A DNA stretch of 64,000 nucleotides from Natronorubrum sediminis (GTDB lineage Archaea; Halobacteriota; Halobacteria; Halobacteriales; Natrialbaceae): the NCBI RefSeq assembly GCF_900108095.1, contig NZ_FNWL01000001.1:1364001-1428000 (forward strand), in the 5' to 3' direction. Made by a program: the position numbers and the translations under genes. The notes below the pieces were generated by a model. The model was not told the DNA's origin. It ran no database searches and saw nothing but the letters and a program-made list of their open reading frames with translations. Below, piece after piece: positions 1 through 64,000 of this stretch (the stretch's first letter is position 1; the number at the start of each line of letters is the position of its first letter).

Positions 1-334
1 AACGGCAGTCGGCGACGAACTGCGAAGTATCACGTACTTCACCGAAGACGACGTCGACCAGCTCTATCTCCGTTCGGATCTCGATCAAACCGCCGATCTG
101 GTCGGCTTCGCAGACCACGAGCGACTGGGCTTTCGCTCCCAGTCGGCGTACCGAAATACGCAACTCGGGGCGTACGAAGCCACGATCCGAATGTTCGAAA
201 ATGGCTACCTCTCGCGGGTGATCCGCGGCGAACACGGCGTCTGGGTGACGACCGATTCCATGTCGATGAATCGATTCGAGGAACTGACGAGCGCACTCGA
301 GACGGTCCTCGACGAGTTCGACGACACCGAGTAA
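1..334 (+). CDS. Small haloarchaeal protein of unknown function (5' truncated)
   Basis: The window opens inside this gene; the frame starting at base 2 stays open to a TAA at 332-334, giving about 110 residues of C-terminal sequence. The visible part is acidic and soluble. It contains the stretches ITYFTEDDVDQLYLRSDL and GYLSRVIRGEHGVWVTTD, which I associate with a short, widespread haloarchaeal family without known function (one of the DUF families seen beside many housekeeping genes). No catalytic motif, membrane segment or metal cluster is visible. It points toward the convergent ACT-domain gene, 13 bases away. The start codon lies outside the window. Confidence 0.7.
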   Translation, partial: TAVGDELRSITYFTEDDVDQLYLRSDLDQTADLVGFADHERLGFRSQSAYRNTQLGAYEATIRMFENGYLSRVIRGEHGVWVTTDSMSMNRFEELTSALETVLDEFDDTE

Positions 335-347
335 AACAGCCGACCGC

Positions 348-851
348 TCACTGAATTTCGATCTTCCGAACGAACTCGAGTTCGCGAATCGCGGTGAACA
401 CGTCGCCCGGGAGTTCTTGGTCGGTGACCAAGTAGAGCTGTGGTTCGTCGGTAAACTCCGGATCCTCGCTGATCGTCTGGCGAATCGAGATATCGTGTTC
501 GGCGAGCGTCCCCGTCACCTGCGCGACGATCCCTTTCTGGTCGGCGTCGTCGACGGCGATCGCGAGCACCGTCAGGTCGAGAACGGGTGCAAGGTCCATG
601 AGACTCGGCACCTGCGAGATGTTTTGGAAGATCCGACGCAGTTCCGGATCCTCGAGGATGACGTCCGTCGTCGAGTCGACGACGCGACGGTCGACGCCGA
701 TTTCGCGCGCGATTCCCGTGTTCGGGATCTCGATGCCGCCCGAGACGACGCGGCCGTCGTCGTTGACGGAGAATCCGCGCTCTAAGAGCAAGCGAATAAC
801 CGCCTGCTGGCTCGGCGATCCCTCGAACTTTTCCATGATTTCGTCGAACAT
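348..851 (-). CDS. ACT-domain regulator of amino-acid metabolism
   Basis: A 167-residue protein. Residues 1-75 look like a small helix-turn-helix region (SPSQQAVIRLLLERGFSV, then TGIAREIGVDRRVV). Residues about 90-167 form an ACT domain (LTVLAIAVDDADQKGIVAQVTGTLAEHDI, split here as LTVLAIAVDD and GIVAQVTGTLAEHDI). ACT domains bind amino acids, so the family (COG2150-like) is viewed as a regulator that senses an amino acid; the ligand is not known. It stands divergent from the zinc-ribbon protein gene that starts at 1050, with 198 bases between the two start codons. The ATG at 849-851 gives the full HTH part and is a good start. Confidence 0.82.
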   Translation of the reverse strand: MFDEIMEKFEGSPSQQAVIRLLLERGFSVNDDGRVVSGGIEIPNTGIAREIGVDRRVVDSTTDVILEDPELRRIFQNISQVPSLMDLAPVLDLTVLAIAVDDADQKGIVAQVTGTLAEHDISIRQTISEDPEFTDEPQLYLVTDQELPGDVFTAIRELEFVRKIEIQ

Positions 852-1049
852 TCGTTCTCATCTCAATGCGCGCCGGGCTATAATGGTCGGTGTTCGACGC
901 CAGTGCGTCCTCGAGCCACAATAGTCACAAAAATCCCACCATGGGACCGCCACTGTCCGGACGGATCACACGCTCGACGACTCTCGCCGGCACTGACGTG
1001 TCCGTCGTCTGACGGGCGATTTTTGACGGTCCAGCAACTACCAAAGCGC

Positions 1050-1832
1050 ATGCGAGAACTCCGGACCTGTGACTTCTGTGGTGGCGACGCCGCCGGCACG
1101 TTCGAAGTCCTGCCACCCGAACTCGAGCCGACAGAAAGCGAACAACGGCGCGTCGTGCTCTGTGCTGGCTGTAAGCCGACGCTCGAGGAACTCCTCGAAC
1201 CGCTCCTCACCCGCGCCGGTCTCGGCGAGGCGGCGACCGCCTCGAGCACCGAAGAAACCACCGCGGCCCCAGACCACGATCCCGCCACCACGTCGAATGC
1301 CGACTCAGCGACACGACAGGGACGAGAGACGACGGCAGAGTCGAGTGACGCTCCCCACGTAGATGACCGAACGGACACCGTTGGATCCGACGAATCCGAC
1401 GAATCCGACGACGAGAGACACGCATCGACCGCCGAACTCGAGTCATCACACCGAGATGGCATCACCTTCGACGAGGTCGAATCCACAGACGCAGTCGACG
1501 CGACCGGCGACGAGGCGGCGGCTCCCGCGATCGAGACGAGCGACGACGCAGCGGCCAACTCGAGTGATGACACACCAGCCGACTCGAGCGACAAGACACC
1601 AGTCGACACACAACCATTACAGCAGTCGAAATCGGCGAGGAAACCGCCTGCAGCCTACGGGAAGGTTATTCGACTGCTGCAAAACCGCGAGTTCCCGATG
1701 AAACGGACGACCGTCGAAAACCTGGCTGCCGGTGCGTACGATCTCGAGGGAGACGAAGTCGAAGCGATCGTCGACTACGCGCTCGAGACGGGCGAGTTCG
1801 TCGAATCGGACGGAACACTGCAACGCGAGTAG
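1050..1832 (+). CDS. Zinc-ribbon protein with acidic linker and C-terminal winged-helix-like domain
   Basis: A 260-residue protein. C7-x2-C10 and C38-x2-C41 form a likely zinc ribbon. Residues about 65-195 are a low-complexity acidic linker rich in Ser, Thr, Asp, Glu and Ala, including a short repeated DESDESDDE-type run. The last 60 residues (YGKVIRLLQNREFPMKR, ENLAAGAYDLEGDEVEAIVDYAL) look like a small alpha-helical DNA- or RNA-binding domain. The ATG at 1050 is chosen because the cysteine pair follows at once; the frame is open further upstream but that part is arginine-rich and not haloarchaeal in style. The next gene, hisB, is convergent, one base away. Function unknown; a nucleic-acid-associated role is only an inference. 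Confidence 0.75.
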   Translation: MRELRTCDFCGGDAAGTFEVLPPELEPTESEQRRVVLCAGCKPTLEELLEPLLTRAGLGEAATASSTEETTAAPDHDPATTSNADSATRQGRETTAESSDAPHVDDRTDTVGSDESDESDDERHASTAELESSHRDGITFDEVESTDAVDATGDEAAAPAIETSDDAAANSSDDTPADSSDKTPVDTQPLQQSKSARKPPAAYGKVIRLLQNREFPMKRTTVENLAAGAYDLEGDEVEAIVDYALETGEFVESDGTLQRE

Positions 1833-1833
1833 C

Positions 1834-2427
1834 TCAGAGCGTTCCTTTCGTACTGGGCGTTCCCGTCCGTCGCTCGTCGACTCGCGTCGCATCGTCGAGC
1901 GACCGCGCGAGCGCTTTGAACAACGCCTCGACCTCGTGGTGCGCGTTTTCACCCGAGACCTCCGCGTGGACGGTGAGCCCCGCATTCATCGCCAGCGACT
2001 CGCCGAAGTGACGCGCCATGTCGCTCGTGAACCCGCCGATCTGGGCCTGCGAGAACTCGCCGTCGAAGTACCAGCGCGGCCGCCCGCTCACGTCGACGAC
2101 GACACCGGCGACGGCTTCGTCCAGTGGGACCTGCCGGTCTGCGTACCGAACAATGCCGGACCTGTCCTCGAGTGCGCCATCTAACGCCTCACCGATTACG
2201 ATCGCGACGTCCTCGACGGTGTGGTGATCGTCGATCTCGAGGTCGCCGTCGCACTCGAGGGCGAGGTCGAAGAGGCCGTGTTTGGCGAACGACGTCAGCA
2301 TGTGGTCGAAAAAGCCGATTCCCGTGTCGACGTCCGCGTCACCGTCGCCGTCGACCGACAGGGTACACTCGATCGACGTCTCGGCGGTCTCGCGCGTGAC
2401 GGTTGCCGTTCGCTCGCTCATATCCAC
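1834..2427 (-). CDS. hisB: Imidazoleglycerol-phosphate dehydratase
   Basis: HisB catalyses the sixth step of histidine biosynthesis, dehydration of imidazole-glycerol-3-phosphate to imidazole-acetol-phosphate, in the cytoplasm. The protein is 197 residues (195 if the second ATG, at 2421, giving [10 protein letters not shown], is used), the usual length of monofunctional HisB. The manganese-binding motifs are present: GFFDHML, then DDHHTVED in the first half, and the duplicated counterpart [10 protein letters not shown] near the C-terminus, with [10 protein letters not shown] between them. hisA lies 2.8 kb away on the same strand with trkH between, so the two are not in one operon. It ends one base from the convergent zinc-ribbon gene. 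Confidence 0.97.
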
Positions 2428-2708
2428 ATCGATGTGCCCGCCGGTACAAGGCGATTGCGTTCAGTGACTGTCAAAATAATGGTAGGATCGGATTATCGGC
2501 ACCTACTCTGGACAAATGTAACTGGACAGTCCAGCCGGCAATCCACGGCCTGAAAAAGCGTTCTAAAAGTTTTAGCCGATTTTAAGCCGATAATCCCCAC
2601 GCGTATTGGTACACTTTCTCGACTAAAACGACCCGAAACAACCCCAAGGTTCGACTACTTATATGATGGTTTCAGTGAAAGTCAGAGCTACGAAACGGTG
2701 ACCCCCTG
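2428..2708. promoter_or_regulatory. Divergent intergenic region hisB / small membrane protein, with TATA element
   Basis: This 281-base AT-richer stretch separates divergent start codons. A TATA-like element CTTATATG at about 2658-2665 on the plus strand would place transcription start near 2689, followed by GGTGA at 2697-2701, eight bases before the ATG at 2709, which fits a short leader with a ribosome-binding site. No further gene or repeat is visible here. Confidence 0.5.
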
Positions 2709-2978
2709 ATGTCCAACTCCTCCACCCCCCTCTCGAACGACTCGATCAACCCGTCCAGCCCCGAATCAGACCGTCACGACCACCCTCGGCGCTCGCTCGT
2801 CGACTCGGTCAAACTCCCGGTACAGTTCGTGTCGTTTTGGGGTGCAATTGCCCTTCCGTTCGCCCACCTGCCACTTCTCGCGCAGGGACTCGGCTCACCA
2901 CAGGCGACCCTGTTGTTCCTCGTCTTGCTCGCAGCCAACGTCCTCGCCCTCTACGTCGGCCACGGATACAAACGCTGA
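2709..2978 (+). CDS. Small two-helix membrane protein of unknown function
   Basis: An 89-residue protein. Residues 1-35 are hydrophilic and rich in Ser, Asn and Pro. Two hydrophobic segments follow, about 38-58 (VQFVSFWGAIALPFAHLPLLA) and 65-84 (ATLLFLVLLAANVLALYVGH). The tail GYKR is basic, which would place the C-terminus inside. A TATA box and ribosome-binding site are visible upstream, so expression is credible. It lies 115 bases before trkH on the same strand and may be cotranscribed with it; a link to potassium uptake is only suggested by position. Not recognised as a named family. Confidence 0.65.
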   Translation: MSNSSTPLSNDSINPSSPESDRHDHPRRSLVDSVKLPVQFVSFWGAIALPFAHLPLLAQGLGSPQATLLFLVLLAANVLALYVGHGYKR

Positions 2979-3092
2979 CCGCGAGCCAACTCGAGTCACT
3001 CACACCGCCTGTAGCCGACCACAGAACCAAGACGGCCCCTCGCTTCGTTCCGAACCGATTAATGTCCCGCCACTCACAGTCACAGTCACTCG

Positions 3093-4625
3093 ATGGGGAT
3101 TCGTGTCGACTGGCGCTCGAGTTGCAGCCTCACCGGAACGGTGTTGAAGTGGCTCGCCGTCCCGCTATCCGTCCCACTCTTACTGGCTGTATTCGACGGC
3201 GATAGCACGCTTCCCTTCGCCGCCGCTGTCGCCGCCACGGTCGTCGTCGGACTCGGCCTCGAGCACCTGAGCGAGGAACGCGAACTGAGACAGCGAGAGG
3301 CGTTTTTGATGGTTGCATTGACGTGGCTCAGCGTCGCCGTTATCGGCGCGATTCCGTTCGCCCTCGTCGGCGTCGGCGCCCCCACAGCATCCGCGTTTTC
3401 GGCATCCGTCGGCGGCCTCGTCAACGCCCTCTTCGAGAGCACGAGCGGCCTCACGACAACCGGGGCAACCGTGATGAGCGGGTGGGACTTCGAGAATCAG
3501 TCTCGCGCGATCTTGCTCTGGCGGCAGTTGATCCAGTGGCTCGGCGGCCTCGGAATCCTGGTCGTCGCCATCGGCCTCCTCTCGAACCTGATGGTCGGTG
3601 GTGCCCAGTTGATGGAGACCGAGACCCAGACCCGTAACGTCCGCAAACTCCGCCCACACCTCGATGAAACCGCACGGCTCATCTGGGGGCTGTACGTCGG
3701 CCTCACCGTCCTCGCCGCGGCGACGTTCTACGCCCTGTACCTCCTCGGATTCGACGGCAACATGGACCTCTTCAACGCCGTCTCCCACGCGATGACCAGC
3801 GTCGCGACGGCCGGCTTTTCACCCGAACCGGAGAGCATCGCCGCGTTCTCGCCCGCCGTCCAGTGGGCCATCATGCCCTTCATGATCCTCGGGGCGACCA
3901 ACTTCGTCTTGCTCTATTACATCACGCAAGGCGAGTTCAGTCACCCGTTCCAGTCCGAAGAGTTTCGCTTCTACGTCGGCATCCTCGTCGGGTTTAGCGC
4001 ACTCGTCGCGGCCGTCCTCTGGGTCGACCCGACGATCGATGGCAGTCTCGAGGAGACGATCAGACACGGCCTGTTCAACGTCGTCTCGCTGGTGACGACG
4101 ACGGGCTACGCCTCCGCCGATTTCGGCGAGTGGCCCTCCGGGGCGACGTTCATCCTCTTTTTCAGCATGTTCATCGGGGGGATGGCCGGGTCGACGACCT
4201 GTTCGATCAAGTCCCTGCGATGGCTGGTGACGCTCAAGGCGTTCCGACGGAATCTCTTCCTCTCGGTTCACCCGGAAGCCGTCCGCCCGATTCGACTCGG
4301 CGACACCGTCGTCGACGAAGACACCATCCGCGACATCTACGCCTACATCCTGCTGGTGCTCGTCATCTTCTTCCTGTTGACGGTCGTCGTCGTCGTCGAC
4401 GCGGCCCGCTTTAGCGACCCCACTGTCACCGAATTCGAAGCGATCAGCGCGTCGGGATCGATCTTCCTCAACATCGGCCCCGCGTTCGGGATGGCCGGCC
4501 CGATGGACAACTACGCCGGCTTCCCCGTCACCACGCGAACCATCATGATCGTCATGATGTGGATCGGCCGCATCGAGATCATCCCCGTGCTCGTGCTCCT
4601 GACGCCGGCCTTCTGGAAGTCGTAG
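3093..4625 (+). CDS. trkH: TrkH-type potassium uptake channel subunit
   Basis: TrkH is the membrane pore of the Trk potassium uptake system, which haloarchaea need to hold molar internal K+. The 510-residue protein has the four P-loop repeats of the family: STSGLTTTGAT at about 117-126, HAMTSVATAGFSPE near 240, VVSLVTTTGYASADF near 350 and SASGSIFLNIGPAFG near 455. The second, third and fourth each carry the filter glycine. About ten membrane segments are visible. No trkA (cytoplasmic RCK regulatory subunit) lies next to it, so it must pair with a TrkA encoded elsewhere. A strong hairpin begins 20 bases after the stop codon. Confidence 0.95.
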   Translation: MGIRVDWRSSCSLTGTVLKWLAVPLSVPLLLAVFDGDSTLPFAAAVAATVVVGLGLEHLSEERELRQREAFLMVALTWLSVAVIGAIPFALVGVGAPTASAFSASVGGLVNALFESTSGLTTTGATVMSGWDFENQSRAILLWRQLIQWLGGLGILVVAIGLLSNLMVGGAQLMETETQTRNVRKLRPHLDETARLIWGLYVGLTVLAAATFYALYLLGFDGNMDLFNAVSHAMTSVATAGFSPEPESIAAFSPAVQWAIMPFMILGATNFVLLYYITQGEFSHPFQSEEFRFYVGILVGFSALVAAVLWVDPTIDGSLEETIRHGLFNVVSLVTTTGYASADFGEWPSGATFILFFSMFIGGMAGSTTCSIKSLRWLVTLKAFRRNLFLSVHPEAVRPIRLGDTVVDEDTIRDIYAYILLVLVIFFLLTVVVVVDAARFSDPTVTEFEAISASGSIFLNIGPAFGMAGPMDNYAGFPVTTRTIMIVMMWIGRIEIIPVLVLLTPAFWKS

Positions 4626-5188
4626 AAACGAAGTTTTGCGCTGCGGGTGCGCCAAAGGCGCACCCTCGGCAAAAATTCGATTAAAAGCACTCCTCCTTCC
4701 GTTCCGGCCGCTTTGCGGCCTCCACGTCAGTCGTCGGCCCGCTCGTTCGTCCTTCGGACTCACTCGCGGAGAGTACCGGTAAAGCGCCTGCCCTTCCCCG
4801 AGGAGCGCGGCTCTCGTGTTGCTCGAGCCGTGCTCCCGGCCAAACCGTGTGCCCGGCCGGTGCATCGACGTGGCGCGCGCTGTCAGCCGTCCGAGCGAGA
4901 GTGAGGCCGGCTGAGAATCCCGTGCGAGGGATGAGCGAGTGTAACGAGCGTTAGCGCGGAACCGGAGATTCCGCGAACCATTCAAACGGGCGCGAAGCGC
5001 CCGTGAGAAGAAATCGGCTGGGGAGGTTGTGGAAATCATTGCCGCCAGCAACAGCGGATAATCGCTCTCGAGTCGTCCTCGAAACGGAAAAGTCGTCCTC
5101 GAGAACGCATAGAATTGGCTTTGAAACACGTAAATCGACCTCGAGAACACGTGAATCGACAGTAAAACGGAACAGTCGGCTCTAAAAG
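4626..5188. repeat. Non-coding, hairpin-rich intergenic tract between trkH and hisA
   Basis: This 563-base gap has no credible gene on either strand. It carries several short perfect inverted repeats with tiny loops: 4645-4665 (9 bp, loop AAA), 4706-4720 (GGCCGC-TTT-GCGGCC), 4749-4759 (GTCC-TTC-GGAC), 4955-4975 (CGCGGAA/TTCCGCG) and 4986-5004 (ACGGGCGC-GAA-GCGCCCGT). The last 150 bases (5050-5180) contain degenerate repeats of a CGTCCTCGAGAACG-type word. The texture resembles multicopy intergenic elements of haloarchaeal chromosomes; copy number cannot be judged from one window. Confidence 0.6.
4645..4665 (+). terminator. Perfect 9-bp stem hairpin after trkH
   Basis: GGGTGCGCC, loop AAA, GGCGCACCC forms a perfect 9-bp stem 20 bases past the trkH stop. 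It is flanked by TTTTGC (4634-4639) and GCAAAA (4669-4674), which can pair to lengthen the structure. It could end trkH transcription; it also belongs to a series of similar triloop hairpins in this tract. Confidence 0.6.
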
Positions 5189-5920
5189 TTACTCGCCAAC
5201 CGCGTTTTGGGCGTCCTCGAGTGTGAAGTTCCCTTCGTACAGCGCGCTGCCGACGACCACAGCCGAAGCTCCAGCCGCCTCGAGTGCCCGGACGTCCTCG
5301 AGCGTCGCGACGCCGCCGCTGGCAATGATCGGAACGCCGGTCGCCTCGACCAGTTCTCTGACCGGTTCGGTTGCCACGCCCTCGAGTCGGCCCTCCACGT
5401 CGACGTTCGTGAACAAAATCGCCGCAGCACCCAGGTCCTCGTATCGCTCGGCGGCCTCGACGGGTGAGATACCGGCTCCTTCGGTCCAGCCCTCGACGAC
5501 GACTTCACCGTCTTTCGCGTCCAGACTGACGACGACGCTGTCGGGATGGGTCTCGCTGATTTCGGCGACGATATCGGGGTTCTCGACCGCCGCAGTGCCG
5601 AGGATAACGCGGTCGACGCCGCGCTCGAGCAGGTCGATGGCGTCCGCGGCCGTGCGGATTCCCCCGCCCAGTTGGGTCGGCACGTCGACGGCCTCGAGGA
5701 CGGCGTCGATGGCGTCGGCGTTCCCTCGCTCGCCGTCGAACGCACCGTCGAGGTCGACGAGGTGCAGCGAGTTCGCCCCCGCGTCGATCCAGCGGTGGGC
5801 TGCCTCGACGGGGTCGCCATAGGTCTTCTCGGTGCCGCGTTCACCTTGGACGAGCTGGACGACCTCGCCGTCCTGCAAATCGACGGCGGGAAGGACTTCG
5901 AACGCCGGAAACGTGCTCAT
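5189..5920 (-). CDS. hisA: HisA isomerase (ProFAR isomerase)
   Basis: HisA opens the ribose of ProFAR by an Amadori rearrangement in the fourth step of histidine biosynthesis. The 243-residue length is typical. The TIM barrel shows the two halves of the family: catalytic Asp14 in AVDLQDGEVVQLVQG and the second catalytic Asp134 in SLDAKDGEV, with phosphate-binding glycines in QLGGGIRT (83-90) and IIASGGV. The tail ALYEGNFTLEDAQ is also typical of HisA. It is preceded by a 279-base gap and followed by the hairpin tract, so it appears monocistronic. Confidence 0.97.
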   Translation of the reverse strand: MSTFPAFEVLPAVDLQDGEVVQLVQGERGTEKTYGDPVEAAHRWIDAGANSLHLVDLDGAFDGERGNADAIDAVLEAVDVPTQLGGGIRTAADAIDLLERGVDRVILGTAAVENPDIVAEISETHPDSVVVSLDAKDGEVVVEGWTEGAGISPVEAAERYEDLGAAAILFTNVDVEGRLEGVATEPVRELVEATGVPIIASGGVATLEDVRALEAAGASAVVVGSALYEGNFTLEDAQNAVGE

Positions 5921-6199
5921 GAGGGGGCGGAAGGCGGGGGCGCGCCTAAAGCCTCCGGAAGCCGCCGACGTCGTCAGTCGTGGTTGAAACAGATAGGGCA
6001 GGGAAAGCCGTACTCACCGAACCAAGAGACGCCCACACCGACTGGCTGAGAGAGCGAGAGACGGACTCCGGGTAGCACCGAAAGCACAGCGTCGGGAGTG
6101 CGCCTGACTCGAGTAGGAAGCGACGTCTACAGAACCCGAACAGTCTGGCGTTCGTGCAGAGAGACTACAGGTCGGGCCGTCGAGGATCGACACAATCGA

Positions 6200-8056
6200 A
6201 TGTCGTCAGCGGTTTTCCTCGCTCAGGAAGCGACCACCCAGCCAGACCTGACGAGTGACATGCTCGTCGTCTTCGGCGTCGTTGGGCTGGCACTCGTCCT
6301 CTTCGTCACCGAGCGACTGCCGATCGACGTCACCGCGATCTTGTTGATCGTGATCCTCGTCGTCCTCGAGCCCTGGACGGGGATCGACCCGAGCACCGGC
6401 ATTTCCGGCTTCGCCAACGACGCGACGATTACGGTGCTCGCGATGCTCATCCTCAGTGGCGGCGTCGCCCGAACGGGTGTCGTCCAAGAGGTCGGCCGGC
6501 GAATGGCCGGGTTCGCGGGCGACAACCTCCGGAAACAGCTGTTCGCGACCACTCTCGCGAGCGGGCCCGTCTCCGGGTTTCTCAACAATACGCCGGTCGT
6601 CGCGCTGTTGGTGCCGGTCGTCTCCGACGTCGCGAACCGCGGAAACACGTCGCCCTCGAAGCTCCTCATTCCGCTGTCCTACGCCTCGCAGGTCGGCGGC
6701 ATGCTCACGCTCATCGGCACGTCCACGAACATCCTCGCAAGCGATATCAGCGGCCGCCTCGGGGAGGACTACGCCGAACTCCACCAGTTCTCGATGTTCG
6801 AATTCACGCAGTTGGGTGCCATCGTCGTCGTCGTCGGCTCGCTGTACCTGATCTTCGTCGGTCACTACCTCATCCCCGAGCGCGTGCCGCCACAGGCGGA
6901 CTATCTCGAGTCCTACGAGGTCGGCGACTACCTCGCCGACGTGGCCGTCGTGGCAGGCTCGCCACTCGCCGGGTCGACGGTCGGGAACGCGACCAACAAG
7001 CTCGGTCCCGAAATCGATATCGTACAGGTCGTCCGCGACGGCGATCGGTCGGTCGCCCCCGGACGCGACACGCAACTCGGCGAAGGCGACATTCTCGTCG
7101 TCCGGACGGATCGAGACGCGATCACGATGCTCGAGGACGCATTCGGTGTCGAACTTGTTGGACGGCCGGCGTCGACCGCAGAGCTCTCACCCGAAGGAGG
7201 CGACGGCAGTATCACCGAACTGGTCGTCTCGCTCGACTCCCGACTCGTCGGCGAACGACTGGACCCCGAAGCGTTTCGCGAGGAGTTCGGCGCTGCCGTC
7301 CTCGGACTTCGTCGCCACGGCGAACTAATCGGCGACCGAATCGTCGGCCGGCGACTCGACGTCGGTGACACGCTGCTCGTACAGGCCCCCTCCGACACGC
7401 TGGATCGACTCTCGAGACGCGACGACGTGATCGTTGCTCGCGAACCGCCCCAACCCGACTATCGGGCCGCCAAAGCGCCGATCGCCATCGCCATCATGAT
7501 CGGCGTCGTCGCCGTCGCCGCCCTCGAGATCTATCCAATCCTGCTCTCGGCGCTCGCCGGCGTCGTCGCGATGGTCGTCACGGGCGTCCTCGAGCCAAAC
7601 GAGATGTACGACGCCGTCGAGTGGGACATTATCTTCCTGTTGGCGGGCGTGATCCCGCTCGGAATCGCCCTCGAGCAGTCGGGTGCGGCCGCCTACCTCG
7701 CTTTCCTCGTGGTCGAGACGGCCGGCTTCCTGCCGACGATCGTGGTCCTGTGGCTGTTTTACATCGTAACGGGGCTGATCACGGAACTGATCAGCAACAA
7801 CGCGAGCGTCGTCCTCTTGATCCCGGTCGCCGCGGCCGCGGCGGCGGGTATCGGCGCGAATCCCTTCGCGTTCGTCCTCGCGGTCACGTTCGCCGCCAGC
7901 ACGGCCTTTCTCGGGCCGATCGGCTATCAGACGAACCTGTTCGTCTACGGACCGGGGGGCTACCGCTTCAGCGATTACTTCCGCGTCGGCGCACCGCTAC
8001 AGTTGCTGTTGTCGATCGTGACCGTCCTCGGCATCTCGGTCTTTTGGGGTGTGTGA
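6200..8056 (+). CDS. SLC13-family anion permease with two RCK_C (TrkA-C) domains
   Basis: A 618-residue membrane transporter of the DASS/SLC13 group, which carries sulfate, phosphate, di- or tricarboxylates with sodium. The N-terminal half has FLNNTPVVALLVPVV with Asn129-Asn130-Thr131-Pro132 and TSTNILASD; the second half has the matching SNNASVVLLIPV (Asn533-Asn534) and PIGYQTNLFVYGPG, the paired helix-hairpin signatures of the family. Two soluble TrkA-C regulatory domains interrupt the membrane part, at about 230-313 and 334-413, and may bind a small ligand. I chose ATG 6200 (MSSAVFLAQ); the frame is open earlier but reads as non-coding. The PiT gene follows 128 bases later, giving an anion-uptake block. 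The substrate cannot be told from sequence. Confidence 0.88.
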   Translation: MSSAVFLAQEATTQPDLTSDMLVVFGVVGLALVLFVTERLPIDVTAILLIVILVVLEPWTGIDPSTGISGFANDATITVLAMLILSGGVARTGVVQEVGRRMAGFAGDNLRKQLFATTLASGPVSGFLNNTPVVALLVPVVSDVANRGNTSPSKLLIPLSYASQVGGMLTLIGTSTNILASDISGRLGEDYAELHQFSMFEFTQLGAIVVVVGSLYLIFVGHYLIPERVPPQADYLESYEVGDYLADVAVVAGSPLAGSTVGNATNKLGPEIDIVQVVRDGDRSVAPGRDTQLGEGDILVVRTDRDAITMLEDAFGVELVGRPASTAELSPEGGDGSITELVVSLDSRLVGERLDPEAFREEFGAAVLGLRRHGELIGDRIVGRRLDVGDTLLVQAPSDTLDRLSRRDDVIVAREPPQPDYRAAKAPIAIAIMIGVVAVAALEIYPILLSALAGVVAMVVTGVLEPNEMYDAVEWDIIFLLAGVIPLGIALEQSGAAAYLAFLVVETAGFLPTIVVLWLFYIVTGLITELISNNASVVLLIPVAAAAAAGIGANPFAFVLAVTFAASTAFLGPIGYQTNLFVYGPGGYRFSDYFRVGAPLQLLLSIVTVLGISVFWGV

Positions 8057-8184
8057 GGCAGTGGTCGGGCCGAAGCGTTGGAAAAGATACCCTACCTTTG
8101 ATTTAATAAGTTACAGGAAAGGTCAATATAACCAACGTTGTCGCTCCAGTAGATATTTCAGCAATACACACGTATAATTCGTAG

Positions 8185-9366
8185 ATGGTCGAAACGCTTC
8201 TCCTGGTTGGAGTCGTTGCGTCGATTTTCGTTGGCTTCAATATCGGTGGCTCGTCGACGGGCATCACGTGGGGCCCCGCCGTCGGTGCCGGGATCGTCAC
8301 GAAGACGGCGGCGGCAGCGATCATGACCGTGTTCGTCTTTCTCGGCGGGATCAGCGTCGGGCAGAACGTCATGGAAACGCTCAGCGAGGGCATTATTACG
8401 ATCGACCTCACGTTGTCCGCCGGCGTCGCCGTGCTCTTTTTCATCGGATTGGGGATCCTCGTGGCCAATATCTTCGGCGTCCCCGTCCCGACGTCGATGA
8501 CCACCGTCGGCGCAATCGCCGGACTCGGGTTGGCAACTGGCACGTTGAACTACGCGACGATCACCGAGATCATCTCCTGGTGGATCGTCACGCCGATTAT
8601 CGGCTTCTGGATCGGCGGAATCATCGGCCGATACATCTATCCGGCGATCAATCAGCGGGTGACGATCGAAAAGACGGAGGGACCACTGCTGACTCTCGAG
8701 CGACGGGGCCCGATTCCGACGGTGGCGCTTGGTCCGAACACGACGCGATCGGAGATTGGGACCACGGCCGTCGTGTTCGCCGTCGGCTGTTACATGGCGT
8801 TCAGCGCCGGTGCGAGCAACGTCCCGAACGCCGCTGCGCCGCTGGTCGGCGAAGCGGGACTCGAGGTCAACACCGCGGTCGTCATCGCCACGCTCGCCAT
8901 CGGCCTCGGCGGGTTCACCATCGCCCGGCGAACGATGGAATCGGTCGGGGGCGAACTGAGCGACATCCCGCTTCTCGCGGCGCTGTTCGTCATGGTGACG
9001 GCGTCGTCGATCACGACCGCGCTCTCGTATATCGGGATTCCGATCAGCCTCGTGATGGCGACGGTGATGACCATCGTCGGCATCGGCTGGGGCCGGGCGA
9101 CCCGACCGATCACCGTCCGCGAGGCGGTCACCCGCGACAGCGAGATCACGGAGCGAGAAATCGTTCCGGGAGCGATCACGGCCGAGGAGATGGAAGGCGA
9201 ACCATCACCACCGATCGGTGAGGAAGAGCCCGAGGAAGTGCTCGACGCCGGCGACCTGTTCAACCCGCGAGCCGTGATCAAGTACCTCTCGATGTGGATC
9301 ATCGGCCCGTCGATGTCGACGATACTGGCCTACGGATTCTTTACGCTCCTTCCGGGCGTCGCCTGA
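8185..9366 (+). CDS. PiT-family inorganic phosphate permease (copy 1)
   Basis: A 393-residue membrane protein of the PiT family, which carries phosphate with a cation. The duplicated signatures are visible: the N-terminal GFNIGGSSTGITWGPAVGAG and the internal AFSAGASNVPNAAAPLVG, each with the G-A/S-N-x-x-N/G core, and PVPTSMTTVGAIAGLG near residue 100. About ten membrane helices are split by an acidic loop. Its tail ends in a hydrophobic helix. It is about the same length as, and clearly paralogous to, the gene at 10718-11893, toward which it points. A TATA-like GATATTT at 8152-8158 lies about 28 bases before the ATG, fitting a leaderless mRNA. Confidence 0.93.
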   Translation: MVETLLLVGVVASIFVGFNIGGSSTGITWGPAVGAGIVTKTAAAAIMTVFVFLGGISVGQNVMETLSEGIITIDLTLSAGVAVLFFIGLGILVANIFGVPVPTSMTTVGAIAGLGLATGTLNYATITEIISWWIVTPIIGFWIGGIIGRYIYPAINQRVTIEKTEGPLLTLERRGPIPTVALGPNTTRSEIGTTAVVFAVGCYMAFSAGASNVPNAAAPLVGEAGLEVNTAVVIATLAIGLGGFTIARRTMESVGGELSDIPLLAALFVMVTASSITTALSYIGIPISLVMATVMTIVGIGWGRATRPITVREAVTRDSEITEREIVPGAITAEEMEGEPSPPIGEEEPEEVLDAGDLFNPRAVIKYLSMWIIGPSMSTILAYGFFTLLPGVA

Positions 9367-9485
9367 AACGGACTGCTGGCAGTCGGTGTCGGTTCAACGG
9401 CGATCCGTTTTGCGATCGTGCCCGCAAATCGTTACAGCACTCCGTCCGACGAGGGATTTAGGCGCTGGACATCGTACCAACCCGT

Positions 9486-9914
9486 ATGCTTTCGACGATC
9501 CTCGTTCCCGTCGACGATTCCGAACACGCCGGTCGAGCCCTCGAGTACGCACTCGACAACTACCCCGACGCCGAGGTCACCGTCCTCCACGTCGTCGGCG
9601 TCCCGTCGATGATGATGGGTGATGCAGTTGGACTAACCCTCGAGGACGACCTCGAGGAGGCGGCCGCCGAACGCGCCGAGTCGGTGTTCGAGCGAACACA
9701 GGCGATTGCCGACGACCGGGATCGCGAGATAGAAACGGCCGTCGGCGTCGGTCATCCGGCCCGGAACATCATCGACCGTGCCGAGGACTACGAGACGATC
9801 GTCATCGGCAGTCACGGCTCCGACTGGGATCGCGCGACGCGCCGGTTTCTGGTCGGCAACGTCGCCGAGACGGTGTCGAAGCGAGCGCCCGTTCCGGTCG
9901 TGATCGTTCGCTAA
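9486..9914 (+). CDS. UspA-type universal stress protein
   Basis: A 142-residue single Usp domain. The N-terminus is MLSTILVPVDDSEHAGRALEYAL, with the Asp pair of the first beta strand. The nucleotide-binding loop is IGSHGSDWDRATRR followed by FLVGNVAETV and the closing strand VPVVIVR, close to the G-x2-G-x9-G-S/T motif of ATP-binding Usp proteins but with Asn in the last position. It follows the PiT gene on the same strand after 119 bases. Usp proteins often sit beside transporter genes in haloarchaea and may regulate them; this is context, not proof. Confidence 0.92.
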   Translation: MLSTILVPVDDSEHAGRALEYALDNYPDAEVTVLHVVGVPSMMMGDAVGLTLEDDLEEAAAERAESVFERTQAIADDRDREIETAVGVGHPARNIIDRAEDYETIVIGSHGSDWDRATRRFLVGNVAETVSKRAPVPVVIVR

Positions 9915-9932
9915 ACCGACGGCCGCAGTCGT

Positions 9933-10565
9933 TCACTCCTCGTCAGCGTCGTCCCCGACCGACTCCTCGACGATCTCCTCGATCTCAGACTCTCGAGGGC
10001 GGCGTTCGACGCGTTCTTTGACGTCTTCGACCTGCGTCTGGACCGCTTCGACCTGTCTTTCGACCGTTTCCTCGACCGACGCCTCGACGACCTCCTCGAC
10101 TTGTGTCTGGACGCCTTCGACCTGCTCTTCGACCGTTTCTTCGACTTGTGTCTGGACGCCTTCGACCTGCTCTTCGACCGTTTCTTCGACTTGTGTCTGG
10201 ACGTCTTCAACTTGCTCTTCGACCGTTTCTTCGACTTGTGTCTGGACGTCTTCAACTTGTTCTTCGACCGTTTCCTCGACCTGCGACTGAACGCCTTCGA
10301 CTTGCTCTTCGACCGTTTTTTCGACCTGCGTCTGAACCGCTTCGACTTGCTCCTCGACGGTCTGTTCAACCGCCTGCGTCATCCAGTCGGGATCGAACCG
10401 AGCCATCTTCCAGACGACGTGAACGACGTAGGAGGCGAACACACCGACACCGAACGCGATTCCGACGTTCGTCTCGACCGTTGCGATCAGGACGATCGAG
10501 AGGACGATCAACGCCCCGTACGCGAGGTCGACGACCGCGTCGACGCGAACCGGGTTCATCGCCAT
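9933..10565 (-). CDS. Membrane-anchored pentadecad-repeat coiled-coil protein
   Basis: A 210-residue protein of unknown function. Residues 10-30 and 34-52 are hydrophobic helices; Arg7, Lys53 and Arg56 flank them, so both ends should be cytoplasmic. From residue 71 to 160 there are six nearly perfect 15-residue repeats (consensus EEQVEGVQTQVEETV), then a decayed copy and an acidic tail. Valines fall at positions 4, 7, 11 and 15 (spacing 3-4-4-4). That is not a heptad; 15 residues in four turns is the periodicity of right-handed coiled coils such as the YadA stalk or VASP tetramerisation helix. The gene lies between two phosphate permease genes and a Usp gene. Start may be Met1 or Met3. Confidence 0.8.
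   Translation of the reverse strand: MAMNPVRVDAVVDLAYGALIVLSIVLIATVETNVGIAFGVGVFASYVVHVVWKMARFDPDWMTQAVEQTVEEQVEAVQTQVEKTVEEQVEGVQSQVEETVEEQVEDVQTQVEETVEEQVEDVQTQVEETVEEQVEGVQTQVEETVEEQVEGVQTQVEEVVEASVEETVERQVEAVQTQVEDVKERVERRPRESEIEEIVEESVGDDADEE
10086..10355 (-). repeat. Six tandem 45-bp repeats encoding 15-residue units
   Basis: The coding strand repeats a 45-base unit six times, matching residues 71-160 of the coiled-coil protein. Neighbouring units differ by only a few bases, mostly giving Asp/Gly or Ser/Thr changes, so they look recently duplicated and could vary in number between strains. Confidence 0.85.
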
Positions 10566-10717
10566 CGTCCTCCTGGAGCGACGGCGACACCCGTCACGGG
10601 ACGTGTTGCTCGAGTCGAGTTACCCCACGTCGGCGTGACCGACTGACTTCGACGAATCGACTGCCACGGAAACATGATATCTACACGGACGAGACTGTTC
10701 ACCGAAATACTTTGGAC

Positions 10718-11893
10718 TCAAAAGCCGAAGATCGGGACGAACCGGAACGTCAGGAACGCGCCAAGCGTCGCGAGCACCGGGACGAAGTTCTGGACTAAGA
10801 TCACCCGCGCAGTCGTCGACGGATCGAACAGATCCGACGCCTTCGGGATGTCCGCGGCTTCTTCCTCCCCAATTTCCGGTGCGGGTTCGCCCTCCTCCTC
10901 TGCGGTGAGTGCACCGACGGAGACACTCGTCTCCTCGCCGCCTCGAACGGCGTCCGTTACCGTCGTCGTCCGGGTCGCGCGCCCCCAGCCGAGCCCGATA
11001 ATGCTCATCGTCGCGACGATGACCAACTGGACCGGAATCCCGATCGCCGAGAGCAGGGTTACGATCGTCGCCGAGACGGTCATCACGACGACCGCCGCCG
11101 TCAACGGCAGGTTCGTAATATCGTTCCCCATCGTCTCGAGCGTCCGTCTAGCGATGGTGAACGCACCGATGGTGACCGCGACGCCCGCGAGGATGACTCC
11201 CCACTCCATCGAGAGGGCACCGCTGCCGACGAGCGGTGCAACGGCGTTTGCGACGTTACTGGCCCCCGAGCTAAAGGCCATGTAACAGCCGATCGCGACG
11301 ACGATCAGCGAGCCAGTGATCTCGCGTTTGTCCGTCCCCTCCGCGGCGGAGACTTTCGGAATCGTCGACGAGCGATCGACCACCCACAGGTGGGTTTCGC
11401 GTCTCGAGATAGCGACCCACTCGTTGAGTTGCGGGTAAAAGTAGCGGCCGATCACGCCGCTGACCCAGAAGGCGACGATCGGCGCAACGATCCACCACGA
11501 GACGATTTCGCCCATCGTGGCCCAATCGAGCGTCCCCGTCGCCAGTCCGAGGCCGGCAATCGAGCCGACCGCGGTCATCGACGTCGAGGCCGGAACGCCG
11601 AACAGATTGCCCGCAAATAACGCGAGGCCGATGAAAAACAGGACACCGATCCCCGCCTCGAGCGTCAGAATATCGGCTGGGACGATGTCCTCCCCGAGCG
11701 TTTCCACGACGGCCGGCCCGACGATCCAACCGCCGAGAAAGAAAAAGACCGACATCAGCGCGGCGGCCCCGAGTTTCGAGAGCACGTGGGCGCCGACAGC
11801 GGGTCCGAACGAGACACCGGTGGTCGCCCCACCGATATTGTAGCCGACGAAGGCAGCCACGAGAATACCGATCAGTAACAGTGTCTCGATCAC
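10718..11893 (-). CDS. PiT-family inorganic phosphate permease (copy 2)
   Basis: A 391-residue paralogue of the permease at 8185-9366, pointing toward it. The family signatures are GYNIGGATTGVSFGPAVGAH at the N-terminus, GVPASTSMTAVGSIAGLG near 100 and AFSSGASNVANAVAPLVG in the second half. An acidic hydrophilic loop near 310-345 is followed by a last membrane helix. The start codon is GTG at 11891-11893; a TTTATCC element about 25 bases upstream agrees with a leaderless transcript. Having two PiT copies around a Usp gene and a membrane-bound coiled-coil gene suggests one functional locus for phosphate uptake. Confidence 0.93.
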   Translation of the reverse strand: MIETLLLIGILVAAFVGYNIGGATTGVSFGPAVGAHVLSKLGAAALMSVFFFLGGWIVGPAVVETLGEDIVPADILTLEAGIGVLFFIGLALFAGNLFGVPASTSMTAVGSIAGLGLATGTLDWATMGEIVSWWIVAPIVAFWVSGVIGRYFYPQLNEWVAISRRETHLWVVDRSSTIPKVSAAEGTDKREITGSLIVVAIGCYMAFSSGASNVANAVAPLVGSGALSMEWGVILAGVAVTIGAFTIARRTLETMGNDITNLPLTAAVVVMTVSATIVTLLSAIGIPVQLVIVATMSIIGLGWGRATRTTTVTDAVRGGEETSVSVGALTAEEEGEPAPEIGEEEAADIPKASDLFDPSTTARVILVQNFVPVLATLGAFLTFRFVPIFGF

Positions 11894-12242
11894 AGCGGAG
11901 ATAACGCAATCCTTCGGGATAAAGGATACTACTCATCCCACCGCACTCGTCGACTGACAGACAGAAACTGTCGCGGGCTGTGAGGCTATTTCACTGTGAT
12001 GTCTCCAGTCGGACGAGACGGCGATGACTCGAGAGGACGACGGACGAGTGACTTCGGTATCGAGGTCGATTCCATCGATCTAACGGGGGTGCTTTCGCAC
12101 ATATGTGATCTTTTGGAGAGTTCCTTCGAGCCGTATGAAACATGTGTTTAAATCTCGAGCGGCGAACAGAGATATCCTGCCTGATAGACCAGTGAGGACC
12201 GAACAGCAAGCTATACCAGTGCGGGACTCGAACCGCCGAACG
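11894..12242. promoter_or_regulatory. Divergent promoter region PiT / ferredoxin
   Basis: The 349-base gap between the divergent PiT (minus) and ferredoxin (plus) genes holds no gene. A TTTATCC element just upstream of the GTG at 11893 and a GTTTAAAT element near 12146-12153 are candidate TATA boxes for the two sides. Confidence 0.45.
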
Positions 12243-12632
12243 ATGCCCACGGTAGAATACCTCAACTACGAAGTACTGGACGACCAGGGCTGGGAGATGG
12301 ACGACGACGACCTCTTCGACCAGGCTGCCGACGCCGGTCTCGACGAAGAAGATTACGGCTCCCTCGACGTCGCCGAAGGGGAGTACATCCTCGAGGCCGC
12401 CGAGGCCCAGGGCTACGACTGGCCCTTCTCCTGCCGTGCAGGTGCCTGTGCAAACTGTGCAGCCATCATCAAGGAAGGCGAAATCCAGATGGACATGCAA
12501 CAGATCCTCTCCGACGAGGAAGTCGAGGACAAAAACGTCGTCCTGACTTGCATCGGTTCCGCTGAGACCGACGAAGTCAAGATCGTCTACAACGCGAAGC
12601 ACCTCGACTACCTGCAAAACCGCGTCATCTAA
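12243..12632 (+). CDS. fdx: Halobacterial-type 2Fe-2S ferredoxin
   Basis: A 129-residue plant-type ferredoxin, a soluble one-electron carrier. In haloarchaea it serves the pyruvate and 2-oxoglutarate:ferredoxin oxidoreductases and nitrate/nitrite assimilation. The cluster ligands are Cys64, Cys69, Cys72 (CRAGACANC) and Cys103 (LTCIG). Residues 17-43 form the acidic insertion ([20 protein letters not shown]) that marks halophilic ferredoxins. The C-terminal KHLDYLQNR segment is also characteristic. It stands alone, followed by a hairpin with a T-run. Confidence 0.96.
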
Positions 12633-13307
12633 CGGCTGCAACTACCGCATAGACGACCCGTCCCAGACGATGGGACGATTTTCACTGGTTTAGGCAAACG
12701 GTGACAGAAAACCCCAGCAACTGCTATCGTCTCGAGCAGTTCGTCTCCCCTACTCACCCCATTTTCGTGCAAAATTAGCTACACACTATACGAGCAAAAT
12801 GGATGGCGATACCACAGCAGGCCACACGCAAGGTATCAACCGATTGCATTCCCAACAGACGCGAGCAATCGAACGGTTGTGCCGGGCCTCTTGAAAGACC
12901 GGTACCCGTCGTGAGTCTTTGAGCGAGGCGTGGACGTTCGATAGCGAAACTGTGTCTCGAGCCGGTTTCACTCGCGAACTGGACGACAGGACCTGGTTTC
13001 GAAAGCGACCACGGGTGTGCCAGGACCGTCGACACACTCGCCGACGGCAGACGGCGAAACGACGGTGGGTGACGATGGTCGATGGTGGGTGACGATGGTC
13101 GACGGTGGTCGTCTGAGACGTGACTCGAGAGTCGGCTTTCCGGTGGAAAATCCCATACGGCAGCCGGCGACGATCAGGAAGGTGGGGACCTAATTCTGGG
13201 AGGCAGAGAGAAATCATGTCTTGAACAGACAGGGAACTGTCGCTTCCAAAAGAACGCGGTGTAGTTCGTGTATTTAATTTTGATGGAGTCCGGATACGAG
13301 CGCGCTA
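12633..13307. other. 675-base non-coding gap with a short tandem repeat
   Basis: Between the ferredoxin stop and the convergent MFS stop I see no credible gene on either strand; the longer open frames are rich in Arg, Cys and Trp, unlike the acidic coding style of the neighbours. At 13061-13110 a 20-base unit (GACGGTGGGTGACGATGGTC) occurs two and a half times in tandem with one mismatch. The stretch may be a decayed insertion, but no transposase remnant is recognisable. Confidence 0.5.
12659..12681 (+). terminator. Terminator hairpin after ferredoxin gene
   Basis: CGTCCCA, loop GACGA, TGGGACG forms a perfect 7-bp stem followed by ATTTT, 27 bases past the ferredoxin stop codon. This fits a transcription stop for a highly expressed single gene. 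Confidence 0.6.
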
Positions 13308-14576
13308 TCACGTGGACTCTCGACGGGAACGAACGACCAAGTACCCGGCGAGTAGCAGTCCGACCGCCGGGAACAGAGCGAGGACGCCAAAGAGCACTCC
13401 GACTCCACCGTAGGTGAGCGAGATACCGGCGACCGACGCGCCCGCGGCACCGATCCCGAAGACGCCGAGGTACGTATAGCCGAACGAGAGGCCGTGGACG
13501 TCGGCGGAAGCGTACTTTCCGATCAACGCCTGGTGGATTGGTGCCTCGACGTAGACGAAGAAGCCGAGGGCGGCGGCGATCACGAGCGTCGCGATCAACC
13601 CGCCCTGGGTCACGATGGGAAAGAGCAACGAGACGACGATCAACGCGACGAACGCGCCGACGATGGCCCACTCGGGCGAGCGGTAGTCGCTCACTTTTCC
13701 GCCCACGTACTGTCCGCCTGCGCCGATCAACAACAGTCCGGCGTAGACGTACTGGCTCGGCTCGAACGACTCTCCGGCGATCTCGACGGACGAAAAGACC
13801 GGCAGGTCAGCGAGCACGTCCGGCAAGAACGTGAAGACGCCCCGGTAGTACGTCCCCGCGAGCATCGCGATTGCGAACACGAGGATGAAACTGCCGACGA
13901 ACAACACCTTCGTCTGCTCGAGCAGCGTCGAGAGTTCGGCGCGTACGCCGTCGCCATCGGCGTCCTCGTTCGAGCCGAGTCGATCGCCGCCGTCGCTCGA
14001 GGCAGTGGGTTCGTCGACGGCTGCAGTTTCGTCGAACGAGAGGCCGTACGCCGCGACGACACCGATGACTGCTGGCACGACGAAGAGGGCGGCGACGATC
14101 CGCCAGTCGAGGAGGGTGAGTGCGATGGCGGCGGCGAGCGGGCCGAACGCCGTGCCGACGTTTCCGGCGACGCCGTGGTAGGCGAGGACGGTCCCCTGTT
14201 GGCGGGCTCCGCGAGTGATGAGCGAGAGTCCGGCGGGGTGATAGACGCTCGCGGCGGCCCCCCAGACGACGAGAGCCGCGCCGAGCACGTAGACGTTGGG
14301 TGCGAGGCTCACCAGCGCGAATCCGCCGCCCATGCCGACCATCGACCAGACGACGAGTTGCTTCGACCCGAATCGGTCCGCGAGAATGCCACTCGGCAGG
14401 GCACCGACGCCGATGAGGCCGTAGCCGACCGCGACGACCGTTCCTAACACCGCCGCGGAGACGTCGAACACGTCGAGCCAGATGACGACGAATAGCGGGA
14501 TCGTCAGCTCGTAGACGTGAAACGTCGCGTGGCCGATCATCGTAAACCGCGAGATTTGTCGGTCGTTTCGATTCAT
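13308..14576 (-). CDS. MFS transporter, type A
   Basis: A 422-residue major facilitator with twelve membrane helices. The start is placed at ATG 14576 (MNRNDRQISRFTM); an in-frame ATG ten codons upstream is less likely. The MFS loop 2-3 signature appears as GILADRFGSKQ, and SVYHPAGLSLITRG follows. A hydrophilic loop near 195-225 (DEPTASSDGGDRLG) joins the halves. It is clearly paralogous to the truncated permease at the right edge of the window (shared YHPAGLALIS, WHGIAGN-like and GYTYLGEFG-like stretches). No adjacent enzyme indicates a substrate. Confidence 0.85.
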   Translation of the reverse strand: MNRNDRQISRFTMIGHATFHVYELTIPLFVVIWLDVFDVSAAVLGTVVAVGYGLIGVGALPSGILADRFGSKQLVVWSMVGMGGGFALVSLAPNVYVLGAALVVWGAAASVYHPAGLSLITRGARQQGTVLAYHGVAGNVGTAFGPLAAAIALTLLDWRIVAALFVVPAVIGVVAAYGLSFDETAAVDEPTASSDGGDRLGSNEDADGDGVRAELSTLLEQTKVLFVGSFILVFAIAMLAGTYYRGVFTFLPDVLADLPVFSSVEIAGESFEPSQYVYAGLLLIGAGGQYVGGKVSDYRSPEWAIVGAFVALIVVSLLFPIVTQGGLIATLVIAAALGFFVYVEAPIHQALIGKYASADVHGLSFGYTYLGVFGIGAAGASVAGISLTYGGVGVLFGVLALFPAVGLLLAGYLVVRSRREST

Positions 14577-14757
14577 TGCTGGTGAGGGTGACTCGAGCGT
14601 CCGCAAACGATCATCATTGTGAACGGGGGTAACGTGAATCTACCGTCCGTACCACTATTCAGGTGCGTGAAACGACCGTACTTGCCGGTACATCCACATT
14701 GATTGGCTCCTGCTGAGAGGATTCGATCCAGAGCCGTGATGGTGTGTTGACGAACTG

Positions 14758-15930
14758 ATGGCCTGGCAATACAAGTACACAGTCCTCGCGCTGTGTACGC
14801 TGGCGTTTCTCTCGACGACGGTTGCTCGACTCGCGATTAGTCCGGTCGTCCCGGCGATTACGGACGATTTCGAAATTTCGAACACAGTTATCGGATTCGC
14901 ACTGACGGGCATGTGGATGGCCTACGCGCTCGCGCAGTTCCCGAGTGGCATCCTCGGCGACCGATTCGGCGAACGGGCGGTGATCCTCCTCGCGCTAGGC
15001 GGGACGTCGATCATGTGCGTGTTGCTCGCCCTGTCGCCCCATTTCGCCGTATTCGTCCTCGCCGTCATCGCCCTCGGTGGGGTCGCCGGCCTCCACTACA
15101 GCGTCGCGACGACGTTTCTCGGTCGGACGTTCGACAATCTCGGGTTCGCGATCGGCATTCACACGAGCGGATCGTCCGCGGCGGGACTCATCGCCCCAGT
15201 CGCCGCCGCCTGGATTAGCGTTCGCTTTGGCTGGCGTCCGGCGGTTGCGTTCGCGACCGTGATCGCCTTTCCGATCTTCCTCCTCTTTGCGTGGCGTATT
15301 CGACCGACCGACCCGCGTCAACCGGGAAAAGCAGTCGTGGAACGACTACAACTCGGGCCGGTCGTCGGGATACTCAAACGCCCGGAGATCGCATTCACGG
15401 TGGCGATCGCTGCGCTCTGTGCGTTCGTCTGGCAGGGAATCGCCTCGTTTTTGCCCGCGTTTCTCGTCGAGTACCGCGGCCAGTCTGAAGCGATCGCGGG
15501 AACCGTTTTCGCGATGTACTTCGTCACGCAATCGGTGACGAAGCCGAGTATCGGCGCGCTGTCGGATCGCTTGGGCCGCGACGCCGTCATCGTCGGCTGT
15601 ATGATCACCGGCGTGAGCGGGCTGGGACTGTTCGTCGCCGTTCCCGGCCTCCTCGGCGTCATCGGCGGCATCGTCCTCGTCGGCATCGGCTTGAGCTGGG
15701 CCGTCGCGATCGAGCCACGATTCATGGAAAACATGTCCGAACAGGAACGCGGCGGCGGCTTCGGGCTCGTTCGGACGGTCTACCTCGTTATCGGATCGCT
15801 CGGCTCGCTCGCTGTCGGCCTCTTCGCCGACGTCTTCGGCTGGGCCGTCTCCTTTGGCATGCTGATGGCCGCGTTAGGGATCGTCGCCGTCGGCTTGCTC
15901 GCGAACTCGGCACTCGGACTCGAGTATTAG
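14758..15930 (+). CDS. MFS transporter, type B (390 aa, copy 1)
   Basis: A 390-residue twelve-helix MFS permease beginning MAWQYKYTVLALCTLAFLS. Loop 2-3 reads GILGDRFGERAVIL; LHYSVATTFLGRTF and GIHTSGSSAAGLIAPVAAAW follow, then an FGLVRTVYL motif near 335 before helix 11. It is one of three close paralogues in the window (this one, 15972-17144 and 52258-53433), all 390-391 residues long. It is convergent with the second copy, 41 bases away. Substrates of this group, annotated as nitrate/nitrite- or organic-anion-like MFS, are not known. Confidence 0.88.
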   Translation: MAWQYKYTVLALCTLAFLSTTVARLAISPVVPAITDDFEISNTVIGFALTGMWMAYALAQFPSGILGDRFGERAVILLALGGTSIMCVLLALSPHFAVFVLAVIALGGVAGLHYSVATTFLGRTFDNLGFAIGIHTSGSSAAGLIAPVAAAWISVRFGWRPAVAFATVIAFPIFLLFAWRIRPTDPRQPGKAVVERLQLGPVVGILKRPEIAFTVAIAALCAFVWQGIASFLPAFLVEYRGQSEAIAGTVFAMYFVTQSVTKPSIGALSDRLGRDAVIVGCMITGVSGLGLFVAVPGLLGVIGGIVLVGIGLSWAVAIEPRFMENMSEQERGGGFGLVRTVYLVIGSLGSLAVGLFADVFGWAVSFGMLMAALGIVAVGLLANSALGLEY

Positions 15931-15971
15931 CGCCTGTTCCAGCACTCGCTCCTCGAGGGTCGCTTCAGTAC

Positions 15972-17144
15972 TTATAACCCGAGACGGAGGACGCGATTGG
16001 TCGCGATCGTCGCACAGACGAGAGCCATGATGCCGGCGAGCACGGCGAATGCGGCTTCCCATCCGAAGAAGTCAGCGAGTGCGCCGACGGCGACGCTGCC
16101 CGACGCGCCGGTCGTCATGTAGACGGTTCGAACGAGTCCGAAGCCCGTGCTCCGTTCGGCGTCCGTAAACGAGTCCATGAACCGCGACTGGACCGGCGCG
16201 CCCCAACTCATCGCGAGCCCGATGAAACAGACGCTGAGTGCGTAAATAGCGAGGCTGTCGGCGACGACGAGCGCACCGTAGCCGAGGACGCCCGCACTCA
16301 TCGAGACGACCGTCGTCGCGTCGCGGCCGAATCGATCGGAAAGCCAGCCGGTGAGGGGCTGCGTAAGGCCGTGGGCGAGAAAGTAAAGCGAGAACAGCGC
16401 GCTCGCGAGCGACGCCGAAAGACCTTGGCCGTCCTCGAAGAACGCCGGCAGGAACGACGCCGTCGCCTGCCACGTAAACGCACAGAGAAACGCGATGAGC
16501 GTCGTGTACGCGATAGACGGTCGAGAGAGTAACTCGAATATCGTGGTGATCTGGACGCGTTCTCGCATCGGTTGCTCCGGACGCGTCGGCGTCGTCGGTC
16601 GGATTCGCCAGATGAAGAGGACGAACAGTGGAATCGCGAAGAGCGCGCCGATGAGGATACCCGCTCGCCAGCCGTAGAAACTAGCGATCAGTGCCGCCGC
16701 GACGGGGGCGACGAGACCGGCGGCGGGACTCCCGGCGATGTGAAACCCAATCGCGCGACCGATATCGTCGAACTGCTTCGTCAGGTAGGTCGTCGCCGGC
16801 GTGTAGTGCAGGCCGGCACCGAATCCGAGCACGATCGCGAAGACGACGAACAATCCGAACGTCGGGGAGATCGCGAGAAAGATGCTCGCGACGCCCGTTA
16901 ACCCGATCGCCGTAAGAATAACGCGACGCTCACCGAATCGGTCACCGAAGATACCGCTCGGAAACTGTGCAAGCGCATACGTCGCCCACATCAACGAGAG
17001 GGCGAAGCCAACGGCCGCGTTCGAGACGCCGAAATCGTCGGTTATCGCGGGGACGAGCGGACTGATCGACAGCCGCGCGACCATGGTCCCCATGAACGCG
17101 AGCGTACACAGCACTAACGCCGTATGGGTGTACCGCCACTTCAC
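15972..17144 (-). CDS. MFS transporter, type B (390 aa, copy 2)
   Basis: A paralogue of the preceding gene, facing it. I start it at GTG 17142-17144 (VKWRYTHTALVLCTLAF), not at the ATG 24 codons upstream, because this gives 390 residues and an N-terminus aligned with the two sister proteins; the upstream codons encode a Pro/Arg-rich stretch. The motifs are GIFGDRFGERRVIL, LHYTPATTYLTKQF, GFHIAGSPAAGLVAPVAAA and FGLVRTVYMTTG. The carboxymuconolactone-decarboxylase-like gene lies 89 bases upstream on the same strand and may be cotranscribed. Confidence 0.87.
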   Translation of the reverse strand: MKWRYTHTALVLCTLAFMGTMVARLSISPLVPAITDDFGVSNAAVGFALSLMWATYALAQFPSGIFGDRFGERRVILTAIGLTGVASIFLAISPTFGLFVVFAIVLGFGAGLHYTPATTYLTKQFDDIGRAIGFHIAGSPAAGLVAPVAAALIASFYGWRAGILIGALFAIPLFVLFIWRIRPTTPTRPEQPMRERVQITTIFELLSRPSIAYTTLIAFLCAFTWQATASFLPAFFEDGQGLSASLASALFSLYFLAHGLTQPLTGWLSDRFGRDATTVVSMSAGVLGYGALVVADSLAIYALSVCFIGLAMSWGAPVQSRFMDSFTDAERSTGFGLVRTVYMTTGASGSVAVGALADFFGWEAAFAVLAGIMALVCATIATNRVLRLGL

Positions 17145-17233
17145 AGCCCCCCGTTTCGGGGGTGGGAAAAAGCGGCTTGCGTTCCCGGTCGATCTGTCCG
17201 GAGAATATTGTCCCAACGGACGTTCTTCGTCGC

Positions 17234-17794
17234 TTACCCGAGCGACGGGGCGTCCTCGTCCGGGGCGACCTCGAGGGCGTTGAGGACGACGGCGAGCATG
17301 CTGTAGTAACCGAAGGTCGCAACGAGTTCAGTTACTCCGGTGGTCCCGAACTGGTCGGCGGCAGCCTCGAAGTGTTCGTCGTCTACCTCGTTCGTCTCGA
17401 ACAGTTGGCGGCCGAACGTGACGATGCGTCGCTCGTGGCTCGAGAGACCGTCGACGGCAACTCGCTCGCGAACGGCCTCGATCGCCTCGTCGCTGACGCC
17501 GGCGTCTCGCGCGATCGGTTCGTGGACGGCCCACTCGAACGGACAGTCGAACTCGCGTGCGGTCGTCAGGATCGCGAGCTCCCGGACGTCGTCGGGAAGG
17601 ACGCTGTCGAATCGAATGTACGTCCCCAGGTGCCCCGCGCGGCCCGCCACCTCGGGGCTATTCAACAAGACGCCGAAGGGGCCGATCACGTCGCCGCGAC
17701 TGTCGACAATCTTGTCGTAATTGTGGTATTGATCCTCAGGAATCGCCGCTTTAGACGCGATAAATGGGACTCTAGGCGAGTCATTGTCTGCCAT
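17234..17794 (-). CDS. Carboxymuconolactone-decarboxylase (CMD)-family protein (186 aa)
   Basis: A 186-residue all-helical protein of the CMD/AhpD-like fold. The core reads LAILTTAREFDCPFEWAVH then EPIARDAGVSDEAIEAVRE, with the Glu-Trp-x-x-His of the CMD group; the CxxC of AhpD peroxidases is absent (only one Cys), so peroxidase activity is unlikely. It lies just upstream of an MFS gene on the same strand and just downstream of the TRAP permease. A second, related protein is encoded at 35833-36372. In other haloarchaea such genes accompany aromatic or organic-acid degradation; the reaction here is not known. Confidence 0.8.
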   Translation of the reverse strand: MADNDSPRVPFIASKAAIPEDQYHNYDKIVDSRGDVIGPFGVLLNSPEVAGRAGHLGTYIRFDSVLPDDVRELAILTTAREFDCPFEWAVHEPIARDAGVSDEAIEAVRERVAVDGLSSHERRIVTFGRQLFETNEVDDEHFEAAADQFGTTGVTELVATFGYYSMLAVVLNALEVAPDEDAPSLG

Positions 17795-17887
17795 TGTATC
17801 CGAATCGTTGGCACTCGAGGATATATAGCTAGCGGAGAACAGGCGACCAGACGTCGAAAGGCGAACCGACGCCGGTCGGTCGTCGGC

Positions 17888-19921
17888 TCAGTCGCTACCA
17901 ACCGGTGCCGAGATGTCGACGTCTTCGGACGTGTAGTGACGGACCAACACGAGTGCGAGTCCGAGCGCTGCCGGCCCGTCCGTCATAATCCCCGGGACGA
18001 GCAGTAAGAGCCCGCTCGCGAACAAGATGAGCCGTTCGACGCGCGAGGCTCGTTTGAGCAAGAATCCTTCCAGGGAACTCGAGATGGCGACGACACCCGC
18101 ACCGGCCGAGAGGACGCCGAGGATGACGGCTCCCGTACCACCGATGAGCAGCAACTCGTTCCCGTAGACGAACGCGAACGGAACGATGAAGCCGACGGCG
18201 GCGAGTCCAACGGCGTCTATCGCCACGTTCCACGGGTTCGATTCCGAGATTCCACTCGCCGTGAACACCGCGAGCATCACCGGCGGCGTGATGGCGCTTA
18301 GGATGGCGAAGTAGAAGATGAACATGTGGGCCGGGAGCGTGTCGACACCCAGTTCGATGAGCGCCGGCGCGCCCAGCGACGCGACGACGATGTACGCTGC
18401 GGTCGTCGGGAGGCCCATGCCCATGACGATCGACGCGATCATCGTGATGATGAGGCCGATCAGCAAGACGCCCCCCGAGAGCGTCGCGACGAGCGAGCTA
18501 AAGACCAGTCCGAGACCGGTCAGGGTAACGATACCCACGACGATCCCCGCCGTCGCACAGGCCGTCGCGACGATCAGCGTCATCCGAATGCCACGATCTA
18601 GCGCGCGAATGATCGTGTGAACGGCGTTGTACCCGATCGTTCCCACGGTGTCGAAATCACCGTTGGCCGTGGCACGACCGAGTTGTTTGACCGACGAGAG
18701 CGGAATCGCAACGACGAGCGTTAACACGATGGCGACGAAACCGGCGGTCATCGCGGTCCACCCCGAGAGCAACATGTAGACCAACACGACGATCGGTAGC
18801 AGGTAGTGGATCCCGTTGGTCACCAGCTCACGAGCGTCCGGCAGTTGACTGGCTGGCAGTCCCTCGAGGCCCTGTTTCTTGGCTCGGAAGTGAACCGAGA
18901 GGAGGATACACCCGAAGTAAAGCGCCGCCGGAACGGCCGCGGCGATGATGATCTCCGCATAGGAGATGCCGGTGAACGCAGCCATGATGAACGCGCCGGC
19001 ACCCATAATCGGCGGCAGGATCTGCCCACCGCTCGAGGCGGCCGCCTCGACGGCTGCCGCGTAGCGCGGCTTGAAGCCGGTTCGGTCCATGAGCGGAATC
19101 GTGAAGGCACCGGTCGTCGCGGTGTTCGCGACGGCGCTGCCGTTCAGACTGCCCATGAAGGAACTCGCGATGACGGAGGTCTTGGCGGGACCTCCCGACA
19201 TGCGTCCGGTGACGCTGTATGCGAGGTCGATGAACCAGTCACCGATGCCAGTCACCTCTAAGAACGCCCCTAAGATGATAAAGAGGACGACGTACGTCGC
19301 ACTCACGTCGAGTGGGATGCCGTAGACGCCGTTCGTCGAGAGCATGAGGTGGGAGACGATGCGCTCGTAGCTGTATCCGGGGTGGGCCAGTTGCAGTGGC
19401 CACAGCGGACCGGTGTAGGCGTAGACCATGAAGACGCCTGCCAGTATGGGGAGGATGACGCCAGTCATCCGGCGGGTCATCTCGAAGACGAGGATGAGTC
19501 CAATGAATCCGAACAGAATGTCGATGCCAGTCGGATTCCCCGTCCGAGCGGCTAGATTGTCGTACGTGAGTGCCCAGGAGACGTACAAGATCGCCGGGAA
19601 CGTGAGGAACGCGAGCACCCAATCGTACCACGGTACGTAGTCTTTGGGCTTCCCGGTGTGGCCTTCGTACCAGATGAACACGAGTGCGCCGAGGAACGCG
19701 AGGTGGATCGGCCGGTTGATCAACGCCGGCGGAATGCCAGTTCCTGCCGTGATGACGTGGTAGGCACCGACGACGACGGCCAAAAAGACCGCAGTGAGCT
19801 TCAGTTTCCCTTCTAACGGTCGCGGTGCCGTGCCGCTCCAGTGGCTCCCCGTCGTTATCGTCGATTCGTCTATATCTGTAAGTTCTTCTCCGATTCCGCC
19901 GTCGTTACTATTGGTGCTCAT
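17888..19921 (-). CDS. TRAP transporter fused permease (4TM/12TM)
   Basis: A 677-residue protein in which the small (DctQ-like, 4 helices) and large (DctM-like, 12+ helices) TRAP subunits are fused, as is usual for TAXI-type TRAP systems. The DctM part shows GGPAKTSVIASSFMGSLNGSAVANTATTGAFTIPLM (here split as SFMGSLNGSAVANTATTG), PPIMGAGAFIMA, and the second-half repeat GMGLPTTAAYIVVASLGAP followed by ITPPVMLAVFTASG. It imports an organic acid with sodium, using the solute receptor encoded at 20350-21318. A 428-base gap separates the two genes, so the permease may have its own promoter. The hydrophilic N-terminus has the motif TITTGSHWSGTAP. Confidence 0.94.
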   Translation of the reverse strand: MSTNSNDGGIGEELTDIDESTITTGSHWSGTAPRPLEGKLKLTAVFLAVVVGAYHVITAGTGIPPALINRPIHLAFLGALVFIWYEGHTGKPKDYVPWYDWVLAFLTFPAILYVSWALTYDNLAARTGNPTGIDILFGFIGLILVFEMTRRMTGVILPILAGVFMVYAYTGPLWPLQLAHPGYSYERIVSHLMLSTNGVYGIPLDVSATYVVLFIILGAFLEVTGIGDWFIDLAYSVTGRMSGGPAKTSVIASSFMGSLNGSAVANTATTGAFTIPLMDRTGFKPRYAAAVEAAASSGGQILPPIMGAGAFIMAAFTGISYAEIIIAAAVPAALYFGCILLSVHFRAKKQGLEGLPASQLPDARELVTNGIHYLLPIVVLVYMLLSGWTAMTAGFVAIVLTLVVAIPLSSVKQLGRATANGDFDTVGTIGYNAVHTIIRALDRGIRMTLIVATACATAGIVVGIVTLTGLGLVFSSLVATLSGGVLLIGLIITMIASIVMGMGLPTTAAYIVVASLGAPALIELGVDTLPAHMFIFYFAILSAITPPVMLAVFTASGISESNPWNVAIDAVGLAAVGFIVPFAFVYGNELLLIGGTGAVILGVLSAGAGVVAISSSLEGFLLKRASRVERLILFASGLLLLVPGIMTDGPAALGLALVLVRHYTSEDVDISAPVGSD

Positions 19922-20349
19922 ACCAGTGTCTGTCTATTGCTGTCAGTAGTTTGGTGCCGGGAAATCACCGGAACCGATTCATCGACGTCGGTGTCCGTTT
20001 GCCACAATCGAAGGCTGCAATGGAGGCTGCAAGTCGTGTGCGTACGCACGAAATTTTCGTGACTCATATCGAGGATATCTTCGTGTATTCTGGTGGGTGT
20101 CTCGCCGTGCCAGCATTCGCGTCGGACAGTCTCCTCGTTCGAAGGACACGCGGGCCATCGGTGTCAGTGCGCGTCGGAATCCACGGTCGACAGGCTTCGA
20201 GTGTTCTGCTTCTCGTTGTCGAGCCCGATAGACCAGGTGAGCCGACACAGTGTGTGGTAACACGACTCATCTATGAAGGTTGTTCACTAGCAACGCACTA
20301 AAGCGTTAAACCATTCGTTCGGCCAGGCGATAGCTCGGATTCGATCTGG
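19922..20349. promoter_or_regulatory. Intergenic region between TRAP permease and TAXI receptor genes
   Basis: This 428-base gap interrupts a transporter pair that is usually tightly linked. I see no gene in it. Two dyads of one pattern occur: GTGCGTACGCAC at 20038-20049 (perfect 12-bp palindrome) and GTGTGGTAACAC at 20252-20263. Together with similar sites at 21559 and 34944 they look like a regulator-binding family. No clear TATA box for the permease gene was found. Confidence 0.5.
20038..20049. promoter_or_regulatory. Candidate operator palindrome GTGCGTACGCAC
   Basis: A perfect 12-bp palindrome 117 bases before the TRAP permease start. It matches GTGYGTACRCAC, shared with the palindrome at the IclR promoter (34944-34955). 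Confidence 0.4.
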
Positions 20350-21318
20350 TTACAGATCGAGATCGTCGAGTGCAGACTCTCCGCCTGGGTGGTATTCGGT
20401 TGGACTCTCACGGGCGTACTCTTCGAAGTCGTCCGCGGCCTGGTGGACGTCTGCCAGCCGGTCGATATTCTCGTAAATCGTCGTCGTGAGGTCGTTGGCC
20501 ATCTCCTCGTCCATGTCTTCGTGAACGACGACGGTGTTGAGGACGCCGGGGTTCGGTGCAGCCTCGTCCTGTCCGTCGTACGTATCCGCTGGAATTTCGT
20601 GGGGCTCGTAGTGGTCCCACTCCTCGCTCATCGCTTCGAGGTCTTCTTCAGGGAACTCGACGAACGTGACGTCGGCCTGCGTGAACAGTTCGTCGACCGC
20701 CGGACCGGGGAGGCCAACGCTGTACATCCCGGCGTCGAGTTGGTCGTCGATCATCGCGTCCGTCGTCTCGTCGAAGGAGTACTCTCGAGCGTCGACGTCG
20801 TCGTAGTCCATGTCGTAGAACTCGAAGATGTCGGACGCCGTCATCTCGGTTGCACTACCGAGGTCACCGATCGACACCGAATGGCCCTCGAGGTCGTCGA
20901 ACGTCTCGACGTCGAGGTCTTCTTGGACGACGACGTGTGTCGGATTCATGTACGCCCCGTGGAGTGCCTGCAGCGGAATCTCCTCGTCGAAGTCACCTTC
21001 GGCATGAATGGCGTCGTGGATGGCGTTTTCCATCATGAGGGCGACTTCGGTGTCCTCGGCGAGCAGTCGACCGTTCTCGACACTGCCACCGGTCGATTCG
21101 ACGGACGTGTCGAGTCCGAGCTCGTCCGCCCAGACGTCAGCCATCCCGCCACCGAGCGTGTAGTAGACACCGCCGGTCCCACCAGTCGCGATCGTGACGA
21201 AGTCGTCACCACCGCCACCACCAATTTCGTCTAGACAACCGGCCATCCCGGTCATGCCAGCAATACTTCCCGCACTCACAGCTTTGATAAACGTTCTTCT
21301 ATCCGAGCTATTGACCAT
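20350..21318 (-). CDS. TAXI-family TRAP solute-binding lipoprotein
   Basis: The extracellular receptor of the TRAP system, 322 residues. The signal is a Tat-lipobox: SSDRRTFIKAVSAG, a hydrophobic stretch, then GMAGC with the lipid-anchored Cys28. The mature part starts with a Gly-rich linker and the TAXI signature TIATGGTGGVYYTLGGGMAD; LPGPAVDELF and a very acidic body follow. I start it at ATG 21318, not at the ATG five codons upstream: the minus-strand TTTATA at 21347-21352 would start transcription near 21322, so the upstream ATG would not be transcribed. TAXI receptors bind glutamate, 2-oxoglutarate, tricarballylate and other acids; the ligand here is not evident. Confidence 0.93.
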   Translation of the reverse strand: MVNSSDRRTFIKAVSAGSIAGMTGMAGCLDEIGGGGGDDFVTIATGGTGGVYYTLGGGMADVWADELGLDTSVESTGGSVENGRLLAEDTEVALMMENAIHDAIHAEGDFDEEIPLQALHGAYMNPTHVVVQEDLDVETFDDLEGHSVSIGDLGSATEMTASDIFEFYDMDYDDVDAREYSFDETTDAMIDDQLDAGMYSVGLPGPAVDELFTQADVTFVEFPEEDLEAMSEEWDHYEPHEIPADTYDGQDEAAPNPGVLNTVVVHEDMDEEMANDLTTTIYENIDRLADVHQAADDFEEYARESPTEYHPGGESALDDLDL

Positions 21319-21582
21319 GCTCACATCCACCATGCGAATCCAACCCTATAAAGGTATTGACCACCTATCACACTCAAAACACATTATATGGATATTAACA
21401 GCTAGTAATGAGTTTGGAACTGACTGGGATCTAACACCCCCTCGCCTGCTGTCGGTCCGTGGCCGTCGAGAACGACACGATACCTCAGCGAGGTGATTGA
21501 ACTATGTGACAACACTAGCTGTCACTGCTCGAGGCAAGGTCGATGTGAAAGTATAACTGTGTGCTAACACTCACCACAAGAC
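21319..21582. promoter_or_regulatory. Divergent promoter region with TATA boxes and dyads
   Basis: Two outward promoters are visible. On the minus strand TTTATA (21347-21352) serves the TAXI gene. On the plus strand GTATAACT (21551-21558) lies about 28 bases before the GTG start at 21583. The dyad GTGTGCTAACAC (21559-21570) sits between that TATA box and the start codon, a classic repressor position. A second inverted repeat, GTGACA-N8-TGTCAC (21506-21525), lies upstream and shares TGTGACAACA with the region before the TcuA-like gene. Confidence 0.55.
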
Positions 21583-22608
21583 GTGACACGCATACTCGTT
21601 ACGCACAGCGAATCGCACCCTATGCGCCTCGATCTCATCGCCGCCGAACTCGAGGATTGCGAGATTCGCGATCTCGAGGTGCCAGCAGGTGGACTCCGCC
21701 GAGACGTCGAATCGGAACTGATCGACGCGCTCGAGGGCTGTCAGGGGCTAATCGTCCGTCCGGGACTCGTCACGGAACGAGTGATTACCGAGAGCGAGGA
21801 CCTCGAGATCATCTCGGTCCTCAATTCGGGCTACGACCACATCGATATCGAGGCCGCGACCGAACACGGAATCGTCGTGACGCACTCGCCCGACAATCCC
21901 GGACCGAGCGTCGCCGAGCACACGGTCGGTCTGATGCTCTCGATGCTCCGAAAGATTCCGAGCGCCGCCAGTCAGACGAGCAAGGGTGAGTGGGCGAGCG
22001 CGCGCGAGACGGAGCGTCTCGAGCTACAATCCTGTACCGTCGGCGTCGTCGGCCTCGGCGTGATCGGATTCGACGTCGCCAAGACCGTTCGGCGAGCGTT
22101 CGGCTCGGAGGTCCTCGCGTCCGATCCCTACGTCTCCGGCGAGCGCGACTCGGCGATTTATCCGCGCGTCGATCCAGCCCAGGTGAGCGACGAAGGGATC
22201 GAACTCACCGACACGGATACGCTCTTCGAGCGAAGTGACCTCGTGACGGTCCACGCGCCGTTGACCGAAGAGACGCGCGAATTCGTCGGCCGCGAGGAGT
22301 TCGACGCGCTCGCTGGCGGGTACTTCATCAACACCGCTCGAGGCGAAGTTATCGACGAGGCCGCGCTCATCGACGCGGTCGAAGCCGAGCAACTAGCGGG
22401 CGTCGCCCTCGACGTCATGACGAACGAGCCGCCGGAACCGGACAATCCGTTACTCCACTCGGATCTCGTCACGGTGACGCCACACGTCGCGGGCCTGAGT
22501 AACCGACTCCACGAACGCGGCGTCGAAAAACTCGGCCAGCGAATCCGAACCGTTCTCGCCGGTGATCGAACGGCCTACACGGTCAACCCCGAGGTGTACG
22601 ACGACTGA
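21583..22608 (+). CDS. NAD-dependent D-2-hydroxyacid dehydrogenase (copy 1)
   Basis: A 341-residue member of the phosphoglycerate/glyoxylate/hydroxypyruvate reductase superfamily; it interconverts a 2-hydroxy and a 2-oxo acid. The Rossmann motif is GVVGLGVIGFDVAK. The catalytic triad is Arg in INTARGEVIDE, Glu in NEPPEPD and His in TPHVAGLS. The start is GTG at 21583, supported by a TATA box 28 bases upstream. It is transcribed divergently from the TAXI receptor, with a dyad at the promoter, so it is probably induced with the transporter. It converges with the aminotransferase gene, 30 bases away. Confidence 0.92.
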   Translation: MTRILVTHSESHPMRLDLIAAELEDCEIRDLEVPAGGLRRDVESELIDALEGCQGLIVRPGLVTERVITESEDLEIISVLNSGYDHIDIEAATEHGIVVTHSPDNPGPSVAEHTVGLMLSMLRKIPSAASQTSKGEWASARETERLELQSCTVGVVGLGVIGFDVAKTVRRAFGSEVLASDPYVSGERDSAIYPRVDPAQVSDEGIELTDTDTLFERSDLVTVHAPLTEETREFVGREEFDALAGGYFINTARGEVIDEAALIDAVEAEQLAGVALDVMTNEPPEPDNPLLHSDLVTVTPHVAGLSNRLHERGVEKLGQRIRTVLAGDRTAYTVNPEVYDD

Positions 22609-22638
22609 GCGGGTAGCGTCGAATCGAGTCGGTCGTTC

Positions 22639-23967
22639 CTACTCGAGGTCGCGTTCGACGTCGGTCACGGCGTTGACGACGGTCCGGCTGATCTCGTCGG
22701 CGACGTCTTCACCGAGGGTCAACGGCGGCGCGAGCATCAGGTGATCCCCGCGGTGACCGTCCACGCTGCCACCTCCCGGGTAGGTGTAGACGCCCTCCTC
22801 GAACGCGCGTTCGAATATCTGCTTGTAGACGCCGAGATCGGGATCGAACGCCTCGCCCGTCTCGGGATCCGCGACGAACTCGACGCCGACCATCAGGCCG
22901 AGTTGTCTGATGTCGCCGACGATCGAGGAGTCCCGAAGCGGCGCGAGCCCGTCGACAAGCTGCTCGCCGCGCGCTCGAGCGTTCGCCAACAGCTCCGGCG
23001 TGTAGCGATCGACGACGTGGTCGGCGACGGCCGTCGCGATTGGATTCCCGCTGAACGTGTGACCGTGGTAGAACGAGTGCTCCGCGTCCTCGAGGGGCTC
23101 AAGGAGTTCGTCGCGGATCATTGTCGCGCTGATCGGCGCGAAGCCGGCCGACATGCCCTTTCCGAGCGTGAGCATATCCGGGACGACGTCGAAGTGCTCG
23201 CTGGCGAACATCGTCCCCGTCCGGCCGAACCCGACCATGACCTCGTCGGCGATGAACAGGACGCCGTACTCGTCGCAGATACGACGAACCTCCTGGTAGT
23301 AACGCGGATGGGGGTGGGCGACGGGGATGCTCGAGCCCGAAACCGGCTCCGCGATGAACGCGGCGACCGTCTCCGGCCCCTCCTGTTTGATCAGCGTCTC
23401 GAGTTCCCCCGCGGCTGCCTTCGCCTGTTCTTCCGGCGAGCCCGAGTACTCCCATCGGTAGGGGTAGGCCGGACCGATCTTCGGCCAATCCTGCAGATAC
23501 GGCTTGTACGTCGTCCGGCGGCCAGTGTTCCCCGAGGCAGAGAGCGCGCCGAGTGTCGCGCCGTGATACCCTTGCCAGCGGCCGATGACCGCCTCTCGTT
23601 CCGGCTCGCCGCGAGCGACGTGATAGTCTCGAGCCAGCTTGATCGCGGACTCGACGGCTTCGCTACCGGAGTTCGAGAGAAAAGTGGTGTTCAACGAGCC
23701 GGGCGTCATCGCCGCGAGTTTCTCCGAGAGCGAGTCGACCGGCGGACTCGTGAAGTACGACGTCGAGGTGTAGCCGACTCGAGACGCCTGTTCGGCCATG
23801 ACCTCGTCGACGCCGTCGGGCGAGTGACCGAGGTTGACGACGGCGGCTCCGGCGGCAGCGTCGATGATCTCCTCGCCGTCTTCGGTGACGAGGTATTCGT
23901 CGTAGGCGTCCGTGATGACGGGATGGTCGGGGTCACGACCGGCACCCCACTTGTACAACGTTGACAT
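22639..23967 (-). CDS. Class III (aspartate aminotransferase family) aminotransferase (copy 1)
   Basis: A 442-residue PLP enzyme of fold type I, class III, a group that moves omega- or beta-amino groups to pyruvate or 2-oxoglutarate. It shows FLSNSGSEAVESAIKLAR, YHGATLGALSASG, the cofactor Asp in FIADEVMVGFGRTG and the Schiff-base Lys in TLGKGMSAGFAP, then HGHTFSGNPIATAVADHV. It ends the minus-strand series that starts with the acid-sugar dehydratases, with 78 bases to the CoA-transferase gene. The amino donor is not predictable from sequence; two further members of this class lie at 48670 and 59111. Confidence 0.92.
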   Translation of the reverse strand: MSTLYKWGAGRDPDHPVITDAYDEYLVTEDGEEIIDAAAGAAVVNLGHSPDGVDEVMAEQASRVGYTSTSYFTSPPVDSLSEKLAAMTPGSLNTTFLSNSGSEAVESAIKLARDYHVARGEPEREAVIGRWQGYHGATLGALSASGNTGRRTTYKPYLQDWPKIGPAYPYRWEYSGSPEEQAKAAAGELETLIKQEGPETVAAFIAEPVSGSSIPVAHPHPRYYQEVRRICDEYGVLFIADEVMVGFGRTGTMFASEHFDVVPDMLTLGKGMSAGFAPISATMIRDELLEPLEDAEHSFYHGHTFSGNPIATAVADHVVDRYTPELLANARARGEQLVDGLAPLRDSSIVGDIRQLGLMVGVEFVADPETGEAFDPDLGVYKQIFERAFEEGVYTYPGGGSVDGHRGDHLMLAPPLTLGEDVADEISRTVVNAVTDVERDLE

Positions 23968-24045
23968 CCTGCGAATCTATATCATGGATGTACATATAAT
24001 CAGTGTTCGCGTCGTCGTCGTGTGTGGAAAGTAACGATTTCTCGG

Positions 24046-25260
24046 TTAGGCGTTTCCGTCGGTTCCCACGACGCCTTGCTCTCTGAGTCGTTCAATCTCC
24101 GCCTCGTCGTAACCGTACTGTGCTAACAGGCCGTCAGTGCTCTCTCCGAGTTCCTCCGGGGGCGTTCCGAGGTGAGTCTGCAGCGAGGAGAAATGGACCG
24201 GGTGATCGATCACTTCGGCGTCGTCTCGCCCCTCGCGTTCCATCGTTCGCTTGAGGTTTCGCCGAACGACGTGTTCGTCCGCCCAGATCGACTTCGTGTC
24301 GTGAATCGGTCCGGCTGGAATGTCGGCGGCCTGGAAGCGATCCACCCAGACGTCGGCGCTCTCCGACGCCAACTCGGATTCGATGATCTCCGTCAGCACC
24401 TCCGGGTGCTGGGACCGATCGTGCATCGTCTCGAAACGCTCGTCCTCCAAGAGGTCCTCGCGCTCGAGGACGGCACAGAAGTCCGTCCACAGCGATTGCG
24501 TTCCGGCGGCGATGACGATGTTCTCGTCGCGACACGAGAAGAGACCGAAGGGAGCGATCGTCGGGTGGCGAGTCCCCAGTCGGGGAAACGGCTCGTCGGT
24601 GCCGAACGTGTGGCCCGCTCGAGCGCTGAGCCAGGAGATCGCGGCGTCGAGCATCGGCACTTCGATCCACTCCGAATCGATGTCACCGCGTTCGCGCGCG
24701 TAGAGGGCGGCGAGGATGCTCTGAGTGGTGTACATCGAGGTAATCAGGTCGCCACTCGGCAGGCCCGACCAGAGGGGCTGGCCGCCTTCCTCGCCGGTGA
24801 CGCTCATAATACCGCTCATCGCCTGGACGAGCGTGTCCCACGCGGGGAGGTTCTCGTAGGGACTGTCGGAACCGAAACCGGAGATCGAACAGTAGATGAT
24901 CGAGTCGTTGACCTCGCGAAGGTCGTCGTAGGCGAGGTTGAACGACTCGACGCGACCCGGTTTCGTCGATTCGACGAACACGTCCGCGTCGGCGACAAGT
25001 TCGCGGACGATCTGCTGGCCGTCTTCGGTCTTGAGATTGACCTCGATGCTTCGTTTGTTTCGGTTGATCGTGTCGAAGTACGCCGGCGTCGGCTGAATGC
25101 CCCGACTTCGGTCGCCACGGCCGACGGCTTCGACTTTGATCACCTCGGCACCGAGATCACCGAGGTTCATCGTTCCGAACGGCCCCGCGATCACCTGCGT
25201 GAGGTCGACGACGGTGACCCCGGAAAGCGGAAGGCTCTCAGGAGTGCGCTCTTCGGACAT
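24046..25260 (-). CDS. CaiB/BaiF-type (family III) CoA transferase
   Basis: A 404-residue family III CoA transferase, which moves CoA between two carboxylic acids. Asp171 in the motif SGDLITSMYT matches the catalytic Asp of formyl-CoA transferase. The N-terminal DLTQVIAGPFGTMNLGDLGAEVIKVE and the following NRNKRSIEVNL are family signatures, as is the C-terminal PAGPIHD. It would activate an organic acid imported or produced by this cluster. It lies between a class III aminotransferase and a Usp gene on the same strand (78 and 144 bases). Confidence 0.92.
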   Translation of the reverse strand: MSEERTPESLPLSGVTVVDLTQVIAGPFGTMNLGDLGAEVIKVEAVGRGDRSRGIQPTPAYFDTINRNKRSIEVNLKTEDGQQIVRELVADADVFVESTKPGRVESFNLAYDDLREVNDSIIYCSISGFGSDSPYENLPAWDTLVQAMSGIMSVTGEEGGQPLWSGLPSGDLITSMYTTQSILAALYARERGDIDSEWIEVPMLDAAISWLSARAGHTFGTDEPFPRLGTRHPTIAPFGLFSCRDENIVIAAGTQSLWTDFCAVLEREDLLEDERFETMHDRSQHPEVLTEIIESELASESADVWVDRFQAADIPAGPIHDTKSIWADEHVVRRNLKRTMEREGRDDAEVIDHPVHFSSLQTHLGTPPEELGESTDGLLAQYGYDEAEIERLREQGVVGTDGNA

Positions 25261-25404
25261 TGGGTAGGCATTCGCGCCGGTACCTATAGCGTCTTTGATC
25301 GCTCGAGTTTCTCCCCATCACGGATTTCCCCGCGGCGACCGTCCCCGCGTCATCATCACTCCCTCGAGCCGTCATCGCTTTCCTGCGTCGTCATCGCGTT
25401 ACCA

Positions 25405-25836
25405 TCACTCACCCAGTGGCACCACGACGATCGGTCGGTCGGCCTGGAGCAACACCGACTGCGTCGTATTGCCGAAGAGCGCCTTCCCGGTCGGCGAACG
25501 CTGTCGGCCCCCAATGACGATGTACTTGGCGTCGTTTCGTTCGGCGTACTCGACGATCGAATCCGAGGGTTCGCCCTTCAGACCGACGATATCCGTCATT
25601 TCGTCGAGTTCCGAGACGACGCCGTCGGCCAGTTCGGCTGCGATTTGCTCGCGAACGAGCACCCCTTCGTCACTCGGCGTGCTCGAGACGTGCTCGCGTT
25701 GCAGTTCGGCGAACTCCGTCGAATCGAGGGCGTGAACGACGTGGATTTTTTCCCCCATGTCGCTCGCGAGCGTTTGCGCCTGATCGATGATCTGCTGTGC
25801 GTCTTCCGATTGGTCGATCGCAGCGACGACAACCAT
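25405..25836 (-). CDS. UspA-type universal stress protein in catabolic cluster
   Basis: A 143-residue Usp domain with MVVVAAIDQSEDAQQIIDQA at the N-terminus and the loop VIGGRQRSPTGKALFGNTTQSV at the C-terminus, close to the ATP-binding G-x2-G-x9-G motif but with Arg-Gln in the middle. It lies in line with the surrounding catabolic genes, 92 bases after the fumarylacetoacetate-hydrolase-fold gene. It may modulate the neighbouring enzymes; no specific target is visible. Confidence 0.9.
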   Translation of the reverse strand: MVVVAAIDQSEDAQQIIDQAQTLASDMGEKIHVVHALDSTEFAELQREHVSSTPSDEGVLVREQIAAELADGVVSELDEMTDIVGLKGEPSDSIVEYAERNDAKYIVIGGRQRSPTGKALFGNTTQSVLLQADRPIVVVPLGE

Positions 25837-25928
25837 ACCTCACAACGACCGTGCGGAAAGTTAGCTATTGTGGTGGTTCGGGGATCGTTTCCACCGGAAG
25901 AAGGGAAATCAGCGGCCGAAACCCGCCG

Positions 25929-26750
25929 TTACCGAACGACGTCGCTCGTCACCGAGCCGACGGTGTCGACTTCCGCCGTCACCGTGTCACCCGGCGAGAG
26001 CACCGTCGCTCCCGGCGTCCCCGTCGAGATGACGTCTCCCGGCTCGAACGTCATCACGTCGCTGTGAAAGGAGACGAGTTCCATCGGCGGCGCCATCATG
26101 TTCCGGACTTCGTTTTCGGCCTCGACGGTCCCGTTGAGAACCGTCTGGACCGTGATCGACTCGAGGTCGTCGACCTCGTCCGTCGTGACGATGGACGAGC
26201 CAAAGACGATGAACGAGTCGAAGCTCTTCGCTCGCGTGAGAAATCGCGGATTCTTCTCGAGGATGTCCTCGGAGGTCATGTCGATGACAGGGACGTAGCC
26301 CGCGACGACGTCTTCGGCGTCCGCTCGGTCGACGTTTCGACACGTCTTGCCGAAGACGACGGCGAGTTCGGCCTCCGCCGTCACCCGGTCGGTAATCTCC
26401 GAGTCGGGGAGTCGGATCGGTCCCGCTGGCCCCGTCGCGGCCGAGGAGGGCTTCATGAAACTCGCCGGTTCGGTCGGCCGGTCTTCGTCGAGGTCGGAGG
26501 CGTGCTCGGCGTAGTTGAGACCGATTCCCCACAGCTTGCCGTACTCCGCGAACGGCGAGGCGAAGGAGATGTCCGACGCCGGGACTGGGTCGGCAGGCGC
26601 AGCAGCGGGGTCGGGCAACTCGCCGTCCGCAGCGAGGGGCAGTGCGTCCTGCACCGACTGCAGCGACGGGTCGGCGGCGCTGAGGGGGACGAATCCGTTC
26701 TCGTCGCCGAGCAACGGCGTGCCGTCGGCCCTCCGGGCGAGTCGCGTCAC
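25929..26750 (-). CDS. Fumarylacetoacetate hydrolase (FAH)-fold enzyme
   Basis: A 273-residue protein of the FAH family, which includes acylpyruvate hydrolases, 2-oxohepta-ene-dioate hydratases and 2,4-diketo-3-deoxy-acid hydrolases. Visible signatures are WGIGLNYAEHASD, the metal-binding Glu-x-Glu in TAEAELAVVFGK, GYVPVIDMTSED with the third metal ligand, the Lys of TRAKSFDSFIVFG, and ISTGTPGATVLSPGD near the C-terminus. In the context of acid-sugar dehydratases and an SDR, a 2,4-diketo-3-deoxy acid is a plausible substrate (inference). The gene is in line with the dehydrogenase at 26984. Confidence 0.9.
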   Translation of the reverse strand: MTRLARRADGTPLLGDENGFVPLSAADPSLQSVQDALPLAADGELPDPAAAPADPVPASDISFASPFAEYGKLWGIGLNYAEHASDLDEDRPTEPASFMKPSSAATGPAGPIRLPDSEITDRVTAEAELAVVFGKTCRNVDRADAEDVVAGYVPVIDMTSEDILEKNPRFLTRAKSFDSFIVFGSSIVTTDEVDDLESITVQTVLNGTVEAENEVRNMMAPPMELVSFHSDVMTFEPGDVISTGTPGATVLSPGDTVTAEVDTVGSVTSDVVR

Positions 26751-26983
26751 GGCTGTGGACTCACCTCACTCCGACGAGGTGACTGTCGCTGTGTACGATA
26801 CGACCGTGTACTAGTGGCTGCACTCGCCGGCTGCGAGTTCGTCGCTCTCGAGTGAGTCATACGCTACGTGTGGCTCACTGGCACTGCTAAAAAGCATTGT
26901 GGGTTCGTGCGAGCCGTTCACGCCCGACAGTGGCAGGGAATCCGATTCGTGCACACCCCGCTTGCCGACGGCCATAGTGACGG

Positions 26984-27970
26984 TCAACGCTCGAGCGACG
27001 ATTCGTTCACCGTCGACGTCGGGAGCTTCCCGTCGTGCACTCGCCGCACGGTCTCGGCCGCCCCGAGGCTCATCCGGCGGAGCGCCTCGACGGTCGTGCC
27101 GGCGATGTGTGGCGTCGCGATTACGTCGGATCGATTCACGAGCGGGTGGTCTGGTGCGGGCGGTTCGTCGACGAAGACGTCCAGCCCGGCCCCGGCGAGT
27201 TCGTCGTTCTCGAGGGCGGCCTCGAGCGCCTCCTCGTCGATGATTCCGCCGCGTGCGGTGTTGACGATGACGCCGGTATCGGGCAGCGCTCGAAGTTCTT
27301 CGCGACCGATGGCCCCTCGAGTTTCGGGAGTCAGCGGCGTGTGGACGCTCACGCAGTCGGCCGTCTCGAAGAGCTTCCGTTTCGTCTCGACGCCGGTGAC
27401 GTGCAGCGGCAACTCGGCGTCCGTCACGTAGGGGTCGTACGCGACGCACGAGAGGCCGAGTCCGTTCGCCATCTCCGCCAACGTCTGCCCGGCGTGTCCG
27501 TAGCCGAACAGGCCGAGCGTGTCGCCCTTCACCGTCCGCGACCGACATGCAGAACGGTCCCAGCTCCCCGACTCGAGCGCCTCGTTCGTCGGCAGGAGCG
27601 TCTTTCGGACGCCCACGAGCAAGGCCAGCGCGTGTTCGGCGACCTCCTGGGTGTTCACGCCGGGGAGGTTCCCAACAGGGACGTTTCGCTCGCTCGCAGC
27701 CTCGAGGTCGATGTTATCCACGCCGACGCCGTGTTTCGAGACGACCCGGAGCTCGTCGGCTCGCGCGATGGCCGCTGCGTCGAGCGGACTGGTTCGAACG
27801 ACGATGGCGTGATAGCGGTCGATATCCGCCGGCAGTCTCGCGTCGTCATCGGATCCGTTCGCGTCAGCCTCGTACTCGTTCCAGCGGGTGACGTCCGCGA
27901 ACGCCTCGAGTTTCGCGAGACCCGCCTCGTCGATTGGCTCGGTAACGAGGACGTTCCAGTCGCCACTCAT
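26984..27970 (-). CDS. D-2-hydroxyacid dehydrogenase (copy 2)
   Basis: A 328-residue NAD-dependent 2-hydroxyacid dehydrogenase, closest in style to the phosphoglycerate dehydrogenase branch. Substrate-site KHGVGVDNIDL and nucleotide motif GLFGYGHAGQTLAE are followed by the catalytic Arg in VNTARGGIIDE, Glu in DVFVDEPPAPDHP and His in ATPHIAGTT. It lies between the FAH-fold gene (233 bases) and the enolase-superfamily pair (132 bases), all on the minus strand. It could oxidise or reduce the 2-oxo product of that series. Confidence 0.92.
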   Translation of the reverse strand: MSGDWNVLVTEPIDEAGLAKLEAFADVTRWNEYEADANGSDDDARLPADIDRYHAIVVRTSPLDAAAIARADELRVVSKHGVGVDNIDLEAASERNVPVGNLPGVNTQEVAEHALALLVGVRKTLLPTNEALESGSWDRSACRSRTVKGDTLGLFGYGHAGQTLAEMANGLGLSCVAYDPYVTDAELPLHVTGVETKRKLFETADCVSVHTPLTPETRGAIGREELRALPDTGVIVNTARGGIIDEEALEAALENDELAGAGLDVFVDEPPAPDHPLVNRSDVIATPHIAGTTVEALRRMSLGAAETVRRVHDGKLPTSTVNESSLER

Positions 27971-28102
27971 CGGCCGGGATCACCCGCAAGTCGGCAGTCG
28001 CTGTATCCCGTTCGAACTCGATTCGACTGCCGTGGTCGGCACCCTCCGGCGGCGACGCTCGAGCGAGGGCTCGTCAGACGATGGTTCATACGGACGAGTG
28101 GA

Positions 28103-29314
28103 TTAGCTGGGCCCTTCAAACCGGTGTTCCTCGAGCACGTCTCGATCGAGTTCGACGCCGATCCCCGGCTTCTCGGGAACCTCGATGTAGCCGTCCTGAA
28201 TGAGCGCTTCGTCGCGAGTGACGAGGTCGTCCCACCAGTCGACTTCCAGCGCGTGGAACTCGAGGACGTCGAAGTTCGGAATGGCCGCGCCGAGGTGGAC
28301 GCAGGCCATCGTGCCGATCGGACTGCAGACGTTGTGGGGCGAAATCGGCATGTAGTTCTCCTCGGCTCGGTCGGCAATGCGCATGGTCTCGCTGAGGCCG
28401 CCGACGGTCGTCGGATCCGGCGTGACGATGTCGACGCCGTGTTCGTAGATCAACTCGGAGAGTTCGTGAACCCGGAAGCGGTTCTCGCCGGTCGCCGTCG
28501 GGGTCGTCGTCGACCCGTTCACCTCGATCTGGGCCGACATGTTCTCCGGCGGGAGCAGATCCTCGAGCCACATCAGTTTGTACTCCTCGAGTTCGTGAGC
28601 CAATCGCTTCGCGCTCTCGACGGAGTAGTCCCAGTGACAGTCGAACGCGAGGTCGACGTCGTAGCCGATCTCCTCGCGAACGGCCTCGACGATCTGGCGC
28701 TTGTGCTCGATCGCTTCGTTCGAGAGCCGACCGTTGAACGGGTCGGGATCGTTGTCCATCTCGAGGTCGAGGTCGAATTTGAGCGCGTCGAAGCCCAGAT
28801 CGAGGACGCGCCGCGCTTCGTTCGCGTAGGCTTCCGGGGAGTACGCCTCGGCCTCAGCGTAGGCGGTCGCGCCGTCTTCGACGGCGTAGGCCTCGCCGGC
28901 GTGACAGTCGCAGTACATCCGAACTTCGTCGCGGAACTTCCCGCCGAGGAGCTGGTAGACCGGGACGTCGAGGATCTTCCCCGCGGCGTCCCAGAGGGCG
29001 ATTTCGATGCCCGAGGCGGCCGTGACGACCTTGCCCGTCGTCCCGCCGTGGCCCGACATCTCCTGGACGATCTGTCTGAACAGTCGCTCCACGTCGAGGG
29101 GGTTCTCCCCGAGCAGGAAGCGCTTCGTGTACTCGACGAGTTCGGGAACGCCGCCGCCGCGGTAGGACTCCCCGATGCCGGTCACACCTGCGTCCGTCTC
29201 GATCTCGATGATGTTCCACTCGAAGTTTCCTTCGACGACGTGGGCGGTGATGTCCGTAATTTCGACGTCTCGGTCTGCGTCTCGGTGTTGAATGTGGTTT
29301 GAGTAATCTCTCAT
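28103..29314 (-). CDS. Enolase-superfamily acid-sugar dehydratase (mandelate racemase/muconate lactonizing type), DxH variant
   Basis: A 403-residue enolase-superfamily enzyme. Instead of the KxK pair it has Lys179-Phe-Asp181; metal ligand Asp225 is followed by His227 (DCHWD), as in galactonate/gluconate/mannonate dehydratase-type enzymes. Further ligands are Glu251 (LED), Glu277 (GEN), Asp300 (TPDPTT) and His327 (SPHN). This pattern predicts dehydration of a sugar acid to a 2-keto-3-deoxy acid. Its ATG overlaps the stop of the upstream partner by the tetranucleotide ATGA (29311-29314), so the two are translationally coupled. The exact acid sugar is not predictable. Confidence 0.9.
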   Translation of the reverse strand: MRDYSNHIQHRDADRDVEITDITAHVVEGNFEWNIIEIETDAGVTGIGESYRGGGVPELVEYTKRFLLGENPLDVERLFRQIVQEMSGHGGTTGKVVTAASGIEIALWDAAGKILDVPVYQLLGGKFRDEVRMYCDCHAGEAYAVEDGATAYAEAEAYSPEAYANEARRVLDLGFDALKFDLDLEMDNDPDPFNGRLSNEAIEHKRQIVEAVREEIGYDVDLAFDCHWDYSVESAKRLAHELEEYKLMWLEDLLPPENMSAQIEVNGSTTTPTATGENRFRVHELSELIYEHGVDIVTPDPTTVGGLSETMRIADRAEENYMPISPHNVCSPIGTMACVHLGAAIPNFDVLEFHALEVDWWDDLVTRDEALIQDGYIEVPEKPGIGVELDRDVLEEHRFEGPS

Positions 29315-30420
29315 GCTGGTCTGAACGTCTCGAGTGCGTCTTTATCTAACTGTACGCCGTGGCCCGGTTCCTGTGGGAGGGGGATCGACCCGGTGTCGTC
29401 CGGTGACAGCGGGTTCTCGACGATATCGTCGAAGACCTTCACGTCCATGTCGCGGTAGAAGTACTCCACGAAGAGACCGTTCTCGATCGAGCCGACGAGC
29501 GAGGCGTGAAGGTTCCAGTTGTAGTGGGGAGCGAGTTCGATGTCGTAGGCTGCCGCGTGGTGAGCGATCTTGAGCCACTCGGTAATGCCGCCACAGACCG
29601 TCGCGTCGGCCTGCAAGACGTTCGCCGCACCGTCGTCGTAGAGGCGCGCGAAGTTGTACCGAGTTCCCTCGAGTTCGCCCGTCGCGACGGGGTAGGCGAT
29701 CGCCTCGTTGAGTTCGGCCATCGCCTGCACCTTGTCGATCATCACGGGCTCTTCAATGAAGTACGGATCGTACGGTTCGAAGGCTCGACAGGCCCTGATC
29801 GCCTCGTTCGCGCTCGACCAGACGCCGTTCGCGTCGAGCAAGAGCGTTCGGTCCGGCCCGATCTCGTCTCGGACGGCCTCGACGCGTTCGACCTCTTCGG
29901 CGACCGACCGACGACCGACCTTCATCTTGACGATGTCGTGGCCTTCGTCGAGGTAGCGTTGCATCTCGGCGCGAAGGCCCTCGTGACCCTTGTCGTCGCG
30001 GTAGTAGCCGCCGCTGGCGTACGCCGGAACGGCGTCCGCGTACCCGCCGAGGAGCTTGTACAGCGGTTGGCCCGCCGCCTTCGCTTTCGCGTCCCAGAGG
30101 GCGATGTCGACGCTCGAGATGGCCCGGAGCAAGATCCCTTGCCGGCCGATCTGGACGTTTCCGTCGAACATCTTTCGCCAGAGCCGTTCGGTGTCTCGGG
30201 GATCCTCGCCGACGAGCAACGGCTCGAGCATGTCCTCGACCGCGTCGGCGATCAGGTGGGCACCTTCGTAACCGAGCGAGTAGCCAACCCCCTCGACGCC
30301 CTCGTCGGTTCGCACGTACGTGATCGCGTGATCGCGGTACGTGATCGTTCGATTCGAGAAGGAGACCGGCGATTCCAGTGGAATCTCTACCGGAAAGGAT
30401 TCGACGCTGGTTATCTCCAT
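29311..30420 (-). CDS. Enolase-superfamily enzyme (mandelate racemase subgroup), KxK variant
   Basis: A 369-residue enzyme. The acid/base Lys165-x-Lys167 (KMK), metal ligands Asp196 (LDAN), Glu223/224 (IEEP) and Glu249 (GELE), and Asp272-His299 (QADAT, APH) match mandelate racemase almost position by position. It therefore racemises or dehydrates an alpha-hydroxy acid. The ATG at 30420 fits; the longer open frame upstream is not coding in style. It overlaps the next gene by ATGA. The promoter region is shared with the divergent LarA-like gene and contains a 10-bp-stem inverted repeat. Confidence 0.92.
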   Translation of the reverse strand: MEITSVESFPVEIPLESPVSFSNRTITYRDHAITYVRTDEGVEGVGYSLGYEGAHLIADAVEDMLEPLLVGEDPRDTERLWRKMFDGNVQIGRQGILLRAISSVDIALWDAKAKAAGQPLYKLLGGYADAVPAYASGGYYRDDKGHEGLRAEMQRYLDEGHDIVKMKVGRRSVAEEVERVEAVRDEIGPDRTLLLDANGVWSSANEAIRACRAFEPYDPYFIEEPVMIDKVQAMAELNEAIAYPVATGELEGTRYNFARLYDDGAANVLQADATVCGGITEWLKIAHHAAAYDIELAPHYNWNLHASLVGSIENGLFVEYFYRDMDVKVFDDIVENPLSPDDTGSIPLPQEPGHGVQLDKDALETFRPA

Positions 30421-30505
30421 GGGCCGATGTGTGACGGTTGTTCTCAAATAACTTGTTATCCGGGCAAGATCACGGTCGATCGACACGACGATCGGCGAGC
30501 CGTAT

Positions 30506-30529
30506 GCGGGTTCGAACTGTCGAACCCGC
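30506..30529. promoter_or_regulatory. 10-bp inverted repeat between divergent genes
   Basis: GCGGGTTCGA, loop ACTG, TCGAACCCGC is a perfect 10-bp inverted repeat in the 171-base region between the divergent dehydratase (start 30420) and LarA-like (start 30592) genes. Because both genes start here, it is more likely an operator than a terminator. Confidence 0.45.
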
Positions 30530-30591
30530 GTCCGAACCGACGGCACTGTTTTAACGAACGCGCGTGAACGTCGCACGTAGACACCGAACTC

Positions 30592-31890
30592 ATGGAGTTT
30601 CCCACTCGAGCCCACGTGGACGACCTGATCGACCCACAACCGCTGCCGCCGTTCGTTCGGGTGGCCTACGAACCGTCGGCCGAAACCGTCTCCGACCCCC
30701 TCGAGACGATCCGTTCGGAACTCGACGAACTGCCCCTCGACGACCTCGAGGCCGGTTCGACCGTCGCCGTCGGCGTCGGCAGTCGCGGCATTCACCACCT
30801 CGAAGCCTACGTCGAGGAAATCGTCTCGGCGCTGCAGACACGAGACCTCAAGCCCCTCGTCGTCCCCGCGATGGGCAGTCACGGCGGAGCGACGTCCGAG
30901 GGCCAACTCGAACTCCTCGAGGCCCTCGGCGTCACGGAGTCGAGCGTCGGCGCGCCCATCGACGCCGACATGGCCGTCGACGAACTCGGCGAGGTGACCG
31001 TCGGCGGGACGGAGACGACGGTTTCGTTCTCGAGCGTCGCTCGCGAGGCCGACGGCGTGGTGGTCCTCAACCGAGTCAAACCCCACACGAACTTCACGGG
31101 GAAACTCGAGAGCGGCCTGTGCAAGATGAGCGTCGTCGGCCTCGGGAAGCAACCCGGCGCGAAGTCGTTTCACTCGACGGCGATTCGACACGGCTACGTC
31201 GAGACGATGGAGGCCCTGCTCTCCGTCGTCAGGGAGGAGACGCCACTGCTCGGCGGGATCGCACTCGTCGAGAACTTCGACGAGGAGACGGCACACATCG
31301 AGGGCGTCTCGGCCTCGGCGTTCGAGCAGCGAGAGCCCGAGTTACTCGCACGGGCGAGAGCGGAGATGGCGACGTTACCGACGGACGACCTCGACTTGCT
31401 CGTCGTCGACGAGATCGGCAAGGAAATCTCCGGCGCCGGCATGGACACGAACGTCATCGGCCGGTATCAGGTGCTCAACGCCCCCGATCCGGAGACGCCC
31501 GCGATCGACCTCATCTACGCCCGCGGACTCACGGAGAGGACGAAGGGGAACGGTAACGGCATCGGTCTGAGCGACATCACGCGACGTGACGCGATCGAGC
31601 AACTCGACCTCCAGAAGACCTACGCGAACGCGCTGACCAGCGGCTCGCTGTCGAAGGCACAACTCCCCGTCGTCGCCCCGGACGACGAACTCGCGATTCG
31701 AACTTCCCTCTCGGCGCTCGGCGGCTACGACCCCGAGACCGTGACAATCGCGTGGATCGAGAACACTACCGAGCTCTCCGAGATGCACGTCTCACCCGCT
31801 CTGCTCGAGGAAATTTCCGACGACGTGACCGTCCTCGAGCGCGAACGACTCGAGTTCGAAGACGGCACGAGAGCGTTCGTCTCGGAGTGA
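30592..31890 (+). CDS. LarA-like / DUF2088 domain protein (candidate racemase or epimerase)
   Basis: A 432-residue protein related to the lactate racemase LarA N-domain (DUF2088). Visible blocks are VAVGVGSRGIHHLEAYV, VVPAMGSHGGATSEGQLELL, LNRVKPHTNFTGKLESGLCK followed by GLGKQPGAKSFHSTAIRHG, and EISGAGMDTNVIGRY. His residues and Lys in the KPH/GKLESG area could correspond to the LarA active site. LarA enzymes use a nickel-pincer cofactor made by LarB, LarC and LarE; none of these is in the window. Recent work on the family shows racemases or epimerases of several 2-hydroxy acids. Divergent from the enolase-superfamily pair, it fits hydroxy-acid metabolism. Confidence 0.8.
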   Translation: MEFPTRAHVDDLIDPQPLPPFVRVAYEPSAETVSDPLETIRSELDELPLDDLEAGSTVAVGVGSRGIHHLEAYVEEIVSALQTRDLKPLVVPAMGSHGGATSEGQLELLEALGVTESSVGAPIDADMAVDELGEVTVGGTETTVSFSSVAREADGVVVLNRVKPHTNFTGKLESGLCKMSVVGLGKQPGAKSFHSTAIRHGYVETMEALLSVVREETPLLGGIALVENFDEETAHIEGVSASAFEQREPELLARARAEMATLPTDDLDLLVVDEIGKEISGAGMDTNVIGRYQVLNAPDPETPAIDLIYARGLTERTKGNGNGIGLSDITRRDAIEQLDLQKTYANALTSGSLSKAQLPVVAPDDELAIRTSLSALGGYDPETVTIAWIENTTELSEMHVSPALLEEISDDVTVLERERLEFEDGTRAFVSE

Positions 31891-31934
31891 GACGGCAGGC
31901 GATCGAACGAAGCAGAAGTTGGTGGCGACGTTCG

Positions 31935-32279
31935 TTACTCGCGGTCGGTCCAGAAGTCGAACGAACGCCCCGGGGCGAACACGTCCAGTCCCACGGCGCG
32001 TTCGTCTCCCGTGTTCTCCACGCGGTGTTCCTCCCAGGACTCGAGCAACACCGAGTCGTTCTTCTGGAGGGTTACCTCGTCGTCTTCGGTGTAAATCGTG
32101 AGTTCGCCCTCGAGACAGAGACACACCTGCTCGTTTTCGTGGTCGTGCATCGGCGAACTGTGACCCGGCGGCTTCTCGAACCACTCGAAGCTGAACTGGT
32201 CGCTGCCGGCCATCGAGACTCGTCGCCAGCCCTCGTCGGGTTCGTACGTCTCCGCGGTGTCGAAGTCGACCGGCTTCAT
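31935..32279 (-). CDS. Small cupin protein
   Basis: A 114-residue single-domain cupin. The first metal motif is GHSSPMHDHENEQVCLCLEGE (His-Asp-His, Glu, here HDHENEQ) and the second is LLESWEEHRVENTG. It may be an isomerase, a metal-dependent lyase or a small-molecule sensor. Its start codon overlaps the stop of the SDR gene by ATGA (32276-32279), so the two are made together and may act on the same compound, as cupin sugar-acid isomerases do (inference). Confidence 0.88.
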   Translation of the reverse strand: MKPVDFDTAETYEPDEGWRRVSMAGSDQFSFEWFEKPPGHSSPMHDHENEQVCLCLEGELTIYTEDDEVTLQKNDSVLLESWEEHRVENTGDERAVGLDVFAPGRSFDFWTDRE

Positions 32280-33067
32280 AGGTTCGACGCCCCCGAGCCG
32301 CCGTCGATCGGCACCGATACGCCGTTGATGAAGCCGGATTCCGGCGAGGAGAGGAACGCGACGGTGTTGCCGAGTTCCATCGGGTCGCCGATCCGACCGA
32401 CCGGGATGCCCGAACCGCGGGCCTCGAGACCTTCCTCGTAGCTGTCGTACTCGCCGCGGTCGACGGCCTGCTCGACGAGTTCTTTGATCCGAGCCGTCTC
32501 GTGTGGGCCGGGAAGAACGGCGTTGGCGCGGATGTCCGGCGCGAACTCCTTCGAGAGCGTCTTCTCGAGGCCGATGACGCTCATGCGAACCGAGTTCGAG
32601 AGGACGAGGCTGTCGATGGCCTCCTTGACGCTTCGGGAGGTGATGTTGACGATGGTGCCGCCGTCACCCTCCCGAAGGTGGGGTTCGGCCTCGCGAGCAA
32701 GCCTGACGACGCTCATCACGAGCAGGTCGTAGGCCTGGTACCAGTCCTCGTCGTCGGTCTCGAGGAACGGGCCGGAAGGCGGGCCGCCCGCGCTCGTCAC
32801 GAGGTGGTCGAGTCCGCCGAACTCGTCGACGGTCGTCTGAACGAGTGCTTCGATGTCGTCTTCGTCGGTGAGGTCGCCTGGTTGGGCGACGACCTCGCCG
32901 GTCGCGACATCTTCGACCTCCGATTTGGCCTCCTCGAGTTGGGCCTCGTCGCGGCCGTTGATGACGACGTTGACGCCCTCTCGAGCGAGCGCCTTCGCCG
33001 ATGCCTTGCCGAGTCCACTCGACGACGCCGTTACGAGTGCCGTGTTACCATGGATCTGTAAGTCCAT
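32276..33067 (-). CDS. SDR-family oxidoreductase lacking the YxxxK motif
   Basis: A 263-residue short-chain dehydrogenase/reductase. The cofactor motif is TASSSGLGKASA (14-24), with TSAGG at 91-95. The serine of the active site is kept (ITS, Ser143), but the usual Tyr-x3-Lys is replaced by Leu156-Ser-Asn-Ser-Val-Arg161; a divergent SDR subgroup with an S-N-x-x-R type sequence is known to me, so it may still be active with other residues. The start ATG 33067 is set by a minus-strand TTTTTATAA at 33090-33099, 27 bases away, which predicts a leaderless transcript beginning on that ATG. Coupled to the cupin gene. Confidence 0.88.
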   Translation of the reverse strand: MDLQIHGNTALVTASSSGLGKASAKALAREGVNVVINGRDEAQLEEAKSEVEDVATGEVVAQPGDLTDEDDIEALVQTTVDEFGGLDHLVTSAGGPPSGPFLETDDEDWYQAYDLLVMSVVRLAREAEPHLREGDGGTIVNITSRSVKEAIDSLVLSNSVRMSVIGLEKTLSKEFAPDIRANAVLPGPHETARIKELVEQAVDRGEYDSYEEGLEARGSGIPVGRIGDPMELGNTVAFLSSPESGFINGVSVPIDGGSGASNL

Positions 33068-33089
33068 CACGTCATACTGCGAGAGGACA

Positions 33090-33099
33090 TTATAAAAAA
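33090..33099 (-). promoter_or_regulatory. TATA box of SDR-cupin operon
   Basis: The minus-strand sequence TTTTTTATAA is centred about 27 bases before the ATG at 33067, matching the haloarchaeal promoter geometry for leaderless mRNAs. Confidence 0.6.
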
Positions 33100-33186
33100 G
33101 ATTGCTGTCGCGTACAAGAGCAGCGAGCCCCCGCAAACGCGGAGCCGTCTTCGTGTCATGTAGTTGTAATTAACTCTACGTGCTCG

Positions 33187-34602
33187 TCAGGACTCGAGGT
33201 ACTCGGCCACGGATTCGGCCGCGACTTTCCCGAAGACGGCGGCGTTGGTGAGGCCGGTACCGCCCGGATAGTTGTTGTAGAACAATCCGCCCGTGACGTT
33301 TCCGGCGGCGTACAGCCCCGGAATCACGGTGTCGGTCGTGTCGAGCACTTCGGCGTCGGGGGTGATCGCGACGCCGCCGAAGCCGAACGTCATGCCGCCG
33401 GTGACGGGGTAGCCGGTGTACGGTGGCTCCTCGAGGGGAAGCGCCCAGTTCGACTTCGGTAACTCGAGGCCGTCGGTCGCGTTGCCGTCGAGGACGTTCG
33501 GGTCGTAGCGGTCGCTCGCGTCGGGGTCGCAGGCCTCGTTGTACGCTCGAATCGTCTCGACGGCGCGCTCGACGTTCGCGATGTCGAGGCGACGAACGAG
33601 TCCCTCGAGTGAATCGGCCTGAATCGCTCGAGAGGGACCCATGTGAGCCACGTCGTCGACGACGGTCGAATCGACGACGATGAACGCCTCGTGGTGGGGC
33701 TGTTCGAAGATTCGCCGACCGAACTTGGCGTAGGTGTGTGCGCGTGCGTCTTGTCCTTCGTCGACGAAGCGCTCCCCGTCGTGATTGAGAATCAGGCCGT
33801 ACTGATAGCCGTCGATGCGGGTGATTCCGCCCTCGACGTCGGGCGAGCCGGCGTCGATCAGGGCCATGTGCGCGTCGCCGAACTCGCCGGCGGATTTCGC
33901 GCCAACGTCCATCGCCGCCTCGATGACCTCGCCGGTGTTGTACCGGCTGCCGCGGACCTTCATGTTGCCGTAGCCGGGGCCGTAGTAGCGCGTTCGCTTC
34001 TCGGTGCTCGAGCCGTAGTCGCCCGCCGCGAGAATCGTCGCGTCGGCGGAAAACTCCGTTCGCTGGCCGTCCACGAAGGCCTCGACGCCGGAGACGGAGC
34101 CGTCGTCGGCTCGTAGGACCCCACGAGCGTCAGCCCGGTAGAAGATGTCGACGCCTTCGGCCTCGAGAACGTCCACGATATCGGCGATCATCTCGGCACC
34201 GTCGAGCCAGACCCGGCCAGCGGTGTATCCCGGATGTGGGGCGTCGTACTCCCACTCGAGGCCGTGGCCGGTCAACCACTCGAACATCGACGCAGCCTCG
34301 CTCGTGACGACCGAGGCGAGGTCGTCGTCGGCCCGGTAGTGGGTCACGTTCATGATGTCCGAGTAGAAGTCGGCGCTCGAGTAGTCCTCGACGTTGAATT
34401 CGACGTCCTCGAGGTCGATATCGGCCGTCGGGATGCGAAACGACTCGGTAAAGCGTGTGTGGCCGCCACGATTCGCTTTCGGCGCTTTCTCGAGAATCGC
34501 GACCGAGTAGTCCTGTTCCGTGGCGCGCAATCCGGCAGTCAGTCCAGCGATGCCACACCCGACGATAACGACGTCGTAGGCTTCCTGATCCATGGGTGCC
34601 AT
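33187..34602 (-). CDS. tcuA: TcuA-like FAD-dependent dehydrogenase (fumarate reductase/tricarballylate dehydrogenase family)
   Basis: A 471-residue flavoprotein. The FAD-binding Rossmann motif is VVIVGCGIAGLTAGLRA (Met4 at 34593 is an alternative start). GGHTRFTESFRI and ILAAGDYGSSTEKRT follow, and the C-terminal FAD block is VIPGLYAAGNVTGG with GGMTFGFGGVAI and NNYPGGTGLTNAAVFG. This fits TcuA, which oxidises tricarballylate to cis-aconitate, or another dehydrogenase of succinate-like acids. The membrane partner TcuB is not in the window, so the electron acceptor is open. It is transcribed away from the IclR gene and is a natural target of that regulator. Confidence 0.82.
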   Translation of the reverse strand: MAPMDQEAYDVVIVGCGIAGLTAGLRATEQDYSVAILEKAPKANRGGHTRFTESFRIPTADIDLEDVEFNVEDYSSADFYSDIMNVTHYRADDDLASVVTSEAASMFEWLTGHGLEWEYDAPHPGYTAGRVWLDGAEMIADIVDVLEAEGVDIFYRADARGVLRADDGSVSGVEAFVDGQRTEFSADATILAAGDYGSSTEKRTRYYGPGYGNMKVRGSRYNTGEVIEAAMDVGAKSAGEFGDAHMALIDAGSPDVEGGITRIDGYQYGLILNHDGERFVDEGQDARAHTYAKFGRRIFEQPHHEAFIVVDSTVVDDVAHMGPSRAIQADSLEGLVRRLDIANVERAVETIRAYNEACDPDASDRYDPNVLDGNATDGLELPKSNWALPLEEPPYTGYPVTGGMTFGFGGVAITPDAEVLDTTDTVIPGLYAAGNVTGGLFYNNYPGGTGLTNAAVFGKVAAESVAEYLES

Positions 34603-34960
34603 CGTCTAGCATCTGCGGACGGGTGCTTAGTGGTGCCGATTGTCACCACTCTCGTTGTGACAACATCGTTCGTATCGAGGCTCCACGTCGAACGAGTGCG
34701 CCCCCATATAAAGTCCCGTGATGGTGAACAGAATTGACGGCGTCTGCGAACAGAGTACACAGATGAAGACATTCGACATCATCACTGTTGGTTGTCGGTA
34801 CCACTCAACCGAACGTCGCTAAAACATTACGAGCATACGTCTGTAACAGATAGGTCGCGGGGAGCGAGTCGATAGATCCGAATTTGACTCCTAGGAAATC
34901 TATAACGTCGGTGTTCGGCAATAGTGTACTTTACATGGGCGTAGTGTGTACACACCACTC
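34603..34960. promoter_or_regulatory. Divergent control region TcuA-like / IclR
   Basis: The region has a minus-strand TTTATATG at about 34706-34713 (for the flavoprotein), an inverted repeat TTGTCAC-N10-GTGACAA at 34640-34663, and on the plus strand a weak TATA (CTTTACAT, 34929-34936) about 28 bases before the IclR ATG. The perfect palindrome GTGTGTACACAC (34944-34955) lies between that TATA and the ATG. A further TATAAC occurs near 34901. No gene lies here. Confidence 0.55.
34944..34955. promoter_or_regulatory. Candidate IclR operator palindrome GTGTGTACACAC
   Basis: A perfect 12-bp palindrome six bases before the IclR start codon and just downstream of its TATA-like box, the expected place for autorepression. 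It shares GTGY-N4-RCAC with sites at 20038, 20252 and 21559 around the TRAP genes. Confidence 0.5.
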
Positions 34961-35737
34961 ATGCAACAGGATAGCGAGGAAAACGCGACCGAGGTGAAGT
35001 CCGTCACGAAGACGTTGGCGATCATCGAGACCCTCCAGGGCCTCGATGGGGGGCGCGTAACGGAGGTCGCGAACGAACTCACGTGGCCCAAGAGCACGGT
35101 CTACAACCACATGGAGACGCTCGAGCAGTGTGGCTATCTAGTCAAAGAGGGAGACATCTACAATCTAAGCCTCCGATTCATGGATCTCGGCGAGTACGTC
35201 AAAAACCGCGACGAGGTGTACAGCCTCGTCGAGCCACGAATCGAAGCGCTCGCAGAGCGAACCGGCGAACGGGTCCAATTCGTCGGCGAAGAACACGGGA
35301 AGTGCGTCTTCATCCGGATTGCGATGGGCGATAACGCCGTGAGCACCGGCAGCCGACTCGGCCGACGCCGGAAAATGTTACACGCAACCGCGTCCGGAAA
35401 GTCGTTACTGGCGTTCATGCCCGAATCGGAATCCGAGGCGATCATCGAATCGATCGATCTCCCGAAGCTCACGCCAAACACCATCACTGAACGGGACGAA
35501 CTCCACGAGCACCTCGAGGAGATTCGTGACCACGGCTGTGCGTTCAACTATGAGGAACATATTAAGGGTTTACGAGCGGTCGCTGCGCCGGTCAAACGAC
35601 AGGACGGCACCGTGGTCGGTTCGATCAGCGTCTCGGGGCCTGCCCACCGGATGAGCGGCGATTACTTCACCGACGAACTACCGAGTACCATTCTCGGCGT
35701 CTGCAACGAAATCGAACTCGACATCGTCTACCAGTAG
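34961..35737 (+). CDS. IclR-family transcriptional regulator
   Basis: A 258-residue regulator. Residues about 14-75 form the winged helix (SVTKTLAIIETLQGLDG, VANELTWPKSTVYNHMETLEQCGYL). The rest is the IclR effector domain, related to GAF, with RKMLHATASGKSLLAF, TERDELHEHLEEIRDHGCA and VAAPVKRQDGTVVGSISVSGP. Such proteins sense small organic acids and often control their degradation. The start ATG 34961 is preferred to the ATG five codons upstream because the palindrome and TATA lie in that interval. It sits in the centre of the catabolic island, divergent from the TcuA-like gene. Confidence 0.95.
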   Translation: MQQDSEENATEVKSVTKTLAIIETLQGLDGGRVTEVANELTWPKSTVYNHMETLEQCGYLVKEGDIYNLSLRFMDLGEYVKNRDEVYSLVEPRIEALAERTGERVQFVGEEHGKCVFIRIAMGDNAVSTGSRLGRRRKMLHATASGKSLLAFMPESESEAIIESIDLPKLTPNTITERDELHEHLEEIRDHGCAFNYEEHIKGLRAVAAPVKRQDGTVVGSISVSGPAHRMSGDYFTDELPSTILGVCNEIELDIVYQ

Positions 35738-35832
35738 CGGACTACTGCTTTCAGAAGTCGATGAAACGAACTCCGAGCGAGTGTCGACGGAGTATCAGTG
35801 TCATTCAAGGGTACCGGTGTCGAGCCCACTGT

Positions 35833-36372
35833 ATGGCACGTGTTCCACTCAGGCGACAAGACGACCTCCCGGACGACTACCAGTATCTCCTCGGCGAGGA
35901 CGCGTTGGGCGAACGCAACCTCCTCTGTGCGATGGCGAACAACCCCGATGCGTTGCAATCGTACATGCGCTACGGGACGACACTCTGGTCCGACGGCGGC
36001 CTCGAGGCAGACGACCTCGAGCGCTGCATCCTCACGATCGCTCGCGAACTCGAGGCGGTCTACGAGTGGCACCAGCACGTCCCGATCGCCCGGGAAAACG
36101 GCGTCTCGGACGACGAGATCCTCGCCATTGCCGACAAGGACCGAGACCGGTTCGACGAACGGGTGAGCGCACTACTCCACTACGTCGAGGCCGTCGTCCG
36201 CGACGAGGTCGACGACGACCGATTCGCGGTCCTCTCGGAATGGTTCGAGCCGACGGAAATCGTCGGCATCACGCTGCTCGCTACGCACTACCTCGCGACG
36301 GCCCGGTTCCTGAGCGCGCTCGAGGTGCCACTCGAGGACTCGTTCGTCGGCTGGAATCTCGAGGGCGAGTAG
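35833..36372 (+). CDS. Carboxymuconolactone-decarboxylase (CMD)-family protein (179 aa)
   Basis: A 179-residue all-helical protein related to the CMD family and to the protein at 17234-17794. The core CILTIARELEAVYEWHQH then VPIARENGVSDDEILAIADK keeps the Tyr-Glu-Trp-x-x-His motif and has no CxxC. The ATG at 35833 (MARVPLRRQDD) is chosen; the frame is open 24 codons further but that part is basic and cysteine-rich, unlike the rest. It follows the IclR gene on the same strand, 95 bases on, and the enoyl-CoA hydratase comes 111 bases later. Function unknown. Confidence 0.8.
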   Translation: MARVPLRRQDDLPDDYQYLLGEDALGERNLLCAMANNPDALQSYMRYGTTLWSDGGLEADDLERCILTIARELEAVYEWHQHVPIARENGVSDDEILAIADKDRDRFDERVSALLHYVEAVVRDEVDDDRFAVLSEWFEPTEIVGITLLATHYLATARFLSALEVPLEDSFVGWNLEGE

Positions 36373-36483
36373 CCCGAAACGAATCGGGCGGCGGGAAGCG
36401 TTCGAGGGCCGCGACGTGTGAGCGGAAATAACGTGTGAGCGAGGAACGAAGTATTATACGAGACTGACTCGAACCCCGAGTAC

Positions 36484-37260
36484 ATGAGCGACCGAGTGCT
36501 CCTCGAGCGACGCGAGCAGATCGCGACGATCACCGTCAACCGACCCGAGAAGCGCAATTCGATGAACGTCGAGACCCGAAAAGAGCTCCGAGCGGCGTTC
36601 GAAACCGCCGTCGACGACGACGACGTGCGAGCGATCGTGCTCCGAGGGGCCGGCGAGGGCTCGTTCATCGCGGGCGGCGACATCGAGGCCTTCTCCGAAT
36701 ACGACCTCGTCGACGGCCTCGAGTACGGCGAGACGCACGGACAGGCGCTGTACAACTATGTGGCCGACGTGCCGAAGCCGACGATTGCCGCGGTCGATGG
36801 CTATGCCCTCGGCGGCGGGACCGAGATCGCACTCGCCTGTGACATTCGGCTCGCGACCCCCGACGCGGTGTTCGGCCTCCCCGAGATTACCATCGGAATC
36901 ATTCCGGGCGGCGGCGGGACGCAACGGCTGGTCCACGCCATCGGGTCCGGCCTCGCTCGAGAGTTGATCCTCACCGGACGGACCGTCGACGCCGACGAAG
37001 CGGACGAAATCGGACTCGCAAATCACGTCTACCCCGACGAGGCGTTCGACGACGAAGTCAGGAAGCTGGCGACGCAACTCGCCTCGAGAGCACCGATCGC
37101 CCAGCAACTGGCCAAAGAGGCTATGGATCGAAGTCTGAATATCGAGGCTGGACTCGACTTCGAGCGCCTCGCGAGCGCGCTCCTGTTCGCAACGGACGAC
37201 CAGAAGGAGGGTGCCGAGGCCTTCCTCGAGGGGCGAGAGCCTGAGTTCGACGGAAAATAA
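36484..37260 (+). CDS. Enoyl-CoA hydratase/isomerase (crotonase family)
   Basis: A 258-residue crotonase-fold protein. The oxyanion-hole block is SFIAGGDIEAFSEYD, and both catalytic acids of hydratases are present: Glu114 in GGGTEIALACDIRLA and Glu134 in GLPEITIGIIPGGGGTQRL. It therefore should hydrate a 2-enoyl-CoA or dehydrate a 3-hydroxyacyl-CoA. With the two CoA-transferase-like genes and the acyl-CoA dehydrogenase in the island, it suits a beta-oxidation-like branch. It converges with the aldehyde dehydrogenase gene, 21 bases away. Confidence 0.93.
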   Translation: MSDRVLLERREQIATITVNRPEKRNSMNVETRKELRAAFETAVDDDDVRAIVLRGAGEGSFIAGGDIEAFSEYDLVDGLEYGETHGQALYNYVADVPKPTIAAVDGYALGGGTEIALACDIRLATPDAVFGLPEITIGIIPGGGGTQRLVHAIGSGLARELILTGRTVDADEADEIGLANHVYPDEAFDDEVRKLATQLASRAPIAQQLAKEAMDRSLNIEAGLDFERLASALLFATDDQKEGAEAFLEGREPEFDGK

Positions 37261-37281
37261 GCGCGCGAACGGCTGTGACGA

Positions 37282-38748
37282 CTACGACGGGCGGTCGCCG
37301 ATCTTCAGCCCGACGTTCTTCGTCGCCGTGAACTGCTCTACGGCCTCGAGGCCCTTCTCGCGACCGAAGCCGCTCTCACGGAAGCCGCCGAATGGCGTCT
37401 CGACGCCGCCGGCGAACCACTCGTTGACGTACACCTGCCCGGCGACGACGTCGCGGGCGAACCGGTGGGCGCGCTCGAGGTCGTGGGTGAAAATACCCGC
37501 CGTGAGGCCGTACTCGCTGTCGTTTGCGAGTTCGATCGCTTCTTCCTCAGTACTGAACGGGATCACGGTGAGGACGGGACCGAAAATCTCCTCCTGACTG
37601 ATTCGGTCGTCGTTGCTCGCGCCGTCGAAGACCGTCGGCTCGACGAAGTACCCTTCCTCCGTTTCGTCGGGAGCACCGCCGACGATCGGCTCGCCAACCT
37701 CGCTCGAGCCGATTTCGATGTACTCGCTGACCGTCTCGTACTGGGCTTGGGAGACGAGTGGGCCGATGTCCGGATCGTCGAGGCCGGTGCCGACCTCGAG
37801 TGACTCCACCGCGTCGACGAGTCGCTCGAGGAACGCCTCGCGAATATCCTCGTGGACGATCAGGCGGTCGCCGGCCGAACAGACCTGTCCCGCGTTACGC
37901 GTGAAAATCGAGATGAGCGTCTGCTCGACGGCTTGCTCGAGGTCGGCGTCCGGGAAGACGACGTTCGGGTTCTTGCCGCCGGCTTCGATGTGGGCGGGCG
38001 TGAGCTGTCGGCCCGCAGCAGCTGCGACCGCCTTGCCGGTCTCGACGGAGCCCGTGAACGCGACGCAACTGACGTCTTCGTGTTCCGTCAGCGGTTCGCC
38101 GGCGTCGACGCCGTATCCCGTGACGACGTTGACCGTCCCGGAAGGAGCGCCTGCCTCGTCGAGAATTTCGGCGAGGACGAGTGCCGTCAGCGGCGTCTGT
38201 TCCGCCGGTTTGACGACGACGGCGTTGCCGGCAGTGAGCGCGGGGGCAACGGTCCGGCCGAAGATAGCCGCCGGAAAGTTCCAGGGGATGATGTGGCCGG
38301 TAACGCCGAGTGGTTCCTGAATCGTATAGTCGACGTACTCGCGACCGAGGGGGATCGTCTCTCCCTGAATTTTGTCCGCCATCCCCGAATAGTACTCGAA
38401 GTACCGACTGGCGGCGTCGATTTCCGTCCGCGCCTGCGAGATCGGTTTGCCGTTCTCGCGGGTCAACAATCGCGCGAGTTCCTCACGTCGGTCGGCGATG
38501 AGATCCGCCGTTCGACGCAGTATCCGTCCTCGCTCGGCAGGTTGGAGTCCGTACCACTCGGTCTGGGCCTCGAGTGCGGCGTCGACCGCCCGGTCGACGT
38601 CAGACCCCGATCCGGCCTGGATCGACGTGAACGATTCCTCCGTCGCGGGGTCGACGACCGAAATCGTCTCTCCGGATGCCGACTGACTTTCGGTCCCGTC
38701 GATGAACAGGCCGTACTGATCGCGAGCGGTTTCGTTGTGTGTCGCCAT
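37282..38748 (-). CDS. NAD(P)-dependent aldehyde dehydrogenase (succinate-semialdehyde type)
   Basis: A 488-residue aldehyde dehydrogenase with the full hydrolytic active site: Asn157 (PWNFP), Glu255 (EAGGKNP) and nucleophile Cys290 (GQVCSAGDR). FTGSVETGK is the NAD-binding turn. The overall style resembles succinate-semialdehyde, glycolaldehyde or 2-oxoglutarate-semialdehyde dehydrogenases, which oxidise an aldehyde to its acid. It stands between convergent crotonase and the TPP enzyme on its own strand, 156 bases from the latter, so the TPP enzyme could supply its aldehyde by decarboxylating a 2-oxo acid (inference). Confidence 0.93.
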   Translation of the reverse strand: MATHNETARDQYGLFIDGTESQSASGETISVVDPATEESFTSIQAGSGSDVDRAVDAALEAQTEWYGLQPAERGRILRRTADLIADRREELARLLTRENGKPISQARTEIDAASRYFEYYSGMADKIQGETIPLGREYVDYTIQEPLGVTGHIIPWNFPAAIFGRTVAPALTAGNAVVVKPAEQTPLTALVLAEILDEAGAPSGTVNVVTGYGVDAGEPLTEHEDVSCVAFTGSVETGKAVAAAAGRQLTPAHIEAGGKNPNVVFPDADLEQAVEQTLISIFTRNAGQVCSAGDRLIVHEDIREAFLERLVDAVESLEVGTGLDDPDIGPLVSQAQYETVSEYIEIGSSEVGEPIVGGAPDETEEGYFVEPTVFDGASNDDRISQEEIFGPVLTVIPFSTEEEAIELANDSEYGLTAGIFTHDLERAHRFARDVVAGQVYVNEWFAGGVETPFGGFRESGFGREKGLEAVEQFTATKNVGLKIGDRPS

Positions 38749-38904
38749 GTATCAGACGTACGCTCGAGTGCTGATTAGTATTTTGCACCAACGCCTGTCG
38801 AACACGGTATTGTCGAATCGACGACGAGACTCGATAAGAACGGGGGAGAACGGTGGCGACGAGCCGAGGTCGGCGATGACCAATCGATACTCGATAGGAG
38901 GGGA

Positions 38905-40536
38905 TCAGTACGGCGGGAAGCCCGGACGCGAAACCTCGGGGATCGTGCGGGCGTCCAGCACGAGCGGGACGTCGGGGTCTGCGTCGTAGTACTCTTCGAC
39001 GACCGAGAGGTCGTCCGCCGAACGAATCACGGCACCGTTCGCGCCGAATCCTTCGGCGATGTCGACGAAGTCGGGGCTGTCGTACGTGCTGCCCGTCTCG
39101 CGGTCGTGAACGAGGTTCTGGCGGTGGCGGATAATTCCGTAGCTGCTGTCGTTGAAGACGGCGATGAGCAGTGGCAACTCGAGGCGGACGGCCGTTTCGA
39201 TCTCCTGAATCACCTGAATGAGTGCGCCGTCACCGGTGTAACAGACGACGGGGCGATCCGGTGCGGCCGCCTTCGCCCCCAACGCGGCGGGAAGCGAGTA
39301 GCCCATCGTCCCGAAGTTGCCGTTGATCAGCATCGAGGCGTCTTCGCCGAGTTCGTGGAAGACGGCGGGAAAACCGGTGTTGTTCCCCGAACCGACGGTG
39401 AGAATCGCGTCGTCCGGGACGCGCGCTGCGAGCTCGAGGGTGAACTCGCGGGGGTCGATCTGGTCGGGTCGCTCCTCGAAGCCGTCGGCCCACGGCGAGG
39501 GTGCCCGTTCGATGGTCTGGGCGACGCGGGAGGCTCGCTCCGGATCCGTCTCGCAGCGGTGGATAAGGTCGGCGACGGTTTCTCGCGCGTCGGCGCGGAT
39601 TCCGATCGCGGGCTCCTGGTGGGTCCCGATCGACTCCTCTTCGATGTCGATCTGGATTACGTCGGCGTCGGCGTACAACTCGCCGTAACGGGTCGTCTTC
39701 CCGGACAGTCGAGCACCGACGACGACTGCCACGTCGGCGTCCCAGAGGAGGTCGTCGTTCGCCGGCGACATGAACGTGCCCGCGATGCCACTGACCATCG
39801 GGTGCGCTTCGTCGAGGAGCGAGCGACCGAAGTACGTGGTCGCGACCGGTGCGCCGACGTGTTCGGCGAGCGTTGCAATTTCACTCCCAGCGTCGGACCG
39901 AACCGCTCCCCCGCCCGCAAGAATGACGGGATGATCCGCGTCGTCGAGCAACGACGCCGCCGCTTCGACGTGGCGTTCGTCGGGCCGCACCCGCTGTCGT
40001 GGCCGTTCGCTCGGCGTGTACTCCTCGTCGGGTGCCTCGCCCTCCTGGACATCCGCCGGCACTTCGACCAAGACGGGGCCGCTTCGGGTTCGCGCGCGAT
40101 CGAACGCCCGCTCGAGGACCTCGGGAATCGTCGACGGCGTTTCGATTCGCGTCTGGTAGACCGAGATCGGCGAGGCGAACGTCGGATGGTCCAGATACTG
40201 AAGCGAGGTCTCCCGCCCCTCGATACTCGTGTCCCCGACGAGGATCACCATTGGGATATTGTCGCGGTCGGCAGCGGCGATACCGGTCGCGCCGTTCGTC
40301 ACCCCCGGGCCGTGAGTTAGCGTGCAGGCGGTGACGCCCTGTTTCGTGCGCGCAGCGCCGTCGGCCATCGTGACGCCGGCTTGTTCGTGACGAGCCTGCT
40401 GGAACTCGATATCCCGATCGTTGACTGCGTCGAGCAGGTGCGCGTTACCTTCGCCGATGACGCCGAACAGCGTGTCGATTCCCTCCGCAGCGAGTGCATC
40501 GAGGATGTACGCACTCCCCGTGCTAGCAACGTCCAT
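38905..40536 (-). CDS. Thiamine-pyrophosphate enzyme (acetolactate synthase/2-oxoacid decarboxylase-like)
   Basis: A 543-residue TPP-dependent enzyme with the three-domain layout of the acetolactate synthase group. The catalytic Glu51 lies in ARHEQAGVTMADG. The TPP/magnesium motif is GDGALIQVIQE ending at VFNDSSYG. It is too divergent from IlvB for a safe name and has no small subunit beside it; benzoylformate decarboxylase, oxalyl-CoA decarboxylase and sulfoacetaldehyde acetyltransferase share this fold. ATG 40536 (MDVASTGSAYI) is chosen, five codons after an alternative. The divergent neighbour is RraA-like aldolase, 159 bases away; an ALDH gene follows downstream, suggesting a 2-oxo acid substrate. 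Confidence 0.87.
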   Translation of the reverse strand: MDVASTGSAYILDALAAEGIDTLFGVIGEGNAHLLDAVNDRDIEFQQARHEQAGVTMADGAARTKQGVTACTLTHGPGVTNGATGIAAADRDNIPMVILVGDTSIEGRETSLQYLDHPTFASPISVYQTRIETPSTIPEVLERAFDRARTRSGPVLVEVPADVQEGEAPDEEYTPSERPRQRVRPDERHVEAAASLLDDADHPVILAGGGAVRSDAGSEIATLAEHVGAPVATTYFGRSLLDEAHPMVSGIAGTFMSPANDDLLWDADVAVVVGARLSGKTTRYGELYADADVIQIDIEEESIGTHQEPAIGIRADARETVADLIHRCETDPERASRVAQTIERAPSPWADGFEERPDQIDPREFTLELAARVPDDAILTVGSGNNTGFPAVFHELGEDASMLINGNFGTMGYSLPAALGAKAAAPDRPVVCYTGDGALIQVIQEIETAVRLELPLLIAVFNDSSYGIIRHRQNLVHDRETGSTYDSPDFVDIAEGFGANGAVIRSADDLSVVEEYYDADPDVPLVLDARTIPEVSRPGFPPY

Positions 40537-40695
40537 GGCTCGAGCAAACACCCCGCCGGTCTTATCGTTTCGGTTTGTGATTTTGGCACGGACCCACGCG
40601 AATTACATCGATAGCAGCCGTGTCGAAGGAGAATCCGAACACGACGGGCGATCCGTGCGAGCAATTATGTGTCTGTCCGTGAGAGATGGTGGCAT

Positions 40696-41334
40696 ATGGA
40701 TTCGGAGGTCATCGGGACGTTCAGGACTGTCGACTCGAGTATCGTGTCCGACGCGCTGGACCAGTACGGAATCGACGGCGTCGCGACCGAAATCGGCGCG
40801 GTCGATCCGTCACAGAAAGCGGTCGGGCGGGCCCACACGCTCCGGTTCGAGCCCGTCTCGAACCCGGGGTCGCAGACGAACTTCCCCTACGCCTTGCTCG
40901 AGGAACTGCGTTCGGACCGCGTCCTCGCCATCGACGGCGTCGGCCCGGAGCTCTCGTGTTGGGGTGGAAACGCCTCCGTACTCGCTGAACGCGCGGACGT
41001 CGAAGGCGTGGTCGTCGACGGGGGCTACCGCGACGTCCCGGATATTCGGTCGGGGACGTTTCCCGTCTTCGGTCGCGCGCCGACGCCGAAAACCGGCCAG
41101 CGGCGACTGACCGTCGAGGAAGTCGGCGGAACGATCGACATCGGCGGCGTCGCCGTCTCGGCCGACGACGTCATCGTCGCGGACGGAACCGGCGTCGTCG
41201 TCGTGCCCGCCGAGAGCGCCGCCGAGGTCGCCGACACTGTGGCCGAAATCCGTTCTGAGGAGTCGACCATCGAAGAGAAAATCGACGCCGGCGCGACCGT
41301 CGCCGACCTCGAGGACGATGACCACGAGTTCTGA
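40696..41334 (+). CDS. RraA-family aldolase/decarboxylase (HMG/CHA aldolase-like)
   Basis: A 212-residue RraA-fold protein. The motif VVVDGGYRDVPDI contains the Arg-Asp pair that binds substrate and metal in 4-hydroxy-4-methyl-2-oxoglutarate / 4-carboxy-4-hydroxy-2-oxoadipate aldolases, and RAPTPKTGQRRL follows. Bacterial RraA proteins that inhibit RNase E have no obvious role in an archaeon, so a pyruvate aldolase or oxaloacetate decarboxylase activity is more likely. ATG 40696 (MDSEVIGTFR) is chosen over one nine codons upstream. It begins a six-gene plus-strand run. Confidence 0.88.
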   Translation: MDSEVIGTFRTVDSSIVSDALDQYGIDGVATEIGAVDPSQKAVGRAHTLRFEPVSNPGSQTNFPYALLEELRSDRVLAIDGVGPELSCWGGNASVLAERADVEGVVVDGGYRDVPDIRSGTFPVFGRAPTPKTGQRRLTVEEVGGTIDIGGVAVSADDVIVADGTGVVVVPAESAAEVADTVAEIRSEESTIEEKIDAGATVADLEDDDHEF

Positions 41335-41382
41335 GCCGCTGGCCGCGCTCCGAGCGATCCTCGCGACTTCACGGGTGATCGT

Positions 41383-42582
41383 ATGAGCGCGGCTCGTCGC
41401 TGTTACGCCTGTGGCTCGCGCGAAACAGGCCTCGTCGCTCGTTGTTCCTGTGGCGAAGCGCTCTGGCTCGAGACCGACGCGGCGTCGTTCGAGTGGGACG
41501 ACGTGACCGACGCACCCGGAATGTGGCGCTACGAATCGCTGCTCCCCGTAAGCCCGCCCGACGGGCTCTTCGAGGCAGCGGGCGGAACGCCACTCGTTCG
41601 CGAGCCGTCGCTCGACGCGTTCGCCGGCGCTCGCGTCCACCTCAAGATCGAGGGAGGTAATCCAACCGGCTCGTTCAAAGACCGCGGCAGTGCGCTCGGC
41701 CTCGCGGCGCTGCAGGCTGGCGACGAACTCGATGAGGCCGTCGACGCCGTCGGCACCGTCTCCCACGGAAACATGGCGATCAGCACGTCCGCCTACGCCG
41801 CCGCGGCGGGGCTGCCCTGTGTCGTACTCGTCCCCGAGGACATCCCGGAGAGCCGCCTCGAGACGATCTCGCAGTTCGATCCGACGGTACTCCGGGTCGC
41901 GGGCGACTACGGCCGACTCTACGAGCGGACCCTCGAGATCGGTCCCGAGCGAAACATCGCCTTCCTGAACTCCGACGTGGCGCTTCGCGTCGAGGGCCAG
42001 AAGACGACGGCCCTCGAGATCTGCGAGTCGTTCGCGCCCGACGCGCCCGACGCCATCGTCGTGCCGACAAGCAGTGGCGGTCATTTCAGCGGGGTCTGGA
42101 AGGCGCTTCGCGAACTCGAGTCCGCCGGCGTTCTCGCGGACGTACCTCGACTGTACGCCGTGCAGGCCGCGGCCAGCGCACCGATCGCCGAGGCGTACGA
42201 GCAGGGTGCGAACGAGGTGTCGCGGGTCGAACGCGGCGAGACGGTCGCCTACTCGATCGGCAATCCCGATCCGCCGAGCGGGACGCGCGCCCTCGCCGCG
42301 ATCGACGAGACGGACGGCGCGGCCGTCGGGCTCGAGGATCCGGAAATCCTAGAGGCTCAACGGACCCTCGCCGGGGAGGCCGGCCTCAGCGTCGAAGCGT
42401 CGTCGGCGACCGCGCTGGCGGGGATTCGACGACTGGTCGACGCGGGTGAGATCGACGCGAGCGACGACGTTGTCGCCGTCACGACCGGGACGGGACTCAC
42501 CGACCACCTCGGCTCCGGATCCGCCGACCTCGTCGACATCGAGGGGCTCGAGGAGCGACTCGCTGCATTCGGGGACGACTAA
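41383..42582 (+). CDS. Threonine-synthase-like PLP-dependent lyase
   Basis: A 399-residue fold-type II PLP enzyme. The N-terminus is a zinc-ribbon-like CYACGSRETG with CSCGEA, as in archaeal threonine synthases. The PLP Lys lies in KIEGGNPTGSFKDRGSALG and the phosphate loop in VVPTSSGGHFSG. The position inside a catabolic run, and not beside homoserine genes, suggests a lyase or dehydratase role on an amino acid or hydroxy-amino acid. The start follows the RraA stop by 48 bases. Confidence 0.87.
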   Translation: MSAARRCYACGSRETGLVARCSCGEALWLETDAASFEWDDVTDAPGMWRYESLLPVSPPDGLFEAAGGTPLVREPSLDAFAGARVHLKIEGGNPTGSFKDRGSALGLAALQAGDELDEAVDAVGTVSHGNMAISTSAYAAAAGLPCVVLVPEDIPESRLETISQFDPTVLRVAGDYGRLYERTLEIGPERNIAFLNSDVALRVEGQKTTALEICESFAPDAPDAIVVPTSSGGHFSGVWKALRELESAGVLADVPRLYAVQAAASAPIAEAYEQGANEVSRVERGETVAYSIGNPDPPSGTRALAAIDETDGAAVGLEDPEILEAQRTLAGEAGLSVEASSATALAGIRRLVDAGEIDASDDVVAVTTGTGLTDHLGSGSADLVDIEGLEERLAAFGDD

Positions 42583-42655
42583 AGATTGGTCTTCCGGCTG
42601 GAGTGACACTCCGGGCAAACTGTTATGGCCCGCGGTATCGATACGCACGAACTAG

Positions 42656-43420
42656 ATGAGCGATCCTGATCAGCAACCAGATCCAGAATTTTTCCACGAG
42701 AACGACCGCATCCGCGAGTTCGTCGACACCGTCCACGCCACCGCGGACGAACACGAGGAGGTCCCGGCACTGCTCGACGCCCTCGAGGAGCCCTTCGAAG
42801 AACTCCTCATGGAGGACGGCTGGCTGCCCGAACGCTACCAGCACCTGACGCCCGACGACATGGAAGACAAGGGCGACATGGGAAGCGATATCGCCCAGTG
42901 GCTGCTCTATCGGTTCGGAGAAAAACTCGCCCTGTTCACGCTCGTGCTCCCGCCGGGTGCGGAGACGCCCATCCACGACCACCTCGCGTGGGGGCTCGTC
43001 GGCATCTACGGCGGGACCCAGCGCGAGGAGTTCTACCGCCGCGTCGACGACGGCGGCCACGAAGGTGACGCGGAACTCGAGCACCTGCGGACCGAGGACA
43101 ACGGCCGGGGCGACTTCTACCGGCTCGAGCCGCCGAACAACGACATCCACTCGGTGGAGACGACCTCGGACGAACCGAGCGTCAGCGTCCACCTGCTCGG
43201 GGCCGACGTGGGCTGTATCGAGCGCCACGCCTTCTGTGCCGACGACAACGACGTCGAACTGTTCCAGTCGGGCTACAGCAACGTCGAGTGCGAGGACGTC
43301 CGCGGGCCGCCGGAAGTCGGCCACGGACACGGCGGACACGGACACGCACACAGCCACGGAGAGGGCGGACACAGCCACGATCAGGGCGAACACTCGATCG
43401 AACACACCGCAAATGAGTAG
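42656..43420 (+). CDS. Cysteine-dioxygenase-like cupin with histidine-rich tail
   Basis: A 254-residue protein with a cupin core of the CDO/predicted metal-dependent enzyme group. The metal motif PGAETPIHDHLAWGLVG gives His-x-His, and a third ligand is probably the His in NDIHSVET. This group contains thiol dioxygenases, which oxidise cysteine or 3-mercaptopropionate to a sulfinate. The last 35 residues hold ten histidines in Gly/His/Ser repeats (GHGHGGHGHAHSHGEGG), probably a metal-holding tail. It sits 24 bases before the CoA-transferase-like gene, so it is probably part of one transcript. Substrate not known. Confidence 0.82.
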   Translation: MSDPDQQPDPEFFHENDRIREFVDTVHATADEHEEVPALLDALEEPFEELLMEDGWLPERYQHLTPDDMEDKGDMGSDIAQWLLYRFGEKLALFTLVLPPGAETPIHDHLAWGLVGIYGGTQREEFYRRVDDGGHEGDAELEHLRTEDNGRGDFYRLEPPNNDIHSVETTSDEPSVSVHLLGADVGCIERHAFCADDNDVELFQSGYSNVECEDVRGPPEVGHGHGGHGHAHSHGEGGHSHDQGEHSIEHTANE

Positions 43421-43444
43421 CTCGCACACACTCGGAGACGCCCC

Positions 43445-45193
43445 ATGACCGACGTGGTCGACCTCTCTCGCCTCGTCGCTCGCGTCGAGGACGGTTCGAC
43501 GATCGCGTTCGGCGGCAAAACGTTACACCGAGCGCCGATGGCGTTCGTCCGCGAGTTAGTCCGAGCGGACGTCTCGGATCTCGTCCCGATTGGGCTCGCG
43601 AACTCGATGGATATCGACCTGCTCGCCGGAACGGGACAACTCGAGGCAGCGTGCTACGGCTACGTCGGCTTCGAGGCGTTCGGCCTCGCGCCGAACACCC
43701 GGCGAGCGATCGAAGACGGCACGCTCGAGGCTCGAGAGGGGACGTGTTACACCGTCGCGACGGCGTTGCGCGCCGCGATGCAGGGCGTTCCCTTCCTCCC
43801 GATCGCCGGATTAGACGGGAGCGACCTCCTCGAGATCGGAGACGACTACCTCGCGGAGGCGACGGACCCGTTCACCGGCGAGTCGACGTACGCGGTTCGG
43901 CGGGTCGAGCCGGATATCGCCGTGATTCACGCGACGGAAGTCGACACCGACGGTAACGCTCGCTTTGACGGCGCGGACCTCACCGAAAACCTCGTCGCGA
44001 AGGCGGCGGATCGGGTCTTCGTCACCGCGGAGCGAGTGGTCGACGCCGACGCGTTCACGGACGATCCCGGCTCGACTGACGTGCCGGGGGTGCTGGTCGA
44101 CGCCGTCGCCGAGGTACCCGACGGTGCCCACCCCTGTAGCTGTCCGGGCAGCTACGACTACGACCGCGAACACCTCGAGCAGTATCTCGAGGCCGCGAGT
44201 TCGGGCGATCTCGAGGCCTACCTCAGCAAGTACGTCGGCCCGGACGAAGACCACTATCGCGACCGTGCCGTCGCCGACCGACGGGAGGTACTCGAGTGGT
44301 CGGCCCGTCAGTCCGCAGTTTCGAGCGATGGTGGGGTCGACGACGGCGGCTCGATCGAAGCGGAGTCGAGGACGACGGACTCGAGCGGTGCAGTGACGAG
44401 CGAGACGGCCTCGAGCAACGCAGCCTCGAGCGATCACCGGCACGATCCGGAACCCGCTATCGACTGTACGATCGCCGAGGTCATGACCGTCGCAATCGCT
44501 CGACGACTCGAGGAAATCTCGGTCGCGTTTCAGGGGTTCGCCTCGCCGCTGCCGACGGTCGCCCTCCGGGCGGCGCGCGAGCGGGCCGGAACCACCCATC
44601 TGAGCGCGTCGGGAGCGATGAACGGATCACCCGCCGAAACGCCGCTCTCGACGGAAGACGCGCGGCTGCTCGAGGGAGCGCCGGCGCACTTTTCCTCGCC
44701 CGAGGCGTTCGATCTGGCGGCGCGTGGGGGCGTCGACGTGATGTTCGTCGGCGGGGCACAGGTCGACCGGCGCGGCCGGCTCAACAACACCGTCGCGGGC
44801 TCGTGGGCGGATCCGACGGTCAAGTTCGGCGGCGGCGGCGGTGCGGGCTCGCTGCTCCCCCTCGTCGAGGAGGCCTGGGCCTGGCGAACCGAGCACCGCG
44901 CCCGCTCGCTCCCCGCCGAGGTCGACTTCACGACCGCGGAGGGGAACCTCACCTACCTCGTGACGCCGCTGTGTGAGTTCGAGCGCCGCGACGGTGAGTT
45001 GCAGGTCGTCTCGATCCATCCCGGCGTCTCTCGCGAGGAGATCCGCGAGCGAACGGGGTGGGACGTGCGCTTCGCCTCGAGTGAGGTCGACGAGACGCCG
45101 CTTCCGACTGACGAGGAACTCGAGGCCCTCGAGCGCGTCGATCCCACCCGTGTCCGTCGGTCCGGATTCGAGACGCTCTCGGCCCTCGAGTGA
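43445..45193 (+). CDS. Fused alpha-beta class I CoA-transferase-like protein (IpdAB-like)
   Basis: A 582-residue fusion of the two subunits of a class I CoA transferase (glutaconate CoA-transferase / IpdAB type). Residues 1-287 are the alpha half (GSTIAFGGKTLHRAPMAF, VPFLPIAGLDGSD, PGSYDYDREHLEQYLEA); 288-338 are a Ser/Asp/Gly linker; 339-582 are the beta half (MFVGGAQVDRRGRLN, VVSIHPGVSREEI). In the beta half the position of the catalytic Glu (E-N-G or E-x-G in transferases) reads Ser387-Ala-Ser-Gly-Ala. The same loss is known in IpdAB, a C-C bond hydrolase of steroid degradation. A hydrolase activity on an acyl-CoA is thus possible. The ACAD gene follows 126 bases later. Confidence 0.85.
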   Translation: MTDVVDLSRLVARVEDGSTIAFGGKTLHRAPMAFVRELVRADVSDLVPIGLANSMDIDLLAGTGQLEAACYGYVGFEAFGLAPNTRRAIEDGTLEAREGTCYTVATALRAAMQGVPFLPIAGLDGSDLLEIGDDYLAEATDPFTGESTYAVRRVEPDIAVIHATEVDTDGNARFDGADLTENLVAKAADRVFVTAERVVDADAFTDDPGSTDVPGVLVDAVAEVPDGAHPCSCPGSYDYDREHLEQYLEAASSGDLEAYLSKYVGPDEDHYRDRAVADRREVLEWSARQSAVSSDGGVDDGGSIEAESRTTDSSGAVTSETASSNAASSDHRHDPEPAIDCTIAEVMTVAIARRLEEISVAFQGFASPLPTVALRAARERAGTTHLSASGAMNGSPAETPLSTEDARLLEGAPAHFSSPEAFDLAARGGVDVMFVGGAQVDRRGRLNNTVAGSWADPTVKFGGGGGAGSLLPLVEEAWAWRTEHRARSLPAEVDFTTAEGNLTYLVTPLCEFERRDGELQVVSIHPGVSREEIRERTGWDVRFASSEVDETPLPTDEELEALERVDPTRVRRSGFETLSALE

Positions 45194-45319
45194 GGTGCCG
45201 AGCGGCGACGGTGGAATTCGCCCGACCTCAGAAATTCGCTCGAAGGTATCGGGGTGCACCGTGTGAACACCCCAACACTTATGCGAACTTCTCGCAAATG
45301 TCCCGGCGATTGCACCACA

Positions 45320-46591
45320 ATGGAGCTCGACCTCTCACCAGAGACGACGATGCTTCGCCGGGAGATCCGGCGCTTCGTCGACGAGGAGTTTCGGCCGATA
45401 CTCACCGAACTCGCTGACGACATCGACCGATATCACGACCTCGAGCCGGAGAACCCGGAACTGACCGACAACGTTCGGCCACACCCGATTAAGATTCCCG
45501 AAGACGACCGAGAGCGACTCAGGCAGAAGGCGAAGGACGCCGGCTTCTGGGCGATGGGCGTTCCCGAGGAGTACGGCGGCGGGGGACTCAGCCTCGTCGA
45601 GCGCTGCGTCGTCCTCGAGGAACTCTCGAAGCACCGACTCGGCCTCTATCAGCCCGGACTCGGCGTGATCGAACTCGGCCCCGGCCTGACGGTCGGTGAG
45701 CCCTCTGCGTACCTCGGGGCGGCGAACGAGGACCAGATCGAGCGTTTCTTCCAGCCGTGTATCGACGGCGAGAAGCAGAGCTGTTTCGCGCTGACGGAGC
45801 CCGCGGCGGGTTCGGACCCGCGCGGAATGGAGACGCTGGCGACGAAAGAGGGTGAGGAGTGGGTTATCGACGGAACCAAACACTACATCTCGTGGGCGGG
45901 CGACGCCGACTTCCTGATTCTCTTCGCGCGAACGGAACCGAAGGGCGACGACATCTCCGACCACGGCATCACCGCATTCCTCGTCCCGGCAGACGACGAC
46001 GGCGTCTCGATGCGATCGATTCCGGTTATCCGGCCGGAGTACCCCTTCGAGGTGACGCTCAACGACGTTCGCGTTCCGGCGGAGAACGTCCTCGGCGAGG
46101 TCGGCTCCGGGCTGGGACTCGCGAAGGAGTGTCTTGGCGAGTCTCGAGTGCTCTACGCGGCGAACTCGCTGGGCCCGATCGATCAGTCGATCCGGCTGGG
46201 CATCGAGTGGGCCAACGACAGAACCGTCGGCGGGAAGCCCCTCGCCGACCGGCAGGCGATCCAGTGGAAGATCGCCAAATCCGCCGTCGACTACCAGGCG
46301 GCGAAGTACTCCGTCTACCACGCGGCCCAGCAATTCGACGACGGCGAGGACATCCGTCACGAGTCCTCGATCACCAAGTACCAGACCACCGAGTCGCTCT
46401 GGACCGTCCTCGACCGAATGGTCCAGATCCACGGCGGTGCCGGCGTCGACGCCGACCTCCCCCTCGAGCGGTGGCTGCGGGAAGCCCGCGTCCGCCGAAT
46501 CGGCGAAGGCCCCTCAGAGATCCACCTGAAGACGATCGCGCGAAACCTGCTCAACGGCTACGAGGACCCGGATCCGCTTCCCCTCGAGTGA
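45320..46591 (+). CDS. Acyl-CoA dehydrogenase
   Basis: A 423-residue FAD-dependent acyl-CoA dehydrogenase, which introduces a 2,3 double bond into an acyl-CoA and passes electrons to ETF. The signatures are SCFALTEPAAGSDPRGMETL, WVIDGTKHYISWAGDAD, QWKIAKSAVDYQAAKY, QIHGGAGVDADLPLERWLRE and IGEGPSEIHLK, with the catalytic Glu expected in the last block. ATG 45320 (MELDLSPETT) is chosen because the preceding codons encode a Cys/Thr-rich stretch. It could work on the product of the CoA-transferase-like gene and feed the crotonase at 36484. Confidence 0.93.
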   Translation: MELDLSPETTMLRREIRRFVDEEFRPILTELADDIDRYHDLEPENPELTDNVRPHPIKIPEDDRERLRQKAKDAGFWAMGVPEEYGGGGLSLVERCVVLEELSKHRLGLYQPGLGVIELGPGLTVGEPSAYLGAANEDQIERFFQPCIDGEKQSCFALTEPAAGSDPRGMETLATKEGEEWVIDGTKHYISWAGDADFLILFARTEPKGDDISDHGITAFLVPADDDGVSMRSIPVIRPEYPFEVTLNDVRVPAENVLGEVGSGLGLAKECLGESRVLYAANSLGPIDQSIRLGIEWANDRTVGGKPLADRQAIQWKIAKSAVDYQAAKYSVYHAAQQFDDGEDIRHESSITKYQTTESLWTVLDRMVQIHGGAGVDADLPLERWLREARVRRIGEGPSEIHLKTIARNLLNGYEDPDPLPLE

Positions 46592-46757
46592 GTCTCCGAC
46601 CGAGATGAGGACCCGATCGGTTCGCATAGCCGGTGCTGGATCGATCGCCTCGTCCGATCAGTGTCGAACCGATCGACTCGCTCAGCTGGCGCTGAACCGG
46701 ACGATGGGTGGGGTAACCGGTTGCTTTTAGTAACGCTCGAGTGAACGCTCGAGCAAC

Positions 46758-48011
46758 ATGTTGGGTTCGCTTCGACGGGTTACCGAGGTCGACCGACCGA
46801 CGGTCGTCGCCCCGGTGACGGCTGGCCACGGGGTCAACGAGTTCTTCTCCATCGTTATCCCACCGATTATTCCACTCCTGGTCTCCGATCTGGGTATCAC
46901 GTACGGACAGGCAGGCGTGTTGGTCACCGTCTTCTTCGTCATGTACTCGATCTTCCAGCTTCCCGCGGGGATCGTCGCCGATTGGGTCGGGAAAAAGCGC
47001 ATGTTCGTCGCCGGCCTCCTCGGGATGTCCGCGGGCATCGTGCTCGCGACCGCCGCGCCGACCTACGAAGTATTGCTTCTCGCACAGACCGTCGCCGGCA
47101 TCGGCGGCAGCACCGTCCACCCCACCGGCATGTCGCTCATCAGCGACGTCGAGGGGAGCGAAACCGAGGGCAAGGCGATGGGCGTCTTCGGCTTCGGCGG
47201 CGCGCTCGGGACGATGTCCTCGCCCCTCGTCGTCGGCGGGCTCGCAGCGGTCGCGGGCTGGCGAGTCGCACTCGCCGGCGCGCTCGTCGTCGGGTTCGCT
47301 GTCACGGTGTACATCATGCGGGTGTTTCCAGACGACGAACCGGGAACGACGCGAGCGACTCGAGCGGACGGTGGTCGACCTACGTCGGTTGGCGAGACGA
47401 TACGTGCCGCGAAGGGGGTCCTCGACGTTCCGCTGACGAGAGGAATCGTCCTCCTGTTTTTCGTCACGCTCGTGCTCTCGATGCAACATCGGGCGATCCA
47501 GACCTACACGACGTCGTACATCACCGCCGAGACGGGAACGTCCGCGACGATCGGCAACGTGGCGTTTTTCGCCCTGCTGGTCGGCGGAAGCCTCTCCTCG
47601 CTGTGGGCGGGAGACCTCGCCGACCGGTTCGACCGCAAGCGACTCGGGATCGCCGCCTCGGTCGCCACCGCCGTCCTCGTCGCGGCGACCCTGCTCGTCA
47701 CGCCACTCGTCGACGGCGTGCCGTTCGGGCTTCTCCTCGCCGTGCTCGTCGTCTGGTTCTCGATCATCGGCGTGATGATGTACGCGAGCTACCCGGTGAA
47801 GAACGCGCTCGTCTCCGAACACGCCGAGGCGACCTCGAGCGGCGGGCTCTTCGGCGTCATCCAGACCGGTTCGGCCCTCGGAAGCGCGAGCGGGCCGGCG
47901 CTGTTCGGCGCGCTCTCGACGCAGTGGGGGATCGTCGCGGCGTTTCCCGCGATTGCCGGCGTCAGCGTCGTGCTCGCGGCGCTGTTCGTGGCGCTGATGG
48001 TGATCGACTGA
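46758..48011 (+). CDS. MFS transporter, type C
   Basis: A 417-residue twelve-helix MFS permease at the end of the plus-strand run. It starts MLGSLRRVTEVDRPTVVAP; TAGHGVNEFFSIVIPPIIPL lies in helix 1, GIVADWVGKKRMF is the loop 2-3 motif, and TVHPTGMSLISDVEGSETEG follows. The TAGHxxNEFF start recalls organic-acid and fosmidomycin-resistance-like MFS groups. It could export or import a metabolite of the upstream RraA-to-ACAD genes, 166 bases away. Convergent with the Lrp gene. Confidence 0.87.
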   Translation: MLGSLRRVTEVDRPTVVAPVTAGHGVNEFFSIVIPPIIPLLVSDLGITYGQAGVLVTVFFVMYSIFQLPAGIVADWVGKKRMFVAGLLGMSAGIVLATAAPTYEVLLLAQTVAGIGGSTVHPTGMSLISDVEGSETEGKAMGVFGFGGALGTMSSPLVVGGLAAVAGWRVALAGALVVGFAVTVYIMRVFPDDEPGTTRATRADGGRPTSVGETIRAAKGVLDVPLTRGIVLLFFVTLVLSMQHRAIQTYTTSYITAETGTSATIGNVAFFALLVGGSLSSLWAGDLADRFDRKRLGIAASVATAVLVAATLLVTPLVDGVPFGLLLAVLVVWFSIIGVMMYASYPVKNALVSEHAEATSSGGLFGVIQTGSALGSASGPALFGALSTQWGIVAAFPAIAGVSVVLAALFVALMVID

Positions 48012-48064
48012 CGAGGGAGAACGAAACGAGGAGATTCTCTTACGCTACCGTTCGCGGCGTCTCG

Positions 48065-48565
48065 TTACTCGGCGTCGAGGACGTTCTCGCGCATCTCCTC
48101 GGACATCGTCCCCATGAGATCGGCGTTGGTTTCGACTTCCTGCATGACGAACCGTGACGACGTTTCGTTGACGCCCTCGATCGCGATCACGTCGTCGATG
48201 AGCGTGTTCATCTGGTCGCGATCCTGGACGCGAGCGAGGATGACGAAGTCGACGTCGCCCATCGTGTAGTAGACGTCGACGATGCCGTCGATATCGGCGA
48301 GTTGGTCGCCGATATCGTCCGCGTAGCCCCGCTCGTGAGAGACTGAAACTTCGGTGATGAGCAACATGTTCAATCCGAGCGCGTTCGGATCGATCGAGAC
48401 GGAGGGCGTCGAGATCACGTCGTTCTCTTTGAGTTTGTTGAGCCGATAGTGGATCGTCGATTTCGAGATATCGAGCTCTTCCGCGAGTTCCTCGAGGCTT
48501 CGCTCGTAGTCGTCCTCGACGGCCTCGAGGATTTTGAGATCGGTTTCGTCGAGATCGGGATTCAT
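48065..48565 (-). CDS. Lrp/AsnC-family transcriptional regulator
   Basis: A 166-residue feast/famine regulator. The N-terminal HTH reads LDETDLKILEAVEDDYERSLEELAEELDISKSTIHYRLNKLKENDVI (here: ELAEELDISKSTIHYRLNKL); the C-terminal RAM domain has LITEVSVSHERGYADDI and VDFVILARVQDRDQMN. Lrp proteins bind amino acids and control their metabolism. The aminotransferase gene lies 104 bases upstream on the same strand and the MMSDH gene is divergent from that, so this regulator probably controls the beta-alanine-type pair. Confidence 0.94.
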   Translation of the reverse strand: MNPDLDETDLKILEAVEDDYERSLEELAEELDISKSTIHYRLNKLKENDVISTPSVSIDPNALGLNMLLITEVSVSHERGYADDIGDQLADIDGIVDVYYTMGDVDFVILARVQDRDQMNTLIDDVIAIEGVNETSSRFVMQEVETNADLMGTMSEEMRENVLDAE

Positions 48566-48669
48566 TTAATACGACAGTTGTCGGGCCGGGCTATATTTGC
48601 GTGTCGTTTCAAACACAGGACTCGAGCCTCGAGACGTGAGTTTCCGGGAAATCGACACGGGAGCCCGTC

Positions 48670-50010
48670 TCAGTCCATCGCCGCGTCGGAGACCTCGAGC
48701 GCGTCGTCGAGGACGTCGATCGCGTCGTCGACGTCGGATTCGGTGATCGGCAGCGGCGGCGCGATGATCAACGTGTTGATCATGTTCGCGACGTAGACGC
48801 CGTCTGCGGCGGCCGCGTCGGCGACCTCGTCCACCACGGTCGAACCCGTCGAGATCTTGTCCGAGCGTTCGCCGAATGGGACGCGTTCGTCCTCGCTCTT
48901 CGTCAACTCGATGCCCCGGAAGAGGCCGACACCACGGGTGTCGCCCACGCTCGGGTGGGACTCGGCGAGTTCCTCGAGTCGGTCGCCGAGGTACGCGCCG
49001 ACATCGCTCGCGTGTTCGATCAGGTTCTGTTCCTGGTAGGATTCGACGGCGGCGAGGCCGGCGGCACAGGCGACGGGGTGGCCCGCGTACGTGTGGCCGT
49101 GACAGAACATCTCGTCTTCGAAGTGGTCGGCGATTTCGTCGGTGACGATCGTCGCGCCCAGTGGCGCGTACGCACCGGAGAGACCCTTCGCCATCGTCAT
49201 AATGTCCGGCGTCACGTCGAAGACGTCACAGCCGAACCACTCGCCGGTGCGCCCGAAGCCGGCCATGACCTCGTCACAGATCAAGAGCGCGCCGTGCTCG
49301 TGAGCGATCTCCTTGAGCCGCGGCAGGTACTCCTCGGGCGGGACGAGGATGCCGTTCGAGCCGACGATCGGCTCGACGAGGACGGCGGCCACCGTATCGC
49401 CCTCGAGCATGAGCATCTCTTCAATGTAGTCGAGACTCTCCATGGGATCGAGCGTCGAGCCGTAGGCGTAGGGGTCAGGAGCCTTGATCGTACCCGGGAT
49501 GCCGGGTTCGGCCTTCAGGCGTCGCGGGTCGCCGGTGACGCTGATCGAGCCGGCGGTCGCGCCGTGGTAGGAGCGATAGCGAGAGATGATCTTCTGCTTG
49601 CCCGTGTACATGCGAGCGATCTTGATGGCCGCCTCGACGGCCTCCGTTCCGCTCGTCGAGAAGAACGTCTTCGAGAGGTTTCCGGGGGTGACTTCGGCGA
49701 GTTTCTCGCCGAGGCGCGCTCGAGCCTCGGTCGCGAAGCCTGGTGCGAAATACGCCCCCTTCTGGGCCTGTTCTGCCATCGCGTCGGCGACGGCGTCGGC
49801 CGAGTGGCCGAGGTTCGAACACATGAGCTGTCCGGAGAGGTCGAGGTACTCGGTGCCGTGTGCGTCGGTGAATCGGACGCCGTCGCCGCCGACGACCTCC
49901 GTCGGATCGACTTCGTTCTGGTAGGACCACGTGCCGAAGACGTACTCCTTGTCGAGTGCTTCGACGTCGGTGCGACCGTCTTCGTCCGTCGATCGAGTCG
50001 AGTCTGTCAT
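48670..50010 (-). CDS. Class III aminotransferase (copy 2), beta-alanine/omega-amino acid type
   Basis: A 446-residue PLP aminotransferase. The cofactor Asp is in LICDEVMAGFGRTGEW and the Schiff-base Lys in MTMAKGLSGAYAPLGA, with FFSTSGTEAVEAAIKIARM and YHGATAGSISVTGDPR before them and HGHTYAGHPVACAAGLAA after. The divergent methylmalonate-semialdehyde dehydrogenase (start 50188) is the enzyme that would take the resulting semialdehyde, so beta-alanine or 3-aminoisobutyrate with pyruvate is a good inferred substrate pair. A member of a triplet with 22639 and 59111. Lrp gene downstream. Confidence 0.93.
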   Translation of the reverse strand: MTDSTRSTDEDGRTDVEALDKEYVFGTWSYQNEVDPTEVVGGDGVRFTDAHGTEYLDLSGQLMCSNLGHSADAVADAMAEQAQKGAYFAPGFATEARARLGEKLAEVTPGNLSKTFFSTSGTEAVEAAIKIARMYTGKQKIISRYRSYHGATAGSISVTGDPRRLKAEPGIPGTIKAPDPYAYGSTLDPMESLDYIEEMLMLEGDTVAAVLVEPIVGSNGILVPPEEYLPRLKEIAHEHGALLICDEVMAGFGRTGEWFGCDVFDVTPDIMTMAKGLSGAYAPLGATIVTDEIADHFEDEMFCHGHTYAGHPVACAAGLAAVESYQEQNLIEHASDVGAYLGDRLEELAESHPSVGDTRGVGLFRGIELTKSEDERVPFGERSDKISTGSTVVDEVADAAAADGVYVANMINTLIIAPPLPITESDVDDAIDVLDDALEVSDAAMD

Positions 50011-50187
50011 GGGATATCACTGCAATCGTTCACTGGTCTCTTAGTCTTTTCGAGGAGGGAGCGAATATGTAGTCTGCTGTCTAGATTTGGGACTAATATT
50101 GAGACAACTTCCCCAGATATCTACGTTAGGTAGAATATCGTACATTCGCACCGAAGTCTTTATTTCCTCGTCGAGATGATACCCCGT

Positions 50188-51669
50188 ATGGTCGACTTGC
50201 GCGAACCCGACGGCACCGAGGCGGTCGAAAACTACGTTGACGGGGCGTGGCAGACGCCAACCGGCGACGACGAACAGGCGCTTTCGAACCCGGCGACGAC
50301 GGAGCCACTCGGCTCGGTCACGTTCAGTTCCGAATCGGACATCGACGAGGCAGTCCGAGCCGGCAACGAGGCATTCGAAGAGTGGTCCCAGGCACCCGTC
50401 GAAGAGCGAATTCAGCCGCTATTCAAGCTCAAGACGCTGCTCGAGGAACACCAGGACGAACTCGCAGAAATTCTCGTCCAAGATCACGGAAAGACGCTCG
50501 CGGAGGCCCGCGGCGAACTCCGACGCGGGATCGAGAACGTCGAGGTCGCCTGTGGCATTCCCTCGATGATGCAGTCGGGGTCGCTGCTCAACGCTGCCCC
50601 AGAGATCGACGAGAGCGCGGTTCGCAAGCCACTGGGCGTCTTCGCCGCGATCACGCCGTTTAACTTCCCGGGAATGATCCCCCTGTGGTTCCTTCCCTAC
50701 GCGGTCGCGACCGGAAACAGCTTCATTCTCAAGCCCAGCGAGCAGAACCCACTCGTCGCGACCCGGCTGTTCGAACTGATCGACGAGGCGGGCTTCCCAG
50801 ACGGCGTCGTCCAACTGGTCAACGGCGGCGTTGACACGGTCAACGGCCTCATCGACCACGAGGGCGTCGAGGGCATCTCGTTCGTCGGCTCGACGCCGGT
50901 CGCGAAGCTCATCTACGAGCGCGCGGCGGCGAACGGCAAACGCGTGCAGGCCCAGGGTGGCGCGAAGAACCACATCATCGTCACCGAGACGGCTGATCTC
51001 GAGTTCGCCGCGGAGAAGACGGTCTCCTCGGCGTGTGCCTGTGCGGGCGAGCGCTGTCTCGCGAACGACATCGTCCTGGTCGAAGACGGCGTCTACGAGG
51101 AGTTCACCGACCTGGTCGTCGAAGAGACGGCCTCGCAGGTCGTCGGCAACGGTCTCAACGAGGAGACCGACATTGGCGCGCTCATCAGCGAGGAACACGA
51201 ACAGCGCGTTCGAGACTACATCGACACCGGCGTCGAAGAGGGTGCAACGGTACTGCTCGACGGCCGCGATACAGAGATCGACGGTCACGAGGACGGAAAC
51301 TTCCTCGCACCGACGGTGTTCGGCGACGTCAGCGAAGAGATGACCATCTCTCAAGAGGAGATCTTCGGCCCGGTCCTCGGGCTGGCCTCGGTCGACTCGG
51401 TTGACGACGCGATCGAGCGGATGAACCGCAGTCGGTTCGGCAACGCGGCGAGTCTGTTCACCGGAAGCGGTGCGGACGCCCGCAAGTTCCGACACGAGGG
51501 TGAGATCGGTAACCTCGGCGTCAACGTCGGCACCTCAGCGCCGATGGCGTTCTTCCACTTCGGCGGCTGGAAGGACTCGTTCTTCGGCGACCTGCACGCT
51601 CAGGGCGAGGACATGATCCACTTCTACACCGACAAGGCGGTCTATATCGAGCGCTGGCCGGACGCCTAA
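50188..51669 (+). CDS. mmsA: CoA-acylating methylmalonate/malonate-semialdehyde dehydrogenase
   Basis: A 493-residue aldehyde dehydrogenase of the MMSDH group, which turns (methyl)malonate semialdehyde, CoA and NAD into propionyl- or acetyl-CoA, CO2 and NADH. Asn159 (PFNFPG) and Cys290 (AGERCLAN) are present, while the water-activating Glu of hydrolytic ALDHs is replaced in the QGGAKNHIIV block (256-265), the hallmark of this acylating group. The PFNFPGMIPLWFLPYA block is also typical of MmsA/IolA. The start is ATG 50188 (MVDLREPDG). It is divergent from the class III aminotransferase, 177 bases away. Confidence 0.94.
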   Translation: MVDLREPDGTEAVENYVDGAWQTPTGDDEQALSNPATTEPLGSVTFSSESDIDEAVRAGNEAFEEWSQAPVEERIQPLFKLKTLLEEHQDELAEILVQDHGKTLAEARGELRRGIENVEVACGIPSMMQSGSLLNAAPEIDESAVRKPLGVFAAITPFNFPGMIPLWFLPYAVATGNSFILKPSEQNPLVATRLFELIDEAGFPDGVVQLVNGGVDTVNGLIDHEGVEGISFVGSTPVAKLIYERAAANGKRVQAQGGAKNHIIVTETADLEFAAEKTVSSACACAGERCLANDIVLVEDGVYEEFTDLVVEETASQVVGNGLNEETDIGALISEEHEQRVRDYIDTGVEEGATVLLDGRDTEIDGHEDGNFLAPTVFGDVSEEMTISQEEIFGPVLGLASVDSVDDAIERMNRSRFGNAASLFTGSGADARKFRHEGEIGNLGVNVGTSAPMAFFHFGGWKDSFFGDLHAQGEDMIHFYTDKAVYIERWPDA

Positions 51670-52257
51670 GGCGTCCCAGTACGGCCCTCTCGACTCGAGG
51701 GAGGCGGTGACGACGATATACACACCGTTCGTGTTTGGCCGAAACGACTCCTGCCATCACTTTCGCGGCGGACGGTTCGTAGTGCGGTCGATTTTGTCGA
51801 GAGCCGTCACTACCGAGAATCGACGACGCTCTCGGCCACAACACCTATAACGTCGAGAACCATGGGTGATATTGACAGCCAAGATCCGACGCGACGACCC
51901 GTGACTGGTGAGCCAGCACTCGAGTGCAAGTCTCGAACGCGGGCGTTCGGACGCGTGTGTCGGCTCGAATACGCGTCCATCCCGATCACGCCTGACGCCA
52001 CGAAACGGCGTCCAGCGGCCTGTAAGCGGCCCGAGACGACGCTTGATCGACGGGCACCTCAACGGCTACTCGTTTGCCACCCGGGATCGGTCTGCCGACG
52101 TCACGAGAACGTCGATTGCAGACGTCCTCACTGTGGATGATCGAACTCGTTCCCGGTTGGTCATCGTCGAGCCACACTCTCTGCCATCAGCGTTTTCCGA
52201 ACCAGATTCGACCGAACTGACCGCGGAGTGAGTTCCACGCGTCTCCTCGAGTACTCC
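51670..52257. other. 588-base intergenic gap without a convincing gene
   Basis: The stretch between the mmsA stop and the convergent MFS stop shows only short, mutually overlapping open frames with basic, low-quality translations. A TATA-like ACCTATAACG (51843-51852) followed by ATG at 51862 is the sole hint of a start; the 92-residue frame behind it is Arg/Pro/Cys-rich and unlike haloarchaeal proteins. It may be a decayed gene. Confidence 0.45.
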
Positions 52258-53433
52258 TCAGACGTCGATCGAAAACACCCAGGTGAGAACGAACGACACG
52301 AAGACGAGCGTCAGCAACACGGCGAGGAGGCCAAACGAGACGCCCCAGCCGAACACGTCGGCGGTGAACCCGACGACGAGCGAGCCGACGGAGGCGGTGA
52401 GCACGTACACCGTTCGGATGAGTCCAAAGCCCGTTCCCCGTTCGGCCTCGGATAACCTCGAGAGAATTCGCGGCAAGAGCGGGGCCTCGAAACTCATGCC
52501 GACGCCTAAGAGCAGTATCCCTAACGCCGCCGCGGTGAGCCCGGGACCAGCGACGAGGAGCGCGAGGCCGATCGCACCGAGCAGGAAACACCCGGCAGTC
52601 GCGAGGTCGCGACCGAAGCGATCGGAGACCCAGCCGACGCCGACCTGTGCGAACCCCTGGGAGACGAAGTACGCCGAGAAGCCGACTGCTGCGAGCGAGG
52701 AGGAGTACTCTCGGTGCTCGATGAGAAACACCGGTAGGAACGACGCGGCTCCCTGCCAGACGAACTCACCGACGATGGCGACGAGGACCATGAACGTGAT
52801 CGCCGGGCGCGAGAGCACCTCGGCGAGTGCGTGAAAGTCGAACTGCTCGCGCATCGAAATCGACGGTCGCTGAGGTTCGGTCGGGTCGACGAGTACGTAA
52901 AAGAGGACGAACGCTGCGGTGGCGACAACCGCCGTGGAGGCGAGTGCGACTCGCCAGCCGAAGGCGACGGTGAGCCACGTAACGATTCCGGGCGCGACCA
53001 ATCCGGCGATCGTCGCACCGGAGTTGTGGATGCCGACGGCCGTCCCGACGTTGTCGTGAATGCGCGAGAGGAGCGTCGTCGCGACGCTGTAGTGGAGTCC
53101 GGCGAACGCGCCGAGGACGACCGTCGCGGCCACGAATACGACGAAAACGGGTGCGCCGGCGATGAGCAAACACGCGACGGCGGTCCCGCCGAGCGCCGTC
53201 AGGATGACGACGCGCTCGCCGAAGCGGTCGCCGACGACGCCACTCGGAAACTGGACCAAGCCGTACGCGACCCACATGCCCGTCAGCGCGGCTCCGATCG
53301 CCGTGTTCGAGACCTCGAACGCCGCGATGATCTGCGGGACGACCGGGCTGATCGCGACCCGAGCGAACATCGTCACGAAGAACGCGAGCGTACAGAGAGC
53401 GAGGACCGTGTTCCGATAGCGCCAGCGCCTCAT
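52258..53433 (-). CDS. MFS transporter, type B (391 aa, copy 3)
   Basis: The third member of the 390-residue MFS group seen at 14758 and 15972. The start ATG 53433 (MRRWRYRNTVLALCTLAFFV) aligns with the start of the other two; the open frame continues 27 codons upstream with a low-complexity sequence. Motifs: GVVGDRFGERVVIL, LHYSVATTLLSRIH, GIHNSGATIAGLVAPG, GFGLIRTVYVLTASVG. It is followed on the far side by the gap next to mmsA. The copies are scattered over 38 kb, so they are not a recent tandem duplication. Confidence 0.87.
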   Translation of the reverse strand: MRRWRYRNTVLALCTLAFFVTMFARVAISPVVPQIIAAFEVSNTAIGAALTGMWVAYGLVQFPSGVVGDRFGERVVILTALGGTAVACLLIAGAPVFVVFVAATVVLGAFAGLHYSVATTLLSRIHDNVGTAVGIHNSGATIAGLVAPGIVTWLTVAFGWRVALASTAVVATAAFVLFYVLVDPTEPQRPSISMREQFDFHALAEVLSRPAITFMVLVAIVGEFVWQGAASFLPVFLIEHREYSSSLAAVGFSAYFVSQGFAQVGVGWVSDRFGRDLATAGCFLLGAIGLALLVAGPGLTAAALGILLLGVGMSFEAPLLPRILSRLSEAERGTGFGLIRTVYVLTASVGSLVVGFTADVFGWGVSFGLLAVLLTLVFVSFVLTWVFSIDV

Positions 53434-53606
53434 CGATCGCGGATCCCACGAGCGCGGACGGCTACTCCTGAATTCGAAGCCACCATCATTTCGAACCGAC
53501 TGTTCACTTGCCACTGAGCCGAACGGACCAAGAGTGTACTGGTACCTGCAACACAGCGACGGCGCGATGGTTCGCCTCTCGTCGCCTCAAAATTCACCGG
53601 TGTGCC

Positions 53607-53987
53607 TCACTCGTCCAACGATTCGATCAACTCGACGACGTAGCCCGACGGATCGGTCACGAACGCGATCAGCAAATTCGAGCGTTCGATCCGTCGCGGG
53701 CCGTCAACCACCTCGCTGCCGTAGCCCTCGACGAGTTGCTCGAGCGTCGATTCGACGTCGTCGACGCCGATCGCGATGTGGTCGATCCCCGAGGGCTCGA
53801 GGGCGAGATCGCGGTCGGCGTCGTGTTTGAACTGGATCTCGCTCTCGCCTTCTCCCTGTACGTAGTAGTTCGTCACGCCGTCGTTGCCGACGAAATCGCG
53901 CGTCTGCTCGAGGTCGAGGCCCTCGCAGTAAAACTCCATCACCGAGTCCACGTCGTCGATCCACACGGCAGTGTGTAACACGTCCAT
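53607..53987 (-). CDS. VOC (glyoxalase/dioxygenase fold) protein
   Basis: A 126-residue VOC-fold protein, length of glyoxalase I. Candidate metal ligands are His5 (VLHTAVWIDD), His in GIDHIAIGVDD and Glu in VVELIESLDE. The PSGIDHIAIGVDDVESTLEQL block is typical of lactoylglutathione-lyase-like proteins; haloarchaea lack glutathione, so another thiol or a dioxygenase-type substrate is likely. ATG 53987 (MDVLHTAVWID) starts exactly at the first beta strand; the open frame 25 codons upstream is not needed. Divergent from the SolA-type oxidase gene, with starts 113 bases apart. Confidence 0.9.
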   Translation of the reverse strand: MDVLHTAVWIDDVDSVMEFYCEGLDLEQTRDFVGNDGVTNYYVQGEGESEIQFKHDADRDLALEPSGIDHIAIGVDDVESTLEQLVEGYGSEVVDGPRRIERSNLLIAFVTDPSGYVVELIESLDE

Positions 53988-54100
53988 GGCTGAGACACTC
54001 AATGGCAGTACAAAAGCGTGGCTGTCCGCTTCGTCGTCGAGAGTCCGTTCGACTTCCGCCAACGGAATGCCTTTGGGATCCCCGCTCGTCCGTTACGCCT

Positions 54101-55237
54101 ATGACTCGAGGGTCCTACGACGCGATCGTACTCGGCGTCGGCGGAATGGGCAGTGGCGCCGTCTATCACCTGGCCAAACGCGGCGTCGACGTGCTCGGCA
54201 TCGAACGCTACGACGTTCCACACAGTCACGGATCGTCCCACGGCGACACTCGAATATTTCGGCTCACACAGCCCGAACATCCGTCGTACGTCCCGCTGGC
54301 AGAACGCGCGCAGACACTCTGGCGGGAGCTCGAGGCGGAGTCCGGAGCCGACCTCCTGACCCAGACGGGTTCGATTCACGCCGGTCCCGCCGGCGGCTTA
54401 CACGTCGCAGACGCCGTCAATTCCTGTGAGACACACGACCTCCCCCACGAGGTGCTCTCGGGGGACGCCATAAACCAGCGCTTCCCCGGGTACAAGCTTC
54501 CCGACGACCACCGGGGCGTCTACCAGCCTGACGGCGGATTTCTGGCGTGCGAACGGGCGATTTCGACGCACGTTCGCCTCGCTCACGAACACGGCGCGAC
54601 CGTCCGGGCTCGAGAGCGGGTCCTCGAGTGGAAGCCTCGCGAATCGGGCGTCGAGGTGCGGACGGATCGAGGAACCTACGAAGCAGACCACCTCGTCGTC
54701 GCCGCCGGCGCGTGGGCCGCGAATCAGCTCCCGGTGCTCGAGGACGCGCTCTCACCTCAGCGGCGGGTGATGTGCTGGCTCCAGCCGGAAACGCCGGCGC
54801 AGTTCGCCCCCGACTCCTTCCCGGTGTTCAGCGTCGACGTGCCCGAAGGGAAGTTCTACGGCTTTCCCGTGGCCGACCGGCCGGGATTCAAGTTCGGGCG
54901 CACCCCCGCCCAGCCCGAATCGATCGACCCCGACGACTGGGCCGACGAGCCGACGCTCGAGGACGAGCAGCGACTCAGGAAGTTGTCCGCGAATCGCTTC
55001 CCGAACGGGGACGGGCCGACGCTGCGTCTCGCAACCTGCATCGTCACTCGCTCGCTCGACGGTCACTTCTACCTCGACACGCACCCGGAGTACCCGCAGG
55101 TCTCGATCGCCGCCGGATTCACCGGTCACGGGTTCAAGTTCACCAGCGTCGTCGGCGAGGTGCTGGCCGACTTTGTGACCGACGGGGAGACCGACCAGCC
55201 GATCGACGTACACCGATTGGGAACCCGACTGGCGTGA
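54101..55237 (+). CDS. solA: SolA/monomeric sarcosine oxidase-type flavoenzyme
   Basis: A 378-residue FAD oxidase of the N-methyl-L-tryptophan oxidase / monomeric sarcosine oxidase family, which oxidises an N-methyl amino acid to the amino acid, formaldehyde and H2O2. The Rossmann motif is VLGVGGMGSGAVYHLA; HSHGSSHGDTRIFRL is a strong family signature. Cys313 (ATCIVTRS) matches the covalent FAD cysteine (Cys315 in sarcosine oxidase, Cys308 in SolA), and AAGFTGHGFKFTSVVGEVL closes the site. ATG 54101 sits directly before the first beta strand. Confidence 0.92.
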   Translation: MTRGSYDAIVLGVGGMGSGAVYHLAKRGVDVLGIERYDVPHSHGSSHGDTRIFRLTQPEHPSYVPLAERAQTLWRELEAESGADLLTQTGSIHAGPAGGLHVADAVNSCETHDLPHEVLSGDAINQRFPGYKLPDDHRGVYQPDGGFLACERAISTHVRLAHEHGATVRARERVLEWKPRESGVEVRTDRGTYEADHLVVAAGAWAANQLPVLEDALSPQRRVMCWLQPETPAQFAPDSFPVFSVDVPEGKFYGFPVADRPGFKFGRTPAQPESIDPDDWADEPTLEDEQRLRKLSANRFPNGDGPTLRLATCIVTRSLDGHFYLDTHPEYPQVSIAAGFTGHGFKFTSVVGEVLADFVTDGETDQPIDVHRLGTRLA

Positions 55238-55335
55238 ACTGACTCGAGTGAGTTCAGCGCTCACGCTCGTGCTCGCGCTCACTACTGTGCGACGAGCACA
55301 CACGTTCATAGTGACACAGCGTGAAGACGACGAGT

Positions 55336-55824
55336 ATGACATCCTTTCGCACGGCAGCGAAAACAGTACTGTTCACGATCCTCGTTCCCGGAACGGTCGC
55401 CGTCGCGGTTCCACAACTCCTCACGAGGTGGCGACCGCACCCGAAACTGCCGATAGACTCGAGCGTCGCCGACGCGGTCGGAGCGCTTTCGCTCGTCTCG
55501 GGGATCCTGTTGTACCTGCACACAGCCCACGAGTTCCTCGCGGAGGGGGACGGAACGCCGTCGCCGAGTGACGAACCCGACGAGTTGGTTACGAGCGGCG
55601 TCTACGCTCGAACGCGGAATCCGATGTACGTCGGCGTCCTCCTCGTGATCGTCGGGCAAGCGCTTCGACGGCGATCCGTCTCGATCTGCTGGTGGGCCGC
55701 CGGCTGCTGGATCGGGTTCCACAACAGAGTCATCCGGTACGAGGAGCCACACCTGGCCGAGAAACACGGCGACGCGTACGAGCAGTATCGAGAACAGGTC
55801 CCACGGTGGTTTTCGCGTCAGTAA
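55336..55824 (+). CDS. Isoprenylcysteine carboxyl methyltransferase-like membrane protein
   Basis: A 162-residue membrane protein of the ICMT/phospholipid methyltransferase group. After four predicted helices the SAM-binding C-terminal block reads TSGVYARTRNPMYVGVLLVIVGQAL, HNRVIRYEEPHLAEKHGDAYEQYREQVPRW (here: RNPMYVG, RYEEPHLAEKHG, YEQYREQVPRW). The family methylates lipids or isoprenoid thiols. I start it at ATG 55336; a GTG five codons before is possible. It follows the SolA gene after 98 bases on the same strand. The substrate is unknown; the name reflects fold only. Confidence 0.88.
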   Translation: MTSFRTAAKTVLFTILVPGTVAVAVPQLLTRWRPHPKLPIDSSVADAVGALSLVSGILLYLHTAHEFLAEGDGTPSPSDEPDELVTSGVYARTRNPMYVGVLLVIVGQALRRRSVSICWWAAGCWIGFHNRVIRYEEPHLAEKHGDAYEQYREQVPRWFSRQ

Positions 55825-55831
55825 GCTCCCC

Positions 55832-56785
55832 TCAGGCGACCTGATTCTCGAGGTCGGCGTCCGGCCCCTCCTCGTCGATTCGCTCGAGGTTTTCGACGAG
55901 GATGTCCGCGACGCGATCCCAGTACGCCGGCGTGTAGCCGGAGTTGTGCGGCGTGATGTAGACGTTGCCGAGACCCCACAACGGGTGGTCTTCGGGGAGC
56001 GGTTCGGGGTCGGTCACGTCGAGTGCGGCGGCGTGGAGACCCTCGTTACGAAGCGCCGACAGCAGTTCGTCGGTGTCGACCAGCGGGCCGCGGCCGACGT
56101 TCACGAGGACGGCGTGGGGTGGCAGCGTTTCCAACTCGGCGGCGCCGATCAACCCGCGCGTCTCGTCGGTCAACGGACAGGCGAGCACGAGATAGTCGAC
56201 GTCGACCAGCGCTTCCTCGATCTCCTCGAAGCCGTAGACCTCGTCCGCCGGGCCGCCTTTCTCGGGCGAGTATCGAACGCCGACCGTCTCGACGCCGAAG
56301 CCCTCGAGGCGCTCGAGGATCGCCTGCCCGATCGCGCCGAGGCCGACCACGCAGACGCGCGAGTCGTGAAAGTCGCTCATCGCCTGAAAGTGACGCCACT
56401 CGCGGCGCTCCTGGCGGCGCATCCCCTCGTCGAGTCGCCGCGTGATCATGAGTATCCAGCCGATCACGTGCTCGGCGATGTTGGGGCCGTGGACGCCCGA
56501 CGCGTTCGTGACGGCAATTCCCCGCTCGCGGAACGCCTCGAGGTCGAGGTGGCCGACGCCGGCCGACGAGCACGCGAAGAGTTGGAGGTTTTCCGCGGCC
56601 TCGAGCAACTCCGGGCGGAGGTCGCGACCGACGACGACGGCGGCGTCGCGAACGAGTTCGCGTTCCTCGCGTCTCGAGGACGCCTGTCGAACGTCGGCGT
56701 CTGGCAGTCGGTCGCGAAGGCGGTCGCTACACTCCTCGGCCGGAATGCCGTGTGCTGTCGTGTGGAGCACGACGATGGGATCCAT
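55832..56785 (-). CDS. D-2-hydroxyacid dehydrogenase (copy 3)
   Basis: A 317-residue NAD(P)-dependent 2-hydroxyacid dehydrogenase. The nucleotide motif is VCVVGLGAIGQAILERL; the active site has Arg in VNVGRGPLVDTDE, Glu in DVTDPEPLPEDHPL and His in YITPHNSGYTP. This GRG/DPEPL/NSGY style is that of glyoxylate/hydroxypyruvate reductase-like family members of haloarchaea. Upstream gap to the RidA gene is 44 bases on the same strand, so they may be co-expressed. Its C-terminus abuts the ICMT-like gene, seven bases away (convergent). Confidence 0.92.
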   Translation of the reverse strand: MDPIVVLHTTAHGIPAEECSDRLRDRLPDADVRQASSRREERELVRDAAVVVGRDLRPELLEAAENLQLFACSSAGVGHLDLEAFRERGIAVTNASGVHGPNIAEHVIGWILMITRRLDEGMRRQERREWRHFQAMSDFHDSRVCVVGLGAIGQAILERLEGFGVETVGVRYSPEKGGPADEVYGFEEIEEALVDVDYLVLACPLTDETRGLIGAAELETLPPHAVLVNVGRGPLVDTDELLSALRNEGLHAAALDVTDPEPLPEDHPLWGLGNVYITPHNSGYTPAYWDRVADILVENLERIDEEGPDADLENQVA

Positions 56786-56829
56786 GGATTGGCCTCACGG
56801 TCCAGCGAGTTAAGATTGACTGGCTCACC

Positions 56830-57288
56830 TCAGGAGAGCGGAGACGGCGCGTGGTCGACCGTCCACTCCGAGTTCGGGATCACGGCCTCGATCTCGATTT
56901 CGATGTTGCCGCGGACGATCGAGCCGATCTCGAGGAGCGAACTCGCCGGGAGGTGCTCGCGCTCGAAGAACTCGCCGCGAACCGCGTGGATCGTCTCGAA
57001 CTCCGCTTCCATCACGTCCTGGACGAACACCCGAATTCGGACCGCGTCGGTCATCTCGCCGCCTTGTTGTTCGAGCAACGCCTGAATCGTCTCGAGAACC
57101 TCTCTGGTCTGGGCTTCGATCGAGTCGCTCGCCGTCTCGACGGGCGTCACGCCCGACAGGAACACGCGCGTGTAGCCGTCGAATTCGACCGCGACGCCCC
57201 TCGAGTATGCAGTTTCGCTGACGGCGTCTGAGTCTGTCAATAGTTCGTTTCCGGCGTCCGGGTCGATGATCGTCTTTCGCATGTGCAT
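56830..57288 (-). CDS. RidA-family protein
   Basis: A 152-residue RidA/YjgF protein. RidA hydrolyses reactive 2-aminoacrylate-type imines made by PLP enzymes. The signature is FLSGVTPVETASDSIEAQTREVLETI (here: FLSGVTPVET, TREVLETIQALLEQQGG) with VRIRVFVQDVMEAEF and the closing block SSLLEIGSIVRGNIEIEIEAV. The usual Arg-Gly pair that binds the acid is changed: the block reads S-L-L-E-I-G-S-I-V-R-G, so the substrate may be different. Start at Met1 (57288) or Met3 (57282). Upstream of the D-2-hydroxyacid dehydrogenase. Confidence 0.9.
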   Translation of the reverse strand: MHMRKTIIDPDAGNELLTDSDAVSETAYSRGVAVEFDGYTRVFLSGVTPVETASDSIEAQTREVLETIQALLEQQGGEMTDAVRIRVFVQDVMEAEFETIHAVRGEFFEREHLPASSLLEIGSIVRGNIEIEIEAVIPNSEWTVDHAPSPLS

Positions 57289-57363
57289 TGGTATCGTTTG
57301 TCTACCCGGCCAATAACTATGCGCGTCAGTTTTCGGAGAGGTCGCCGATTCGACGGTCGAGGG

Positions 57364-57912
57364 TTAGCGTCGATCCCCACTCGAGCCGTCGGCAACCGAA
57401 TCAGCCGACCCCTCGCTGTCCGCTCGAGCGAACAACTCCGGATCGAGAAAGAGCGTCGCGTCCGCCTGTTCGGGCGACTGCTCGTGGGTGTCGCTTCGGT
57501 CGGTGACGTAGGCGTCGATTCGGGCCGGGAGCGCCGAGGTGTCGGGACGATCGACCTCGAGTAAGTTTCCGGCCGGGTCGCGGAGGTACAACTGGACGGT
57601 GCCGTCGGGCAACCGGTAGAGCGGATAGCCGCCGTCGGGTGCGAGCGCGTCGTCGAAACACGCTCGCTCCTCGGCGGCGTCGAACACCGCCTCGAAGTCG
57701 TCGACGGCGAGCGCGAAGTGGTGGTACGTCGGGGCGTCCGTCTCGCGTCTGACGAGATGTAGTTGTCTGTCGCCGAATCGCAGCCACCTGACGGGGGCAC
57801 CGAGGTTCGGTGCCTGAATTCGTTCCATGTCGAACACGTCGGTGTAGAAGTCAACCAGCGCCTCGAGGTCGTCCCCGTAGACGGTCACGTGCGTGAATCC
57901 AATCGCGGCCAT
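57364..57912 (-). CDS. VOC-family glyoxalase/dioxygenase-like protein
   Basis: A 182-residue VOC-fold protein with His in GFTHVTVYGDDLEALVDFYT, His-His in YHHFALAVDDF and Glu in GNLLEVDRP as likely metal ligands. The last 45 residues form an acidic tail that is not needed for the fold. ATG 57912 (MAAIGFTHVTV) is the right start; a longer open frame to 58293 exists but is composed of Ser/Arg-rich shadow sequence. It is 75 bases from the RidA gene on the same strand and divergent from the MDR dehydrogenase gene. Confidence 0.88.
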   Translation of the reverse strand: MAAIGFTHVTVYGDDLEALVDFYTDVFDMERIQAPNLGAPVRWLRFGDRQLHLVRRETDAPTYHHFALAVDDFEAVFDAAEERACFDDALAPDGGYPLYRLPDGTVQLYLRDPAGNLLEVDRPDTSALPARIDAYVTDRSDTHEQSPEQADATLFLDPELFARADSEGSADSVADGSSGDRR

Positions 57913-58063
57913 TGATCGAGACTCACGCTCCAGTGGGTTATAGCTGCACACGACTGACGCTCGTCGCGACTGACTCGTGAGCACCCGCCCAGTACTCGAG
58001 CACGCAGCAACGTCGGACGACACAGCAGCTAAGACGGTCCGGTGCGTGTGACTATCACACATC

Positions 58064-59080
58064 ATGCGCGTCGCTGCACTCACGAGCACCGAACTGCCGC
58101 CCGAACTCGAAGTACAGGAACGGTCCACACCGGAGCCGAACGCGGGCGAGGCGGTCGTCCGCGTCGAAGCCGCCGCGCTCAACCACCGAGACCTCTGGAA
58201 ACTCGAGGACGACGACCGACTCGACGAGTCCGACCTCCCGTTCGTTCCGGGCGGCGATCTGGCGGGCGTCGTCGAAGCGACGGGAGCCGACATCTCGAGC
58301 GTGAACGCCGGAGACCGAGTCGTCCTCTGTCCGCTCGAGACCTGTGGCGTTTGTCGGGCTTGCCGAAACGGCCCAGAGAACAGGTGCGAGAACTACAACA
58401 GTTTCGACGGCGCGTTCGCCGAGCAGGTAGTGGTCGATGCGACGCGACTCGTCTCCCTCCCCGACTCGGTCGGATTCGTCGAGGCCGCGGCGCTGCCAAT
58501 TGCGTACACGACCGCCTACCGAATGCTACAGCGAGGCGACACCAGTGCTGGTGATCGCGTCTTCGTGCCGGGTGCGACCGGCGGCGTCGGCGTCGCGGCG
58601 ATTCAACTCGCGACCGTCCTGGGTGCGGAGACGATCGGCACGTCGACCGACGAGGACAAACTCGCGGCCGTCGACGCGCTCGGCCTCGATCACGCGATCC
58701 ACACCGGCGACCCCGAGGAGATGCGCAAGCGGGTCGGGGCGATCGGCGACGTCGACGTCACTATCGACCACCTCGGCGGGCCCTACACCCGCGTCGGGGT
58801 CGATCTCCTAGGGACCAACGGGGCACACGTTATCTGCGGTCGAACCGCGGGCCAGCACCCGTCGTTCGACGCTCGAGACCTCTACTTCGGGCACAAACGC
58901 ATTCTCGGCAGCACGCTCGGTACGCAGGCCGACCTCGCCCAACTCGTCGAATTCGTCGCCGACGGTCGACTGGACCCGGTCGTCGCCGACGAGTTTGCCC
59001 TGGGCGAGACGGAAGCGATGCTCTCGGCAATGCGCGATCGTGATATGGTCGGAAAACTCGTGCTTCGCCCCCAGCAGTAA
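58064..59080 (+). CDS. Zinc-type MDR alcohol dehydrogenase/quinone oxidoreductase
   Basis: A 338-residue medium-chain dehydrogenase/reductase. The structural zinc site is C-x2-C-x2-C-x7-C in CPLETCGVCRACRNGPENRC. The nucleotide motif is VFVPGATGGVGVAAIQLA. NHRDLWKLED stands near the catalytic zinc position, but its expected Cys is absent (Asn-His there, as in zinc-free quinone reductase types), so it may be a zinc-structural quinone or enone reductase. It converges with the aminotransferase, 30 bases away. Substrate unknown. Confidence 0.9.
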   Translation: MRVAALTSTELPPELEVQERSTPEPNAGEAVVRVEAAALNHRDLWKLEDDDRLDESDLPFVPGGDLAGVVEATGADISSVNAGDRVVLCPLETCGVCRACRNGPENRCENYNSFDGAFAEQVVVDATRLVSLPDSVGFVEAAALPIAYTTAYRMLQRGDTSAGDRVFVPGATGGVGVAAIQLATVLGAETIGTSTDEDKLAAVDALGLDHAIHTGDPEEMRKRVGAIGDVDVTIDHLGGPYTRVGVDLLGTNGAHVICGRTAGQHPSFDARDLYFGHKRILGSTLGTQADLAQLVEFVADGRLDPVVADEFALGETEAMLSAMRDRDMVGKLVLRPQQ

Positions 59081-59110
59081 TCTGGAGTCGCCGTCTGGGA
59101 ATCGACCCCC

Positions 59111-60436
59111 TCAGAACGTGCTTTCGATAGCGTCCTCGAGCGCGTCGACGGCCTCGTCGATCTCGGCTTCGGTAACGCACAGCGGCGGCGAGACGATTAT
59201 CTGGGTGTTCGGTCGGCCCATGCCGAACAGCGCACCGTTCTCGCCGGCCGTCGAGAGCACCGTCTCGACCGGGTTGTCGTCCTCGTCGCTCACTCGAGGG
59301 TCGACGAACGGCTCGTCGGCCTCGGGGTCGGCGAACGCGACGCCCCAGTGGAGGCCGCGGCCGTGGACCGACGAGACGACGTCGAATCGCTCCTCCAGGT
59401 CGGTGAGCCGGGACTCGAGTCGTGGCGCGACCTCGCGCGTGTTCTCGAGGAGTCCATCCTCGTAGACGTCCATCGCGGCCAGTGCGGCGGCGCAGCCGAC
59501 GGGGTGGCCGGCGAACGTCTGGCCCACGTCGAAGCCTTCCGCAGCGACGTACTCTGCGAGGTCGTCGTTCATCATCACGCCGGCGAGCGGGACGTAGGAA
59601 CTCGTGAGCCCCTTCGCGAACGTCATCAGATCGGGCTGGATGCCTTCGGACTGCGCACCGAACCACTCGCCGGTGCGCCCGAAGCCGGTGATCACCTCGT
59701 CCGCGATCAACAGGATGTCGTACTCGTCGCAGATCTCGCGAACGCGTTCGAAGTACCCCGGCGGGGCGGTGTACGCGCCGCTCGAGCCCGCGACGACCTC
59801 GGTCAGCAGCGCGGCGATCGTGTCCGGGCCCTCGTTTCGGATGACGAACTCGAGGTGGTTGGCCGCCTTCTCGGCGAGTTCCTCGGGCGTCTCGGCGTCG
59901 AAGGCTTCCGGAATCGGCGGGAGGAACTTGGCGTTGCCCGTCGTCGTCGCGTGCGGTTCGATGTAGGCGCGGGTGTCGGTGTCGCCCGTCAGACTGGCCA
60001 TGCCATACGTCGCGCCGTGGTAGGAGTGCCAGCGGGTGAGGACCTTCGAGGCGTCGGCGTACTCTCTGGCGAGCATCACGGCCGTCTCGTTGGCCTCGCT
60101 GCCGGAGATCGAAAAGAGCGTCTGGGCCATCGACTCGGGGGCGACCTCGAGGAGGCGCGCTCGAAGCTCGTTTCGCGTGTCGTTGTGCTTCCCAGAGGAG
60201 ACGTAGGGAATGCGAGCCAACTGGTCGGCGATTGCGTCGATGATCTGCTGGTTACTGTGGCCCGCGTTGACGCAGTAGAGCTGTGACTGGAAGTCCAGAT
60301 ACGCCGTTCCCTCCGAATCGTACACTGTCACATCCTCGCCGTCGACGATCGTGGGAATATCGTCGTCCCCGTCGTACCAGTGGGGAATGGCCGTCGGCGT
60401 CGTCTCCGTCTCACTGTCGAGTCGTTCCATTGCCAT
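59111..60436 (-). CDS. Class III aminotransferase (copy 3)
   Basis: A 441-residue PLP aminotransferase. Cofactor Asp in LIADEVITGFGRTGEW and Lys in MTFAKGLTSSYVPLAGV; earlier FSISGSEANETAVMLAREY and WHSYHGATYGMASLTGDT; later GQTFAGHPVGCAAALAAMDV. The first residues (MAMERLDSE) allow Met1 or Met3. The order of blocks is like 2,2-dialkylglycine or taurine/putrescine-pyruvate aminotransferases, but no assignment is safe. It is convergent with the MDR gene and divergent from the glutaredoxin-peroxiredoxin fusion, 185 bases away. Confidence 0.92.
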   Translation of the reverse strand: MAMERLDSETETTPTAIPHWYDGDDDIPTIVDGEDVTVYDSEGTAYLDFQSQLYCVNAGHSNQQIIDAIADQLARIPYVSSGKHNDTRNELRARLLEVAPESMAQTLFSISGSEANETAVMLAREYADASKVLTRWHSYHGATYGMASLTGDTDTRAYIEPHATTTGNAKFLPPIPEAFDAETPEELAEKAANHLEFVIRNEGPDTIAALLTEVVAGSSGAYTAPPGYFERVREICDEYDILLIADEVITGFGRTGEWFGAQSEGIQPDLMTFAKGLTSSYVPLAGVMMNDDLAEYVAAEGFDVGQTFAGHPVGCAAALAAMDVYEDGLLENTREVAPRLESRLTDLEERFDVVSSVHGRGLHWGVAFADPEADEPFVDPRVSDEDDNPVETVLSTAGENGALFGMGRPNTQIIVSPPLCVTEAEIDEAVDALEDAIESTF

Positions 60437-60621
60437 AATCCCCCATATGACACGCGTTCACATAAATATCAGGTGATTGGTTTCCCTCCACTACCGATCA
60501 GCTGTTGTTGAATTGTGTGGGAATACCCTACCCAAAATTTGACTATAATCACGAGCGAGGACACGAGCGTCCGCGGCGGTGCATCTTTGTAACGCTGTGA
60601 CAGAGGTCATGGTACCCGCTG

Positions 60622-61446
60622 ATGGCTTCTCAAACCGATACTGAGACCGACGAGACGGTCGACACGGCCTCGATGACACTGTATCGACTCCACGGCTGTC
60701 CCTACTGCGAACTCGTCGTGCGCCGACTCGAGCGATACGCCATCTCCTATCGCTCGCGGTTCGTCGCGGGCGAACACAGCAAGCGAGACGCCGTTGCTCG
60801 AGCCTCGGGAACGCGGTCGGTTCCAGTCCTCGTCGATCACGACCGCGACGTCACGATGCCCGAGAGCGGGCGCATCCTCGAGTACCTCGATCGGACGTAC
60901 GGAGAGGAGGGAAGCGACGAGTCGGCGGTGCCGGCCGGGACCGAACTGGTCGAGTTTCCGCCGACCGAGCACCCGACCGAAGGGGAGCAGGCACCGGATT
61001 TCACCCGTCCGCTCGTCACCGCGGAGTACTGGGAGGACGCGTCGCTGTCGGACCTCGTCGCGGAGGGCGGACGCGTGCTGGTGGTGTTCTTCCCGCTGAA
61101 CTGGGGCGGGAAGTCCGTCTACTGGTGGGATGAGTTGCAGGATCGCGACTGGGTACCCGACGTTTCCGTCGTCGGCGTCGGCATCTCACAACCGTTCGAC
61201 CACCAGCGGTTCATCGAACGACGGGGCCTCGAGTATCCGCTCTTTTCCGATCCCGGAAACGACGTGGCCGAACTCTACGGCGTCGTCCACGACCTCGACG
61301 GCATGGCGGGGATCTCGGAGCCACGGCCCGCGATGTTTCTGGTCGGGCCCGACCGAACCGTCGAGTACGCGTGGGTCGCGAGCGAGTGGCCGCCCTCGCC
61401 GCCGTTCGACGACCTCGAGGATAAGGTGCGACTGGCCGGGGAGTGA
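60622..61446 (+). CDS. Glutaredoxin-peroxiredoxin fusion without peroxidatic cysteine
   Basis: A 274-residue two-domain redox protein. Residues about 18-95 are a glutaredoxin with Cys26-Pro-Tyr-Cys29 and the cis-Pro block TRSVPVLVDHD. Residues 115-274 have an AhpC/TSA fold (EGEQAPDFTRPLV, VLVVFFPLNW). The peroxidatic motif PxxxTxxC reads Pro158-Leu-Asn-Trp-Gly162-Gly-Lys-Ser165, so the Thr is Gly and the Cys is Ser; there is no cysteine in the second domain at all. Classical peroxidase action in that domain is therefore excluded; the protein may be a thiol reductase with a ligand-binding C-domain. It lies divergent from an aminotransferase gene. Confidence 0.88.
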   Translation: MASQTDTETDETVDTASMTLYRLHGCPYCELVVRRLERYAISYRSRFVAGEHSKRDAVARASGTRSVPVLVDHDRDVTMPESGRILEYLDRTYGEEGSDESAVPAGTELVEFPPTEHPTEGEQAPDFTRPLVTAEYWEDASLSDLVAEGGRVLVVFFPLNWGGKSVYWWDELQDRDWVPDVSVVGVGISQPFDHQRFIERRGLEYPLFSDPGNDVAELYGVVHDLDGMAGISEPRPAMFLVGPDRTVEYAWVASEWPPSPPFDDLEDKVRLAGE

Positions 61447-61538
61447 GTAGGCACCCAGTGGTCGACCCAGGAACCGGAAGAGGCAGGCGTGATTGCCTCG
61501 ACCCGATGTTTTAATCGGTTCCTGTTGGGTGACAGTGT

Positions 61539-62705
61539 ATGGCAAGTCGGTTCTGGAAACTCGTCTCGCAGGTTACTATCTGGCACGTCGCGGCCAGTAT
61601 CTGTTACTACGCGATCTACGCGGGCACGTCGCTGTTCAGCGACGCGTTCTCGCTCTCCGGGTTCGAAGTCGGCCTCGTCATCACCTCGCTGACGCTCGGC
61701 TACGCGATCTTTCTGTTACCACTGGGGGTCGCGACGGATCGATTCGGTGAGCACACCACGCTGACACTCGGACTCATCGGCCTCTCAGTCGGCACGTTTC
61801 TGGTCGCGCTCGCGCCGAATTACGGCCTGTTGCTCGTCGCCGTCTTCGTGCTCGGCTCGGCGTACGGCACCGCCACGCCGGGGACTAACAAGGCAATCTT
61901 CGACAACATCAAACCGGAGCGACAACACCGAGCGATCGGCGTCAAACAGATCGGGCCGACCATCGGCAGCGCGGTCAGTTCCCTCCTCGTGACGGGACTG
62001 GTCGGCTACCTCTTCTGGCAGGCCGGTTTCCTCGTCGCCGCGGGCGTCGGGGTCGTCTGTGCCCTGCTCTTCTATCTGACCTACAGTGGAACCAGCGCGG
62101 CCGCGACGACGTACCCCGATTTCGGAAAGTTGCTCTCGAATCGGACCTACCTCTTCCTCGTAACCGCCGGCGTCTGTATCGGCGCGGGATTTTACACGAC
62201 GACCGGCTACACCGTCCTCTACGTCGACGAAGGCATCGGTGCTGCGGTCGCGACCGGTGGCATCGTCCTCGCCCTGTTGCAGGTGTTCAGTAGCGTCGGC
62301 AAGGTGCTCTCGGGCTGGCTCGCGGACACCCTCCCCGGCACACCCCGGCGCAGAATCGGCGCCATCCTCTTCGTCCAGGTGTTCCTCGGCGGCTTCGTCT
62401 TCTTTCTCGTGACGCTCACCGAGACGCCACTCGAGGCCACGGTCGTCTTCTCGGTCCTCGGCTTTCTCGTGCTCGGATCGACGGGCGTCTACTACTCCTG
62501 TATCTCGACGGTCGTCACGGACGACGAAATCGGGGCGGCGTCCTCGGCGGGCCAGTTCGCGATGACCTTCGGCGGGTTGCTCGCACCGCCCGTCTTCGGG
62601 TTCTTAATCGACACCACGGGGTACGCCGCCGCGTGGTCGTTCCTCGGCGTACTCGCGTTGCTCGGGTCGGGGTTCATCGCACTCGTCGTGCTCACTGCGG
62701 AGTGA
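61539..62705 (+). CDS. MFS transporter, type D
   Basis: A 388-residue twelve-helix MFS permease beginning MASRFWKLVSQVTIWHVAAS. Loop 2-3 reads GVATDRFGEHTTL; ATPGTNKAIFDNIKPERQHRAIGVKQIG is a marked signature (here: TPGTNKAIFDNI, HRAIGVKQIG), seen in nitrate- and organic-acid MFS groups. WLADTLPGTPRRRIG is the loop 8-9 motif. It follows the redox fusion after 92 bases on the same strand and converges with the next MFS, 58 bases away. Substrate unknown. Confidence 0.87.
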   Translation: MASRFWKLVSQVTIWHVAASICYYAIYAGTSLFSDAFSLSGFEVGLVITSLTLGYAIFLLPLGVATDRFGEHTTLTLGLIGLSVGTFLVALAPNYGLLLVAVFVLGSAYGTATPGTNKAIFDNIKPERQHRAIGVKQIGPTIGSAVSSLLVTGLVGYLFWQAGFLVAAGVGVVCALLFYLTYSGTSAAATTYPDFGKLLSNRTYLFLVTAGVCIGAGFYTTTGYTVLYVDEGIGAAVATGGIVLALLQVFSSVGKVLSGWLADTLPGTPRRRIGAILFVQVFLGGFVFFLVTLTETPLEATVVFSVLGFLVLGSTGVYYSCISTVVTDDEIGAASSAGQFAMTFGGLLAPPVFGFLIDTTGYAAAWSFLGVLALLGSGFIALVVLTAE

Positions 62706-62763
62706 GTTATTCGGCTGTGAGTGGTGTGGATCGTCGAGGTGAAAACGGAGACCGCTCGAGTCC

Positions 62764-64000
62764 TCAGGCGCTCGCGTCCGTCGTCGTGGACTGTCGGTGG
62801 CTCACCGCGACGTGCAATCCGATCGACAGCGCGGCACCAATCAGTGCGAATCCGGAGAGCATCGCGAAGAAGTAGACGAGTTCGAACGAGCCGAGGACGA
62901 ACCCGCCGGCGGCGATACTCGCGGAGCCGAGGCCGAACTCGCCGAGGTAGGTGTACCCGTAGGAGAGCCCGCGCGTATCGGCCGGCGTGTAGACGGCGAC
63001 GGCCTCCTGATAGAACGGCTGAATCGCGAAGAGGAAGAAACCGATCACGCCACAGAGTGCGAGCAGCGGCACTAATCCGATCGAGGAGACCGGGACGAAC
63101 ACCAGCGCGAGGAGCGCGAGAATGGAGAAGATGACCATCAGTCCGCGCTCGGCGGCGAAACGATCCGTCAGTTTCCCACCTGCGTACTGACCCGCCATCC
63201 CGACCACGAGCAAGCCGACGTAGATGTAGTCGGCGGGTTCGATGCCTTCGAGTCCGGCTCCGATATCGATCCCCTCCATGACGGGCAGTCCGTGGAGAAT
63301 TTCGGGCAGGTAGGTGAGCATGCCGCGGTAGAACAGTCCCTCGAACGTGACGATGACGAAGACGACCGCGAACGCGCTCGCGAAGAGCGTCCGCGAGTTC
63401 GAGAGGAAGTCGTCGAGCGTCAGCGCGTCGTCGGAACTGGCGTCGACGTTATCCTCGACGGCCGCCGTCGCATCGAAGTCCGCCTGCAGGCCGTAGACCG
63501 CCGCGATGAAGCCCGGGATCGCGAGGATGGCCGCGACGTACTGCCACTCGAGGAAGATGAGCAACGTGGCGGCGACGAACGGGCCCAGCGCGATACCGAT
63601 GTTGCCGGCGATACCGTGCCAGGCGAAGACGGTGCCCCGTTCCTCGACGCCGGTACTGATGAGCGCGAGTCCGGCGGGGTGGTAGACGCTCGCGGCGAGC
63701 CCCCAGAGGAGCAAGCCGAACGCGATGGCGTATATCGAGTCGACGTAGGCGGCACCCGCGATGAGGACGAAGGCCGCGCTCATGCCGGCGAGACAGAGCA
63801 AGATCAATCGTTTCGGTCCGAATCGGTCGGCGAGGACGCCGGCTGGCAGTGCACCGAAGCCGAACAGGCCGTAACTCGGTGCGAGGACGAGTCCGAGAAC
63901 CAGCAAGGAGACGTCGAATTCGGCGAGCCAGACGACGAGAAAGATCGGAATCGAGGTTTCGAACCAGTGGACGAGCGAGTGACCCGCCATGGTGAATCCA
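62764..64000 (-). CDS. MFS transporter, type A (5' end outside window)
   Basis: The first Met in the window reads MAGHSLVHWFETSIPIF, but the frame is open to the edge with Gly-Phe-Thr before it, aligning with RFTMIGHATFHVYELTIPLF in the permease at 13308-14576, where the true start is some 12 codons further upstream. So the gene is 5'-truncated by the window edge. At least 412 residues are visible, with GVLADRFGPKRLILL, SVYHPAGLALIS, WHGIAGNIGIALG and LSYGYTYLGEFG as conserved stretches, and an acidic loop near residue 185. Confidence 0.87.
   Translation of the reverse strand, partial: GFTMAGHSLVHWFETSIPIFLVVWLAEFDVSLLVLGLVLAPSYGLFGFGALPAGVLADRFGPKRLILLCLAGMSAAFVLIAGAAYVDSIYAIAFGLLLWGLAASVYHPAGLALISTGVEERGTVFAWHGIAGNIGIALGPFVAATLLIFLEWQYVAAILAIPGFIAAVYGLQADFDATAAVEDNVDASSDDALTLDDFLSNSRTLFASAFAVVFVIVTFEGLFYRGMLTYLPEILHGLPVMEGIDIGAGLEGIEPADYIYVGLLVVGMAGQYAGGKLTDRFAAERGLMVIFSILALLALVFVPVSSIGLVPLLALCGVIGFFLFAIQPFYQEAVAVYTPADTRGLSYGYTYLGEFGLGSASIAAGGFVLGSFELVYFFAMLSGFALIGAALSIGLHVAVSHRQSTTTDASA

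Follow-up and report, generated by a model that had tools for sequence, protein, structure and literature searches.

Valine-repeat membrane proteins genetically associated with CysP-like PiT permeases in haloarchaea

PhoU-like (DUF47) proteins act as cytoplasmic partners of PiT permeases; to our knowledge, no accessory subunit has been described for the CysP-like PiT anion permeases. The CysP protein of Bacillus subtilis has lost the aspartates of the GANDVANA (GAND) motif, a loss that a study of sulfate transporters ties to sulfate (PMC5840216). As for long helices, the YadA stalk and the VASP tetramerisation domain form right-handed 15/4 coiled coils, and the range accessible to alpha-helical coiled coils has been given as 3.33 to about 3.9 residues per turn, with 4.0 named as lying outside it (PMC4786415). 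Here we describe a gene from a 64-kb stretch of Natronorubrum sediminis DNA (64,000 nucleotides, hereafter the window), which the initial annotation had interpreted as encoding a membrane-anchored 15/4 coiled coil between two phosphate permeases. No account of this protein family, or of a four-residue core repeat, was found in the literature searched, whose coverage leaves out most subscription papers.

The gene product begins with a hydrophobic hairpin, continues as a long helix rich in acidic residues and valine, and closes with a short tail (Table 1). The near-perfect 15-residue repeats noted initially are real: their 45-bp array is the top-scoring array of the whole window in Tandem Repeats Finder, and the protein unit reads VEETVEEQVEGVQTQ, with valine steps of 4-4-4-3. 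Along the coil the steps run 4434443444344434443444343..., comprising five full 4-4-4-3 units and partial ones, and the Fourier period of 3.765 agrees with the 15/4 spacing that had been proposed. An AlphaFold2 monomer model built with 18 family members yields two hairpin helices followed by one continuous helix of 128 residues through the repeats, with pLDDT of about 90-95 across most of its length; neither an unstructured chain nor a left-handed heptad was predicted. The two predicted membrane helices with positively charged outer flanks were likewise recovered, with R/K at the N-terminus and just after helix 2 (WKMAR). Because positive residues flank the hairpin on the outside and none occurs in the turn, the positive-inside rule suggests that both ends of the protein, and hence the coil, are cytoplasmic. 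The 15/4 stripe is compatible with a helical bundle without proving one. The nearest relative (L056) has 225 aa and is longer by one 15-residue repeat. Searches with the window protein found no solved structure of similar sequence, no Foldseek match in the PDB below E 1, and only weak, coil-driven matches in Pfam, NCBIfam and PHROGs.

Table 1. Features of the gene and its neighbours in the window, with the basis of each assignment.
Feature	Positions	Strand	Basis
DASS/SLC13-type anion transporter with TrkA_C domains, often kept in the cluster	6218-8056	+	Profile match and neighbourhood comparison
PiT1, PiT-family permease, CysP-like, convergent with the gene	8185-9366	+	Profile matches and tree
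Universal stress protein (Usp) gene, between PiT1 and the gene in most Natrialbaceae	9486-9914	+	Profile match and neighbourhood comparison
Gene under study, 210-aa protein with two-helix membrane anchor and long acidic helix	9933-10565	-	Intact ORF, ATG start
C-terminal motif ERVERRPRESEIEEIVEESV, kept as ERVDRRPREDEVEEL in many relatives	9957-10016	-	Sequence comparison
Uninterrupted helix (residues 60-187) with valine at nearly all hydrophobic positions and a period of about 3.75	10005-10388	-	Valine steps/Fourier and AlphaFold2
Tandem repeat of 45 bp (15 residues), 5.8 copies, 91% matches	10096-10358	-	Tandem Repeats Finder
Transmembrane hairpin (residues 5-56), where conservation within the family is highest	10398-10553	-	Alignment and AlphaFold2 helices 5-29 and 32-56
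PiT2, PiT-family permease, CysP-like, outside the clade usually paired with the family	10718-11893	-	Profile matches and trees

Homologues were found in 48 of the 61 relatives searched, and the family is present in 205 of 292 Halobacteria genomes, representing 59 of 77 genera. It appears to be confined to haloarchaea, because all 41 genomes with a match in a phylum-wide draw of 295 belong to a single order, that of the haloarchaea. Eight haloarchaeal plasmids carry the gene, which the deposited plasmid records annotate as "hypothetical protein", and none of the phage records does. The hairpin alignment contains 16 invariant columns, including H..WKM.RFDP.WM; D9, D13, G17, G39, G41, Y46, H49 and WKM are invariant, with RFDP.WM next. 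Protein length varies from 114 to 361 aa across homologues. Two assemblies (genomes G004 and G005; loci L100, L101, L102 and L103) break within the repeat and leave the halves of the gene at the ends of different contigs; lengths taken from short-read assemblies may be wrong. Some haloarchaea also have a sister family with the same hairpin and coil design (FYID..YGVLF...GY..HVWGKME; loci L074 and L106:7239-8075 (+), and also L073, L075 and L105), and in L074 and L106 its gene directly adjoins a PiT gene.

Across the family, the 15/4 pattern is the exception. Among the hydrophobic steps after the hairpin in 127 distinct homologues, four-residue steps number 3320, three-residue steps 354 and five-residue steps 15, and the commonest pattern was uninterrupted four-residue valine spacing, with a median run of 17 steps. 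Among the 121 proteins in which run length was measured, runs of 10 or more consecutive 4-steps occur in 86, of 20 or more in 52 and of 30 or more in 34. The longest run comprises 65 steps, or 260 residues; in shuffled coils no run exceeded 5. The tetrad consensus is V-[EGSD]-[EKD]-T, and VGET/VSET tetrads are most often 8 or 12 residues apart. Only the coils of the window protein and of its nearest relative consist mainly of 15/4 repeats. The rest of the Natrialbaceae combine 15/4, 19/5 and 23/6, and coils that are purely 4/1 occur in many further lineages. The 15/4 periodicity initially proposed holds for the window protein, but most relatives carry long pure 4-residue repeats, and judged by sequence the 15/4 form is a speciality of the window lineage, long 4-residue arrays being the family norm. 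A control scan for runs of at least seven steps covered 9523 other ORFs from the same loci; the 25 longest runs listed fell only in frames antisense to the gene, in a single gene fragment, in members of the sister family and in an unrelated subtilase from a gammaproteobacterium. The last is a subtilase (S8) precursor of Seongchinamella sediminis (L055:4286-6397 (+)), in which 33 valine steps of four residues follow one another upstream of the protease domain. Valine tetrads thus seem to have arisen more than once, because this subtilase is unrelated to the haloarchaeal family. What is unusual about the family is its periodicity; a gene with a coil is as such ordinary, and the surprise lies in the tetrad arrays, not in the 15/4 repeat.

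With long stretches at exactly 4.0, the homologues fall outside the published coiled-coil range. A simple geometric calculation for a trimer agrees with the published bound, giving a radius of helix curvature of 76-120 A at 3.75 residues per turn versus only 12-14 A at 4.0. It follows that either the tetrads do not form continuous coiled coils, or the helices relax locally (by pi-turns or underwinding), or the bound as now accepted has been drawn too narrowly. For a tetrad relative, AlphaFold2 also predicts a helix, but weakly, with pLDDT mostly of 50-72. This contrast with the confident model of the 15/4 protein is in line with an unusual geometry, although a thinner alignment may also account for it. 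We tentatively entertain, as a somewhat doubtful possibility, an ordered valine-tetrad bundle of an undescribed kind, whose core would repeat every 4.0 residues exactly along as many as 260 residues. Such a bundle might be achieved by continuous underwinding, by regular pi-turns (perhaps at VGET/VSET), or by packing against several neighbours in turn, and the window protein would be its relaxed 15/4 version. The natural series from 15/4 through 19/5 and 23/6 to pure 4/1, on a common anchor, makes the bound directly testable with short peptides.

Linkage to PiT genes is conserved well beyond the window: 98 of the 127 distinct homologues have a PiT-family gene within 1.5 kb, located downstream on the same strand in 36 cases, divergently in 22, and divergently on one side and convergently on the other in 27. 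The remaining 29 homologues (23%) have no PiT nearby. In the Halorubrum/Halobellus group (L042, L045, L118, L119, L163 and L070), the gene occupies another conserved neighbourhood without a PiT; across the 29 loci without linkage, the many spurious ORFs that GC-rich DNA yields on the antisense strand masked any shared alternative neighbour. In the window itself, the two PiT genes are mutually convergent and the Usp gene is in place; the gene is convergent with the usp-PiT1 pair and lies on the same strand as PiT2, downstream of it. The Usp neighbour is present in the window and in most Natrialbaceae but accompanies only part of the family loci.

The gene is co-inherited with one clade of these permeases. 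In a tree of 158 PiTs, the gene-adjacent ones form one clade of 91 rows (SH-aLRT 99), the exceptions outside it being the Natrialbaceae PiT1 group and the window PiT pair, and a careful tree of a subset recovers the same clade with support of 100/99. Where the gene is present without an adjacent PiT, a PiT of this clade is found elsewhere in 18 of 20 genomes, compared with 5 of 20 genomes lacking the gene (one-sided Fisher test about 3e-5, calculated by hand and ignoring shared ancestry; the fast tree behind these counts supports the enlarged clade at only 0.66). PiTs of the wider CysP-like group occur in 291 of 292 genomes, so these permeases need no such partner in general. The window locus is atypical: trees place PiT2 outside the clade, and its strand is that of the gene, at a site where relatives have a divergent clade PiT, and no obvious clade PiT was found among the other PiTs of the genome. 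Given this placement and the altered orientation, PiT2 probably came from outside the clade and replaced the earlier permease in place. The putative replacement coincides, in this single case, with the shift from tetrads to 15/4.

The label of phosphate permeases, originally given to the two window PiTs, is unsupported. The NCBIfam CysP model (NF053884) gives 140 (140.3) bits for PiT1 and 173 bits for PiT2, below its cut-off of 400, versus 16 bits or no match with the PitA model, and alignment with a solved phosphate transporter (6l85) shows that both GANDVANA aspartates are replaced in PiT1 and PiT2. None of 111 related PiTs keeps either motif aspartate. On these comparisons, both permeases are assigned to the CysP-like branch of the PiT family, and their substrate would presumably be an anion. 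Aspartate loss was also considered as proof of sulfate transport, an argument that was dropped because a fourth PiT of the genome (G000:C1:1351501-1352565 (-), about 11 kb to the left of the window) reads GAGSSGSTPFAPAVGAN (GAGSSGS) at the motif and likewise lacks the GANDVANA aspartate.

The reading we find most likely, at about even odds, is that the gene product is an accessory subunit of one CysP-like PiT clade, in the form of a membrane-anchored, self-associating helix. It draws on the conserved gene linkage, the co-inheritance with a permease clade, the confident helix model of the window protein and the constraint on the valines. In such a subunit, the conserved two-helix hairpin would be embedded in the membrane, probably in contact with the permease or with further copies of itself, and the long acidic helix would project into the cytoplasm, where it would associate with other copies through the valine stripe. 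With a stripe every 3.75 residues, as in the window protein, a right-handed bundle about 19 nm long would be expected; in most relatives the stripe recurs every 4.0 residues over long stretches. The stalk would probably cluster or space permeases, and could thereby affect transport, rather than measure an exact distance; an exact ruler is unlikely because stalk length changes quickly through gain or loss of whole repeats. This reading is weakened by the 23% of homologues without an adjacent PiT, by the clade PiTs of the five gene-less genomes, by the position of PiT2 outside the clade in a genome with no evident clade PiT elsewhere, by the weak helix prediction for the tetrad relative, and by the low support of the enlarged clade in the fast tree.

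Several other explanations deserve consideration. DNA slippage in units of 12 or 45 bases might have generated the repeat, which would then mean little for the structure, as the 91% likeness of the 45-bp copies, the range of protein lengths and the two assemblies that break inside the gene would allow; we consider this improbable, because the valines remain unchanged despite synonymous divergence. Valine occupies 97% of the hydrophobic positions in 4-step runs, its codons are mixed (1792 GTC, 337 GTG, 178 GTT and 87 GTA), and when the window gene is compared with that of the nearest relative, 34 coil valine codons show 8 synonymous and 0 replacement changes. Slippage can explain copy number, but would not account for the retention of valine, for the persistence of the family in 205 genomes, or for the tetrads of an unrelated bacterial S8 protease. 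An amphipathic helix of the apolipoprotein kind, resting flat against the membrane surface, is suggested by the top Pfam match of the window protein, apolipoprotein A1/A4/E (PF01442, E 5e-6), yet the score of 26.7 bits is far under the gathering score of 90, the hydrophobic face is one valine wide with few basic residues, the period is 3.75-4.0 and not 11/3, and tetrad members match other families instead, which makes this reading highly implausible.

Alternatively, the protein may form no bundle at all, acting instead as a lone helix of high charge, or as a chain disordered in part, and so adjusting the ion or protein surroundings of the permease, without a continuous valine core at least in the tetrad members. 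The net charge of about -0.25 per residue is in keeping with such an acidic brush, as are the uncertain AlphaFold2 model of the tetrad member and the geometry: a period of 4.0 on a normal helix holds one face for no more than about 36-40 residues, and the supercoil needed at 4.0 would impose a bending radius of 10-18 A. A brush would not, however, need strict valine spacing, yet only 7 single polar gaps stand against about 3300 4-steps, and the window protein is confidently predicted as a continuous helix; on balance we think this explanation rather unlikely. There is, finally, a slim chance that the gene serves another membrane process and that its PiT linkage is inherited synteny. The 29 of 127 homologues without a PiT nearby and the different conserved neighbourhood of the Halorubrum-type loci speak for it, whereas the association of several gene orders and orientations with one PiT clade, and co-occurrence even when unlinked, argue against it.

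The putative accessory subunit and its neighbours can be compared with four described systems. The two window PiTs resemble the CysP sulfate permease in matching NF053884 and in the absence of the motif aspartates, but they score under the cut-off of that model. DUF445 proteins (PF04286, e.g. E. coli YjiN) resemble the family in being membrane proteins with a long helical region. The DUF445 profile matches the coil of a tetrad relative at 33.3 bits against a cut-off of 33.8 (coil only, profile positions 62-304 of 368) and 7 of 13 tetrad members at E below 0.001, and gives 10.4 bits, under the cut-off, for the window protein. E. coli yjiN (L176:3967-5247 (-)) shows a weak Fourier peak near 4.0, and YjiN is a possible bacterial example of a similar periodicity. 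With the YadA stalk and the VASP tetramerisation domain, the window protein shares a long helix built on 15-residue repeats, each with four core positions, at 3.75 residues per turn, a likeness drawn from the literature (PMC4786415), with no sequence relation to any solved structure; it differs in that the core of the family is almost only valine, an N-terminal membrane hairpin is present, and relatives reach a period of 4.0. The PhoU-like (DUF47) accessory proteins correspond to the family in its proposed role as cytoplasmic partner of a PiT permease. No PhoU-type domain appears among the 25 Pfam matches listed for the window protein, up to E 1, and, unlike these proteins, the family protein consists of one long helix anchored in the membrane, which makes it, in most haloarchaea, a different kind of candidate accessory subunit for these anion permeases.
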